The notes under the pieces are model-generated. The model made no database searches. It had not been told where the DNA came from and saw only the letters and a program-made list of their open reading frames with translations. Below are positions 1 to 64,000 of a stretch of DNA of 64,000 nt, in pieces. Numbering within the stretch: the first letter of the stretch is position 1; every line of letters begins with the position of its first letter. The position numbers and the translations under genes are program-made. This DNA comes from Laccaria trichodermophora. Taxonomy: Eukaryota > Basidiomycota > Agaricomycetes > Agaricales > Hydnangiaceae. The stretch spans positions 3,038,001 through 3,102,000 of the forward strand of contig JACTVC010000004.1 in assembly GCA_018417955.1 (NCBI GenBank), written 5' to 3'.

Positions 1-1308
1 ATGACGAAACTTCGCATCAACAAACTTGATCAGCCGCTAACGCGACGGTGTCAGCACCAATCCCAGCATGGTACGGATAGAGGTGAACAAGATCGCCACA
101 TTTGAAGACGATCGTGATATCTGCCGTCGTCCTGGGTGAATATTTGTTTCTCTCTCTGCCGTTTTTGTCTTACTCTTCGACTTCGTCTGTCTTCGAACAC
201 ATCTTGGCAAATCATTGTAGCTGTTATTGTTTCCTCTTTCTTTTTTCATCGGCATCACAACATGTAGATATGTATTAAGTTACATTGTTCATCTTCACTG
301 TACCTCCCATCCATTCATATTGTACATAATTACTATAGAATCATTTGAAAAGTTAACATGCGAGGGGCAAACTTGGGTGGAAAGCAAAATCGTAACAAAT
401 TCAAGAAGTGATCCGATAACGCCGATTGTAACTACGGGTTTCTCCGGCGTGTTGGTGATTTTGCTTCTCTCTGGTTTCTCTTCACGAACGAATATATGAA
501 ACTACCTAACGGTCTACTTGGATTCCGGTAACGCAAATTTCACCTTTTATGGCATGTCTTCTTCAAGAACTCTGAAGATCTCGAAGATCAACTATTCCAG
601 GAGAATCCAGTTGTAGGCGGCAGCAATTAATCAAAAGTATGCTGCGCACCCATTTTGAACAAACAGTGTCACCGAGTGGGTTCCTGACCGAGGAACTCCA
701 ACCACGCTTTCTCTAGCTTGAGCCCGTCAACTTAGGTCCATTCCCTTTGACTGAAAAGTTTGTGGCACCTGATCGAATTGGGCCATCAGGTACCCCCCGG
801 TAAACTTTCTAGATGATGAGCAGGTGAGCTACCAGCATCGATATTAAAGTTTTCTGTGTTGTTCATTCTTCTCCCTCATTGAACCCGTGTTCCTACGTTG
901 AAGTTCTCAAGCCGCCATCCCACCGATGGCAAGTTCGACATAAAGGAGATTTATCACACTCTACGTACCAGTATCATTAACGGGGACACTCTGGTAGACG
1001 ACATGTTCTTAAGCGATGGATCGCGGTTCGTAAACATCAACTACAGCTCTCACGTAACTTTAACGCCTCGCCATACTTCTCAAAGGTTGACCTATAGATT
1101 CGCATCAGGGACGCAAATCCGGATGGATAGTGGAATGTAACCAGCATCGCAAAAATAATGGTTGGTGGGTTGATCAACCGTCATTCACCAATGATCCCAT
1201 TGCCGCTGAGGGGGGTCGCCATATGGTATTGCACATGGTGCTATCCGCATGACGACCCTGTGTATATGCAACGCCTTTTCAACGCGCCAAAAAACAGCCC
1301 AACGAAAA
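1..1308. other. Upstream region with no recognisable gene
   Basis: No gene is recognised here. A plus-strand open frame at 898-1140 (80 codons) starts with a non-ATG codon, resembles nothing I know and has no supporting neighbour exon. The final 100 bases hold the promoter of the GH30 gene downstream. Confidence 0.4.
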
Positions 1309-1316
1309 TATAAAAG
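1309..1316 (+). promoter_or_regulatory. TATA box of the GH30 gene
   Basis: TATAAAAG lies 36 bases before the ATG at 1352, a normal distance for a fungal core promoter with a short leader. It supports 1352 as the translation start. Confidence 0.55.
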
Positions 1317-1351
1317 CATCAGGTGTGGGCTTCCTTTCTATCAATCGCATC

Positions 1352-3743
1352 ATGCAGACTTTCCCTATCCTTGTTGCTCTTGCCTTAGCTGGCTTCGCAG
1401 CTTCTCAGCAAATTTGGGATATTGTGAGTGTCGCTCCTCAATTTTCCTTCGCTGCACATACACGCTTCTGATCTGATAGTGGCAAACAACATGGGATCGT
1501 TCAAAGCTTTTCAGGTCTTTGTCTCCCACTTCCCCCATCAACTTCGTCGCACCAGGTCCGATTGGCAACGCGGATATCATCGTCAACGATGCGATTAAAT
1601 TTCAGACTATTGCTGGTTTTGGAGGCCCTCTCAGTAAGTCGATCAACCGTTGTGCTGTGGTTGTTACATCGACTACTTTATCCATTTCACAGCCGACTCA
1701 TCTGCTCTTGTTTTGAACAACTTGAAGGTCGACGGAACCACATACCTATTCGATCCCTCTCATAGCTCCCTTTAGTCAACCAGCTCAAAATTACTGGACG
1801 TTGCGGAATCATATGTTCTCCCCAACGTATGCCGCTAACGCCACTGGTCTCAATTATATTTGTGTTAAAGTCGGAGCTTCTGATTTTTCTGCGAACCGTG
1901 AGTCAATCGAAGCCTCAAGCTTCCTCTGACGCTGATCTCAGAATTTTAGTTTATAGTCTAGATGACAGCAGCAGTGATACATCTTTCAGCAACTTCAACA
2001 TCAACAAGGTCCCATCCTATGTTTTTTCCGTTCTCAAGGATATTCGGGGGATCAATTCTAATTTCAAAGTCCACATTATCCCATGGTCCCCGGTAAGTGC
2101 ACCAGCTCCCCCCTCGACATCCACTCACTTCTTTCTAGCCAGGTTGGATGAAAGATAATGGGAGTATGAATGGCGGATCCTTACAGTCAAAATACGTCCC
2201 TGCTTGTAAGAACTTATCATCTGCTACCGCATTCTATTGCTTGATTTACAGATCCTATGGACCTTCTCAAAGCTGTACAAGGTTTTGAAAGTCAAGGCAT
2301 CGCCTTTTATGCAATATCTATTCAGGTAAGCTGATCGATATTCATCGTCAAATGCAAGTTGGCCTGAGTCTTACAGAATGAACCCCAGAATAACAATCCT
2401 ACATACCCCACCTGCACAATGTCGCCCGCTGTTGAAGCTCTGATTGGCGCCGCACTGCGTATGCTCCTCAATATCAACAGTCTTTCAACTGTAAGAGTCA
2501 TTGGTTATGAGGTATGTACCTCATTCCTTATGATTTCCAAACACTCTAACGACAAGATTTACAGCATAACTGGGATGACGCTGGGGAATACCCAGTGGCT
2601 CTGGTACGTACAACCGCAGTTCTGTGAACTTAACTTCAATTCCATTCTCAGATGCAGGACACTGGAAAATCCTTCGCCAGCGTGGCGTTTCATTGCTATG
2701 CTGGAGCCGTTTCTAACCAAGATTCCCTCCACAACTCCTTCTCAGCCAAGGTACGTCTTGGCGTTTGAGCTAGATTCACTATCAATTCAGCTTTCAGGAA
2801 ATCTACTTCTCAGAGTGCGCCGGAACAATAGGGTCTGATTGGTGGAGTGATATCAAGGCGCGCTCATCAGTTTCTCTTGCCGTTGTGTCCGAACGTGTTC
2901 TTTCAAGTGGTACATGGATAATCTGTCAGAATTTTCATTCCTTATTTTTTCCTCTACCGACGCCTTAATATTCTAGTTGGATTGGGAGTCTCGAACATAA
3001 CGCGAAATCTGTCCATTCCCCATCCTTTGCACTCTAAAAAACGAGCTAGCAACGTTGAACAGGGTTTGATGTGGAATATCGCTACCGATGCCAACGGAAA
3101 TCCGAAGCTGCCTGGTACAAATAGTTGCGGCAGTGCGGGGTGCCGCCCTCTCGTCACAGTGAACGGCGACGGAAGCTACACCTTGAATCAGGAGTGTAAT
3201 ATTGTCTCTCCTTTTTTTGATCCCAAACGATGTCAAATTTTTATCTCGCAGTCTATTACATGGCTCAAGCGTCGAAGGCAATTATTCCCATCGATCCCGC
3301 AGGCTCTTTCGGACAACGAATTGGTGTTTCCGTTGGAGGGCCTCTCAGTTGGGCCCTCACAGTTGGTGTATACGTTATTACAAGAGTATCTTCGAGTGAT
3401 TGGTCGCAGGTCTCCATCGTCGTGATGAATTGTAAGTTTTTCAGATGAGAATCTCTGGGTAATAATGTTTTTGTTAAGGGGCCGACGGAGGAAATACTAC
3501 GCCAGTCAATGCTACAATCGAATTCCGAGGGATGCAGGCGAGTTATGTCCCATGTATGCGACCCCTACTGATTCGTGCATACAGGCGAAGTACACGTTTC
3601 CGGTCGGTGTAACGACCCTCTGGTGGTTTGCGTCCGCGGCGAGTCGCCAAGCTAGCATGACGACGACTAATCTTCATCACCTGCCTCCTTCTTTCCCTCA
3701 TTCCCCAACAACTTCGTCAACAGCGTCTCCTTGTCCTGTCTAG
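1352..3743 (+). CDS. GH30 family glycoside hydrolase (secreted beta-glucanase/glucosylceramidase type), probably damaged
   Basis: A secreted retaining glycoside hydrolase of family 30 (TIM barrel plus beta domain), expected to act on beta-1,6-glucan or glucosylceramide. The first 18 residues form a signal peptide (MQTFPILVALALAGFAAS). Family landmarks follow in order: AGFGG, ASDFSAN, WSPPGWMKDNG, SIQNEPQNNNPTYP (Glu of NEP is the predicted acid/base), HCYAG, YFSECAG (Glu is the predicted nucleophile), and a C-terminal TFPVGVTTLWW strand. I place 17 exons: 1352-1423, 1480-1633, 1693-1727, 1766-1897, 1950-2092, 2139-2205, 2252-2325, 2377-2511, 2565-2603, 2652-2750, 2798-2857, 2908-2924, 2977-3010, 3063-3195, 3252-3431, 3479-3537, 3585-3743. 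Oddities: the exon 3/4 junction is one base out of frame, the usual YIRVPLGASD reads YICVKVGASD, and introns 11 and 16 fit only with GC donors (intron 11 has a weaker GT alternative). It may be a young pseudogene. Confidence 0.8.
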
Positions 3744-3749
3744 CCGACA

Positions 3750-3992
3750 ATGTCAATTCACGTCCCCGAAACGTCAAAGCGGTGGCCGGCGGGAATGGAC
3801 GCAATTGACATGTCCCCGGGATTCCGTCAAGTCGACCAATCGAAGACTCTTCTTGAAGAAAGCCTCCTCACCGTGTTCGGTAAGAAGATTCCGCCGAATA
3901 CATACCGCGATCAATGGCGACACTGGATGGCGCTGACTCAAGTGCAGCGAGATCATATCAAGAATGCTGGCCGTACACCGGCGGGCTTGTAG
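3750..3992 (+). CDS. Small hypothetical protein (80 aa)
   Basis: An ATG-initiated frame starts 7 bases after the GH30 stop. The product is hydrophilic with an aromatic/basic middle (TYRDQWRHWMALTQVQRD) and ends AGRTPAGL. I do not recognise a domain. It could be an exon of a larger gene or a remnant; the short gap to GH30 leaves no room for a separate promoter, so it may also be untranslated sequence of the GH30 transcript. Confidence 0.25.
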   Translation: MSIHVPETSKRWPAGMDAIDMSPGFRQVDQSKTLLEESLLTVFGKKIPPNTYRDQWRHWMALTQVQRDHIKNAGRTPAGL

Positions 3993-4069
3993 TCAGTGGT
4001 TCCAAAGCGAAGCAAGGGCCCTCTCAACTAGCATTCGTTGCCATTTTATCGGTTTGCACACCACTCATT

Positions 4070-4199
4070 GCATGTTTCCGTACCACTCATTTGCATGTTT
4101 CCATACCACGATTATTTGTTTTGTACTAGTAGCATATCCTCATACCACTCTGCATGTTTCCGTACCACGATCGTTTGTTTTGTAGCAGTATATCCTCAG
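4070..4199. repeat. Short degenerate tandem repeat, about 59-bp period
   Basis: The phrase GCATGTTTCC(G/A)TACCAC begins at 4070, 4093 and 4152. The last two copies are 59 bases apart and continue with matching GATTATTTGTTTTGTA / GATCGTTTGTTTTGTA and ATATCCTCA tails. The first copy is truncated. No coding function is seen. The neighbouring 4200-4580 holds no gene I recognise and may be the old promoter of the eS10 copy. Confidence 0.6.
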
Positions 4200-4580
4200 C
4201 CTTTTGTATCACTATTGAAACTCTACTTGTTTAATGACCGTGGATTATGTCCTTGTTCTTCAAGTTCAATTGAAGTTCAAATGCTCCACGTGATTGTGCG
4301 TGACCAGGTTTGGAGACTCACGTGATATAGGCATTTAGCGGCAGTGTAATGGCGTCGATCACTGGCGGTGTTTCCAACTCACGGATGCCCTCCGTTTTGC
4401 GAGGTGCGGTGGGCTGGATTGGCCATTTTCCATTTGGATGATGATATGTCGATGATATCTGACCATCCTTTTCACAGCCGGAAACAAGTGCGATTCAAGC
4501 TTCGCAGTATGTTCTTCAAAATGGCGTTGAATTTGATGATATGGCTTCAGCTTCCGCCTCAATAAACCCACCTGCCCAGC

Positions 4581-5108
4581 ATGATCATTTCGAAACAGAA
4601 TAGGCGCATTATCTACGAGAACCTATTCAAGGGTGTGTCTTGACTTTTCAATGCTTTCCGCCTTCTAAAACCTCCTTGCGAATATAATATAGAGGGTGTC
4701 CTAGTTGCGAAAAAAGACCTAAACGCGCCGAAGCACGAAGAGCTCGATGTTCCCAATCTCCAGGTCATCAAGGCTCTGCGAGTTTGACCTCCAGGGAAGT
4801 CAAGACCCAATTCTCGTGGCAGTAGTACTACTACGTTCTCACCCCTGAGTGGAGTATCTCCGCGAATGGTGCGTTTTCTCTTTGCAATGACTTGTGCCCT
4901 TCTAACGCCAATGACTCCAGGCTCCACCTCTCCGCCGAAATTGTGCCCGCTACTCACAAAAAAGGCTGCACGTCCCCCACGCCACTGTTCGCCCTGGAAG
5001 TGCCTACCGTGCTCCCCGTGCCGCGATGACTATCGTAAGGAGGGTGGTGCCCCTGATAACTTCAGGCCCCAATTCGCTGGTGTTGGAAGAGACGGACCCA
5101 GGGATTAA
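4581..5108 (+). pseudogene. Ribosomal protein eS10 (RPS10) pseudogene
   Basis: A decayed copy of the small-subunit ribosomal protein eS10 gene. It starts MIISKQNRRIIYENLFK, then, after an intron (about 4633-4693), [29 protein letters not shown] and, in another frame, VKTQFSWQ. The W-Y that should follow has become an in-frame TAG before YYYVLTPE. After a second intron (about 4868-4919) comes LHLSAEIVPATHKK, another frame change, and the tail FRPQFAGVGRDGPRD with a stop at 5106. Retained introns show it is a DNA-level duplicate, not a retrocopy. At least two frameshifts and one nonsense codon mean no ribosomal protein can be made. A functional copy must exist elsewhere. Confidence 0.85.
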
Positions 5109-6425
5109 AGGGCGTCGTGATGAGTCTTATTATGACGAAAAATTTGGAGTCTGGCCATGCATCTTTGATCGTATGCCTCCCATCTTTATATCAGCTTTTT
5201 TACAACCTCTATCTCTCTTCACGTTCCAGGACAACGTATGGACATGTGAATGCACGCTGGGAGAGTTTTCAGCTTCTGGGTGAATCCGTGACTCTCCGCC
5301 GTTTTCCCCGTTCAACCTTGAGCAACGCAAGCCTTGGTCGTGATGCCAAGCAGCCATGACGAAAGACACATCCGGCTGCCGGTTATGGCCTCCCAGCGGA
5401 ACAAAAACTCTGGAGGTTGTGAATGCTATCTATTCACATGCGTAGTTGCAAGAAGGGCAGTATTTGTCGCCCTTCAAGTGCACTCCCGCTACCTCTTTGA
5501 TAATGATGCGTGCTACGCTATTCCTTCCACGACCTGCTGGTTGTCAGGTTTGTTGGAGTCTGTCGCAGGATGTTCTGCTATGTGGTCTGCACTACGAAAC
5601 GTCCATTGCGTTCACAATCCGTAAGTCACGATTGTCCGTCTTTACGAATTACTCCTCTGTTTAGCGGAGAATGTCCAGGTGGTTAACTCTGCTTTGCGTT
5701 CAGTTAATGGGCCGAAGCGGGCTGTAAGTTATGGTCAGAAAGAGGCAACGAAGTAGGTAGAACGAAGGGATAGGAAGGTGTGGATCTCAGCGGGAAATTC
5801 GCGCATGAATATCCGGGGAGGAATAAAAAGACGGGACAAGAAATGCTCGTGAGGAGTAGCAGGCAACAACGCAACGTGGGGCAGGAGCATAGGGTAGAGA
5901 AGGGGGAAATAAATAGGGGTGGAGACGGGAGGCGAACGAGGAGAACTTGAAAAGATCACGAAACCTCCCCGAAGCATCCCCCACCTACGTCCTCATATAA
6001 ATTTACCATTCGTCTTGTGCTGTTCATTTAATCGTGAAAATTCCCGTTAAGGTTCTGCTCATCTCTCGAACAAAATCGTTGTGTTGTTTTACAGTATGAG
6101 CCTTCGAAAGCTCGCAAATCGTATGGACCTGAGCTTCCCCGCCTAAAACCACGTTCACTTCTTCTCCGTTCTCTTCACTAATCCCATTGTTCATTTCGTA
6201 CTCTATTCCCAGAGTCCACAAGCTAGCCCTGAACCATTCAAATATTCTCCAGCTCTCATTCGCGCTGCTGTCGACATGCTCCAAGACCCCTTCGGTCCCT
6301 CCGCCCTTGTCTCGTAGTTACCTGAATTACGTTCGGTGGCTGTATTTTTCGGTTTTTTTTTTTCCAGCAATTGGTATCAATCCCTCCATTTATGGGAATT
6401 ATTATGCTCGTCGAAGGAAGGAAAA
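5109..6425. other. Intergenic, no gene recognised
   Basis: Short open frames occur on both strands but none continues across plausible introns into a recognisable protein. A plus-strand run with cysteine-rich coding potential near 5400-5660 might be another decayed gene. I cannot name it. Confidence 0.35.
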
Positions 6426-7153
6426 CTATACAGGGGCTGTCCCACCAATCCTACTCGGATTCCTCGCGAGCGTCTGGCCAACTCTCTGGGCTTGAATAGA
6501 GCTGAATCGGTGCAGCTCTTCAAGCTTCGTTGAGATCTTTCCGCCAAAGCCCACTTTATGTGCCGCACGCTTGATGAACGACACACGATTTGAGCAGAAC
6601 GATTCACGGATGGACGCGGCGCGCGATTGGGTGCGGGTGAGTGGGACGCCGGTAGCAGCCACTTCTTTTGGGCAATGCGCTCACGACGATTGCGGATAGC
6701 CTTGATAACAATGGCTTTCATTCCAAATTTAACCCAGTCCAGAGGGATGAACCAGATGATGTTCTATATATATACGATATGTCAGAGTAAGGTTAACGCG
6801 TGACTGGAAAAAAGATACCCACCCAGATCCAAACAATGCCGATCCAACCAGTGGCAACCACAAGAGATGGCCTTGATCTTAGTGAAGCCCACGTTACCGT
6901 ACGCAGCAATGATGGACGAGATGAGTTGGGCAAAGCAGAACGCGTTCATGATTGCTGTAGAGGGCCGCTCCATGAAGAAGAAGCCGTGCGAACGGGTGAC
7001 AAAGATGAGGGCTTGTGAGATGATAGCAACTTGGAGGTAGACAATCATGTGCAGTTTGGGGTCGTTGTGCGAGATAGGAGGTGCGGTGTCGAGGGAGACG
7101 CCGAATTTGTCTTGGAAGAAGTTGGTCTCGATGATGATGCAGACGAGGGCAAT
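6426..7153 (-). pseudogene. Plasma-membrane H+-ATPase (PMA1-type) pseudogene, 3' fragment
   Basis: The C-terminal quarter of a fungal P3A proton pump, read on the minus strand. Segments in order: IALVCIIIETNFFQDKFGV, YLQVAIISQALIFVTRSHG, FFFMERPSTAIMNAFC, AQLISSIIAAYGNVGFT, then a disturbed stretch before GWIGIVWIW, an intron (about 6770-6820), NIIWFIPLDWVKFGMKA and the regulatory tail ATGVPLTRTQSRAASIRES ... FSSIQAQRVGQTLARNPSR. The frame breaks before GWIGIVW and again between ERIAQK and VAATGVP. Everything upstream (actuator, phosphorylation and nucleotide domains) is missing. It therefore cannot encode a pump and is a truncated, intron-bearing duplicate. Confidence 0.85.
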
Positions 7154-8611
7154 GCTACTGTTACCTTACGTGGCTTGCACATTTTCGACTTGTTTTTGAC
7201 CTGATTCTTAACCCATTCCTGGGATGCTTTAGGCGACATCCTTGGAACCTTCACACGCGACTAAGGACATATGCCAAGGGCGGATCTAACTCATCCGCTT
7301 CCACCTCTAAAACTTGGCTCTGTCTCGGGTTTTCTCTTCGACTGGAAATATAAAAGGCATCCCTCAGTTAACGCAACCAATACAAGTTCTAAAAAATTGT
7401 ACCTGACTGAAGCCAAGAAAGGTGATCCTGTTTTAAATGGATAGTCCAAGGCTGAGGAGGGCAGACACGAATAAAAGGGGCAATACGTTCTGTTGGCTTT
7501 GATATTAATTAGCACAATCCAAAGTGGGATATTGAACAAACTTTCTTCTTGCTCAAGAAGTTTGTTTGGAGTCTCGAATTCGTCCTGAACACGGTGAGTA
7601 CATCTGGAATCCGATGGAGAAAAAAAGGTTCCCTCGCTCCCCAGCGTGACGAAGAGGCGATGCATAAGACGAAGTATGACGCGCTAGAATTCGCTCAGGC
7701 ACGGAAGGTGATAGAGTGGACAAGAAGTTAGATTCAGGAATAAAGAACAGATGATGGCTGATGCCAAGGGGGTGCCAGGATTTAAAATAAGGACCAGACG
7801 TTGAAATTATTTTTAGTGGGACTTGGGCTCAACTTGGGCTCAACCAACCACCCAACGTAATCAGGCACATGTCCATTTTAGGAAATATGATGTCATTCAC
7901 ATGCCACCTTTTTCCCTTTTCCATCAGTGAATGCCCAGCAGGCTGTGAAAACCCATTTTTTGAGCTCCCAAGATGAAGTTGACCATAAATTTCACTATTG
8001 AAATTGAACTACTGAGCTGCCTGCTACATTGAATTAAAGTAAGTCACTGTAGGGGCCTGCTATTTTTGGGCAGGTTTATTGTAGAGAAAGGTATTTTGAT
8101 CTCAATTCCAAGTCCTATATTATCTTAGAGCTAGTTTTTTGCTTCTTTATATGCAGATGGACCCAATATATTCAAGCTCATGCATTCTGGCAGTTATCTG
8201 AGCATTGTCCAAGCACTGTCTCGTTGTTTTGCACTGAAATTTTGGTATGTCAAAAAAAAAATTAGTGGCCTGGCAGCCAAACCAACCAACTGGCCCCTGG
8301 TCTGGGATTTAAATCCCAGTACCCCCTTGGCTGATGCTCACTTGACAAAAATACGTCAGGTCACTATTATTATTTTTTCAGCCTTCGGTGGGACCCCCCC
8401 CCCCCTCCAAGCCAGTGTTCAGGATCCATGTTCTGCCACCCCCTTGATGTTAAATGTTGAATACTTACCAAAGGGATGAGATGAGAAAAATGAAGTCGAT
8501 ATCCGTTAATTAAGATATGCAAGTGTTTATAGTACAAGAGGAAAGCTAGGCAAGTATCAGAATCAACAATATAGATGCAACTCAAGAGACAGAAGCGAAT
8601 ATATGGATGGC
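7154..8611. other. Intergenic, AT-rich; no gene recognised
   Basis: It holds a minus-strand open frame (7291-7665) with no recognisable domain, a small direct duplication of ACTTGGGCTCA near 7814-7836, a palindromic GGGATTTAAATCCC near 8307, and a C-run around 8392-8404. The AT-rich stretch 7750-8480 could be an old repeat, but I see no ends or target duplication. Confidence 0.35.
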
Positions 8612-9568
8612 CTATACAATCCCAGAATCCTTCAAGGCGTTTTGCAAAATTGTTTTTTGGACCGTGGCAAAGACCAGCCGGATGTTGGTAGTATCCGTGG
8701 CTTGGGTGATGCTGAAAAGGGCAAGCGATGATTAGCGGTCAGTGCTGCAAGAATAAAAAATAGCAAAATATCGCAAGAAGCTGGAACAGGGAACATTTGC
8801 CTGTAAAGGGTGCGGTTTGCGACAAGAGAAACGTAGTCGCAAGTGGGGTACGTGACGGAGATGCAAAGTAGTAGCGCAGCAGGTGAGCAACATGGCACTG
8901 GCATAACAGGAAGAATCAAGGAAAGCGAAAAAGTCAAACTGACAAAAGGAGACACAAGACGAGAGAGATACATACTGTGGATGCACATGCAACTGTGCCC
9001 TATTTGCCTGCATGAATCTTGATAGTATGTACTTGGCCGCCTTGTTGACATCAGAGCCGCCCGTGTATTCTGGAAAGTACCACTCCAGTGGAACCTATGT
9101 GGGAGAAGTGCCAGCATAAGCAAGGGGGCGAGAAAATGGGCATCAGCGCAGCGAGGAGAGGGTGAGAATGAAACTGACAGATGACAGTGGCAATAAAGGG
9201 GGGAGGCAGAATGTTGGGAGAAAGACTGAGAAATCATGTAGTGGACAGAACATACCTTTGCCAACTTATGCTTGAACACGTCAATCTTGTTTAATATCAG
9301 GATGATTGATGTGTGGAGGAACCACCTCGAATTCACGACCGACTCAAACAGGACTAGTGACTCTGCCATCCGGTTCTACAGCGGAGTGGGTTAGTATCCC
9401 AATGTATGAAGGAGAGAGGAAGGGAGTGGGACCTGTGATTTGTCTTCCAACAAGACTTGGTCATACTCGCTCAGGGCTGTGCAGAAGATGATGGACGTCA
9501 CCGACTCGAAGGAGCTAATCCAGTTCTTCCGCTCCGATCGTTGGCCTCCTACGTCGAACATGTGTATT
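8612..9568 (-). CDS. Heterotrimeric G-protein alpha subunit, exons 5-8 (3' half; the same gene continues at 22705-23443)
   Basis: This is the C-terminal half of a G-alpha protein that couples receptors to effectors at the plasma membrane. Exons on the minus strand: 9568-9433, 9375-9256, 9094-8976, 8711-8612 (stop TAG at 8614-8612). Exon 5 carries switch II ([13 protein letters not shown], with the catalytic Gln). Exon 6 carries NKID for guanine recognition. Exon 7 carries the WYFPEYTGG region. Exon 8 carries [14 protein letters not shown] (G5 box) and ends KDSGIV. There is no cysteine four residues from the end, so it is not a pertussis-toxin-type terminus. Splice phases join exactly to the upstream half, giving 351 residues, the normal length. 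Intron 7 (264 bp) is long for this gene. Confidence 0.93.
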
Positions 9569-9626
9569 CTGCAAATAGATGTTCATCAGCACCTTATCCA
9601 CGTAAGCGCCGGGACATAACAGGTAA

Positions 9627-9631
9627 CGTGG
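9627..9631. repeat. Target-site duplication, left copy (CGTGG)
   Basis: CGTGG immediately precedes the 5' LTR and recurs at 22654-22658 immediately after the 3' LTR. Five bases is the usual duplication made by Ty3/Gypsy integrases. Confidence 0.85.
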
Positions 9632-9998
9632 TGTGATACCGTAGTAATATTTACCTACTCTTGCGTGACATGGTATCATCGTATTTACTCTTATTTTGTA
9701 TCTTGTTATAATGCTTTATGATAGATAAATAAAGCACTTGAAACTTCCACTACATATACATGTGGGCTGAGTCACACGCGATCGCTACGGCTAGACGACC
9801 TAACGTCTCCCCTCCGGGATATCAGAGCCCCGTGCTGGGTGACTGCACTCCTGTCCCAGGATCACAGGGAAAACCACACGTGGCTCCGCTTGTCGGAGTC
9901 ACAATCCGATCTCTCTCCCGCTTACCGCTTTGGCTCTCCTCCAAGGTTTCGCTACAGCGGACTCGCCTTGAAGTCCCTAACGAACAGCAAGTTTCATA
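9632..9998 (+). repeat. 5' LTR
   Basis: 367 bp, identical to 22287-22653 except the next-to-last base (T here, C in the 3' copy). It starts TGTGATACC. An AATAAA-like signal (AAATAAAGC) around 9728-9736 could serve polyadenylation. Confidence 0.93.
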
Positions 9999-9999
9999 A

Positions 10000-10012
10000 T
10001 GGTGGGGGCACC
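10000..10012 (+). promoter_or_regulatory. Probable minus-strand primer-binding site
   Basis: TGGTGGGGGCACC begins one base after the 5' LTR. It starts with the TGG expected for complementarity to a tRNA CCA end, so the primer would be a tRNA ending GTGCCCCCACCA. I have not identified that tRNA. Confidence 0.5.
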
Positions 10013-10602
10013 GCGGACTTCATCAACATGAAGTCCCTGAGTGCCTAACTACGGAGGAAACACAACAGGCGAGCGCCATCAACACAATCTGTCAACTAAC
10101 GACGGTCTCTAGGCTTTCCACCCCTTTGAATCTTCGAACGGATGGAACGTCAATCAAGGGCCCTACAAAACTCTCGTTAGCGCGCATCCCCGCTGCTCTC
10201 GAGGGTAACAATGCAACGAACGACCCTACCGAACCTACGTTAGCGCGTTCACCCGCTGCTCTCGAAGGTAGCGACGCGGACGACGATTCTTCATCATCCG
10301 TAACTCTAGTGTCGTTCACCCAACCGACGAGTAGTTCAGACAACCTCTACAAACCAGACGATTCGACAATCGCTTCTATTAAACCACCTCTCCCAAACTA
10401 CACGAGCTATGCCCTACGACCCCTACTACTTCTGAACTTCTCGGCCAAGGAGGAGCCCCCTCCAGGAGAAGGAAATTCTCGCGTGAAGGCGACCCTAACC
10501 CCAGACCTGTCTGGGAAATTCCTACCCTGTCCATACCCTGATCATCGGCCAACCCTACTTAAACAGGGCGCTTGCCAGCGAACTCCCTCATCCTATCCCT
10601 CC

Positions 10603-13600
10603 ATGAGTTCAACAACCCCCTCCGGCGGAGACGAAGCTCTAAGGAATAAGACGCGTAATACCAACAATTCAGCCAGCCGCGAATTCGTAACGCCGCTGAC
10701 GACCAGAAGGAAAGGAAAGGGCGTGGCCATGACCGAGGAACCAGACCCCGAAGCAACCTCCCCCACAGATGGCAGCCATATGCCATCTTCGGGTCCAGTG
10801 CTCACTGGACCTCACCTACCTGACAAAGTCGGTTCAGGAGAATCCCCCTCGTTCCCCGCTGCTTCCCAAAGCGCGAAACGCGTACCCGTCGCGAATAGAA
10901 ACGCGAGCACACAACCCGCTGCTAATAAAAGCGCGAGTGCACTCCCCGCTGCTCCCAGAAGCGCGAGTAACTCGAATAAGGCTCCACGAAAGCCCTCGAC
11001 CTCAGGCGCGAATCAACTCGCAGCCTTCAGTCAGCCAGCGCAAGCTGCTCCCTCTGACGCAGCCCTAGCCCTTAGAGACGAGTTACTGAACCTTCAAACC
11101 GCTGTCCGAAAGGAGACCATCGACGACGAAGCGCGTACGTCTGTCTCGAGTCATACCGAAGGTAGAGGGACACGACGTGCTGCTTATACGGCGACTTCTA
11201 TGGAGCACGAGGAGACTGAGTACAAAACAATCTTCTGGGACATAGAGGGAGTCAGGAACTTGCCTATATGGGCAGAACCTATCATCCGATCGTCGGAGCG
11301 AATGTTCGGCGTGTTCGACCCCTCCGCGGACGAGGACGCCCTCGTACCCCTCGGCGCCATCGATGGGATAATCCCGGGCAGGACGAAGCTCGACTGCGAT
11401 CGGCTGAGATGTGCCATCGAGTTAGTCTATACTACCCCCAGGGACTGTCGATGGGAGAATCTAGGCACCGCAGTCCGAAAGTTCGCCGAATACGAAGTCA
11501 GTAGAAACGATCTAGTGAAGTACACCGGACTAGACGTCACCTACGGAATTGAACGTACTCTACTCTTGGAAGCCTCGCAAGTTGTTGTAACCGTTGACCA
11601 AGTGTTACAAGTCCTGGCGGACTTCTTCCGCAAGCGCGAGAGAGAACGCTTCGTTCTTGACCAGCAGTTCGCGTTCTTAAAACTCATAGCCTCTAGCAAG
11701 AGTAGAACCGAAATCCTGGCTACGTATCGGATTCTGCAACATCGAACCACCATAGCCTCAAAACACTTGGTGCTGCAAATCAATGCCCTCACGAAAATGT
11801 ATAGATCGGGTTCTGATCAGATGTCTATTAGTTCTTATGAATCGACTAGACCGTCCCTACGATCCGCGTTCGGCAGCGAGTCTGCTAGGAAGGAGGTCGG
11901 CAAGTTGCTTGCAAGACCAGATTACTTCAGCAAGATGCCCCAGGACCTAGCGGAGATCGCTGCATATTTGCGCGATCGAGCCTATAAAGATAGGCCTGTC
12001 CCCAAAGAATTCACCATCCATCGGACTCGTAACGCCCTTCCATCGCTAAGAACCGGATCCTCTACCTCAAGCGAGCCCACCACCCATACTACTGGACCTG
12101 AATCTGCGCGAAACCCCGCTGCAAGTGAAGGTCAGAGCGTCAGGTTCGTTACTGAACCGCCTATCCCTGGATCTATATCGGTTCTTCTTTCTAAAAAGCA
12201 CCCCGTAACACGACTACCTGGAATAGGAGCGGTTGGCGTGTCCGCAGTAGGAACTTCTTCTGTAAAAACTACGACCACCAATAACGCTCCAGCGACCGTG
12301 ATCTCCGACATTAACAATGACAACCTTAGGGCACCTGCAGCGTTTACTTCGCGCATACCCAGCCCTAAGTCATGGACCAGCTACACGTTCAGACAGAGGA
12401 GCAACCCTACGGGAGTCCAATCACCGTCTGAAGCGAACGGCGACGGCAAAAACCACCGTGGAATCTCTACCGCTCGTAATGACGGTCCCCCCCCGGGAGG
12501 ATCACCTCCTTCCAGCAACAACGACGACCATGGAAGACGACCTAACCCGGATCCTAACGGATCGAACCCCCCAGCCTCCTGGTACGTTCCCCCTAGGGGT
12601 AATGGAGGAGGAGGCGGCGGAGGAGGCGGTGGAGGAGGCGGTGGAAGAGGCGGTGGAGGAAGTGGTGGAGGGGGAGACGACGGGAACCCGTCCTCTCAAG
12701 AACCACCACCCTGGTGGCGAACTCCAGAGGAATGGCAAATTAATCATAAGTTGAACTCGACTGTCCTACCTGAATGGAACGGTGCTGGAGATACCGCTAT
12801 CGACTACTTGAGTGCGATGGGATTCCTATCCGGCTTGGGCCCTAAGATGAAGGAGGGTATAGCACAGCTAGCACCCTTTAAGTGGACCTCCTACGCCAAG
12901 AGCTGGTGGGAAACTTTACCCGCTCCCGATCAAGCTTACTTCTCGATCAACTGGGACAATATGATGGTCGGCATCCAATCACATTTCTTGGACGAGGAAT
13001 GGGTGCGCGAGCGAACTTTCGAATTCGACGAAATGACATTCAGGAATAAGGGTCACGAACAGGAAAGTCCCCTGGAATATATACAACGACGGATCCGTCA
13101 TCACCTCTTCCTGCACCCGGACGAAGTCGACGGACCCACCGCGGTGGCACGTATTCTCAGACGCCAACCAGTGGAGTGGACTCATTACTTAAACGAGACT
13201 CTCTGTCCTTCTATCCTAGCCACCCAATCAACGGCTAAAAAGATGAATAATAGCCTTATGGCATCTTGGCAGCAGGCTGAGCGTAATCGCAAGCCAGCGC
13301 CGTTCTACCGGAACCACCGTTCGCGCGCTGTGCACGCAGCGGAGGTGGAACCGCATAATCATGATATCGCTCTGGAGCCGTGCTCCTGCGACGAAGGGGA
13401 TGACGAAGATAAAAGTGTAAACTTCGTCAATAACTCAAACCGGAAGTCTAAGTCTAGACCTCCCCGTACTGGGGGGCCTAAGGATTCGACTAAGCCGGAT
13501 TTCCCTCACGGAAAGACAAGGAATGGGGTGACTTTCGAACGAGACGATTCTAAAGTCAGCGCAAAGGAGCCTCACGGTGATTGCTACATCTGCACTAGTC

Positions 13601-16600
13601 CCAAACATTTCCATAGAGACTGCCCCCATTATGGTAAATGGAACGTCCTTAGGAATGCGCATCAGATACATGTAGATTGGGATTCTGGTGAGGAGGAGGA
13701 AGCGGACAGATTGTACTTAGCTATGCTGGCCGAAACTAAGACCACTATTTCCGCTTGCGAGAGTGAGAGCATGCTCAGACAATACGCCCTAGACATCCAC
13801 AGTTCCCAAGGCGGGTTCAAGGAAGCACGCGCTGCTATGAAGCGCGAAATACTCGCTGCAAATGTGCGCGAAAAGGGACTTCACAAGGATAAATTGCCCG
13901 ACGCGAATCTTCATAAAGTATACCCATTGCACCGTAACGAACAAAAAGTCAAAGGCAAACTAAAGGAATCTTTACGATGTCCCGCGCCTCCTAAACGAGT
14001 CTCTGCTAAAACTACTACTCGAATCTATGAACCTGGAAAGGTGTTCCCCGCCGTCAAGGGTCGGTCCTTGCCAGAAGGAATGGGTTCGCTAGGAACAAAG
14101 GCTCTCCATATGCGCGCTAAGATTGATAATCTAGAGTCCGATTGCGTCAAGGCGCGACTTGACTCAGGGGCGGACATTACTCTTATTTCCGAAGAATTCT
14201 GGCAGTCCATGACAAATTCTCCCCGTCTGCGAGAAGGAATGAGGATGAAATTATATCATCTCACGGGAGGAGCCAAGGTTTTAGGCTATATAAAGACGGA
14301 ACTCTTCGTAGTGGCTCAAGACGAGTCCATCGTTAGCTTTGAACTGGAAGCTTACGTTGTAAGGAACATGAACGTCCCTCTGCTATTAGGAGAAGATTTC
14401 CAGACCACGTACGAACTAAGCGTCATCAGGCATGCCACGGGGCTTTGTGAAGTACTGGTCGGGAAGTCTGGGCGCGTGTTACCCGCCGCCTCGGCTCACA
14501 ACGTAGACTTAGGCTTCGAAATCAGAGTGGCGCATGTCACTCAGTCCTTTATTCGTAGGAAAGCTGTAACTCGTGGTAAACCAAAGGGTGGTGTGAAGAA
14601 GCTGACGGAAGTAACGGCTTCTGAGGATGCGCTGATTCAACCCTATCACGTCCGAAACATCGAGGTAAACGCCGCCTTCGAGGGACGAGAAGATTGGATA
14701 GTTGAAAAGATCATCATTGGGACCGACGATCAAAATGTGATGGCCGCGCCTACTACTTGGATAAATGCCTCCTGCCCCTACCTGCCAATCGCCAACACTA
14801 GTCCGCATCCGCGTTACGTTAGGATGGGAGAAGTAGTGGGATACCTGATCGACCCTGACTCTTCTTTGGACAAACCCAAGGATGAAGACCACCTCGCCAA
14901 AATGGTGGCTTCTACAGAAGCATTGAAGAAAACGATAATGGGAACTTTAAAGGCTCAAGACTTAGCCACAGCTGAAAATTTAAAGGCGGATACTCCTGGT
15001 CATGACGATCGTTTCGAAAATGACACCTCGTGGGGACCTAAGACGACGGCGGTGCCTGAGGATCCCTTAGAAGGCAAGGTAGAAGAATTGGTCAACCTAG
15101 GACCAGATATACCTGAGGAATACCGCGAAAGGCTGTCCGAGGTGTTGCGCAGGAATGCTGCAGCCTTCGGAGTAGACGGACGATTGGGACATGTGGATGC
15201 GCGAGTACGAATTCCGCTGCAACCCAACACGCTACCCATCTCAGAACCCATGTACGGCGCCTCACCTGCGAAAAGAGAAGTTATAGATCAACAAATGAAG
15301 ACGTGGTTCGAAGCGGGAGTCATCGAACCGTCGACTAGCCCTTGGGGTTTTCCGGCTCTCGTCGTCTATCGTAACGGCAAGCCTCGCCTAGTTATCGACT
15401 ATCGGAAATTGAATGCTAAAACCATCCCGGACGAATTCCCTATACCACGACAATCCGAAATCATACAAGCCTTGTCTGGAGCCCAAGTTTTGTCATCCTT
15501 CGATGCCCTCGCCGGCTTCACTCAACTCGAAATGGCAGACGACGACAAGGAAAAAACCGCATTCCGTTGTCATTTAGGTCTATGGCAATTCAAGAGAATG
15601 CCTTTCGGTCTGAGGAATGGACCCTCAATATTCCAAAGGATCATGCAGGGAGTACTAGCTCCCTTCCTGTGGCTATTCGCCCTGGTCTATATCGACGACA
15701 TCGTGATATACTCCAAGAACTGGGAAGACCACCTTCTCCATCTCGATCGTGTATTGAGCGCTATAGCCACCTCCGGAATAACTCTATCTCCCGCCAAGTG
15801 TTTTGTGGGATTCTCGTCCATACTACTACTAGGGCAAAAGGTTTCTCGTTTAGGTTTATCTACTCACAAAGAGAAAGTCCAAGCTATAATGGAGCTCGCA
15901 CGGCCCACGTCCGTATCAGACCTTCAGAAGTTTCTGGGAATGGTCGTCTATTTCTCTACCTACATTCCTTTCTATTCGATGATCGCCGCGCCGCTGTTCG
16001 ACCTCCTTAAGAAGGGAGTCAAATGGCGATGGCGCGCGGAACAAGAAGCCGCGTTCGAACAAGCTAAAGAGGCCCTTGCAAACGCCCCCGTTCTGGGTCA
16101 CCCTATAATCAATAGAGCCTATAGATTGTACACGGACGCGTCAGATATAGCTCTAGGCGCCAGCCTCCAGCAAGTCCAGACCATCTTAGTGAAGGACCTG
16201 AAAGGGACTCCCTGTTATGCTAGACTCGAAGCCGCGTGGAAGGATGGCAAGGAAGTACCTCAACTAATAGCCAGATTACATAAGGAGAAGCATGAAGTTG
16301 ACCAGCCAGACGTATGGGGAACTTCACTTGATGAAACTACGGTGCATGTCGAAAGAGTCATCGCCTACTGGAGTCGAACTTTCAAATCCGCCGAAAAGAA
16401 CTATAGTGCGACAGAGAGAGAAGCGCTGGCAGCTAAGGAAGCGCTCGTCAAATTCCAGCCCTTTATAGAAGGGGAAGATATCACTTTAATCACAGATCAC
16501 GCTGCCTTGGTGTGGGCGCGAGTCTATGAGAACGCTAACCGCCGCCTGGCAGCTTGGGGGGCTGTATTCGCGGCTTACCCCGGACTTAGGATAGTACATC

Positions 16601-18612
16601 GAGCAGGGAGAGTTCATTCCAATGTCGATCCTCTTTCGCGATTAATAAGGATACCGCCACACGATTCGCCGCTCAGCGATGACATCGTCCCTATAGAACA
16701 AGATCCCGTCAAACGCAACATCGCTCAGAAGGCCGAAGATAGGATATTCAGAGCTGCTGCTCCTAAAGCCGCCTTCTGCGTGATGCGGTGGGAGGATGTC
16801 ATTGACCGACAGGCATCCGCGGTTCGAACCAGACGACAGCTCGCTGCCGATGAAGAGCGCGACATCCCGAATAAAACTAAGTTCGCTGTCAATGAAGAGC
16901 GCGAAATCCTGAACAAATCCAAAGGTAACGAGCGACACGAATCGACAAAGGAAGAGGAGGGGAATGAGCAAGGAGAAGTTCTACCTTTTTCCAAGTCTGA
17001 CCATTGGACCTATCCGACTGGCAGTAAGCCTACGGAGCTGCCACCTGACGAAGAATGGACGAAACGAACCCAATTGCTTATAGCAGTCGATCCTCAGATC
17101 TGCAAAGAATTCGCGGATGGCTACGAGAGGGACAAGTTCTTCGCGCCACGCTATATTCAAATTCAACCTAATGAACGAACTGTAATCTCTGCAAGTCACT
17201 TCCAGAGAGGACAAGACGGACTACTCTACTTTACGGACGCCGCTTGGAAAACACGATTATGTGTGCCCAATTCCAAAATCAATTACGTACTACGGTGGAT
17301 ACACGAATCCCCCTACGAGAGCGCTCATGCTGGACCACGCCGCTTCTTAGCGCGACTCCAGGAGCTATTCTACTGGCCAACCATGAACAAGGACGCCGAA
17401 GCTTATGCGACTACATGCGACGTTTGCCAAAAGATCAAAACGGACCATCGTGCTAAGATGGGCGCGCTCAGGCCCGCGCATATACCGTCTAGGCCATTCT
17501 CCACGGTCTCCATGGATATGATAACGGGATTACCGCCCTCAGGAGAACAAAAATACACTGCTATACTAGTAATTGTGGATAAGCTTACTAAATTCGCCAT
17601 TATAATCCCTACCCACTCAACTCTGACTCAGGAAGGGTTTGCTAAATTATTCGTCGAGAGGGTCGTCAACGTCTATGGTCTACCTGAAGTCATAATCTCG
17701 GATCGAGATAAACGCTGGGCCACCATCTTTTGGAGATCGGTCGTTTCCAACTACGGAAGCGTTATGGCTCTCTCGTCCGCCCATCACCCGCAGACGGATG
17801 GACAGACCGAAATCCTCAATGCTACCATTGAACAAATGCTTCGCGCTTTTGTCTCCTCTGACAAGGAGAGTTGGTCGAACTGGCTTAGTGTCTTAGCCTA
17901 TTCGTACAACAGCAGCGTGCATTCTTCTACTAAATACTCTCCTAATTTCCTGCTCATGGGATACAACCCGAGAACTTCAGTAAGCGCGATAATACCGGAA
18001 ATCGACCCCGCGCGTCGCCCCTTTCTTCCAAGCCAATCAGCCGAAGACTTTGTCGAAGCCTTGGAAGTTCATCGCAACTTCGCTAAGGATGCTATCGCCC
18101 TAGCTCAAGACCGACAGGCCAAAGCCTATGATAAGAAAAGGCGACCAGTACAAGAGCTGAAAGTCGGAGATTACGCCTTAGTGAATCCGCATTCTCTCGA
18201 GTTAGTAGACGTCGAAGGGACTGGCAAGAAACTCATTCAACGAATGATTGGCCCTTTCGAAGTTGTCGAAAGAATCAACCCCATGGTGTATCGTCTACGT
18301 CTACCGGACACCTATTCGATGCACCCTGTTTTTAATTTGGAACATTTAAAGAAATACGAAGTTTCGCCTGAACGTTTCGGGGAGCGCACCGAACTGCCTT
18401 CGACTCGCGAACTACGAGCCTCCGAAGAATACGAAGTGGAATCAATCCTAGGACATCGCCTCGTCGGCAAAAAGAAGGCGAACCGAAGGATGTTCCTAGT
18501 CAGATGGAAGGGCTATGGCCCCGCGGACGATTCCTGGGTCTCAGAATACGACTTACGCAATTCTGCTCAACTCAAAAGAAGCTACCTGGACTCCAAGGGA
18601 CTAGCTATCTGA
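10603..18612 (+). CDS. Fused Gag-Pol polyprotein of the chromovirus
   Basis: 2,669 residues from the first in-frame ATG at 10603. The same frame is open back to about 10126 without an ATG. It makes the particle protein and the replication and integration enzymes. Approximate residues: polar N-terminal region 1-660; Gly-rich run 667-693; gag core (FKWTSYAKSWWETLP) 709-843; CCHC zinc knuckle (CYICTSPKHFHRDC) 994-1007; aspartic protease DSGAD at 1187; reverse transcriptase with VYIDDIVIYS, YIDD at 1696-1699; RNase H from YTDASD at 1844, with about 60 extra residues before the AYWSRTF segment; integrase with an HHCC finger near 2235-2280 and DD35E residues D2305, D2367, E2403; chromodomain (FLVRWKGYGPADDSW) about 2607-2669. 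No frameshift or stop separates gag from pol, so a single polyprotein is expected. All catalytic residues are present. Confidence 0.95.
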   Translation: MSSTTPSGGDEALRNKTRNTNNSASREFVTPLTTRRKGKGVAMTEEPDPEATSPTDGSHMPSSGPVLTGPHLPDKVGSGESPSFPAASQSAKRVPVANRNASTQPAANKSASALPAAPRSASNSNKAPRKPSTSGANQLAAFSQPAQAAPSDAALALRDELLNLQTAVRKETIDDEARTSVSSHTEGRGTRRAAYTATSMEHEETEYKTIFWDIEGVRNLPIWAEPIIRSSERMFGVFDPSADEDALVPLGAIDGIIPGRTKLDCDRLRCAIELVYTTPRDCRWENLGTAVRKFAEYEVSRNDLVKYTGLDVTYGIERTLLLEASQVVVTVDQVLQVLADFFRKRERERFVLDQQFAFLKLIASSKSRTEILATYRILQHRTTIASKHLVLQINALTKMYRSGSDQMSISSYESTRPSLRSAFGSESARKEVGKLLARPDYFSKMPQDLAEIAAYLRDRAYKDRPVPKEFTIHRTRNALPSLRTGSSTSSEPTTHTTGPESARNPAASEGQSVRFVTEPPIPGSISVLLSKKHPVTRLPGIGAVGVSAVGTSSVKTTTTNNAPATVISDINNDNLRAPAAFTSRIPSPKSWTSYTFRQRSNPTGVQSPSEANGDGKNHRGISTARNDGPPPGGSPPSSNNDDHGRRPNPDPNGSNPPASWYVPPRGNGGGGGGGGGGGGGGRGGGGSGGGGDDGNPSSQEPPPWWRTPEEWQINHKLNSTVLPEWNGAGDTAIDYLSAMGFLSGLGPKMKEGIAQLAPFKWTSYAKSWWETLPAPDQAYFSINWDNMMVGIQSHFLDEEWVRERTFEFDEMTFRNKGHEQESPLEYIQRRIRHHLFLHPDEVDGPTAVARILRRQPVEWTHYLNETLCPSILATQSTAKKMNNSLMASWQQAERNRKPAPFYRNHRSRAVHAAEVEPHNHDIALEPCSCDEGDDEDKSVNFVNNSNRKSKSRPPRTGGPKDSTKPDFPHGKTRNGVTFERDDSKVSAKEPHGDCYICTSPKHFHRDCPHYGKWNVLRNAHQIHVDWDSGEEEEADRLYLAMLAETKTTISACESESMLRQYALDIHSSQGGFKEARAAMKREILAANVREKGLHKDKLPDANLHKVYPLHRNEQKVKGKLKESLRCPAPPKRVSAKTTTRIYEPGKVFPAVKGRSLPEGMGSLGTKALHMRAKIDNLESDCVKARLDSGADITLISEEFWQSMTNSPRLREGMRMKLYHLTGGAKVLGYIKTELFVVAQDESIVSFELEAYVVRNMNVPLLLGEDFQTTYELSVIRHATGLCEVLVGKSGRVLPAASAHNVDLGFEIRVAHVTQSFIRRKAVTRGKPKGGVKKLTEVTASEDALIQPYHVRNIEVNAAFEGREDWIVEKIIIGTDDQNVMAAPTTWINASCPYLPIANTSPHPRYVRMGEVVGYLIDPDSSLDKPKDEDHLAKMVASTEALKKTIMGTLKAQDLATAENLKADTPGHDDRFENDTSWGPKTTAVPEDPLEGKVEELVNLGPDIPEEYRERLSEVLRRNAAAFGVDGRLGHVDARVRIPLQPNTLPISEPMYGASPAKREVIDQQMKTWFEAGVIEPSTSPWGFPALVVYRNGKPRLVIDYRKLNAKTIPDEFPIPRQSEIIQALSGAQVLSSFDALAGFTQLEMADDDKEKTAFRCHLGLWQFKRMPFGLRNGPSIFQRIMQGVLAPFLWLFALVYIDDIVIYSKNWEDHLLHLDRVLSAIATSGITLSPAKCFVGFSSILLLGQKVSRLGLSTHKEKVQAIMELARPTSVSDLQKFLGMVVYFSTYIPFYSMIAAPLFDLLKKGVKWRWRAEQEAAFEQAKEALANAPVLGHPIINRAYRLYTDASDIALGASLQQVQTILVKDLKGTPCYARLEAAWKDGKEVPQLIARLHKEKHEVDQPDVWGTSLDETTVHVERVIAYWSRTFKSAEKNYSATEREALAAKEALVKFQPFIEGEDITLITDHAALVWARVYENANRRLAAWGAVFAAYPGLRIVHRAGRVHSNVDPLSRLIRIPPHDSPLSDDIVPIEQDPVKRNIAQKAEDRIFRAAAPKAAFCVMRWEDVIDRQASAVRTRRQLAADEERDIPNKTKFAVNEEREILNKSKGNERHESTKEEEGNEQGEVLPFSKSDHWTYPTGSKPTELPPDEEWTKRTQLLIAVDPQICKEFADGYERDKFFAPRYIQIQPNERTVISASHFQRGQDGLLYFTDAAWKTRLCVPNSKINYVLRWIHESPYESAHAGPRRFLARLQELFYWPTMNKDAEAYATTCDVCQKIKTDHRAKMGALRPAHIPSRPFSTVSMDMITGLPPSGEQKYTAILVIVDKLTKFAIIIPTHSTLTQEGFAKLFVERVVNVYGLPEVIISDRDKRWATIFWRSVVSNYGSVMALSSAHHPQTDGQTEILNATIEQMLRAFVSSDKESWSNWLSVLAYSYNSSVHSSTKYSPNFLLMGYNPRTSVSAIIPEIDPARRPFLPSQSAEDFVEALEVHRNFAKDAIALAQDRQAKAYDKKRRPVQELKVGDYALVNPHSLELVDVEGTGKKLIQRMIGPFEVVERINPMVYRLRLPDTYSMHPVFNLEHLKKYEVSPERFGERTELPSTRELRASEEYEVESILGHRLVGKKKANRRMFLVRWKGYGPADDSWVSEYDLRNSAQLKRSYLDSKGLAI

Positions 18613-18819
18613 AGCTCCCGAACTGGACCCTCTCCACTACATTAGAAACCTCGAACCCTAACCTATCCAAGGATCATTAGTAATACTGTATATAACATTT
18701 GAGCTCCGAAAACTCCGCACTTTCCACGTATATAGTGATTTGAACCATTCCCTCTTTTAAACATTCCAGACGTGGTATCCCGCTGCTTTCGAGCGCGACT
18801 ACCCTCGAGTCCGATACCC
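18613..18819 (+). other. Spacer between gag-pol and the second ORF
   Basis: A 207-bp non-coding gap. It contains TATA-like TGTATATAAC near 18688 and GTATATAG near 18729. A pyrimidine tract ending TTCCAG at about 18769 could act as a splice acceptor. Either an internal promoter or splicing could express the second ORF; the sequence alone does not decide. Confidence 0.4.
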
Positions 18820-21800
18820 ATGGCTGGGAGACTCGGCCACGTCTTTGGGAAGAACAACCATGATACCAGGCGATACTCTCCTAGGCGGAATCCTAGCTTT
18901 GCGGGTTACGACCAAATCCCTCGCATTCCACCTCCGCCGCCTTACGACCTCCCTATTTCAGTCCACCGTAGACTAGTTGGCATCAAGGATCGTCTCTGGG
19001 AAATAACTTCGCCAAACTCCCTTCAAAACGCCTTCTGCCCAGGAATACGCCCTGACAACCTCAACCTTCGAGTCAATTTCTTCGATGAACAACACCGTCG
19101 TTACGATGGCCACATGGGGCCTTTCGACCCTACGAGGAACCCTCAACTACACTTACCGGGTAAGGAATGGCGAGCTTTGATTATAGGACCCGCTGCGGGC
19201 AGTCCGCGCGAAAACCCCGAGTACGAAGTTGCTACCAACTGCTGGAAGAGTGACGACGCCCCCGCCTTCGACACGGGACGTATCCACGACAGCTACATCG
19301 ACAAACTCATCAATCTCAATCAGGAGGTGGACCGGAGAATGGAGGTTCTACACAAGGAATATGTCAATCATCACTTTCTGGAACCCTCGCACCGAGCGTT
19401 GTGGAGTACTGCCGTCCGACCGGCCATTCCCACCTCAGAGAACCTCGACTCACTCAGGTTGATCAGGCGATTCCCATTAGCAGTTGACTGGATTATGGAA
19501 GCTCAGCGAGGATTGAAGGACAAACGAGCCTTCGTGGATTATGTTTCCAGACTTCAGGCCGCCCCGTTCTGGATGCCAGATGTGGATGCTGAAGTAGCCA
19601 TGGCTGATGACCGCTACTTGGGAGTCTGGTTGAATGGGATGGACGAGAGGCTAGCGCGTTGGTATCTGAAGGAAAGAATACCGTGTTTCATAGCACGAGA
19701 AGTTTCGTCCATTGAGCGCGTTTTACTCGCTGCTCGAGAACGGATGGTGGATTTCGCAGCCGGAACTAGTGCTTCATCTATCCATTGGGGCGTTAACGAC
19801 TACGATTCAAGGGCTATAACTCACGGAGACCTCTCCCTGTCCGATACAACCTCCTTCCATGACCCCGGTTGGGTATGGTCTCAAGCCATCGACGTTGAAC
19901 CTCAATCCCCTACATCAGAGCCTACAGCGGAATCCACGTCTAAATACGAACCCCCTCCTTTGGATGTCGTCACGATCGCGAACGATCGTGTACCTTGGAT
20001 CAGGCCTCCTCCTGTCAAAAAGGCTGCCACAAGCCGCCCCAATGCGCCGACCCATGAGCGAAAAAGGTGGATAAAATTCGTGGAGAACCACCAACCCGAA
20101 GGAACCTTCAGGGAGGTCGGTGCGAGAACGGTTCCAGACCACAGAACCCACTCCATGTTTGATCGGGATAAACGCTGGCATATTTTCTTCCTCAGACCCC
20201 CCAAAGTGCCGGAAGGTTGTGTGTCCGACCCCGCTGTGTTTGGTCAACCTTGCCCGAAGGGGACTTACAAGGGCATAAACAAGAAGCGATTCGTTCGACC
20301 GTCTTGGATTTACCAGACATTGGACCCTTTGCCTACGGACGTGGGAAGGAAGGCTCCAGTGCCAAAACCGGAAGACTTGCCGACTCTGAATAAAACCCCC
20401 CGCCCCACTCCTGACGACGATAGCGATAGTGACAATGATTATTACCCTGACTTGGGTGATCAAGCCCCAGGGGTGCGGAATACGGCTGCGGCCACCACCG
20501 ATTCGTCTATGAGCGCGATTTCTATGCCCGCTGCTCAGACTACGGAGATTGAACCTGCTACGCAGGATACTGAGGCTCAAACCGCTGCCATAGGCGCGAC
20601 CTCGAGGACGGAAGTGACCAGAGATCCGTCTGTCCCCATCGCCCCAGCCTTACCTCTCCCTGTGACGAATCGAGCACGAGAGGAGGACGAGATTTCCTGG
20701 GGAGATGACGAATCAACCCATGAACCTATGGGCCCTCAGATTCCCCCTCTATCCTTCACCGTGGATTCGGAAATCATTTCGGAAATCGTTCCCTCAGTAG
20801 ATCCCTTGGAATTCGCCTCCTCCTTCCTAATGTTGTACGGGTTACCCTCTGCAGAAGGATTCTCTACGGTACAGAAGATGATTACGTCAATTGCCGCTCG
20901 TCTTCACTTGACGGTCAGACAAGTATTCAGAGTCAGCGCCGACCGCCACCAAAGTTACTGGTTCGAAATGGAATCCGTGGATCAAGCTCGGCAGATGAGG
21001 ACGCACATGCACCACAGACAGGAAAACGGGATCGAATTACTAGTTACCTATGCTGATTACGAGAACTATGTGGGAGCTCTCGCTCGTTCCTCCCATATAT
21101 GGCCGGATCCATCCCCCAGTGTCGATAGCCAAATTGCGACCCCTTTCCTGCCAGAAACGTCCGCCGCGAGCTCTACATCTCGACGTCAAACCAGCAAGGA
21201 GCGGTATCGGACTCGTGATTCTCGTCGAAGGTCGCCTTCACCAGATCGCTACCGAACTTACAGGAGACCTTCCCCCCTACCCCGTCAACGATCCCCTCCC
21301 CGTTCAACCTACCAACGGAGGAGGTATCAGCGTTCTCCATCTCCTCGTTCTCGTTCTCGCACCCCTTATCGCCGTTCCAGGTCCCCTGAGCCAAGAGAAT
21401 ACCGTCCATCCAAGGAGTCAGCGGTTACACGGCCCCCGAGAAAACAAGTCCCCCTGGATTCCTCAATGGCTCGAACCTCTGATAAAGAAGCGATGATGCA
21501 GGTTCCCCCCTTGCCCATTCTCCCTAGCATGCCAGCCTTCACCGGATTGCCACACAACGCCCCGCTGCCCTTTGGCGCGAACGTTGCCTTTATGTGGTCC
21601 CCCTCTGGTAACACTTTTAGTCCGGTCCTCCTACAAGGGAATACTACTGTATTACCCTATCCGTTGCCACCCGCGGGACCGACTCCCAGTGCCCTGCTAC
21701 CATGGCCTGTAGCCGCTGCGCTGCCTAGTTCAAATGCACAGATATCCCCTCGTCCGCAGGCTGTCCCGAGGAACTCGCTCGTTACGCCGTTAGCCTCCAG

Positions 21801-22227
21801 GATCTCAACCTCGTTGGGACCCCGGCCTAGCTCCCCGCCTCCCACTCCGTCACAACCTACCCTTATGTCTCGAATGACGGATCACCTGTCGGCAAGGCTT
21901 AGCGATCCAGAGGTTCCGGCTTCACTGGCCACGAGGTTGACAGACCCTACCAGACGGACGTTAGTCGATCGTTTAGAGAGTGCAGATTTTATGGCGGTCG
22001 ACCAACCTGCGCAATCTTCCTTCATCAGTGACAACGCATTCACCCCGTCTGGTGGTAGCCCCCCTTATAGTCGGGAGCCCATGGATGAAGATCCCGCCGA
22101 TAACGAAGACGAAGGGGTGAGTGACTACAAGAGAACGAAAAGAGGACGACGAAGTGGACAGAAAATCCAATGGTACAGGAAGCGTGACGAGGAACGCGAG
22201 GAGCGAAAACGTCGACGCCGCCGTTGA
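18820..22227 (+). CDS. Second retrotransposon ORF: RRM-like and RS-rich protein of unknown role (env position)
   Basis: 1,135 residues from the ATG at 18820; the frame is open upstream from a GTG at 18772. I do not know this family by name. No signal peptide or membrane span is visible, so it is not an envelope protein. Visible regions: a structured N-terminal part, about residues 80-320, with YLGVWLNGMDERLARWYLKE and GRIHDSYIDKLINLNQEVD; an acidic, low-complexity middle (DDDSDSDNDYYPD); an RRM-like fold, about 669-750, with FLMLYGLP resembling RNP2 and SYWFEMESVDQA resembling RNP1; a dense arginine/serine domain, about 788-867 (RRRSPSPDRYR, RSPSPRSRSRTPYRRSRSP); a Pro-rich stretch; and a strongly basic tail (KRGRRSGQK, RKRRRRR) suggesting nuclear import. 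By inference it is an SR-like RNA-binding factor acting on the element's RNA or its splicing. Confidence 0.75.
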   Translation: MAGRLGHVFGKNNHDTRRYSPRRNPSFAGYDQIPRIPPPPPYDLPISVHRRLVGIKDRLWEITSPNSLQNAFCPGIRPDNLNLRVNFFDEQHRRYDGHMGPFDPTRNPQLHLPGKEWRALIIGPAAGSPRENPEYEVATNCWKSDDAPAFDTGRIHDSYIDKLINLNQEVDRRMEVLHKEYVNHHFLEPSHRALWSTAVRPAIPTSENLDSLRLIRRFPLAVDWIMEAQRGLKDKRAFVDYVSRLQAAPFWMPDVDAEVAMADDRYLGVWLNGMDERLARWYLKERIPCFIAREVSSIERVLLAARERMVDFAAGTSASSIHWGVNDYDSRAITHGDLSLSDTTSFHDPGWVWSQAIDVEPQSPTSEPTAESTSKYEPPPLDVVTIANDRVPWIRPPPVKKAATSRPNAPTHERKRWIKFVENHQPEGTFREVGARTVPDHRTHSMFDRDKRWHIFFLRPPKVPEGCVSDPAVFGQPCPKGTYKGINKKRFVRPSWIYQTLDPLPTDVGRKAPVPKPEDLPTLNKTPRPTPDDDSDSDNDYYPDLGDQAPGVRNTAAATTDSSMSAISMPAAQTTEIEPATQDTEAQTAAIGATSRTEVTRDPSVPIAPALPLPVTNRAREEDEISWGDDESTHEPMGPQIPPLSFTVDSEIISEIVPSVDPLEFASSFLMLYGLPSAEGFSTVQKMITSIAARLHLTVRQVFRVSADRHQSYWFEMESVDQARQMRTHMHHRQENGIELLVTYADYENYVGALARSSHIWPDPSPSVDSQIATPFLPETSAASSTSRRQTSKERYRTRDSRRRSPSPDRYRTYRRPSPLPRQRSPPRSTYQRRRYQRSPSPRSRSRTPYRRSRSPEPREYRPSKESAVTRPPRKQVPLDSSMARTSDKEAMMQVPPLPILPSMPAFTGLPHNAPLPFGANVAFMWSPSGNTFSPVLLQGNTTVLPYPLPPAGPTPSALLPWPVAAALPSSNAQISPRPQAVPRNSLVTPLASRISTSLGPRPSSPPPTPSQPTLMSRMTDHLSARLSDPEVPASLATRLTDPTRRTLVDRLESADFMAVDQPAQSSFISDNAFTPSGGSPPYSREPMDEDPADNEDEGVSDYKRTKRGRRSGQKIQWYRKRDEEREERKRRRRR

Positions 22228-22276
22228 AAGGGATTTCTTGCTTTTTTTTTTTTTTTGAACGATGCTCCAATCTCAC

Positions 22277-22283
22277 GGGGGGG
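22277..22283 (+). promoter_or_regulatory. Polypurine (G-run) tract before the 3' LTR
   Basis: Seven G residues followed by CTT sit directly before the 3' LTR at 22287, where plus-strand DNA synthesis is primed in LTR elements. An oligo-T run lies just upstream (22243-22256). Confidence 0.55.
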
Positions 22284-22286
22284 CTT

Positions 22287-22653
22287 TGTGATACCGTAGT
22301 AATATTTACCTACTCTTGCGTGACATGGTATCATCGTATTTACTCTTATTTTGTATCTTGTTATAATGCTTTATGATAGATAAATAAAGCACTTGAAACT
22401 TCCACTACATATACATGTGGGCTGAGTCACACGCGATCGCTACGGCTAGACGACCTAACGTCTCCCCTCCGGGATATCAGAGCCCCGTGCTGGGTGACTG
22501 CACTCCTGTCCCAGGATCACAGGGAAAACCACACGTGGCTCCGCTTGTCGGAGTCACAATCCGATCTCTCTCCCGCTTACCGCTTTGGCTCTCCTCCAAG
22601 GTTTCGCTACAGCGGACTCGCCTTGAAGTCCCTAACGAACAGCAAGTTTCACA
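22287..22653 (+). repeat. 3' LTR
   Basis: 367 bp, matching 9632-9998 at all but one base. It ends TCACA, the inverse of its TGTGA start, and is followed by the CGTGG target duplication at 22654-22658. Confidence 0.93.
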
Positions 22654-22704
22654 CGTGGCAAGAAGCATGGTAGAAGACCCTGAAAAGACAACAAAAAGAC
22701 ATAC

Positions 22705-23443
22705 AAGAGTTGGCCCATATTGAACCGTGTCTCCGTGATCCCGACACTTCTCTGTCGTGCTCTCAGAATATCACTAATGTTGGGGAGATATCCGGGTGTT
22801 CCTATCCGCAGCACTTCTCCTAAGAAGCTGTTAGGCACGTCAGCGGGGACATGGTGCAAGGGAGGGAGATAAACACAGACTACTGAGCTGAATCCATCAG
22901 GTAGAACTCGCTCGACCGTTCATTAATGAGCTGGTGTAACTTCGGGTCCTTGACGAGTTGATGTATGGCCTCTGCAATCTCCGGCACGAATGACGCTTCA
23001 AAGTTGTACTTTTCAATCTTGTATTCCATCACTGTGTTGATGAAACCCTAGGAGTGAGTCATTAGCAAGGAGGGTGTGTGAAGGGAGGATAAAGGGATAC
23101 CTGACTCAAATGTTGAGATTTTATCCCAATCTTCTGCATGTGCCGGATAACATGCTGCGTGGACTGAAGAACAGTCTCGTACACCACTGGGCGGAACTCT
23201 GCAAGCTCAGCGTCGGAGAAACCACCTTGGTGGATAATCTTCATTTGTTTCACGATGGTGCTCTTTCCTGAATCACAAGAGCCTAGACATCGTTAGTGAG
23301 TTCACTTACAAAGGACACGTGAAGCACTCACCCAGTAACAACATCTTACACTCCCTCTTGAACCACCTGCCCTCCGGTCCCAAATGCTCTTTCCCCACTG
23401 GATCGCCTGGCAGGCGATCCATCGTCGATACGCATCCGCCCAT
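22705..23443 (-). CDS. Heterotrimeric G-protein alpha subunit, exons 1-4 (5' half; the same gene continues at 8612-9568)
   Basis: Start ATG at 23443-23441. The N-terminus MGGCVST carries the Gly2 myristoylation and Cys palmitoylation signals that anchor G-alpha to membranes. Exons on the minus strand: 23443-23332, 23282-23101, 23047-22884, 22827-22705, separated by introns of 49, 53 and 56 bp. Landmarks: LLLGSCDSGKST (P-loop), IVKQMKIIHQGGFSDAEL, the helical domain, and LRARQRSVGITETRFNMGQ (switch I with the catalytic Arg). Compared with the common GAGESGKST and KTTG, the P-loop reads GSCDSGKST and the switch I threonine is Ser. These are conservative or paralog-type changes, but worth noting. 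Frame and phases are intact through the retrotransposon-filled intron 4. Confidence 0.93.
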
Positions 23444-23954
23444 ACTTGGTCTTGCACACCGTTGTTTCCAGGGTCAGCCGTTTTGGGGTTGCGGTATCAC
23501 TCACACGTTAATATCTACGTTGGCAGAGGTCAGCATCGTGGAGGGTAGAGGTAAGACAGGGAACAGGAAAGGAGTAGTCGATGCTCACAAATTCCAACGG
23601 AGACGTATCCAGAACAAACTATTGATGCTTGTTTTCCATCAGGGCCTGTTCCCTTTCAGGTCTGCCAATCCTACGACCCTATCCACCATTACACCAAAGG
23701 CGCCGACTTTTGACAATTCCGAGGACGTTCTAAGGAGGTTTGCCAAACTACGCCTGCGGTCCATCTTGCAATTGGTGAGACCAAGAGAGGTGATACTAGT
23801 GGCGGGAACATCATTTACCAAGTAATCTTGGTGATGTTGACCGATGCCTGGAACCTCGAGAGTCGAGTTCAGCGCTACACCCGCTGCGGGTGGGTAAATG
23901 AAGAAATGGACGTATACGGCCTTTGTGCGATGCCTGCACGACAGATGTATAAAA
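23444..23954. other. Region upstream of G-alpha, no gene recognised
   Basis: Probably the G-alpha promoter and leader. Minus-strand open frames here show no recognisable domain. A small palindromic GGATCGCCTGGCAGGCGATCC lies at 23400-23420, inside the start of G-alpha exon 1. Confidence 0.35.
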
Positions 23955-24780
23955 TTAACGCAATGTGGCGAAGCAATAGGTGGTGATTATGTTCATTGAG
24001 ATTGAGAGATATCTATGACGAAGGGCGAACGGTCGGAGTGTATCTTGGTAGTTCATCAACGCCTGAAGGATCTTATCAATCCATGGTATTGTCAGCGTAT
24101 CACACAACAGATGTAGAACGGCCCGCATTTCTGCAGCGCTTTGCATGTGAACGCCAGTCCCCCTGGTATTAATATATAATCAGCCATGTGCATTAAACCA
24201 TATTGAAGGATATAAGGTTGAAATAAAGGGAATGTCGTAACTAATCCAGCAATGTTAACCGACAGACCAAATGAAAGAGTAAAGCTCCCAATTCAACGTG
24301 ATAAGGACCTCCCAAATGAGGCAAACAAGACGCGGGGTACCGTTTTTCTGCATCTGGGTTGTGGAGCATGCACATTCTTGACGTTCGTGTTCTACGAGGG
24401 ATTCCAGCGTTCCTGACGCATCACTCGGAGTCGTTTCGAAGTCCTTAAATGAAAGAGAAGCGAGAAACAAGTAGATAGACCTGTTCAGTGTGGATGCACA
24501 CAGGAAGCATGAATAAGGATGAAAAGACCCACTTGTATATTACCCCTGATATCTGCCTGCACGAATCCAGAACCTAACATATCTAAAGACGGGATTGTGC
24601 ATACCAAGGAGGCGGGGTTCCTCTAAGTCTTCGGTTGTTCAGAGTACATGTAATAGAAAGTACGTACCAAACGGCTGAACAAGACCATACGAGGCTTCTA
24701 GGAACGATTGCGTCTCTACACTCTTGTCGGTGATAGGCACGTCCGAGTAGACTTGGGCAGAGTGTCCGCGATCACCCTAG
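23955..24780 (-). pseudogene. Glycolipid-transfer-protein (GLTP/HET-C2-like) gene remnant
   Basis: Read on the minus strand, ordered segments match GLTP proteins, which move glycosphingolipids between membranes. They are YSDVPITDKSVETQSFLEAS with YGLVQPF (24765-24670), an intron, DMLGSGFVQADIRGNIQ (the Asp and Asn of the headgroup-binding site), an intron, DFETTPSDASGTLESLVEHE, a shifted stretch with LIW (the position of the stacking Trp), then GGLAFTCKALQ near 24165 and YQDTLRPF near 24040. The frame is disturbed around the LIW segment and after YQDTLRPF, and the C-terminal helices are lost. I therefore call it a decayed gene. It runs in the same direction as G-alpha and lies upstream of it. 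Confidence 0.7.
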
Positions 24781-25019
24781 AGTCATACAGTCGAGAATGT
24801 TGTAACTTACAGTAAAGAGAAAAGATAGCACGTACTTGGAGTGGGCTAATGAAAATGTTGACCTCTTCGCTGTTCCGAGGCATGTGATTGATCGCGGTTT
24901 TTTGCCAACAAGATTCGTGTCTGTAAAAACAAGGTGGCTGAGAAGAATGTAAACGGATTGATGTTCCCCTTCCAGTCGGGAGTTGCATACAGTCGCGGAC
25001 AAACAAAGTCAACAAAAAA

Positions 25020-25290
25020 TATCAAAGTTTACCAAATTCTTCGAAAATAGTCTTAATCGACGCGGATTGATGAGACGATTCCAACAATACCAATTTCATC
25101 AAATTTTATCGAGCCGTTCCCTCATAAACTTCCAAATAAGGTTTTTAGGCCCTCAAAATTTGGCAGGACCGTGAGAATTGGTCTAAAAATCATGAAAAAT
25201 AGTGCAATCGACTGCTTTTGATGAGAGGCAAATGATCCTGTAATATTGGAAGGTTCTGTCGAGCCGTTTTGGCTAAATAAATTCGAAAAG
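25020..25290. repeat. Degenerate tandem repeat, about 153-bp period
   Basis: Two diverged units share the series GAAAAATAGTnnnAATCGAC, TTGATGAGA and TCGAGCCGTT. They start near 25041 and 25193, with the TCGAGCCGTT blocks near 25108 and 25260. The stretch is AT-rich with no coding potential. It abuts the short-TIR element that begins at 25325. Confidence 0.5.
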
Positions 25291-25324
25291 AATGACCTAA
25301 AATAGAAATTGATCGGTAATCAGG

Positions 25325-26588
25325 CCCAGTGAAAACCTGCTCTGGAGGTTTCTGGAGAAAACGGCCAAGTTGCTGGCGTCAGCCGTCGTTGTCCGGGATA
25401 GTCCGAAGTTGGTCCGAGGCAACTTCAATGTAACTATTCTTTCTGGGCGCTACCGTAGATATCTGGATGTTCCGACTCAAGTCAATTACAAAATTTCTAA
25501 GTCATCGTTCTCCATTTTTTTCTCTCTAAGCAAATGTCCAAGCAACGTCCAAGCGGCAGGTTTATCCTACTGAGCGCTTCCTTCTGCTCTGCGTTGGGAA
25601 AGCTTTACCTAAGCAACAAATAATGCTCTGAAGTCGTCGCCACTCTCTTCCTTCCCCCACCACCATCTCCTCCCCACATGCCACGACGTCCCCATCCTCT
25701 TCCCATGCTTGACGCGACGGCATTCCCGTTTGTGTAGCGCTCGACTCGGGGAATTCCTATGGCTGAGAGTGGAGCTTGATTTACGCGGTTCCCGAGCAAT
25801 ACCGTTTGTACCTGGTGAGTGTATGTATGCGCCTCAAGTGCCTCGTTTGTTGCTGACAGTGCTTGGGAATGCTTTGCGCCACCACCTGGGCAGCGCAACA
25901 TTGATTGTAGGAGCGGTGCGTGGATTCGCCATCCCCATTCTTACGCATTTCCACGACGCGACTCACCATCTTTTCTCAAGCTAGCTCAAGTTGGGATGGG
26001 CGACGCGCCGCGACCTCGGATTTGGAAGGCCGAGTTTTTACATGTCGTTCATCAGACTATCACGCAATCAGGTGTGTTCAATCGTGTCTCCCTTTGCTCT
26101 TGTCTAATCTCGATGCGATATTTAGCACGAAGAGGCCTGAGGGCCGTGTTTTCCCACCGGCTAGGAGACGACGGCTTGCAACACAGGCTGGAGGAGCTGG
26201 GATATGCGACTAGAGCTGGGGTATACGGCTACCGAAGCAGGATTGAGAGCACAGGTGGATCGGGGATGCGGGTATGGTCAGGTAGGACGCGGATATCGCC
26301 AGATTGAGGCCAGAAGGGGCCAGATTATATTGTGTACAATAGGGTAGAATATAATTATAGATTTTTCCAGCCCACAACGGTCTACCCCAGAATATCCCAG
26401 TCAAGGCCAGAAGCAGCCGGAAATTTGACCAAAACCTAAAACGAACCATCTTCTAACCCTCCAGCGTGAGCCAGATATTTTCTGGAAAGCGGACAAAAAC
26501 TGGCTTCAGCCAGCGATTTCTGGAGGTCCAGCTTAAGCCGGCTTCTCACGGATATTTCCAGACCCCCCCAGAGCAGGTTTTCACTGGG
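25325..26588. mobile_element. Short-TIR, non-autonomous DNA transposon-like element, 1,264 bp
   Basis: The left end starts CCCAGTGAAAACCTGCTCTG and the right end carries its exact reverse complement over 21 bases, with weaker similarity for about 15 more. AATCAGG flanks both ends (25318-25324 and 26589-26595), a 7-bp target duplication. No transposase is visible inside; the short internal frames (for example 25709-25984) are unrelated to each other. A 7-bp duplication does not by itself assign a superfamily. Confidence 0.75.
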
Positions 26589-26595
26589 AATCAGG

Positions 26596-29067
26596 GCCCG
26601 CTCGGTGCCTTTCGGAGACCCTGCTCCCCCTGATTCCCGGAACGAGGTGTGTGATGTTTCTCTTTGGTTAGGTGTGGCGCGCTTACAATGATAACAGATT
26701 TATCCACTAGCTTGGGAAATTCCCCTCGACAATATACATGTATGCGGGCAAGTTGATGAAAGGAGAGCGATTTCGGTTACATAATCGACTGATCAAAAAT
26801 CACATGGTTTTTTGAAGACTTTCTAACAAAGCGCTTACCCGAGTATAACACAGGGCGGCAAGTCACAAAGGCTACTACGGTTCTTCAAATCATTTGTATT
26901 GATTTTAATCTCACCATATTCTTTAGTACTGGTACATATGGATACAGAGAATCATCAGTCCGAACTCAAATGGAACCGAGTTTGAAAGATTGCCGCATTA
27001 CGCAAAATGGGACTTTGGCATCAACACGAAAATTTGAACGCCATCAGGCATCCGTGCGTGCTTCGTTCCTTCCTGGTAATTTGAAGGGACTACAATAACT
27101 CAATGTAGGGAGACGGCTGCTCAGACTCCATTAAGAAATAGCTGTGTTACACAGATAAAAAAAACCGGCGACGACCCACAGAAGGTGGTGAAGAAATCGT
27201 AAAGTGTCATTGGCGTGCGGGGTATGGTGTGCAGGAAAATATTATGTGCAGTGCAGCGAGGAAAGCAGAGCGCTGAAGAATGAAAATAACCCAGATGAAC
27301 CCAAGCCGAAAAGGATAAAAGATGGTCATGAGCAGCGAATGGGTGCGGGGAACAAGAAAAGCCGTTTGCGAGGCTCCTCGATGACCTCCTCAATCTCGAC
27401 CTCGACCTCGACACCATCAACGATCTGTCGCTCCATTCTCTTGACGATCTTTGGGGGAAGTTTCACAATAGGATATGTTCTGAGGTTGTCGTATGACCAC
27501 AAGCGGGCTGGAACAGACACATACTAAGAAAAAGAAAAAGAATAGGAAGTCTGCAGCAATGCCTGCGACTCGCCAATCCCGTTCTGCATCCAGGGATACA
27601 CTGCGACGCGTTTCAACGTTAATACTCCCGACCAATGATGCTGGCGATGCTGCTAGGCTATTCCGGATGGATTTAGGTGTTACGGTACATACTTCTTTTT
27701 ATTGACAACCAGAACACTAATTTGGCTGTACTTTTAATCAACAGATGTCTAGATCTGAGGGAATAGTCTTTCGTGTCCTTCTGTCCTCAATCGACGCTTT
27801 TTGAATTGATTTGTTTCCTGAATCTACATCATGAATGAACGAACGTTCATCGAAAATTCACAATTAGGCAAGAAAATAAAAACTCCGACACCGGCGTCTT
27901 CGCATTGCGCCTCAAGCTGTCCTTGCGAAGTTGGTGTCTAAGTACCGGTACGATCACCGTCTAAATTCTGAAAGACTGCATTCAATGACCCTGTCGGTTA
28001 GGATTTGGAAACCCAAATCCTTGCTGGCAGTCATCACGACCATCGATGATAAAAACCGACGTCTTCAGATTCTTAGTACGGGAAGGCATTCATTACTATT
28101 GAACCGCTCACAATTCTTAAAGCTGTCCCGAGCTTCTCCCGAACCTTCCGCCGATCGTAAGTTGTCTCGTTTATTTGACGCTTGATCAACAATTATTTTT
28201 GCTGCACCAATTGTCCGATCTACATGAAATGCACTGGGGGTCGAAAAGTAAGCATCCGTCGAGTATCATTACAACGAAACATGGCTTATCTATGTCTCAA
28301 CAGAAATGACTCACTACTTTACCCTACCCAGGCACTGCCTCCTCGAGTACATCTGCACTGCCTCCGCCGCGCTCGTACGAAGAATCCCACCAACGTCTTC
28401 GCCGTGCCCATAATCCGAGCTCATTCGCATCCAGACGGAGGTGGCGACTGCCGTTTTTGTTGTGCCTAGCTGGGGGGTTGGTGCCGTGAGTGCGGTCGTC
28501 ATTGATTCTCAAATGTCATACTAACCCATGATCAGATAAAACTTGCTTTTTCCTTTGCAGATTCAGGGGATCAAGGACGAGAAGGGTAACAAAGGCAGAA
28601 CGTCCCTCACTTCAACGAGAGCGACTGGGGTCTAAGACGCGTCGTTGCACTGGGTGCGTTTTTTCTCCCAAACCCCCACATTGGTCTCATTATTTGGATC
28701 TGACTACGTCAAGAAAGGCCACTTTTGTAGATAATGTAGTCTACATGTATGTAGTAGCCAAACGTAATAATAATTGAGCGAGCGCAGTTACATAAATCGG
28801 CGTCACTTGGGAGTGCTTGAGAGCAACTTAGCCGAATTTGCGCCAAATCATATCCGGCCTCTTTTTTCAGACGAGATGATGGAACGTCATAAAAAAATAC
28901 CGAGATCTCAAGCTTGAGAAGACTCCAAAAATGAAGTTGGGGCGCGTAAAAAATTGAAGGCGTTGAAGTAGCCGGAATGTGTGCGGATGACGTCAATCGT
29001 TCGAGAGGGATAGCCGGAACGCATCCCAATGATGTCATTCTTCTCGAACGTGCACATTTGCAGAAAG
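26596..29067. other. Intergenic, no gene recognised
   Basis: Small unplaced frames only. The most coding-like is 27326-27520 on the minus strand, with IVKLPPKIVKRMERQIVDG followed by an acidic EVEVEIEEVIEEP run. Plus-strand frames at 27559-27705 and 27931-28185 share no recognisable domain. They could be exon remnants. Confidence 0.35.
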
Positions 29068-30069
29068 TTCCGTATTCCGAGAGTCCGAACTGCCGCCGAT
29101 CCGCCAGTCCGCCTGTCCAGAGTTCGCACGACACATACCTCTGCCAAACGCGGTCACGACCCTCTTGAACACCTGGGCACTGCCCCGCTCGACGCTGTTG
29201 TGCAAGGATTTGTATCAACCTCAGACGGTTACGACGTTCGCGCTAAGTTCTGGTGTCGGCTCAACCATTGCTTATGATGGCGCTGACGTCTCTTCGCCTA
29301 TTTTCGAGGCAACTTTTCAATACTCCCGTGCTAAGTACGATGCCTGCTGTCGCACAGGAAGGCCATAGGTAAATGAACGTCCTGTTGACGTTGAACAGGT
29401 GCTGACGTGTCCCGGAGCATCGAAGGAGTTTAAGTGGGTAATACAGCCCAAGCCTAAAGCTCCCACCACATCGAGGCTGGATGTGGCCTCCCCTCACGCT
29501 CCTCCCATCGACAAACGGCCTCCTCCCATTGATAAATGGCGCCCCTCTCGCTCGCTCCCTCCTCCCTCAAAGAATACCCCCCCCACGCTCCCTCGACGAA
29601 TGGCCTCCCTTGCCAAACGGCACCCTCGACAAATGGCGAACGGCCTCATCTTTCAACGAACGGTCCCCTCTCTCCCTCGACAAATGGTGAACGTTCGACG
29701 AATGGCCTCCTCCCTCCCTCAAAGAACAGCCTTCTCCCTCCCTCAATGAACAGTCTCCCCTTCGATAAACGGCCTCATCCCTCCCTCGATGAATGTGCTC
29801 CCCGTCTTTCTATCACGTAAACACTCCTGTCCTGGCTGTGCATAAGACAGGTGTAATGTAGATATTATGAATTGAATTTAAGCTAGTTATAGCCGCCCTC
29901 GCAAATTTTATGCATTGCATCAGTAGCTAAGTAGCTACCCCGCAGTTGCGTGTACTCGTCGCGCTCGGCCCATTTTCTTTTGCAGGGTTTTCAATTTATG
30001 TTATGTGCACGTGATGATGCACAGGCGGATCGGCGGATCGGCGGCAGTTCGGACTCTCGAAATACGGAA
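29068..30069. mobile_element. Inverted-repeat-bounded segment containing a minisatellite
   Basis: About 49 bases at 29068-29116 recur as the reverse complement at 30021-30069. The shared core includes CGAGAGTCCGAACTGCCGCC. More distant similarity (AGCCGGAA blocks) continues outside the arms. Between them, 29480-29815 is a degenerate minisatellite of roughly 20-25-bp units (CTCCCTCGACGAATGGCCTC-like). No transposase and no clear target duplication were found, so the mobile nature is inferred. Confidence 0.5.
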
Positions 30070-30379
30070 CGTCCTCCACATTTGGACGTGTTTGCCTCAG
30101 ATAGCCGGAACCCACAGGCCATCGGAGTTTCAACGTACTTGGTTGCAACTGCTCTACGCCGCCCAAGTGCTCGAACGTCCACACAAGGTCGTTGATCTTG
30201 GTGAAGAGGATGAATCTGCGCAAGGGATTGTCGATCTTGGTGCCGAAGAAGGGAGAACGACTGCAGGAGGAGGAGGGGGAGGGGGCGTGGAACTAGCATA
30301 CGCTCCGGCGCGTAAGGCGGATTTGATCTCGCGGGCGAGGTGGGATTTGTTGGGCGATAAGTCAGTCTTCGATTTCTTC

Positions 30380-30740
30380 TTCTTCGAACAATTTACTCAA
30401 CCCTACATCTCCCTACAGGCGTCTCCTCATCCTATCCTACATCCCATCCGGCCTTCGGTGCTGGACCGTACGGACCTAGGCGCCGTCACTGAAGTTCTCA
30501 ACCTCAACTTTTCAGGCGCTGAGTGGAAGGAGTTGGGGTTTGACGTGGGGAGGGTGGTTTATGCCGCTTGGCTTTCGTCAGCTGCGAGGGATGAGTCCGA
30601 TTCTTTCAGGGAGGACAGGCCATTTCTTGGGATTATGTACGTCATTTCGTCTTCGTACCTTTCATGGGCTGATGTGAATGGTTTGGAAACAGCACAGGAC
30701 ACCGAGTCGACGACCTTTGTCATTTATTCGCTCAGTAGAC
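30380..30740 (+). pseudogene. BCAS3-like WD40 protein remnant, N-terminal part
   Basis: On the plus strand, DRTDLGAVTEVLNLNFSGA, EWKELGFDVGRVVYAAWL, RPFLGIMYVIS and FVIYSLSRHS resemble the first propeller blades of fungal BCAS3-like (autophagy-linked, PROPPIN-related) WD40 proteins. The similarity stops near 30740. The next part of such a protein is found just downstream but on the opposite strand. This half alone cannot form a propeller. Confidence 0.5.
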
Positions 30741-31130
30741 ATTCAAATATTCACGTTCCGCACCCTCCCTTCCAAATGACCCCACACATCCACCTTGCGG
30801 GTTCACGGGAAAGACATGCACCGCCCTATTCCGTGTCCCAATCGCCAACCACTGCCCATCCTGAGCCGAATCTACACCTTCAACCACCGCCAACGTCCTG
30901 CCACGACGCAAATCGTACAAATGTCACACAGACCCACTCTGCTCCAAATCTGAAGAACCCGGTTGCGGTTGCAAAGCCACGTTTCATGAGCCTCTCCCCC
31001 ACCACCAAAAAGAACCTCAGGAGCCTGGCGTAGTTGAAACACCTCGATGAGATGCCCGTCCCTCAGAATAACAGCCAACGAACCCATCCTTCGAGAACCT
31101 CAAAACCGCGATAGGCTGACTTCGCGAACT
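30732..31130 (-). pseudogene. BCAS3-like WD40 protein remnant, following part, inverted
   Basis: On the minus strand, QPIAVLRFSKDG, LRDGHLIEVFQLRQAPE, LYDLRRGRTLAVVEG and GQWLAIGTRNRAVHVFPVNP match the later propeller segment of the same protein type. The frame shifts after FSKDG and before LYDLRRG. Together with the plus-strand part, the two halves meet tail to tail near 30735. This indicates an inversion within, or independent capture of, two pieces of one gene. Confidence 0.6.
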
Positions 31131-31832
31131 CCGAAACTCAAGCACAACCCGTGGATTTCCCCATTGTCACAAGCGAAGCCAAATCAACCACTCACGCAAG
31201 TTACAAGTGGTAGTTACCATACTACTTATTATATAAATTTTGAACGCTTGTGTTGTTCGAACACGAGTCATCTTGGTTTCACCTTGGTCGTTGAGTTAAA
31301 AGGTTCTTTGTCTGCTACAGAATAAGCTGTATGGGTACGAATCTCAATCTGTATAGGTCTCATCCTGGCGGCAAAGATCAGCATGAAGACTAAAACCACT
31401 TGCTTCGTCAGGGTGAAAATTCCAGGTCACGGGCAATGCCGAGTATGGCACCGTCCGATCCTCTGACCAAGTATCCAGGATCTGCTCTCGGTTTGTAACT
31501 GAATAAAATTGGTTTGTGCACGGCGACATTATAACATCCAAAATAATGTTTCCCAGTTTCAAAATATGTATATGAGTTATTGTGGCTTTTAAATTGCGCG
31601 GACAACCTCGGTTTCGCTGAAGGTTATTGATCCGTAACACGTGACCTGGTCACACACTCTTCTCCTCACCTTTGCTACTTTGCGTAAAAAACCAATAAAA
31701 AACCGGTTGGATTCACTTGCTTAATAGTACAAGTAGTAAAGCCCTTTGCAATATGACAATTGAACCTAAGTAAAATTCATTCTCTCGCTTTTGTCCAGTT
31801 GTTTAGGTAAGCCATACTTCGGTCTGTTACAC
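31131..31832. other. Intergenic, AT-rich, no gene recognised
   Basis: Only short frames are present and none looks coding. Confidence 0.35.
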
Positions 31833-32083
31833 CTACGCATCATCCACTTCAGCCATTATCTGGTCTTCGTCGGCAAGGGAATCCGTTTCAGCCGTTTCCG
31901 AAGTGGACTTCGATAATGCAGTAGAAGTGGCCTTCTCTTTTCCTTTGGCGATCGGACGTTGAATGGGGTTTTTCCCAACTGCAGCTTTCTCTGTTAGTCT
32001 GGTGGCTGGGGTCGATTTAACAGGCGGTTTGCTTGTGTTAATCGAGTTTGTAGCGTTGTTCGGCTTCCGCGTCAGATTCGACT
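31833..32083 (-). CDS. Possible C-terminal exon of an unidentified nuclear-type protein
   Basis: An open minus-strand exon ends at a stop at 31835-31833, preceded by a plausible acceptor (CTGATAG). The product is Lys/Ser/Thr-rich with RPIAKGKEKAT and an acidic end (ADEDQIMAEVDDA). It resembles disordered tails of nuclear proteins, but I cannot assign a family or find a convincing preceding exon. Confidence 0.3.
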
Positions 32084-33391
32084 ACTATCAGGATGCTGTG
32101 CGCATTTAGTTGGTAGACCTTTATTTTTCTAACGTTGTAACGATCACATACCCTTCTTTCCTGTAGTTCTATTTGCGTTCACCCAGCAATTACAGGGTTT
32201 CCTTACACTCCACCATCACCGCTATCATCTCGAAAAATATTTCTGACGCGAGCCTCTTATGTATTACAACTATTGGAATTTTTTATACACCACTTATTGA
32301 GGCAGCCGTGATGCAAGCTACTCGGAGTCAATAATTTTGCCACATTTCGACTCCCCTGATTCTAATTTCAGGATCTCGCTTGAAACACCTTGGTAAGGCT
32401 GACAATCCTACGTGTAAGAGTCCCCTTCAGGACCCCGCCAAGCCTGTACCTCTGAATTTCCAGAACTTTTGTCAGTGGAAGATACTAGCGTGCCACAGCA
32501 CGCATCATACGTACCACTCCCTAACTTCCTCCATTCGCAGTGTATTGTTTTTGTCCAAGCGCAACTCACATATCTACTCCTAAATGTATTATTTAACGCT
32601 TCTCCACAGCAAATGGGCACAGTGGAGCACGCAGACGTACGTATATTTAGAGAAAGAATGATAGCCCCCTCCTCCTTCCAGATCCATCACACTGATACCT
32701 GTAAGTTCTGTTAGTGAAAGATTATGGCGGGCGCGTTGTTTCCCGTATTTTGTACCATTCCTCACATTCCTCCATTCACAGCATGCCAGACGTGGACAAG
32801 AATATCTCACATTCTTTGCCTAAATTCTGAATAGCATCAGCGATTCGCGTTGACAGAGCATAGTGACGTACATTCTGAACAATGTGTAAGGATATGCTCC
32901 TCCTCCCTCGATTCTTCATCGCGCTTAAACCGCACAGATGGATATTCCATCTTGACGTGTCAGAGTCCTATTCGGGTAGTATTCCCGATGTCCTGAGCTT
33001 GTGAGTTCATCAGTTTTGGTGCAAGAAATTTGTGAGCGGGTGTTCGTGCTTACTGTTTGAACTCTCCAATAATACGGTTTCGTGGTTCTGTGATAAAGAA
33101 AGGTTTAAAACTTGTTTATTCATATGGTAAAATCATAATACACTTACCTCTGAAGGAAGTACCAAAGCGCGTAGATTCATTCGGGTGTGGACGACCGCCG
33201 AATGTGTATTCCTTCTCCTCTCATTTTGGACATTCAACTATCAGAAAAAATATTCATCAAGGGTCTGACGGTTGTACATACTTTGATTTGGAATGACCTG
33301 ACTTGAATTTTTCTTGAAGCGTTCTGCGTCTTTCGCGCATGGGAGCCATTCCTGCGTAGTGCATAATTCTGCCTTTGTACGTTTTCGTCTT
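32084..33391. other. Intergenic, no gene recognised
   Basis: Several short frames separated by intron-like sequence, including two similar CCTCCATTCGCAG / CCTCCATTCACAG acceptor-like blocks near 32528 and 32768. No recognisable product. Confidence 0.3.
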
Positions 33392-33600
33392 TCACAGATG
33401 AATTTCGACGGCACTGGCTAAGATGAGCGGGATAGGCGTTGCGCTGAGGATGGTCGTGAATATAGAAATTGGTTCTGCAAAAGGTATATCAGTCGTTCAC
33501 TTCCCCTCGAGCACACAATATTTACTTACCTGATCCAAGCTCGTTCATCGCATCTCCCACGTAACGATCGCCTTGGGCCGTCGATGAGACTCTAAAAGGT
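33392..33600 (-). CDS. Two 3' exons of an unidentified small protein
   Basis: Minus-strand exons join in frame across a GTAAGT...TTTGCAG intron (about 33475-33529). They read AQGDRYVGDAMNELG followed by a hydrophobic, Ile/Leu-rich end (TTILSATPIPLILASAVE) and a stop at 33394-33392. The hydrophobic tail could be a membrane anchor. I do not recognise it, and upstream exons are unclear. Confidence 0.3.
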
Positions 33601-33929
33601 TCGTTAGCGTCGTTCCGCATTTGAATCACTTACCTACTATTTTCTTATACCGTCGACATCATTTAAAATGGCGTGATGATCTGCAGAACGTCAGTCAACA
33701 AGTCCAGATTGAAGCCAACCTTGAGCTTGTGAATTTGTGGATGGACGTTGTGGCTATGGGAAACCGTGCGTAAAAGTTGGTGCGTAACGTGTATAACGTG
33801 TAACGATTGTGACTGACCTCTGACCTCTCACCACCACCTCCACCTACTTTTATTAAGTCCTAAGTTGGCCACCGAGTTAATATCTAATGAACGTAGGTAT
33901 CTACAGTGGATTAAACAGCGTTAAGAAAT

Positions 33930-35343
33930 CATCAAGAACGGCCTACCTTGTAATACCTCAGTCCAAACCTGCACTTGCTCGAAAGGACCCTCCGCCAAAC
34001 CACCAATAATAGAATTGGCAACGTTACCAATGCCAGATTGAAGGGGTAGAAGTGACTTGGGGAGGCAGCCAGCAGCGCCCTATCGACAAGAAATTGATCA
34101 AATGGCCTGCAATGGCGTGACTTTGATCGTTCTACATTATTGGTGATTAGAGCGAACGGAAGGAGAGCGAGGGAAGGGACGAACCTCAGGCGCGTTCTTG
34201 CCCGTGTTGTCAGGCTCGCGGGACTCAACAATGGCACCTACACAATCTGGGTCGATGGGGATGGATGTGAGACCTATCTGGTCCATAGGGTGATTGACGA
34301 GCTGTTTGGGCTGAGTGAGGACAAACGGCCAATTCAAAAAGATGACTGACGTAGGGTTGTCGGTTTGGCGGCGTGAAAGAGTGGTTGATGTCGTGTAGCC
34401 CTTCGAGGCTGGGAATGTGGGTATTGACTGCAATGATAATCTTTTCCGCACTCTGCACTATTTCCGGGGTGGCACCCATGGATGCACCTAACAACCAGTC
34501 AGAATTTGACTTTAAGGAGACCCTTAGGAAGTGAGGAGACACACCGGGAATGATGCTCCCATCTTCTGTGATCGCCGTTGCCTCCACGATTGCCCAGTCG
34601 AGTGGTTTCTTCGGATCGCCATGCTTCTTTCTGAGACTGCAATAACCGTAGGTCAAGTCCTGAGGGAACACTGTTTGTCATGTTAGAGTCAGTAGACCGA
34701 TTCAGTGGTGAAGAAGACCCACTGGAAAGATGCTTGTCGGCGAATTCAATCCGACTGGCGTTGATGCCCCTTGCGACCTCCTTTCCAACTTGATGTGGGT
34801 ATCGACGACCAATCCTGAAAAGTGTACAATCAGTGGGGCTCAAGAGTTTGGAATACGGTCGCATGACATGTCCAGGAATGCCCAGCGATCTTCAACCTCA
34901 GGCCCGACAGAAGCGCCTATGAAGAGGTTGAACTTTTTCTTGGAGTTTTCTTGCATCTTGTTCTTCCGCCAAGTCAGCCATTGCCTGACAATCATAAGCT
35001 TTATAGTCGAAAGATGGGTGAAACATACCGTCGGGACAAGTTTGGGATATCCAACGCCAGTGAACCCAGACCATCCAATCTATAGAGCTCGATTAGGCGA
35101 GGGAGTTGTTGTAGCTCATAAGTACATACATAGTCATCGTTCTGTCAAAGTGTGCAATGAGATGGTGTCCAAAGAAGTCGGAAAAATAAGGATCACCTTG
35201 AAAAGCGGAGCCAAATCCCTCGGATTCGCGAGTTTGCTCAGATAAGCTGGTCGATGAACACGTTCTCGGAGAGCTGCTGACGCGATAGTGGGTGCATTGC
35301 GAAGAAGGGGTGTGGCACGCATGGTGGGAATTGCGTGAGGCAT
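33930..35343 (-). pseudogene. Acetyl-CoA hydrolase / CoA-transferase (ACH1) pseudogene, 5' two-thirds
   Basis: A decayed mitochondrial ACH1, which transfers CoA between succinyl-CoA and acetate. The start is MPHAIPTMRATPLLRN at 35343. Then [160 protein letters not shown] and VQVWTEVLQ, across several introns. An extra A in an A-run before FNLFIG shifts the frame. Another break lies around the HLINF/LLPLQ junction, and homology ends after VQVWTEVLQ, so the catalytic C-terminal half is lost. Introns are retained. Confidence 0.88.
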
Positions 35344-35939
35344 TCCCCACTGCGTCTATAAATAAGGTAATGAATGACGCAATGGAGTTGTAGAGTGGCC
35401 AGCTCGAGTTTCTAAGGATCTTCCGACAGGCCCTACCCCACTCCTCGAACTTCCTCCGACACCTACAAGCTGGAGCAGGCATCGGACGTGGGCTGGGAGT
35501 GCTTTTCAGCGCCATTGTTTGAGGCTCTCAGGGACAGTGGGAAAATCTTGTCACGGTGTGATTGTATTGCGGCCTTTAGACTTGAGCGTTATTCTACTGT
35601 TCTCCGAGCTCTCGAGATCTAATGCCAGCGACAACCTGCAGAGTACCAACAGTTACATAGCCCAACCTCATCTTCTTCCCCGACGTTTCAATCTTCTCCC
35701 TCGGGCCTCGTCTCGCTCCACGCATACCAGCTACATTTGACGACAACACGCTGGACAGACCAACGTGAGGTGGTGACGACCATTTAGCAAGGGTTGGCGA
35801 GCGAGGGCGATGGCTTGGTTTCAGGCGATGGTGATTGACTGGTAGGCGACGGACGACACATCGACGGCTGCTTGGATATTTGGTAAGTCTTCTACAACTT
35901 TACAGAATTTGTGGCCGCTCACGTACCCTCCTTCAAAAG
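35344..35939. other. Intergenic between the ACH1 remnant and the repeat family, no gene recognised
   Basis: Likely the former ACH1 promoter side. No recognisable coding sequence. Confidence 0.3.
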
Positions 35940-37448
35940 TCACAGCGACCCCCTAGAGTTCAAATGAAGGTAAGCAGACGAAATGACGCTTATGAGAGAA
36001 AAACGACTTACGTCCGCGAGTAGGACGTCCCAAAGAACAGTACTCCGAGGTTACGACCACAAGCCAGATCTCCGCCGTGATGGTGAGGCAGTGCGAGAAC
36101 GTGGGCGTTGGGACGACGATTGGTTGGAAGCAAATGGGAAGCAGGACGGGAAGCTTTGTTTTGGCTTCAATACAGGTAAGTTGACGCAGTGACCGTGCGT
36201 GAAACATTTCACGTACGTTGGTAGCCAGAACCTTCCCAACTTTTGGGTTCACGGTCGCACATTCTCCCCGGGCGATACTACTACCTCACCGATGCTTTCA
36301 AGCGGCGCGGACGAAAGGATTTATGGAGTCAACGAGGACAGTTGCCATGTTGTGGTGGTCGGAGAGACCGATAGCGCCTTTGACATTGCGTAAGTCGTTG
36401 GCAACTGAACTTTATCATAACTAAAATACCTCTTATTGTAGAACTCACATGTTTCGTTGATACTCCTGAATGGTTGTGGGCAAAGGGATTGACAGTGGGC
36501 GCTTGCGGTCGCAGGGTAGAGGCATACATTGACGAAGAATCCATTCTCCCCAACTAGAAACGTCAAGTAAGTTTTCTTCCTTGATCTACGGGTTAAACGA
36601 CGACACTGACCTGATATCGAGATCATCCAATAAAGCCTAGAGTGCAAAAAAGGAGTCAAATGCAGGTAAGCCGACGAAACGGCACTGATGAGAGAACAAC
36701 GACTTACGTTCGTGAGTAGCACGACGACAAGCGAGATCTCTGCCGTCACGAATGACAACATAAGCGAAAACTCCTACTGCAGGACGGTGAGGCGGTGCGA
36801 GAACGTGGGCGTTGGGGCGACGATGGGTTGGAAGCGGCTGGGAGGGGAAGCTCTCTGCTATCACATTCAGTAAGCAGTCTATAGCACCATTCCACTATTC
36901 AAAGTCACTAACCTTTTGTGCAACAAAGCCGCCGAGTTTTCGCTTCAATGCTGGTAAGTCGACGCAGTGACCGTCCGTGAAGGATTTGACGTACCTTCGT
37001 AGCCAGAACCTCCCCAACTGTTGGGTTCACAGTCGCACGTCCTCCCCGGCCAATATGACTTCACCGATGGTCTTAAGCGGCGCACACGAATGGGTTCATG
37101 GAGTTGGCCAGGACAGTTGGCATGTGTGGTGATCGGAGTCCTGAAACGACGAGCGAGCACATCAGCGACGTGGGGAGGTGAAGCAGATCGGGGGACTCAC
37201 TGTAGGCGGCATCCAAGACGACTTTAACGACCGGCGGAGGACGACCACGATCACTGTAGAGGACAATAAGCGCGAATAGGATGATGGGGGGCGGACTCAC
37301 GATTGAGGATAATGATGACGGGCGAGTTGGAGTTGTGAGAGGTGGAGAATAGGTGGGGGAAGAGGGAGGGAGGAGGAGGAGAGGAGGCTAGGAAGGTAAG
37401 TTGGGAAATTGGATGCTCGAAAACCTAGCTAACCCAGCCCTTTTATAC
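35940..37448 (-). repeat. Dispersed repeat family, copies A and B in tandem (minus orientation)
   Basis: Two diverged units (A about 35940-36600, B about 36620-37448) share recognisable modules. One has ATGAGAGAAnnACGACTTACGT. One has GAGAACGTGGGCGTTGGG. One has GGTAGCCAGAACCTnCCCAAC followed by TTGGGTTCAC and a CGCAC...CTCCCCG stretch. Unit B begins, on the minus strand, with a promoter-like GTATAAAAGGGCTGGGTTAG (37448-37429) and an exon-like block reading VVKVVLDAAY before a GTGAGT donor. A third copy (C) lies in opposite orientation at 55396-56770 with the same promoter block and intron layout. It could be a small gene family turned repeat, or a non-autonomous transposon. No known domain is visible. 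Confidence 0.6.
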
Positions 37449-37787
37449 GTTCAGGGCGTGACTATTGTAGCCAAGGTGGTTACAGGGTCTGTCAACATTG
37501 CAAATCCAGAAACTTGACGTGGAGGAATGGGTCTGGTACATTTTGGTTAGTTCTATTTTGTCTTCTAATTGCCGGAATTCATCTCCACGAATATCTTACA
37601 TACATAGATATTCTTTTGAGCCGATCTGGCGTCCTGAAACCCCCGAAGCGTAGTTTCCTCTACCCGCCGATTTTTCATAAAGCTATGTACCTCGGCTTGG
37701 ACTGAACGATAGGACTTGTACATTAGCCACTGACTTCAGAATATCTACTATACCCCACTCCATAAAATATCATACGAGCGGATTAAA
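37449..37787. other. Intergenic, no gene recognised
   Basis: AT-richer sequence upstream of repeat copy B; nothing recognisable. Confidence 0.3.
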
Positions 37788-38300
37788 TGGAATTCAAAGG
37801 TACACGAATGTTCATGCATAAATCGGCGTTGCCTATCGTCCAGCACCAGAAAATCCAAAAAGGAAAAGCAAAGATATATCGAATACATCACCCGAGTAGG
37901 ACCCTGGCACGTAAAGCTGTCAGTTTCAAGGAGAAACTCCAAGCGCGGCGTTTTGAAGATATGGCAATGGGGAGGAGGAGGACATGGAACATCGACGATC
38001 AGTATTTGCTCAAGCCTCTTCACATGAATAAATTCTATCACTACTAAATAAATACAAGGGTGCATGTATTAACTAAAGAGATTACACGACTGGGATACGA
38101 CAAAGGCGGAAATGGGGATATTGTGCAAAGATGCGCGATCCCCGCTCGCAATCTTCCGGAGACAAAAGTGCCTGAATATTTGGTACAGAATGGCGGGAAT
38201 ATTATTAGAACAAGACCCCGAACCGTAATTCCGTCAGTTTCAAGGGGAAAGTCCAAGCGCGACGATTGCAGCGCGGATGATGGGGTGAGATTAAAAGGGC
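37788..38300. repeat. Diverged direct repeat, about 318-bp period
   Basis: GTCAGTTTCAAGGAGAAA, closely followed by CTCCAAGCGCGGCG (37918-37950), recurs with few changes at 38236-38268. Weaker similarity extends upstream in both units. On the minus strand the two units give related peptides (PRLEFLLETDS / SRLDFPLETDG), so this may be an old duplicated exon. Confidence 0.45.
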
Positions 38301-41300
38301 AATAACAACAGAGCTGGAATGGCGGGAAGGAGCGGAGGAGGTGTGTATTAAGGGTAAGCAGGGGAAAAGTCGCATGACCAACGATTGATGGAAGAAAGGA
38401 GGAAGACTCCATGACGGAGGAAAACAATCTTGGGTATAATGAGCGTAAGCCACCCGTCTTTGAATTGAATGTTCGGATAACCACCTCGTACTTCCGAAAC
38501 TCAGCAGATCTGATCAGGCCATACACAAAGAAATGTAGTCTTTCTGAAACTGGAACCGCATCCCACGCCGTCCCGGATAAAACTCGCCCACTGCTTGTCT
38601 AAAGGAAGGAAACCGGGCCGCTGCTGCCGTGATGATGTAAGATTGTTCTTCTCTGATCAAGATCAAGACGACTATCATGTACAATTTCCAGTGTACGTTT
38701 TTTCGGGACTCACATGAATACGACGCGGATCAACACATACATGCAGCGCACAGACCATAAAGCGGTCTGGATTGCTCGTTCCGTCTGCAAGTCTCACTAT
38801 TTTTGAGACTGCAAGACCATGAAGCGGGCAGGCTCAAAAGGCAAGACAACAGCAAGCTTCCTCTCGCTTTGCGCAGGTTTAATGAAACAGAAGGGCGAGG
38901 CGTTAAACGTGAGTATACGTTGGTCTTTGAGAAGGAGCTGACTTTGATACATTGTTAGAACGTCGGTTCGACAGAGATGAAGGAGAGTAAGTTGGATCGT
39001 ACGATTGGTGGAGATGAAGGTACGCTCCATCTTTGATATTACAACGCTTAACACTGGTTGTGATGTTTATAGGGCGATAAATTCTGATGGTTGCGGGAAA
39101 CCTAACGCCATGGTCTTTTAGTTTCATCACGGTGGACGAGTTGACAGGCGAGCCCACATACCATACTTCAACTCTTTATCCCATCATTCCCTTCCTTCTG
39201 ACAGCGAATTGGCCTTCATGCAGAGTTCTTGAAGAATTCGCGGATCGTCTCATGACAAAGTAAGCTTCGAGGTACGTCTATCTATCTCTTGCCGGGAATA
39301 TCTTCTACGCTACATCCTGTCTATAGGCCTATCCCGAACTCAAGAGTCATAATAGAGCTTCGAGGTCGAGGTGAATTCTCTGCATATTCTCATCCTAGTT
39401 TGCTGATCCCTTACTTGGTAGCTGAATACGCACGCGTCGCGTGTCTCTGAGGATTGTCTGATCTTAAAGAGCTCTGTGCTCCACGCAATGTGAGGTTGTT
39501 CTGTTCATGGAGAGGGTGTTTGTTGCGCTGGAAGAGTTTCGAGCGGAGCGCCGGTATGTCCCCTATAGCCGTCTCAGGCGAGTTCTCTTGACAGTCTTTA
39601 TCAGACATGGTGTTTTCGACTCGTATCTCCCCGTCTTCGTTATGAGGAAACACCATCCCCATCGGTATCTCTTCGCTTGTTATGTGTACCAACACCATCT
39701 CACACAAATAGGAGCTATCGTTGTCGAGCTGGTTTGCCGCTCCCTCCTCCTCCAACGTGTCTGCGCTAACATTCAAGATATAAAGGTGGACAAAGCGATT
39801 AAACGGGAGTTCTCACGCAACGCACGCTGAGGTTGTGGTGGCCCTGAGATATGTCCGAGCATGGACATCAGGACCGGATGCCAACCCAAATCAGTATATC
39901 TTCTATCCATTTTCGTGCATGCTTACCAATGCGTGGGTTGTGGTAGGTGTCCTGCCGGGTGCGCAGCTTATGCATGGACATCTTGAGATCGCTAGCCTGA
40001 GACAGCATGATCCTGTTGCGCTGCCGCCGAGAAATGTGCTGGAGTGGTGTCGGAATTATATTTCTATACGATTAAAGCTGGATTGTTTACCGGTGCGCCT
40101 TCTCGTTAGCAAGTTACTTTTGTTTTTGAGCATTCCTAATGTTGGTGTTAGTTATACTTTGTCTTCCATCATTTTTGACGTCGTCTGCGACTTTTGCGTT
40201 AAGTGAGGGTTGTTCTTTGTTGAGCGTTTTATTTTTTGATTCGTCTTTGCATTTAGAAAAGCGCTCGGTTTGAGCAATGCGCGCGACCTCTACTCGTTTA
40301 TCAGCTCCCACTCACAAAGTATAGAGCATACGATACGACATACAGTCTCATCGCTCTACTCACAGCGACTTTTGCTGCGGCTCCGAACCAGGTAACGCCG
40401 ACGGCCTCGCAATGGTGTGCGCCATGGCGTTCCCCATTTTCTTCTTTGTCAAACTCAATTGTTCGATCGATCCTGTGGCGGACCCTGTCTATTGCCACTG
40501 TGTGTTAGTTATCCATATTTCGGATCCAGGATCTCCAAGATCGGGCATTTCTGTTACTTGGGTGCGTCTTTATGGCCGAGCGTGGAGGATTACCTTGGCT
40601 GATGGTATTGTATAAACGATTCGTTCTGGTAGCGGTTGCCCCTGTAGCTGCACTCGTAACCTTCATTGTTTTATATTAATGGCAACCTTCTCAATGCTCT
40701 CGTTTGATTCAGCATTTTTCTACGCAGCAACAACCAGTCAGCGGTGCCAAAGAGTTCACGAGCCACTTCGACCTCCAAGATCCGATTATTATCTATTGCT
40801 CGATCGTTTATTTCGCGCGCTTGAAAGATGAGAGAGAGGTGCGGGAAGTTATCAAAAGCCTTCTGGCCGTTCGGTTCAAGCTAAAAGATTCTGCTGCGCT
40901 TAAAGCTAACGTTTCTTAGGAGGTGGGGATTCTTTTTCACCTTCGATCCTTGAGGCAATTGCTCATGTTTTTGGAGCCTTCACTCCGTGGGCGCTGGCCA
41001 GAAAACGATATCAGGATGTTTTGGATTTCCAAATGTAGGTGAAACATTGGTTATCGGGACGAATGTTGAATGTGTGTTCCCAGATCTAATACATATTCCC
41101 TCTTCCACTTGAGGTCCGTCGTCAAACTTAATTCAAAATGGCCACGCGTGTTTCACCGCCGGGCGAGGCTTACCGAAGTGTCACAAACTTACGCTCAACC
41201 GCCTTATTCCGTTGCAGAGTCAAGTGCTTGTTCCCATCGTCCTAGCGCGTCTTCCCAACGAGGAACCAATATGTCCACAGGGACAGCACAACCGCAGCGG

Positions 41301-41749
41301 CAGGAAGACTCGGCGGTGAATTGATCCTCGGTGACCAGTGGTGTAAGTTAACAATATTCAAATTAAACTAATAGGGGCCGTAGTTCCCTAATAAAAATAT
41401 AGGCTACGAAACAAGTGAAAGATGCATCATAAGTAAAATGGCGCATATACATAATGCCCAGTGTTCTACAAGAATCTTCCTCATATCCTTGATGAACTTC
41501 TTTGTCTGTGTCGATATGCCAGGCATGGTTGAACCCTTTGCCAATGTAAGATCAAACGCACTGATAACAGCTAGCACATCTCCTTGAAAATCGCTTTCAG
41601 TTTAGCCTGACCTTGAAACAACGATTCAACCTAGGTGGGAAGACTAGTCTGAGGTCACGTGCTAGTTGATCAACTTGGATTATTACGATCGTGCAATCCT
41701 TTCACCTTTGCTTCCACCACCACAGTCCAACTAGCTTGTTACTCCCTCG
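38301..41749. other. Long region with unassigned open frames
   Basis: Plus-strand frames at 39507-39830 (with YLPVFVMRKHHPHRYLFACY), 39835-40206, 40412-40615 and 40704-40919 (DLQDPIIIYCSIVYFARLKD) look more coding-like than background. I cannot join them into a recognisable protein, and no known domain is visible. A decayed gene is the simplest reading. Confidence 0.3.
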
Positions 41750-42672
41750 ATGGCAGACGTCCAACCCCTTCCTGATCAACCTGATTTCGCCCGACTCTCG
41801 GTTCTATTGGCCGAGGTCGCCACTCATGTGGCGAGAATCCCAAACGCCGCCCCCGAGCCAAACACCATTACCGCTGAGGATCTGCGGGCAGGTTCTACTG
41901 ACTTCTACATTTTGGACCTGAACTGATCCTTTATTATCAGACTGCTCTCCAAGACTCATCAGCTGTTATACTTGAGGCGCTGCGCGCAAGCGAGGAGCGC
42001 ATTATGACTAAAATCAACCAGCAGTATATCTCCCACCATTTCATTTATGATTAGAACTTGATTTCTCTAGGGCCACCTTACTGACTCTCCGCCTTCACAA
42101 TTCAAAATGCCCACATGACGCCCTACTCAGATACCCTGCTGGAATCAATCCCCAGTATTTCCCACAAAACAAAACTGAACTATATCAAATGAAAGGTGAA
42201 TACCTCTCAAGAATACTTCAATCCCTGCTGCTTCTGACCTAATTTCTAGGTCCTGTTTGTATTCAGATGGGAGCAGCTCTGGGGATGGAGCCTTTTCCCA
42301 ATACCATGAATGTCGACAGCCGGCGTGCAAAAATCATAGAGTACTTGGGTGCGATTTAGATAGATATGTAACTAGACCTTGAATTGTAGCTTGTGCAACC
42401 TGGAAAATTTTAGCTCAGTTTTACCTTGACTCAATGCCTAATCGTGTTGAGTAAGTTGTATCTCCCATTAACGGAATGACCTGTTCACTTAGAGGCGTCT
42501 AGACTCTCTTATCCGATGTTGCAGCACTATATCGTCGACAAACTCTCGCGTCATCGAAAAGTCAGATGATGTACCATCAACAACTGCTTTCAAGAGAGGG
42601 GACACATTTGAACACCTTCCACAGGTTGAGAGACAGAGGAAATGCAAAGATGACAATGGGGAATGCCTCTGA
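41750..42672 (+). CDS. Small unidentified protein of agaric type, apparently intact
   Basis: The start is ATG at 41750 (MADVQPLPDQPDF). Exons join in frame: 41750-41891, 41963-42023, 42071-42195, 42250-42348, and 42390 onward. Introns run from 47 to 71 bp with GT-AG ends. The product has a short amphipathic helix region (LSVLLAEVATHVARI, EALRASEERIMTKI), then LHNSKCPHDALLRYPAGINP and a motif FPQNKTELYQMKGP. It resembles small uncharacterised proteins common in mushroom genomes, but I cannot name a function. The 3' end is uncertain: a stop at 42452-42454, or splicing there (GTAAGT) to an exon ending at 42672. It is one of the few frames here without an obvious lesion. Confidence 0.5.
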
Positions 42673-43627
42673 TGTCAGGCAAGTCCATCGTGTGTCAGAC
42701 TCAGAACGGAATCTAACCTACGTTGTAGTGCCCACGCTTCGACTCGATGCCTATCACCCTCATAAACTATTCCTGCAAATTCGACGGCAAGGAGCAGGGT
42801 GTGTATACGGCTACGTCCTAGTGGTGAATCAAAACACGCTCAAACATTTTCATTGCAAGCGCTAAGTGGATACCGCATTTTTTTTCCACCCATACACTTT
42901 TTCGACCTTCCCCCTACTTCAACTGTACCCCTTTTGTCTAGGTGGTTGGCCTGTGTTCAGCACACACCCATCTCTTTCCTCCTTTCGTAACTCGTTCCGT
43001 TCCTTTCTGGATCAGCCTACTCGATGCCCATTCCTTTTCGTTATCGAGACTTAGATCGATGAATCGGCCCCCATCTTTCTATTCCTTTTCCCCATTTACT
43101 GTTGTTCATCAACCAACCTCTCAACAGCAGCCATATTCTAACACTCTGGCGGATGCAATATTGGAACATCCGAGACCATTAGACTTCTGGCAATACCATG
43201 GCGGACGGCCGAGGCAAAGAATGCCTTCGCTTCAGCATCATGGAGGACTCAATGTTGACTCGATGTGTTTGTCTTGTGTAGGGAGTAATGAGGTACTTAT
43301 ATGACGTGTACGTCTTCCTCCAGACTCCACTCCGAGTCATTCTCACCTGCTCACTTTACCTCGTCTAGTACCTATCTACATTATGCGAACATAAGAGGGG
43401 CCAGCGAGAAGATAATGTAAATATATATTCAGGTCAATTATCCTGAAAGGTTTTCGGGCAATTTCTGTTGGTCTGCCGATCTCAAATTCAGAGCATTAGT
43501 TGTGAACAGTGGGCTCGCGACTCGGAGCGCAAATCTTCATTTCATCAAAGTCAGAACATTTCCTTTCAAATTCTCTGATTCAAAGACATTCCTACGCAAG
43601 TAAACTTTGAAATGGCGACCTCCATCT
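42673..43627. other. Intergenic, pyrimidine-rich in part, no gene recognised
   Basis: 42880-43090 is C/T-rich on the plus strand. Short frames only. The last part is the 3' flank of the caspase-like remnant. Confidence 0.3.
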
Positions 43628-45444
43628 TCAACTTCTCCAGTAAAATCGACAGCACATAAACGCCGGTTCCAAAGTTTCGGAGCATTCACTGCTTCTGGCC
43701 AGGATAACGGCGCCGGACGATGGGCACCAAGAAAGTACGTACATGGGCTTTGCAGGGGGCGACACTGACACAGACGTGCGTCCCGGACCTTCGAACGGCG
43801 TCTTCTGCGGGATAATCTTGGAGAGATTGACATTCTCCGAGGCGATGAAGAATACTATATACGCCACGTCAATGTCGGTGCCGTTCTTTGGGCGATAAGT
43901 GAATGGATCAGCCCCGCCAGAGCTGTAGCCGAGGGTGAGATAGCCGCCATTTTTGGGCAGGGTGGGGTAGGTTTTGTATTTACCGTTTGTTGGTGATGCG
44001 TAGTACATTTCTGTGAATAGATTAAAGATATCCAGTGGTGGTAAGAATTATAAATTACCAAAGCTAAAGTTGGTGTTGTCGAAGTAAAGGCATAGACGTA
44101 GAGATCGCGAGCGCTGTTGTTAGTCTATACATCGTACGATCTAACGCAACGACGTCAATGGCACCGAGTTGTAAGTGGTTGTCCCCAGTCGGCTTCAAAT
44201 TTGCTTTTCCTGAAGAGTCGTAATCACTTGTGGGTATGAGGGTCTTGCATTCAATGTCGATATTAGGTGTTGACGAGAGCATCTTTCACCTCGCGGTTAA
44301 GATGCCAATAGATACGAGCAGCGCCATGAAGGACCGGAATGATTTCCTACGGGTTGTTTGCTACGGGTCGAGGCATACGCGTCAAGCCGTACTCTGCGAG
44401 ACGCGGATCAAGGATGTCGAACGCTATTCTGTTGTCCACAATCGAAAGACCGAGTCTGGCCTTTTCCTTTGCCGGCTTTGCCTCTTACCAGGATGGAACT
44501 CCTTCATCATTTACGCCAGAGTTTCATACAGGGCGAGAAGTTTTCCATCGAGGGGAGCGGATAGCAAAAGATCCTCCGCCTCCCCGGCTGTCGTCTGCAA
44601 AACGCAAGACGTTGCGGAAAGAATGGTAACGATGGCGCTGGATGTATGTTTGATCTGAAGTGTTGTGGTGAATGGGCTAATGTCGGTGGCAGAAGCAACA
44701 ACGAAGACGCAGGGGGAGGGTGAGTCGTCGATGATGAGACTGTCGTTGTATAGACTGAATTCGGAGCCCTCTGTAAGACCATGTGCGGATCCGGCTTGCA
44801 TCTGGTATAGGCTGCCGTCGATCTTGATAGGAAAACGTACACGTCCCGTTGTAGGTGCCCTGGAGTCGAAAATGATGCGGTTCTGGTTCAACCTTTCACA
44901 CTGGGGGGTTTGGCTGTCGGAAACGAGGTCAGTCGGCCCTGGAGGTACTACAGTTGATCAGACTTACGATGGTATCTTGTCCGTCCTCTCGAAAAGAGAG
45001 GTATAGGTGGGTTTATCCGCGCCCGACGACTTGAAAGTAGGAAGGAGAGCTTGGGTGAACGCCCCACCCGCGGCGCCGCCATCAGCTGCTCCTTCCTTCT
45101 GTGTACACGCTGCCAAAAGAACGTAATTGGCCAATCATCTGCTAGATGTCACGTTCAAGGTCCTGTGGTATATCCTGGCTGAGAACTCTAAGGCCTCGGA
45201 CTTTGCGACCTCTTCGTGTTCCGGATCCTGAATGGCAACAGTCGAAAATGACGGTCTAAACAAGATCCAAATACAGGTATGTCGAGAGGAATTTCCTTAC
45301 TATATTATCCCCATGTTCATTTTCAGTTCCGTTGAGTAGCGCTGCGAGAGTGTGGTCGGAAATTCCGCTAACCCATTCTTGTTTGGTTATGAAGCGGATG
45401 TGCGAATCGGGAACTTTCAATTCTTGAAGTCGATAGTTGGGCAT
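43628..45444 (-). pseudogene. Caspase-like (peptidase C14) protein pseudogene, internal deletion
   Basis: On the minus strand: RLQELKVPDSHIRFI (caspase-domain N-terminus), then TVIFDCCHSGSGTR with the catalytic Cys (about 45208-45255), NYVLLAACTQKEGA, GAFTQALLPTF, and the mushroom-specific C-terminal part. That part includes NQNRIIFDSRAPTTGRV, YQMQAGSAHGLTEGSEF, PLDGKLLALYE, NGGYLTLGYSSGGADPFTY and DVAYIVFFIASENVNLSK. Between the first two blocks the segment that should hold the catalytic His (GHG motif) is missing, leaving only a 48-bp intron-like sequence. The frame also breaks after DIPQDLERDI and before QNRII. The ancestral protein would have been a cytosolic caspase-family protease or NLR-type effector; this copy cannot be active. 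Confidence 0.82.
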
Positions 45445-46589
45445 GTCGGTAGCGCCCTTACTTCAAATTTTCAAGTCTTCTCTGGTGTGTTCAGCTCGAG
45501 CTGCCAATGATTGCAGGCGTAGTGGATGGCCGACGATGCGATAGAAAAGGGTCGGTGTATTTGGTCCAATGTTTGCAGAATCAAGTGCAGAACAAACAAC
45601 TGACAATCGTAGAAGCTCTCTGCTGCTATCTCGCACTGCCTGCCCTCGCCCAGTCCCCGGCGGGACTCGAACCCGTCTATTGGTTCAAGGCTTCACGTCA
45701 GAAATCATTTGACACTCTACGCCACAATCTTACCCGAGGATCACATCTACGCTCGTTTACAACAACAACTTGAATGGGCTCTTCACGAAGCTTTTATCTG
45801 CGCTCGCCGTCCTCGTCGTTGCTAGGGCTTTAGGAATTGGATACACCCAGATCAGCGTCAGACGCTTCTACCCCCTTTACAGTCTTACAAGACGCAATAC
45901 ACGGTCAATTCGACTCCATCCAAACAGTCCAGCCTTCTTCCGCACCAAAGTCCAAAAAGTCAAAACCAAATTCACCTCTTCTAGGCCACCACCACTAACG
46001 CCAGTACTCCTCCCTCCACCGTCAGTTCTCCTTCTGTCCCTTTCAATAGCAGGAGCGTACAGCTCTGACTCATTCACCTCCGCCGTCCCCACCACATGCA
46101 ACCCACGAACAACCAAACAATCCACGACCTCCATGCCGTGGAACCCGCGTGGAGCCTCGACGTCATAACGACTTGGCTGCTACACAGACGCCGACGTATC
46201 ACGTAGCTACCTACTGTTTCTTCCTCACCCATCGCGGAGCGTATGGAGGAGGGTGAAGAAGGCGCACAGTCCGCTTTTCTCCCGAACTCTACGCATATAA
46301 GCAACGAAGAGTCCCGCCACTTGCCGAAAAGTTGTCACCCAAGCCTAGGAAGAGGGCCGTTAATGAGTACGTTTTCTCCTTCTCCCCCTTTGAAGGTGTC
46401 TCAATCTACCTTCTTATAGTATGCTCGAAACCCCAAATCACCCGACGTTGTCAAGAGTGATGCGTCTACAGCCTGAGCCGGATGAAAAACCTGTCGATGG
46501 CTTCTCGAGGAGCGATTAAGAAGACGTGCGTGAGGCTGAAGCAGAGGATGATGCAGCTTTGAAGAATGGGGGGTTGTCAAGAGTAAGAG
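45445..46589 (+). other. Unidentified decayed plus-strand gene
   Basis: Plus-strand segments AGLEPVYWFKASRQK, ILPEDHIYARLQQQLEWAL, LHAVEPAWSLDVITTWL and FLPNSTHISNEESRHLPK look coding and follow one another. They lie in different frames with stops between, so a broken gene is likely. I do not recognise the protein. Confidence 0.35.
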
Positions 46590-47700
46590 TGAGTAGCGTT
46601 CCTTCGTTCTCCATCCTTTTTTTGTCTCTCCCTCTTCCTGCTCCCCTCTTTTCCTCCTCGGCTCTCTTTCATTTTCCACTCAACGGACCGTTTTTCTTTC
46701 CTTAAACCCTCTCGTGTCCCTTGTTGCCGCCTTGTGCCATTGGCACCGTTTCCAGCTTCACATTTTCCTGTACCGCTCGTCCGTTTGCCTGGATTGGTTC
46801 CCCACCTTTCATTCCCATTCATCATCCTCGGCGCACTCTAAGATTCTTCTACACCCCCTTGCTTTCTCTACCCGTGCACTGGTTCGAACCTTTTCGTCTA
46901 TTTTCTCTCTTCTTGCGCCTTGTTCCCCTTCAGAGCCACATTATGATTCACCGTTCTGTGGGGCTTCTTATGCTCTACGTCGGGCCCTCCTTTTTGTCTC
47001 CATTCTCCTCCTCTTCCTTCCTCTCCGACGTTGTTGCTCTTCCTCCCTTCCTACGTGTGTCTTTCTGTGAGGTCTTTCTTATCGTCATTGGCAAGGCCCG
47101 CATTCGAAGTCCCTTCGTTCCCCCATCGTGTTCCTCCCGTCCTCTCTTTTCATTTCCACTTCATGCCTTACCTTCACTCACATTCCTTTTTATTTCATCA
47201 CATCTCTTACCCCTTTTTGGCGACGCATATCCCTGCTCACCTTCCATCTTCGCTTCTATTTATGCACTTCCGCGCGTACACTTTTACCGCGGCCAAGTTT
47301 TGCTGGGATGCATTGTTTCTTTTGCATTTCGTTTCTTTTGGGCACTTCTTTTGCGCTCTGTCTTTTAACGCCTTCTTCGTCTGCTCTCCTCGTCCTTCCT
47401 CTTTCCTGGATCTAGCTGTACCTCGCCCTTCGTTTGCTTGGGCTACTTTTCCCCTCTTTACCCCCCCGTCATCTTCATTCTCCGTGTTTCCGTTCGGTTG
47501 ACATCTTCCGCCCATTCATTTTTTAGGTTTGCATCTGGCGATGGCTTTTTACAGACACGTACCACTCTTTTGCATTACCAATCGTTCTCACCCACCCATG
47601 ACGCCTGTGATCGATTCTTGCACTCGTTTCACGTGTCATTCCCCATTTCCCTACTTCGACGTGGAGGGGCTGGTGTTCTGCTGAACCCGATGAAGGTGGA
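46590..47700. other. 1.1-kb polypyrimidine-biased tract
   Basis: The plus strand is strongly C/T-rich over more than a kilobase, with many TTCTTT, CCTCC and TTTCCC runs. It produces long but low-complexity overlapping frames (for example 46721-47368) that I do not accept as genes. Confidence 0.6.
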
Positions 47701-48895
47701 TTGGAACTGAGGGGGACGTTAGCCTATGGTCTTGTGGGACAACATGCGTTAGCGGTCTTACAAGAAACAAAAAGAACCACGTACAGTAGCATGCGTCGAA
47801 AATCCAGTTTTTTGATAAGGATGACCGTGGCCCCCACCACATTGGCGACGTCCCAAAACAGATCCAGACCTTCAAGTTGAGGACACCTCAGGTAATAATA
47901 TTCGGGGGAAGACGGGTCATCATGCCTGGTCAACTCTGGAGATAGCCGACGATAAACCTTTGTGCCTCTGGTGTGGCCCTCTCGACTTGCTCCGCTTCTA
48001 CTTGCGGAGCTTGCTTTGTTATTCTTCCCCTCCACGACTCTATTGATCAGCCGTTCTCTTGTCGTTTTCAAGCTCAGGCTGTCAATGAAACTGTCCAAGC
48101 TTCGCTCCCCCTAATCTCGACTTTTCGTCGTTCTCTCTCTCAACCAAACATGGGTGCGTGAATGCCATTGTATCGCACAACACTCCTATACTCTGATTAT
48201 GTGTCTACACAGTTAGATATACTCAAGAAACTCGCCCAAAAATCGAACCACAAGCTGTAGATAAAGATAATTCAAACCAAATATTTTTCGATAAACGAAA
48301 CAGCGAACGAAAGCGAAAGCAGAACAAAGGGATTAAGCTTGTACTCGACAAGCTGTAGAGGCGGGGAAGAGGCATAGATGCGGCAAGCCGACATGGCACT
48401 GATGAATTGTACCAAAATAACGACGTAGAAGACGTAAGTGGATTGTGATGCTGGTGATGATGTGGACGATGCTGATGCGATAGATGTTGCTCATTAGAGG
48501 TTTGGATATGTGCTGAGGTACACCGATCGACGGCGCGGGTATGGTCGTGCATGAGACACACGAACGGAAGTGGAAGAGTACGAGATGCGTGAGCAAGGTG
48601 AATTGATGGTGCGCGAGCTGTCAAATGCCGGGTGGTCGTGAACGAGCACGAAGGGTGCGTGGTTGCAAAGGTTCATGGGTGCGGACGGCCTTCTAAAGTC
48701 CACGCGGCTTCGCCCCTCAGGCCTCATCCATAATACACCCTAAACCAGTTCGTAAATCCCGCTCTCCGAAAAATGACAACGGAAGGACAACTCACCCCCT
48801 TGAAGTAGTGTCATCCGAGACGCACTCGAAGGCATTTATTATTTTCATTGTTGCGATCGATAACTTACTTATTCCCCTGAAGCTCCTTTGCCTCG
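47701..48895. other. Intergenic, no gene recognised
   Basis: A minus-strand frame at 47724-48098 begins MDSFIDSLSLKTTRERL, but its product shows no domain. The remainder is short frames. Confidence 0.3.
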
Positions 48896-49018
48896 GAGTG
48901 GAAAATGAGAAGTCAGGAGGGATTTTGCAAATTTTGCTCTGGCCATGCAGTGTCGGGCTTGAGTGAGAAACCAATAAGTAATCATGAAAAGGTCTTGTTA
49001 GTCTTTGTGAAAGAACTT

Positions 49019-49650
49019 TCACGTTGATGTCATGACCTGGTTGAGATTTTTTAAAATTAACGTCGTCGCGCATAAGTTAACAAGGAAGCTAAGAATAAAC
49101 ATGAGTGTTTCCCATAGGTACGCTGCGATTTTGACTGACGCAATCATAAAGAAGATCAAGCCATCTTCGAATAACATTTGGAAAAGGCGACTTTGGCCGA
49201 CATAAGTTACTGTCTTGCAGTTGACGCCAATGAGTTTGTAGGTGCTCAGGAGGAGAACTATGAAATCGAAGCACATCGAATAAATGAAGGTCGCTGCGAG
49301 GATGGTGTTGTTAGTCTGGGTGATAACACATCCAACACTATCAACCCAGGTTGCTCGAAGTTGGACTCCTGACGAAGATGAATAATTAGAAAATAACAGA
49401 AAATTTAAACTTATGTAAATCCTTGCCTTGAAGAATCAACGACCAATGTCCAAATGTCACAAGAACGAGGAAGCCAACAATACATTTATTTTGTGACCAG
49501 ATCACCTTCCTTCAACGCCGTCAATTACCAGTAAAAAATGATGAAGGACGCAACAAACGTTCGGATAGAAAGATTGATACTCGCTAGCCCCATAGCGGCG
49601 TTTCCTGCGATCTGGTTGAAAGTATAGAGCACTTGACAATGAACCTCCGA
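49019..49650 (-). CDS. Multi-span membrane protein of the agaric DUF6533-like group, 5' incomplete
   Basis: Minus-strand exons read LYTFNQIAGNAAMGLASINL, VIWSQNKCIVGFLVLVTFGH with WSLILQG, then VQLRATWVDSVGCVITQTN, NTILAATFIYSMCFDFIVLL, LSTYKLIG, QSRLFQMLFEDGLIFFMI and FILSFLVNLCATTLILKNLN. There are several hydrophobic spans and the conserved TNNTI and SRL-F-DGL patterns of this fungal multi-span family, whose function is unknown. The LILQ/G junction uses a GCAAGG (GC-AG) donor. It ends at a stop near 49019 soon after QVMTST, shorter than relatives. I found no convincing N-terminal exon above 49660. It may be a truncated or decaying copy. Confidence 0.55.
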
Positions 49651-52600
49651 AGTGACGTCCAAAGAAATCACGCTTATCATTATCAAAGTACCATCAGTGA
49701 GTTGATAGCCGAAGAAAGGCGCGATCCCTTACATGCCTATCAGCGCGAAAAGCAGAAGGTACCTGTTGGCGAAATAGAAAACCTAAATGACTATGTGTTA
49801 GGAACAGATAGTTTGAGCAGGTATTCGCACACCATTGGCCACCGGAACCTTCTCTTCCCCCGCAGAAAATCTAAGTCAAAATCAAGTGTGAGAAACCATC
49901 CATATCTATGATCGTGGTTAGGGGTGTTGTGTAGGTGCATGATCAAACGCACGCATATAACTCCAACACATGGACAAGTTTGCCGAATGCTACTGCATCT
50001 TTCTCGATTTCAGCGGCTGATTTCCAGTCGGGCATAGTGAATGTTTAGACGAGAGGAGCAGAGGAGAACGCTACGGGGGAAAGCAGAACTGGGCGATGAT
50101 AGATCAGGATCGTTATAAGCTGCGGCAATGCAGTCAAACATCCCTGCCCTGTTGTAGTGGTGTTTCTTTACTCCACTGATTTCACGTCTTGTCGTGCGAC
50201 ACCTCTTCCGCTTTTGGAGCAATTCGGCACTGCACATACCCTCAACCCTCTCGAGCATCTTTCTTTTTTTTTTGATTGCCCAGTCGGTCGTCCAGGGTCG
50301 AGAGAAACTGAGCTTCTTGGACACACACAAGTCTACTTTTGCCGTGCTGAACGTAGGGGATTTCAGCAGGTCAAAGCGTAGGGGTCTCACGCGAACTTCT
50401 AACATATCGTGATGAGAAGGAACGTTGCGACTCACCGATGGTCGTGATGAGGAAGAGCTAGTCGGCGACGAGTTGTTCCAGAGCCTTTGCAGCAGACATT
50501 GCCGGCTTGTTGGCATGTTGTTTTTGATACGGGAGGGCAGTACAGTGTAGTCACATTGATCAGATGGTGGTGGTACAGAACCAAGCTCCGCCGGTGTCAG
50601 ACCCTGCCTTCAGCTCGGTTCGCAGGCTGAGTTGAGTGTCCTGCCTGTATCCTGCGGAAATGGACGCAAACCCTAGAGGGTACGAAAGCCTCAGTAAAGC
50701 GTGTGCATACACCACATGATGCATCAAAAGGTTTCCAACTTGCATCGTCGTGTCGTGTGGGTAGACGGTTGACCCCAAGAGTTGTCTCAAAATGAGGAGG
50801 GCGCTCAAGTCCAAACTTTCCTCATTTCGCCTGTGGTAGGGGAAAGACACGCGATCTTTATACCTAGACCGCGGAAGTGAGGAACTCAAGCTAGAAACAT
50901 GAAAGGGCCAACCGATAACTCACAATCGAACGTCAACGTATCTGGTCAATAGTACAGTGAACGTAGCCTCGCCCCCCCATTCCGTAACCACCTGCATGAA
51001 AGAAGGCACCGCTGTGGCTTTGAAATCAAGCCACAGCGCATAGCTTCGTCTCCTGAAGCTTGCTCCTGCGGCTTTAACGTCATTCGTACTCATGATGAAT
51101 CGTGACGATCTTACCCACCTTGGATCAAGGTACAGCTAGCAGACGTCCGACATCCGGTGTGAAGGTTTCCTGCTCATCAGGTTCATGTTGACGAGTCGCT
51201 TGATTTGCTGCTGCCGACGGTCACGCTGTCTCGGATGTGGGCGCTTCGAAGCTTATGGTAATGGAGGAACCGACGCAAGATGGTGCTGAAGGGGTGAGAT
51301 TGTAGCAACGGATACAGGGAGCAGAAGACCGTCATTGAGGCTGTGAAGTATGATCAGCCGCAGTGTAGAAAGGAGTGATGGGAAAGAGGAGGGTCAGGGG
51401 GGTGTGAGCGGCAACAGAAGGGAAAGAGGGTGGGGGAAGATAACTTAAGGGAGTGAAGATTGTCCAACAGAATGGGGGCGTAACACCTAAACTGACAAGC
51501 GGGGAAAGAAAGGGGGGAATATGTGAAGGCGTGGAAGAAGCGCAAATGGAACATGTGCACAAGGCCCGACTGACCGGAGGGGCGGAAAGAAACAGAAAAG
51601 AAAAGGAGGGGAAAAGAAAGATGTACGAGATACCCGCAGTACGCGGGAAAGAAAGAACGTGTACCAGCAGAACGCAAGCCAAGGGAGGATGGTCAAAACT
51701 AGAAGCTGCGATGGTGTGGCAAATCGGAATGGAATGGAGGACGGAACGAGGTGTGAGGCCTTGAGGGGGGACGAGAACGAGGGTAAACAAAGAAAACGCA
51801 CCGATTTGTGAATGTCAACGAGGGTTTCAAGCATGTTTTGATAGATAAGTACTAGATGAGGATGAAGTGAGCGGGTGAGAACGACTCCGAGTGGAGGAAG
51901 ACGTACACTTTATATACCTCAGTATTCCCTACACACGATGAGCGCGTCGAGTCCTCCATGATGCAGAAGTGAAGGCACACTTTTCCTCGGCCATCCGCCA
52001 GGAATTGTAGCCGCTCGAGCATCAGGGTATGGCTGTTGAGATCTGAGAGAGTGGTCAGTGGAACAATGGAAGGATGGGCCGATTCATCGATCTAGGTCTA
52101 GATAATGAAAAGGAGTGGGCATCAACTAGGATGAACCAGAAAGGATTCAAAGGAACAGAACGACAAGAGGGAAGGAGATGGGCACGCGCTGAATACAGGC
52201 CAACGACCTCGAAAAAAGAGGGATAATTGAAGTGAAGAAGGGTGAACGACGAAAAAGCTCATTGGCGGAAAGAGCACGAGTATGATGAGTCACGCGTGGG
52301 TCACGCGTTGACGACATCGATGAAATTAACCATCTTTACGGAAGTTGGGGAGGAGGATGAAGAGGCGAGGGGGTGGGCTGAGTGGGAGGGATGTGGATGG
52401 GTGGGTTCGGACAAGGGTGTTCAAGGTTCTTGATCATTTGGTGGTTGGGACGGCGGCTCAGGCGTCCCCGTATTTCATTGTGCATGGTGTGTCCTCACAT
52501 GAAAGAGTTGTTCGCTGTGTTGATCTGGGTGTATGCGCAGAATTCATGTTCCCAGCTGTATCTTTGAACTCGACGTTCCGAGAGGTGGTGGACAAGCCGT

Positions 52601-53128
52601 TTGTGAGTGAGCTTAGGGAGTGGGCAAAATGAAAAATGATGTCATTGCGATATAATTAAATTGTGTGTACCTGGCGCCCACAAGCTAAAATACTTACGTG
52701 CAGTAACCATATAAACAATTTTTTTCAAAAGCCAACCTCACCAGCTTCAAACAGCCCCTCCGCCCTCTTCTCATCTTGTCGACAACATAAGTAATCCTCA
52801 AATCGCTCTTCGGAACTACTGGGAACACCTCGCTGGCCAACGTGAACGCCCAGCAGGGAAAGTGAAACCAATGGCCAATGGCAACCGTCGAAGTTAGTGC
52901 AGGGTTGGGTACTTCAATAGTGCCGAAATATATTGATTCAGAGCTATTCAGAGTGACGGCCATCATCAGCCATTGACGTTGGGTCCAGACCCCATTTGGA
53001 GAAAGTTTCCTAGGTTAGGTCGGGGAGGTGTCAGACGCCTCAGGCGGACATATATGAATCAGTAACCTCCCCGTCGACAGATATGGCCTCTCTCTTACTC
53101 TGATCACTGAGCACGTTGGACTACCTTG
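49651..53128. other. Long region with unassigned frames and a purine-rich block
   Basis: Minus-strand frames at 50010-50520 and 50674-51094 (starting MSTNDVKAAGASFRRR and continuing LSALLILRQLLGS, YAHALLRLSYPL after a very short gap), and a plus-strand frame at 52345-52632 (LDHLVVGTAAQASPYFIVHG), look partly coding. I cannot identify them. 51360-51780 is G/A-rich on the plus strand, the mirror of the C/T-rich block at 46.6-47.7 kb. Confidence 0.3.
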
Positions 53129-55158
53129 ATGAGCGACTTATTCCGGGACCGACAGCGGACATTTTTCTCCCGAGAACCAAGTGACAGCGACGCGACTCCG
53201 ATGAATAGCGCAAACCTAATTCAGGGAGCGACCTTGGTAGGCGCGATGCTGGCGTACCCGTACGTGTCCCTTCCTTCCCCTCCCTTTTAACTCCCTTCTC
53301 ATGAACGCGCCTTTTCAAAAGGATGTACGGAATTCTAATATGTCAAGTCTCATCATACTACAAACGATTCCCGGACGACTTGCGGCATCTCAAGGTTCTG
53401 GTTCGTCCCCTTTCCCCTTCCCTCTTCTCAATTAAAAAGATTACTGACGCTATTATTATTTAAAGGTCGCGCTTATACTCCTCGTACGTGGTAGTACCCC
53501 CCTCTCCATCCTCCCCCCAAATCAAATCAAAACGACTCATACTGACTGAGTCGGAACAGACTTCAACCGTCGGGCTCGTCATCAACGTCAATCTTGTATG
53601 GTACTACTGCATACAACGCGGGATTGGGGTTGATCCACATACTTTTCGTTTTTGCGATCATTGGTGAGTTTCTTGTCGTTTTTTTTGTTTTTCTCTTTGA
53701 AAAAGTCTAATTTTGGATGTGGGGGGTAGGACAATATCGGTTAGTTCGATGTATCCCGCGCTTTGTACTCCACTTATTAATGGCGAGGAAGGCGTTTTTT
53801 ATTCCGACCGTATGTTCAGCGTGTTTCTTGAACGACATCCTGATAATTTTATCTTTCTACTAGGAAATCACGTGTTTTCTTGCAGAAGCGTACGCTACAT
53901 TCTTCCCTCCCTTCCTCTCTTGTTATTTACGTCCAACATGCACTTTGTAAATTAAACAGCCTATTCCTTAAACGGATGTGGGCATGTATGTTCCGTTCTC
54001 TTCCCGTCTTTCCTTGACTCTACTCACATTTGGAATGCTTAGTGTCGAGGAAGAGGTGTCTCACTGTTCTCGCCGTAGGTTCCTCTTCTGTCTTTGGTGT
54101 AAAGGTTGAAGACGGGGATATTCAAATAGTTCGTCCCGTTTATGCTTGGCTGGGGTGTGTTTTCATTTTTCTTTTCTTTTCTGAATGCTGACTTTGTTTG
54201 GTCGGTGTGTAGTGTTTACGATCGGTAACTAACCCCGTACTCTATCCCACCTTCCTGAATTCTAAAATCCTACCAAGTATACATCCAGGGAATGTAAGTT
54301 TCCACCTCCCCACCGTTTGACCTGCCTGTTCTAACCACATCCCACTAAAAAGGTTCCGTCACTGGTGTTATCCTAAACTGCAACTCAACCAGGTCAGTCC
54401 CTTCCTCCTTCCCCTTCTCCCCCTTTCTTCCCACTGTCCAACTAACCCCTCCTCTTCCACTGGCAGCCCTATCTCTTCTTATGTTATGGCTTCCGCTTCC
54501 TCTCAGATGGCTTCATCGCCGGAACGATGTGCACCCTCCTCTACCGACAAACGTCAGACATGCCAACCGAGATCAAGAACAGACCGAATTTCGTGAGGAT
54601 TGTGAATTCGTTGGTGGTTTGGACGCTTTCTACTGGATTGATTATGTGGTGTGTGTTTTTTTTTTCTTTTTCTCTTTGTTTCGGAATTTTCTTTCCCCCT
54701 TCTTTTTCATAGTTATGCATATTGATATGGGTTGATCTCAGGGTTTCAGCTGTTGCGTTTGTGCTTACGGTGAGTTGCACCATTTTTTATTTTTTATTTA
54801 GTTATCGCGTGAACAACTCCACTTCAGTATATCCTACTCCCGGACACATTCATCGCGCTGGCTATCTATCTCGTCCGGGGGAACAGTAAGTCTTCGTTTT
54901 CCCTTCCATCCATTCCCAGGCTTACTAAGAACTTGTGCGCTACCTACCTAGCATATGCCAATGCCGTTCTTGCACTGTACGTTCTCCCTCCAAATCGCTG
55001 GCGTATAACTACCAACGATCTGCAGATTACATGTGAGAACACGATACCGAAGAGTAGCGAATGAAGTGATTTCACTGCATGTCCAAGTTCAGACGGTTAA
55101 TGGCATTGGCAATCTGGGTGGAGATTCCGATGGGCTAACGAGGCGCTCACGAAGTTGA
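53129..55158 (+). CDS. Seven-span membrane protein of the agaric DUF6534-like group
   Basis: The start is ATG at 53129 (MSDLFRDRQRTFFSREP). Exon pieces in order: LIQGATLVGAMLAYP, MYGILICQVSSYYKRFP, DDLRHLK, a short VALILL exon, TSTVGLVINVNLVWYYCIQ, HTFRFCDHW. After a poorly resolved middle come CGHV, KRCLTVLA, FLSDGFIAGTMCTLLYRQTS, VRIVNSLVVWTLSTGLIM, AVAFVLTYILLPDTFIALAI and ANAVLALLHVRTRYRR, with a stop at 55156-55158. Hydrophobic spans alternate with short loops, and the late LSDGFIAGTMC block matches the signature helix of this fungal family. These proteins are presumed plasma-membrane receptors or sensors of unknown ligand. Introns are short (about 40-60 bp). The middle third (53700-54360) is hard to splice in frame and may hold lesions. 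Confidence 0.6.
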
Positions 55159-55395
55159 AGATTTGAAGGCTGTGACGCGTTCACATTTGGGTCTTGACGC
55201 GTAACGGATCAATAACTGTGGTTGTCGTGCGTTCACAATGATACTTAGCCGCGATTGGCGCCAATGTCGTTGCCAGTGGTACCTTCATCTGCCTAGAGGA
55301 GACGGTACCTTGCTTTTGGGGGACCAGGATGCATGTTGGGGTTCATAGTAGATCAACTGTACATAGTCGTGCACCTGTACCCTATCTTCCTGAAT

Positions 55396-55415
55396 GTATA
55401 AAAGGGCTGGGTTAG
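55396..55415 (+). promoter_or_regulatory. TATA-type promoter block shared with repeat copy B
   Basis: GTATAAAAGGGCTGGGTTAG is identical, in inverse orientation, to 37429-37448. Both lie directly upstream of matching exon-intron sequence. Confidence 0.6.
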
Positions 55416-56770
55416 CCCCGTTTTCGATAGGATTCCGTTCCGCCGGTTACCTTACTACCCTCTCCTCCTCCTCCTCTTCACTCTCAACGCCGATGCCTTT
55501 CACTCCATCTTGCTCGTCGTCATCCTCTCCGATCGTTGAGCCCTTCCGTTTACAATGCGTTTCGTCGTCGCTGATTGTCCTCCACATAGTGTTGCCGCAA
55601 GGAAAGGTGCCTAGAAGGCAAGGTCACCTTGAGGCGGTGCAAAAGGAAACTGTCAAAATCCACAGTCGTTAACGTCGTCTTGGATGCCGCCCACGGTAAG
55701 TGACCCCATCTACTTCACCTCCCCGCTTTGCTGATATGCTCATTCGCCGTTTCAGGACTCTATTGGATGCAGGTCAATGTCGTCGTTTACCCACACATCA
55801 AGGAAAATAACCTACTTAATGTTTCTAGTTGGGTGGAGTACTAGTAGATTCTTCACCAATGTATGCGTCCACGCTGAAAGTACGTCAGTTTTCAATTCTT
55901 GTGTTTGAACATAGTTGCTTACTTTGCGACAGTAAGCGCCCGCTGTCATTCCCTTTGCCCGCCACCTTTCAGGAAGGTGCTAGAAAGGAAGGTACGATGC
56001 CCAATCCTAGTTCATCAATATCCTGCACTCCCAGCGATGATATCAACGATGCGTGCGAGTTCTATGAAGAGGTATGTTAGTTATGGTAAGGTTCAGTTGA
56101 CAATGACTCACACAACATCAAAGAGTCATCAGTCTCTCCGACCGCCACAGCATGCCCTCTGTCCTCGTCAACTTCATGAACGCATCCATCCGCTCCGCTC
56201 AAGACCGCCGGTGAAGTCTGAGAATTGTCCGGGGAGAACGTGCGACTGTGGGCCCGAAGGTTGGGGAGGTTCTGCCCACAAACGAACGAACGTGAAATCA
56301 TCCATGAACCCGATTCGCCCGTGCCACTTAAGACCACGGTGAAGTCGTAGTGTTGGCCGCGACCGTGAACGGAGGTTCTGGCTACGAACGTACGTCGAAT
56401 GTTTCACGAACGATGACTGCATCGTCATCGCCCTCGCTCGCACCCTCGTTCGCCATCCATCGGTAATCCGTCGTTACCACCCTCCGTTTGTCTGTCCATC
56501 CGCTTCCAACCCATCCAGTGGCCACGTTCTCGCGCTGCCGCTCCGTGGAGTTGTCGCCGCCCATTAGCTTTGTAGCCATTTATGACGGCGGAGATATTGT
56601 TTCTGACTGTAACCTGGAGTAGAGTTGTTTGGGACGTCTGACTCGCGAACATGAGTCGTTTCTCCCTCATGAACGTTATTTCGTCGGCTTACCTTCATTT
56701 GAAGTGGTTTCTTGCACTGTAGTTTGTCGTCGTGACTTGTGTGGAAAGGTAAGTGAGCGGCAACGATTGG
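55416..56770 (+). repeat. Dispersed repeat family, copy C (plus orientation)
   Basis: This is the third copy of the family at 35940-37448. It starts with a C/T-rich leader, then VVNVVLDAAH before a GTAAGT intron and a GGACTC acceptor exon. An AGGTCAATGTCGTCGTTTAC block matches one in copy A. The CCGGGGAGAACGTGCGAC and GGTTCTGGCTACGAACGTACG modules follow, and a terminal ATGAGTCGTTTCTCCCTCAT block is the reverse complement of the ATGAGAGAAnnACGACT module. Frames are interrupted. The matched intron positions suggest it derives from a real gene. Confidence 0.6.
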
Positions 56771-58109
56771 CATTGAGTTGTAGATGACTTACTCAATGTC
56801 CAACCAGGTCTTGTCGACGTTTCGTCCGTCCTTCACCAGCCACTGATCGTCATCCTCTCTAATCCGCATCATCGCCCTTGTTTGCCAGCCCTCGCTAAAC
56901 CGTCTCCACCACCTCCCATTGGTCCGTCCGGCGTGGCGTCGTCGAATGCAGTGGGTATCCGGGTAGTTAACAACCTGTACATCGGTGAAACACGTCGTTC
57001 CTATGTAGAAATAGTGGTGATTGTTGCCCGACTTGTCATCTTGAAATTGCCGTGGCAGGTGGTGTCCTCGTCGTTGTAGGTGATGGTGGAAGGAAGCTGG
57101 TGTAAACAAGCGAGGAATGGAGGACTGGTTTTGTATGCGTATGCCGAGGGATTGGTCGGTTAAGGCGATGATAGTCGAATGTCGATTGCCCTTGGCCGAA
57201 CACGATGGGTACGACTCAGCAAGAGGGTGCAGACGGAATGAGCACGGGGACAACGGGATCGTAAACGCGTTGAGCGAGGAGCTATGTTGATGATGTATTC
57301 ATCGTCCTAGGATGTGGTTACATAACGCGAACAGTGAGTTACAATCTCGTAGTCACGACTTCGAATGATAGTCTCTTATCAAACGACTAGCAGCTGAGGT
57401 ACTTGCTTCGCCGCCGAGCTTCTCGAAGCAGCGCGAGGACGGCGTAATGAAAGATCGAAGCAAAATCGCAAGAGCAATAATGTTGCTGTATGAGTCTGAC
57501 CAATCGTGGTGGCGTGGAGTCAGAGAGGCGAGGGAGGTCAAGATAAGACTGATGGGTGCACAAGGGGGTGCATTCGAAAAGGATGTAGTTGGGCTGAATG
57601 GGCTTAGGTGTTTGGTCTTGATAGGATGAGGAGGCGCTGGGGACGTGGTCGAGCCAGATGGTGCAAAGCGGGGAAGGTGAGTAGCTTCTAAGGCATCTCT
57701 TTGAGGGCAACTAATTCTGATATAGCGGTTTTGTTCTCTGGCATTGCAAGGGTCTGAGGAGTGCTCATATGCAAAGCCAGTTTTCTACTAGCGCAGTCAA
57801 CCTTGAGGCATCCACAGTACGCTCTCTGGCAGCTGATTTATCAGGGGACTCTGACCTTTTTTTATCTATAGATCGTTGTATGCTTCATCACACACTCAAG
57901 TCCTCAACCAACTTCTTTCCTGCGAATCCATGAAGCGCGTGTTAGGGCCACCAGGCATGTGCAGTCATAACCGTGACTTACCTCTTGAAACGCAACCTCT
58001 ACACATTAATATCCCAGGCTATCTGACAGACGCATGTTACTTTTCACATTCGGTTTTACGGGTCTGATGTTCGTATCTAGCATACACAATCCAAGATATC
58101 CCCTCTTTT
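56771..58109. other. Intergenic, no gene recognised
   Basis: Includes a minus-strand frame (56789-57253) ending GRNVDKTWLDIE, of unknown nature. It may be a fragment of repeat copy C or of another decayed gene. Confidence 0.3.
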
Positions 58110-59510
58110 GTCTCGTCACGGCGCCACTCGCCGCTTTCACCTCGCCCTCTCGCGCATCAGCCCCATAGTTACCCACATTTTCATAGAGTCCTGCATCCCA
58201 TTCTCAGCTCTGTACGTCCTAGAGCAATATAACGGCGCCATAATCAGTTCCATGAATACAGAAGACAAAGTTCACCTCGCGACAAACCTACACATGTTTA
58301 TCGCCTCTCACTATTCGAAACTTGGCGGCCACTCTCTGTCAATGTATCTCCGCTTTCTTGCAGCCACCTTAAACACCCTCCCCCGTCTCCATCTTTGATC
58401 CTCCGAGAGAACACATCCCCAAAGTAGCCCACTTCGAGTATCATCTGGATTCAGACGATGATGAACCCAGGCCTCGCGTGCCCCTTGTTTCCTCTTTCAA
58501 CAACCCACCACCCCTACCGAAACCTGATCTCAAAACGCTAACCCGCCTGAATAAGTTCCGCCCACCCACATCGATTTTTTGACCAGGGAGGAGGATTGGT
58601 ATGTGAGATATATCGCAACTCCGTAAGGCGTTCCCCTCTTGGTAAAGAGGAGAATAGCACCATTCTTCTGGGTACGTCGTTGTACGTGTCCAAAATTCAG
58701 TCAACTGATCATATGGTAGAAGCAGGTAACGCCGCACATTGGCCGCCCTTGCTTTTACTCTGTGAGCTGTATAATCAGGCGCTCCTCCCGATGGGGGACG
58801 ACGAGTTCTTTGAGAACAATGCCACAACTCGTAACCCACTCTCGCCCGACGAGCTCGTATGTATCCACTAAACGTTACCTTCACCTTATACTGGCGGGAC
58901 GATCAATGGCATGCCGAGGATGGGGGTATCTGAGGGAATTCTCGATATACATTGGAGAGCGTGTGAGAAAAGTGACGAAATCTTTATTGGCTATTCATGC
59001 TAGAGAGTATGATCAATGCCTTCTGACCCTTCTAACACCGAGCCCAGTTCAAGGAAACCGTTTATATCCCGATACGGGTGGCTCGTACCGTCCCAAATCG
59101 ACGTTAATTCGTTTATAGAAGCTGCTGTGTGCGTACATGTTTTCTTCCTCCTAACAACTCCACTGACACATTGCCCAAACATCTACCCGTCTGCACACGC
59201 GCTCTATCAAAGCAGCAAATCGCCAGCACGTCTCCACGCCTCGGGGTACTCAACAACAATCCCTTCCCCATTCCCTCCGAGGCACGTGTCGCGATCTTTC
59301 GGAATTTTGTGATGAGCGATATAATGTCTCGAGAAGGTTAGCATGCGACTTTTTTCAGGGGCTTGAGGGGTGATGGACGGGAGAGGGTGTAAGGGCGCAG
59401 GGGTTAGGTTGCTCAAGACGGCTTTGACAGGCTCGGGGAGGTGGATTTCAAGGCGCTGATTGAAATTGATCAATCTGGGCAGGAAGAGTTCTTGGGAGCG
59501 CAACTTATTG
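58110..59510 (+). pseudogene. UBE3C/HUL5-like HECT ubiquitin ligase pseudogene, copy 1
   Basis: Plus-strand segments match the region upstream of, and entering, the HECT domain of a proteasome-linked E3 ligase: HSLSMYLRFLAATLNTLP, EYHLDSDDDEPRPRV, IYRNSVRRSPLGKEENST, HWPPLLLLCELYNQALLPMG, DDEFFENNATTRNPLSPDEL, SRKPFISRYGWLVPSQIDV with NSFIEAAV, SPRLGVLNNNPFPIP, VAIFRNFV and VAQDGFDRLGEVDFKA. They lie in several frames with stops between. A piece between LTRLNKF and IYRNSV is deleted, and the match ends just inside the HECT domain, before the catalytic Cys. The copy is dead. Confidence 0.8.
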
Positions 59511-60030
59511 TAATATCCCTGGTTATCCGACAGAAAATAGGTTACTTTTCATATTCGGTTTGATGGGTCTGACATTCGCCTCTAGCCTACACAATCCAAG
59601 ATATCTCCTAGCCTTATTTCCCTCCGAGGTCAGGGCGCCACATGCCACTTTCACCTCGCCCTCTCCCTGCATCTGACCCAGATTTTTGCCATTCCACTTC
59701 CCACCACCCCTACCACAACTTGAGTCCAAGACACTTACCCACATCAATAAGGTCGTTGCGCTCACCCACATCGATTCTCACTTTACCGTTTTCAAATCCG
59801 GATGCGCGGGAAGAACTGGTCGCCTTCTTTTGGCCTTGATGGCCGTCGGGCCTTCTTCTCGAAAACAGATTTTGACTCTTGACTACGGCGTTGGCGCTGA
59901 CTGGAGGATGGGTACGTGAGACATCTCGGGACTCCGTAAGGAATTCCCCCCTTGGCAAAGAGGAGAATAGCAGCGCTCTTCTTGGTACGGCATTGTAGGT
60001 GTCCAAAATTTAGTCGACTGATCAGGAGAC
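59511..60030 (+). pseudogene. UBE3C/HUL5-like pseudogene, copy 2 (tandem partial duplicate)
   Basis: 59520-59680 repeats 58016-58165, with the shared phrase CACAATCCAAGATATC and the CACCTCGCCCTCTC block. 59905-60025 repeats 58595-58710, with CTCCGTAAGG and AAAGAGGAGAATAGCA. This copy keeps LTHINKVVALTHIDSHFTVF and LLLALMAVGPSSRKQILT, the piece deleted from copy 1, and then VRNSPLGKEENSSALL in a disturbed frame. It is truncated soon after. Confidence 0.75.
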
Positions 60031-60708
60031 GTTAGTAAATATGACGATGGTCTGGGGAAGCCTCAAGGTCGACTTACATTATCAATAACTTCCTGTCATT
60101 TCACCCCCACTCTTCCGATCACTTCCCTATATTTTATTGTCGTCGTCTTCTATGCACAAACTGAGATCGGTCGCAAAGTGGAGAATCTAAATGAGAAGCG
60201 CGTAAACCGCGTTGAGAATACAACTTGAGAAGATAAACTGTAGAGATCTACTCACCATATATTATCAACCTCCAACTCCCCTTGCCGCCTTCCAAATCAT
60301 GTTATTGATATTTTACCGCCTGCCGTCACTTCCCACATCTCCACGACATCTTCTCATCTCGCATCATCGACAAGCCTCGCCGAAATACCAATGCTTTTGT
60401 TCTCTTTGACGCGCACTGTTGCTGTTGCTCTAAACGATGGAAAAGGTTCATACTGGACATCGACGACGACTGAATATTGGATAGCATGAAATGTTAGAGT
60501 CGCATTGGAGCCAATAGCAGACTCAGACTCACCTCGCAGGTATGCTACTTCCAAAGCCAAACTGCAGGGCCCGAGTGCGGCGGTGACGTGTGCAGCTCTT
60601 GTCGCCATCGTGGTCTTCGACAGCCATGCAACTGTTGTCGTTGCTCGTGATGATGTTGAGCATGGTTGAGCATCAAACTCAAACTCAAAGCGAAACTCCT
60701 CCCCCCCA
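60031..60708. other. Intergenic, no gene recognised
   Basis: Short frames on both strands, none recognisable. It separates the ubiquitin-ligase remnants from the cystathionine lyase remnant. Confidence 0.3.
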
Positions 60709-62624
60709 TCACTGCGCCCGAAACTCTCCTGCCTTTTCTAACGCCTGCAAAACATCCCTGACCAGATCCTCTCCGTCCTCCACCCCAACACTCAGCCTCA
60801 CCAATCGCCCACCAATCCCCAACAGCTCCCTCTCCCTCTCCAGAACACTCCCATGAATCATCCTCGCCGGATGCTCTGCCGGGCTCTTCACCCCACCTAA
60901 ACTCTCCGCCAACGTAAAAAGCCATGCAGAAGTCAAGAACTTCTCCGCAGCGTCGAACCGACCCCTGATCCTCAACGAAATCATCCCGCTGAATGGAAAC
61001 CCCTCCTTCCTGATACTGATGAACTTCTTTGCATGGGGAGAGTGCATCCGCCATGCCAAGTCGTTCCGCTTATCCCCTTCCAAACCCGGAAAATGACCTC
61101 CTCTACATGTGGGCTCGCCTTGAGCACCCAAGCAACCAATAAAGCATTCTCCCCGTGAGCCTTCATCCGCAAATGCAACGTCTTGGCACCTCTCTGCGCG
61201 AGCCATGAGTCATGTGCGCTGAGCACGGCCCCGATGACGTTCTTTCATCGACGCATGTCAAAGTGGGTGTTTCGAAAGGAGGGAGGTTGAGGGCTCCCAT
61301 GACGACATCGGAGTGGCCATTGATGTATTTGGTGAGACTGTGCATGAGGATGTCGCCCCAAGGAGAAGGGGGGAGGCATTGGGGGGAGAGAGGGAGGTGT
61401 TGTCGACAAGGAGGAGGGGGTGAGATGGATGTTTGTGCTATCTGGGACAAGCGAGGAATGTCGATCAGGTGGAGGGTGGGGTTTGTGGGTGATTCCACCC
61501 ATATCAACTACAGCTCGTCCGTTTAGAGAAGAAAGAATGAGCAAAAGACAAACCTTGGTAGTTTCCCGTATAGAATCTCTAATCACCTCCTCATCTGCAT
61601 GGTCCAGATCCACAAACGTTGTTTCTAAACCCTGGTTTTCACTCGACACCCTCGTGATGTACCGAAAGGCGCCATACACGTCGTTGACGCTAACGATGTG
61701 GGCGTTGGGACCGAGCAATTGGAGCACTGTGGGAGTAGTAGCGGAACCGGAAGCGAAGGCATAGTCTCTTATACAGACCTTAGTATTACAAATGATAATC
61801 GATTTGTGCGAAGGCCAGGGCATGCGCAACCCCTGATTCAAGAGAAGCGAGCGTGGCTTCGATGGCGTTTTGATCGGGATTAGCGGAGCGCGAGTATTCG
61901 TGACGCTTCGTAAGAAGATTGACATTAGTATAATGATGTCAATGAGGGGGAAGAAAAGATCACGGAGGGAGAACGGAAAGCCGTAGAATGATATTAAGAG
62001 GATAAAAACGGCGAGAGTGACTCGTGTCTCCCTTACCATTCTCGCAGATGATGGAATTTTAGCGCAAGGAGGCGCGTTACGATGTGGTTTCATGCGAAAG
62101 TCTGTAGGAATCAAAACGTAACAATGTGCATGGCGGCTCTGATTCACCAACGACACATATACTGGAAATGAATATACTCAGCGACATAATTCCGCTGCCA
62201 AAACCCATCGCGCATCATGAGAAGTACGAGAGATTGTCTCGAAGCGAGGTGATAAAGTCACGACGGCTCATCAAGTGTCAAAACGGAAGTATAAAATAAA
62301 ATTGAAGGCAAGCGGGTGGGCCATGGGGTGACATGGGGAGGCAAGTCTGCAAAACTCAGTATGGAGTACCTGTCTGCACCCCGACACAAGGATGTAAACA
62401 GAGCCCCTGATTAAGCATGCCCAGCGCCTCAAGTGAACCCCGCCAAATGAAGAGAGTAACGAACGACTTCTCACCTTGTAAACACCAACAGTCTCTTGCT
62501 TATACGTCGCCAACATCGATGTCAACGGGATAACGGCGCCCGTCTCGACGTTAGGCTCGGAACCTACGTGGATAGCGCGCGTTCCGAAGCCATCTTCCAT
62601 CGGCTTTGGTTTGGCACCATTCAA
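60709..62624 (-). pseudogene. Cystathionine gamma-lyase (CYS3-type) pseudogene
   Basis: A decayed PLP-dependent enzyme of transsulfuration. On the minus strand: MEDGFGTRAIHVGSEPNVE at 62596-62540, then ETGAVIPLTSMLATYKQET, a long gap with intron, YSRSANPDQNAIEATLASLE, FASGSATTPTVLQLLGPNAH, NQGLETTFVDLDHADEE, WVESPTNPTLHLIDIPRL, HSLTKYINGHSDVVMGAL (the PLP-binding Lys is present), LAQRGAKTLHLRMKAHGE, PHAKKFISIRKEGFPFSGM and LFTLAESLGGVKSPAEHP. The tail is VRLSVGVEDGEDLVRDVL with a stop near 60709. Segments fall in different frames around LVDNT/LSP, after GALNLPPFET and after ASPHVEEVIF, so at least three frameshifts block translation. Introns are retained. Confidence 0.88.
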
Positions 62625-64000
62625 GACGACGGGCTCACTGAGAAGTCTCCTGGGGACATGGAGTGAATGAGGGTGGTAATGTATTTATGAAGTGTTTATG
62701 ATGGAAGGCCACGGGAAGAAGAATTTGGAGAAGAATGGCATGGCGAAAGATTGTATCCAAGATCCGTTTGCAACGATGACGTCGAATCACGATGACAAGC
62801 AATCATGTGCGTGTCAGAATTGTGTTTCCGCGCCACACAAACATTGGCCGCTAATCTTACAACCAACTGACAACAAACGCGACAACTTTCTTGGACACGA
62901 GACAGCTTCAATGGAGCCCGCTTTTGGTCAAAGGTAAGTGGTCTATATGAGCATTGTACTAAGCTTCCCATCAAGAATTGCGAGGGAGTACCTTTTCGCT
63001 CGATAAAGCTAACAACCAAAAGGCGTTTGCGTCTCTGTCTCTCGAGATAAACATCTCGACGTACATTTATCGTAAGAGGCATACGCAAGTATCTTTCCAT
63101 AATGTGTTCACTCTCCGGAATGATGAACATCTCATCCCAGATTTTTATTATTTCTACAATCATAAACTACCCCCGGCTGAAGCTCGACGCGGCGTTTGAG
63201 TAGATCGACAAGTAGTGCGAGGAGGCCGTGAAGTATGGGTTCAAGGTGAGTTCGTGTTATTATCTTATCTCTCCCGATCGCTTGAATCCACAATATCTCT
63301 CAATTTTACATGCCTCGGAACGCCTCAAAACCTATCTCGCGACCCAAACAACACACCACGTTCCGTGATGCGTCCTTGGTTTTCCTCTAGGTCCAGGATC
63401 ACAGACAAGTTCGTCCTTTCTCCCCTCCCTATGCCTCTGAACCGTTTTACTGATTTCCACCCCCGTTTCTCGTTTTATAGGTCTTCTCATCAATCACTCA
63501 CAATTCATGTCTCATGAGCATCAATCCATCACGCTCGCGCTCAACTCGCACTCCTCCTCACTGCCCTCATTTTCAAGACTCAAGACTCGGCTTTTTGGTA
63601 TTTTTTTGCTTTTATATTACCCCTACCTCCTACCCTGCCTTAACCTGTTGTCCACGTTTGCACTGGCCCACTCCTCCGTTGATGTTGACGATAATGCAAC
63701 CCCTTTCCCCTCCTGACCCTCAGTCAGGAGCTAGGTTTCCACTGGATCATGGCTAGGACTTTTGCTTCCACTAGCATTGCCCTCAAATTGGGGAAGAGAC
63801 GTGCGGGAACACAAGCCATATTATACAGGCATTTCTCCAGAGATTAAAGCAGACATCCTGATTTTATCATTAAAAATTCTTTCAAGACTTAGAAATCATA
63901 GAATAAATGAACAGTAATTTTTATCCAGTGCAAAATTTTACGCAATCTCTACGAACTCTAAGACTCCGAGAACACCAGAGCGTTCAAGGTCACCACTTAC
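62625..64000. other. Terminal region, no gene recognised
   Basis: A minus-strand frame at 62696-63163 and plus-strand C/T-rich frames near 63215-63756 show no recognisable domain. The last 250 bases are AT-rich. Confidence 0.3.

What the first reader, a model, noticed from the sequence alone, without database searches (positions are those of the whole stretch)
18820..22227. Retrotransposon encodes an SR-protein-like RNA-binding factor where env would be
Downstream of integrase/chromodomain the element has a 1,135-codon intact ORF with no signal peptide or membrane span. Seen directly: an RRM-like block (FLMLYGLP ... SYWFEMESVDQA), a dense RS domain (RSPSPRSRSRTPYRRSRSP) and an Arg-rich tail. 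Established: RRM plus RS is the architecture of host SR splicing factors, while third ORFs of Ty3/Gypsy elements are normally env-like. Inference: the element carries its own RNA-handling or splicing regulator, perhaps to control splicing of its own RNA or to allow host introns that contain it to be removed.
Basis: partly seen in the sequence, partly recalled or inferred. Interest (0 to 1): 0.88.

Follow-up and report, generated by a model that had tools for sequence, protein, structure and literature searches.

The report
Retrotransposon RNA-binding protein and hairpin barcode
A likely fungal retrotransposon encodes a third, selectively maintained protein with one domain predicted to fold like a common RNA-binding domain, and its coding strand repeats one pattern, predicted to form a bulged hairpin, 20 times; the protein would likely help tag and package the element's own RNA.

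Summary
The ORF is real: 18820-22227, 1135 codons, third ORF of a young Ty3/Gypsy chromovirus. It is no one-off capture: relatives lie at 30 fetched places of the genome, 16 full-length and open, 26 of 30 with pol just upstream, under purifying selection (dN/dS 0.16-0.17). Residues 661-760 are predicted to fold as an RRM, but no RRM sequence family matches. The RS stretch is weakly conserved and absent as such from sister elements, so 'SR splicing factor' is not supported; an element-specific RNA-binding protein is likely. No membrane span was seen: not env-like. Unexpected: the sense strand carries one recurrent module (CGC-N-GCX with X'GCGCG, two topologies) at 20 non-overlapping places; shuffles give about 0.01. 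With X and X' left free they pair in 12 of 13 sites, using all four Watson-Crick types. The five most synonymously constrained windows of ORF3 are its five module sites. The intergenic copy has a covarying outer stem. A divergent family whose pol lacks the RT core keeps modules at homologous places. Best reading: dispersed recognition or packaging sites for an element protein. Which protein reads them (ORF3 or Gag) is untested, and other species could not be searched.

The parts
9627..9631 (.). target-site duplication, left copy (CGTGG)
   Evidence: read by eye; matches 22654-22658
9632..9998 (+). 5' LTR
   Evidence: 365 identical bases with the 3' LTR; 367 bp with one difference if the ends are read as ..TTTC(T/C)A
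10126..18612 (+). gag-pol ORF, 2828 codons (zinc knuckle at residue 1153, YIDD at 1855, chromodomain 2769-2821)
18820..22227 (+). ORF3, 1135 codons
   Evidence: relatives at 30 fetched places of the genome
18820..20394 (+). ORF3 N-terminal half (1-525), shared with both sister ORF3 lineages; fold not assigned
20800..21099 (+). RRM-like fold, residues 661-760
21205..21384 (+). RS-rich stretch, residues 796-855
21520..21729 (+). C-block, residues 901-970, best conserved part of ORF3
   Evidence: pairwise identity 0.79
22120..22224 (+). basic C-terminal tail, residues 1101-1135
10179..10197 (+). RNA module, permuted form (T2)
10242..10260 (+). RNA module T2
10857..10876 (+). RNA module, hairpin form (T1)
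10917..10936 (+). RNA module T1
10947..10966 (+). RNA module T1 (the T2 match at 10930-10953 re-uses arms of this and the previous site)
11005..11025 (+). RNA module T2
11958..11975 (+). RNA module T1 with A-U closing pair
12105..12123 (+). RNA module T2
13830..13847 (+). RNA module T1
13854..13871 (+). RNA module T1 with A-U closing pair
14471..14490 (+). RNA module T2
15198..15221 (+). RNA module T2
16500..16521 (+). RNA module T1
17338..17355 (+). RNA module T1 in integrase, most synonymously constrained window of the pol segment tested
18781..18798 (+). RNA module T1, non-coding, between gag-pol and ORF3, with covarying outer stem
19191..19211 (+). RNA module T1 with G-C closing pair (ORF3)
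19715..19734 (+). RNA module T2 (ORF3)
20512..20535 (+). RNA module T2 (ORF3)
20583..20599 (+). RNA module T1 (ORF3)
21563..21580 (+). RNA module T1 (ORF3, inside the C-block)
22287..22653 (+). 3' LTR
22654..22658 (.). target-site duplication, right copy (CGTGG)

Best explanation
ORF3 is a conserved, selectively maintained third protein of a clade of chromoviruses (likely fungal), predicted to contain one RRM-like fold, and it would most likely act as an element-specific RNA-binding protein that helps mark and package the element's own RNA, which carries one recurrent module, predicted to form a bulged hairpin, at 20 non-overlapping places. Shown by calls: the ORF, its copies, its selection, the module, its sense-strand bias, its covarying pair and its synonymous constraint. 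Predicted: the RRM fold. Inferred: that the module forms in the RNA in vivo, that an element protein binds it, and that the purpose is selection of element RNA for particle assembly (nuclear export of unspliced RNA is the next choice).
Against: No binding data. None of 18 RRM segments matches Pfam RRM_1 and the profile finds no PDB sequence at E 10, so RNA binding by this RRM is not shown. Sister lineage A has N-half and RRM but no module in 11 loci; sister B has neither, so RRM and module do not track each other. The reversed-pattern control is high for the C-G form (78 against 132). The bulged pairing is in the minimum-energy fold of 5 of 8 sites only; z-scores run from -0.7 to -3.0. Outer stem not supported at the IN site (1648 of 5000) and ORF3a (2669 of 5000), weakly at ORF3b (88 of 5000). 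16 of 19 distinct coding strand-A copies stand in one codon phase, reading x-Ala-Ala, so some protein-level bias is possible. T2 was defined after seeing two ORF3 windows.
Confidence: 0.45

Rival explanations
1. The zinc knuckle of Gag reads the modules, and ORF3 does something else, such as nuclear import or a scaffold role.
For: Gag has a CX2CX4HX4C knuckle at residue 1153; the C6 family keeps a gag piece at 37% identity; sister A ORF3 has an RRM without modules.
Against: Sister B elements have gag at 43-49% over most of the query and no module in the 3 loci seen, and no T-A type match listed near their C1 copy; the ORF3 C-block does go with the module.
Confidence: 0.3
2. A host protein, not an element protein, binds the modules, for example for nuclear export or stability of unspliced RNA; several element families share the site.
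For: Module pattern lies in clusters at places without a listed integrase or gag match, e.g. C10:423666-429515; L062 shares little but module sites with the window element.
Against: Sister chromoviruses in the same host lack it.
Confidence: 0.12
3. One reading: ORF3 is an SR-type splicing regulator of the element.
For: RRM-like fold and RS stretch in one protein; a splice-acceptor-like stretch precedes the ATG in this copy (by eye).
Against: RS stretch weakly conserved and not above shuffles in 0 of 4 sister proteins; no RRM_1 match in 18 of 18 segments; two thirds of the protein belong to neither part.
Confidence: 0.08
4. The repeated pattern is a by-product of Ala-Ala / Ser-Ala protein repeats or of GC-rich composition.
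For: 16 of 19 coding copies in one codon phase; gag N-terminal copies lie in a repeat-like region.
Against: Non-coding copy at 18781 with covarying outer stem; codons fixed where synonymous sites elsewhere are saturated; X-X' pairing; shuffles near zero.
Confidence: 0.03
5. ORF3 is an env-like protein or a passenger host gene.
For: Position between pol and 3' LTR.
Against: No membrane span; present across the clade, with relatives only beside pol or as fragments as far as seen; purifying selection.
Confidence: 0.02

Closest known systems
[quoted passage not shown] PMC7264820 passages; PMC5408684 abstract)
   Same: Third sense ORF between pol and 3' LTR, kept across copies, not clearly env.
   Different: Here an RRM-like fold is predicted, selection is measured, and the ORF shares the element with a recurrent RNA module. 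The text seen of PMC2864245 does not say what the fungal ORFs encode, so identity with them could not be tested.
Dispersed packaging signals of ssRNA viruses (MS2 and others; PMC6281560 abstract and one section, PMC4751978 abstract)
   Same: Many similar stem-loops with a shared recognition feature spread over the genomic RNA, coding and non-coding.
   Different: An LTR retrotransposon; arms nearly fixed instead of loops; two permuted topologies; no protein contact shown.
SR splicing factors
   Same: RRM-like fold plus an RS-rich stretch.
   Different: RRM-type sequence family not matched, RS stretch not conserved, two further conserved domains, encoded by an element.
LINE ORF1p RNA-binding proteins with an RRM (search listing only; details recalled)
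   Same: Element-encoded protein with an RRM in an RNP with its own RNA.
   Different: No sequence relation tested; LTR element; ORF is third, not first.
Ty1 packaging signal and Gag (PMC8396678 passages)
   Same: Cis sequence on element RNA preferred by an element protein.
   Different: One 5' region with a pseudoknot there; about 20 copies of one module here.

Membership tests
Ty3/Gypsy chromovirus | RT, RNase H, integrase with chromodomain between LTRs | tested here: met
   rve core below its cut-off
SR protein | RRM of the RRM_1 sequence family | tested here: not met
   0 of 18 segments match RRM_1 at E <= 10; 0 PDB sequences at E <= 10
SR protein | RRM fold | tested here: met
SR protein | conserved RS domain | tested here: not met
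   above every shuffle in 12 of 16 full-length copies, 0 of 4 sister proteins; identity 0.42
SR protein | acts in splicing | not testable with these tools
   needs RNA-seq or assay
env-like protein | membrane span | tested here: not met
   hydropathy maximum 1.1-1.4 in 5 proteins
env-like protein | signal peptide | not tested
   no predictor at hand; N-terminus is polar by eye
dispersed packaging signals | multiple similar structured sites over the genomic RNA | tested here: met
dispersed packaging signals | bound by the assembling protein | not testable with these tools
   needs binding or CLIP
known Rfam RNA family | match to an Rfam model | tested here: not met
   no match at E <= 1 over 9600-22700

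The most novel reading that the evidence does not exclude
A clade of LTR retrotransposons writes the same bulged RNA duplex about twenty times across its whole RNA, in coding and non-coding stretches and in two permuted topologies, as a barcode that a dedicated third protein reads to pick out its own genome; families that have lost their own enzymes copy the barcode to ride along.
Probability: 0.33. Interest if true: 0.88.

Novelty: new variant of a known kind. Interest (0 to 1): 0.78.

Why it matters
How LTR retrotransposons choose their own RNA among cellular RNAs is poorly settled (for Ty1 the in vitro preference of Gag is weak: PMC8396678, passages). A repeated, covarying module with a small sequence code makes the question directly testable with short RNAs and single protein domains. 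It would also carry the idea of dispersed packaging signals from RNA viruses to retrotransposons and give a sequence handle for finding elements that are moved in trans.

Full report
What was claimed and what is there. The ORF at 18820-22227 is open for 1135 codons. Upstream lies a 2828-codon gag-pol ORF with RT, RNase H, integrase zinc domain and chromodomain. LTRs share 365 identical bases; read with the neighbouring bases they are 9632-9998 and 22287-22653, with one difference, flanked by CGTGG on both sides (by eye). The copy is therefore young. A copy with one amino-acid-changing difference in ORF3 lies about 110 kb away on the same contig.

The ORF belongs to the element. A protein search of the same genome gave 48 matches and 30 fetched loci, L009-L038. 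Pol C-terminus was found in the short upstream flank of 26 of 30. 16 of 30 have a full-length open ORF, some of them near-identical copies. For eleven distinct copies identity to the window copy is 52-93%. dN/dS over the ORF is 0.17 (L009-L011) and 0.16 (L024-L027), the two pairs with unsaturated dS; two more give 0.09-0.10 and two are saturated. By part, for these two pairs: N-half 0.09/0.10, RRM 0.06/0.12, C-block 0.00/0.06, tail 0.00/0.17, RS stretch 0.27/0.43, linker 526-655 0.57/0.30. Integrase and ORF3 identities correlate (Spearman 0.45 over 36 dependent pairs of 9 copies).

Sister ORF3s. Integrase matches fall into classes of about 83-100%, 62-69% and 46-59% identity, apart from short pieces. 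In the middle class one lineage (L040, L043, L044) has an ORF3 of 868-883 aa with the N-half at about 30% and an RRM-like segment but no RS stretch; the other (L053, L054; 983-994 aa in the fetched stretch) has the N-half and a basic tail but no detectable RRM. One element of the third class has a 922-codon ORF without detectable similarity (L041). So the shared core of ORF3 is the N-half and the basic tail; RRM and RS are modular additions. N-half fold is unknown.

The RNA module. Codon alignment of ORF3 showed codons fixed in all 11 copies although synonymous sites are near saturation. They spell one pattern: strand A 5'-CGC N GC X, strand B 5'-X' GC GCG, usually followed by A, which can pair with N bulged. 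It occurs as A-loop-B (T1) and, permuted, as B-loop-A (T2). In the element there are 12 T1 and 9 T2 matches on the sense strand; one T2 match re-uses arms of two neighbouring T1 sites, leaving 20 separate places. 300 shuffles give means of 0.010 and 0.003. The antisense matches, one of each form, fall on sites with a G-C pair read backwards (19191, and 13322, which the T2 scan with free ends lists). The rest of the window has none. In 35 clade loci T1 is 115 sense and 0 antisense, T2 50 and 21 (the 21 presumably again the backwards reading, not checked one by one); these counts share sites by descent. Sister A (11 loci), sister B (3), L041 and 8 host RRM loci have none.

Tests of the pairing. 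With X and X' free, 12 of 13 sites in the element and 53 of 60 distinct clade sequences pair by Watson-Crick (1 more G-U), with four pair types: T-A 20, C-G 19, G-C 11, A-T 3. Other stem pairs vary little; their rare variants are mixed: Watson-Crick 4, G-U 5, unpaired 14 of 23 variant sequences, so covariation rests on X-X' and the outer stem. The five most constrained 9-codon windows in ORF3 are exactly its five module sites. In the C-terminal pol segment (12 of 14 copies used; two with stops left out) the top window is the 17338 site. At the non-coding 18781 site, 14 distinct copies have an outer stem whose two sides fit each other better than swapped sides (13.1 against 8.3, sd 0.9, 0 of 5000); the same holds for 7 gag sites (0 of 5000), weakly for ORF3b (88 of 5000), not for IN or ORF3a. 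Folding of short pieces puts the bulged helix in the minimum-energy fold of 5 of 8 sites. A covariance model built from 18 sites finds the eight training sites of the window at E 0.001 or better, then 16497 (0.014), 13851 (0.04) and 19188 (0.059), all sense. Rfam has no match.

Beyond the clade. The T-A form occurs 303 times in the genome against 22 for the reversed pattern, the C-G form 132 against 78; lists are cut at 100 rows. A family at C6, with similar gag pieces at C11, C12, C67 and C76 (37% identity, bits 96.9-97.9), was read in three stretches (L059-L061). Its pol alignment jumps from residue 1826 to 2057 of the window pol, a gap that contains YIDD at 1855; it keeps integrase (35%), the ORF3 N-half (26%) and the C-block (37%) and modules at the places of 17338 and 19715 and about 13830. 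I infer that it cannot make its own RT and is moved in trans. L062, from another cluster, has a 666-codon open frame without detectable gag, pol or ORF3 similarity; its two best DNA matches to the window element are the module sites 10854-10880 and 10944-10969 (E 5e-4 and 0.02).

Mechanism. The module is sense-biased, spread over the whole RNA, kept at synonymous sites and kept where the enzyme is lost. That is what a cis-acting recognition site would look like; packaging is my first choice. ORF3 is a conserved partner protein of RNA-binding type. The C-block is present in the clade and in the C6 family, both with modules, and not found in 4 sister proteins (best E 0.56) from lineages without; this rests on few families. 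The RRM does not track the module. ORF3 as reader is therefore a guess at a little under even odds, with the Gag knuckle as the main rival.

Limits. The large protein database was switched off, so nothing outside this genome was searched by protein. T1 was defined from sites in gag, the intergenic stretch and ORF3, T2 from two ORF3 windows; the free-end tests and the seven T2 sites in gag-pol (one overlapping T1) are the more independent part. Dinucleotide shuffles do not keep codon structure. 16 of 19 distinct coding strand-A copies stand in one codon phase.

Noticed in passing
18663-18720 and the matching stretch in 22 clade sequences: A short motif, mostly TACT[AG]TACAG followed by ..TT-AAA-CTCCGA, about 150 bases before the ORF3 ATG; changed to TACTGTATATAA in the window copy. 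Promoter, splice or other signal unknown.
   Followed up: partly
L041:194-2959: A chromovirus of the 46-59% integrase class has a different 922-codon third ORF with its own RS-like stretch and no detectable similarity to this ORF3.
   Followed up: partly
L062 (C10:427300-429300): A 666-codon open frame with no detectable gag, pol or ORF3 similarity but with two T1 modules; possibly a non-autonomous family.
   Followed up: partly
10151-10276: Two tandem 63-base units in the leader/gag start; each holds a T2 module.
   Followed up: yes
L053:72-3020: Sister ORF3 has a cysteine cluster (HNCASCHNCASCG) where the window ORF3 has none.
   Followed up: no
C1:3171442 and C1:3180529, minus strand: Two identical C-G type matches 9.1 kb apart flank a sister element on its antisense strand, perhaps in its LTRs.
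   Followed up: no
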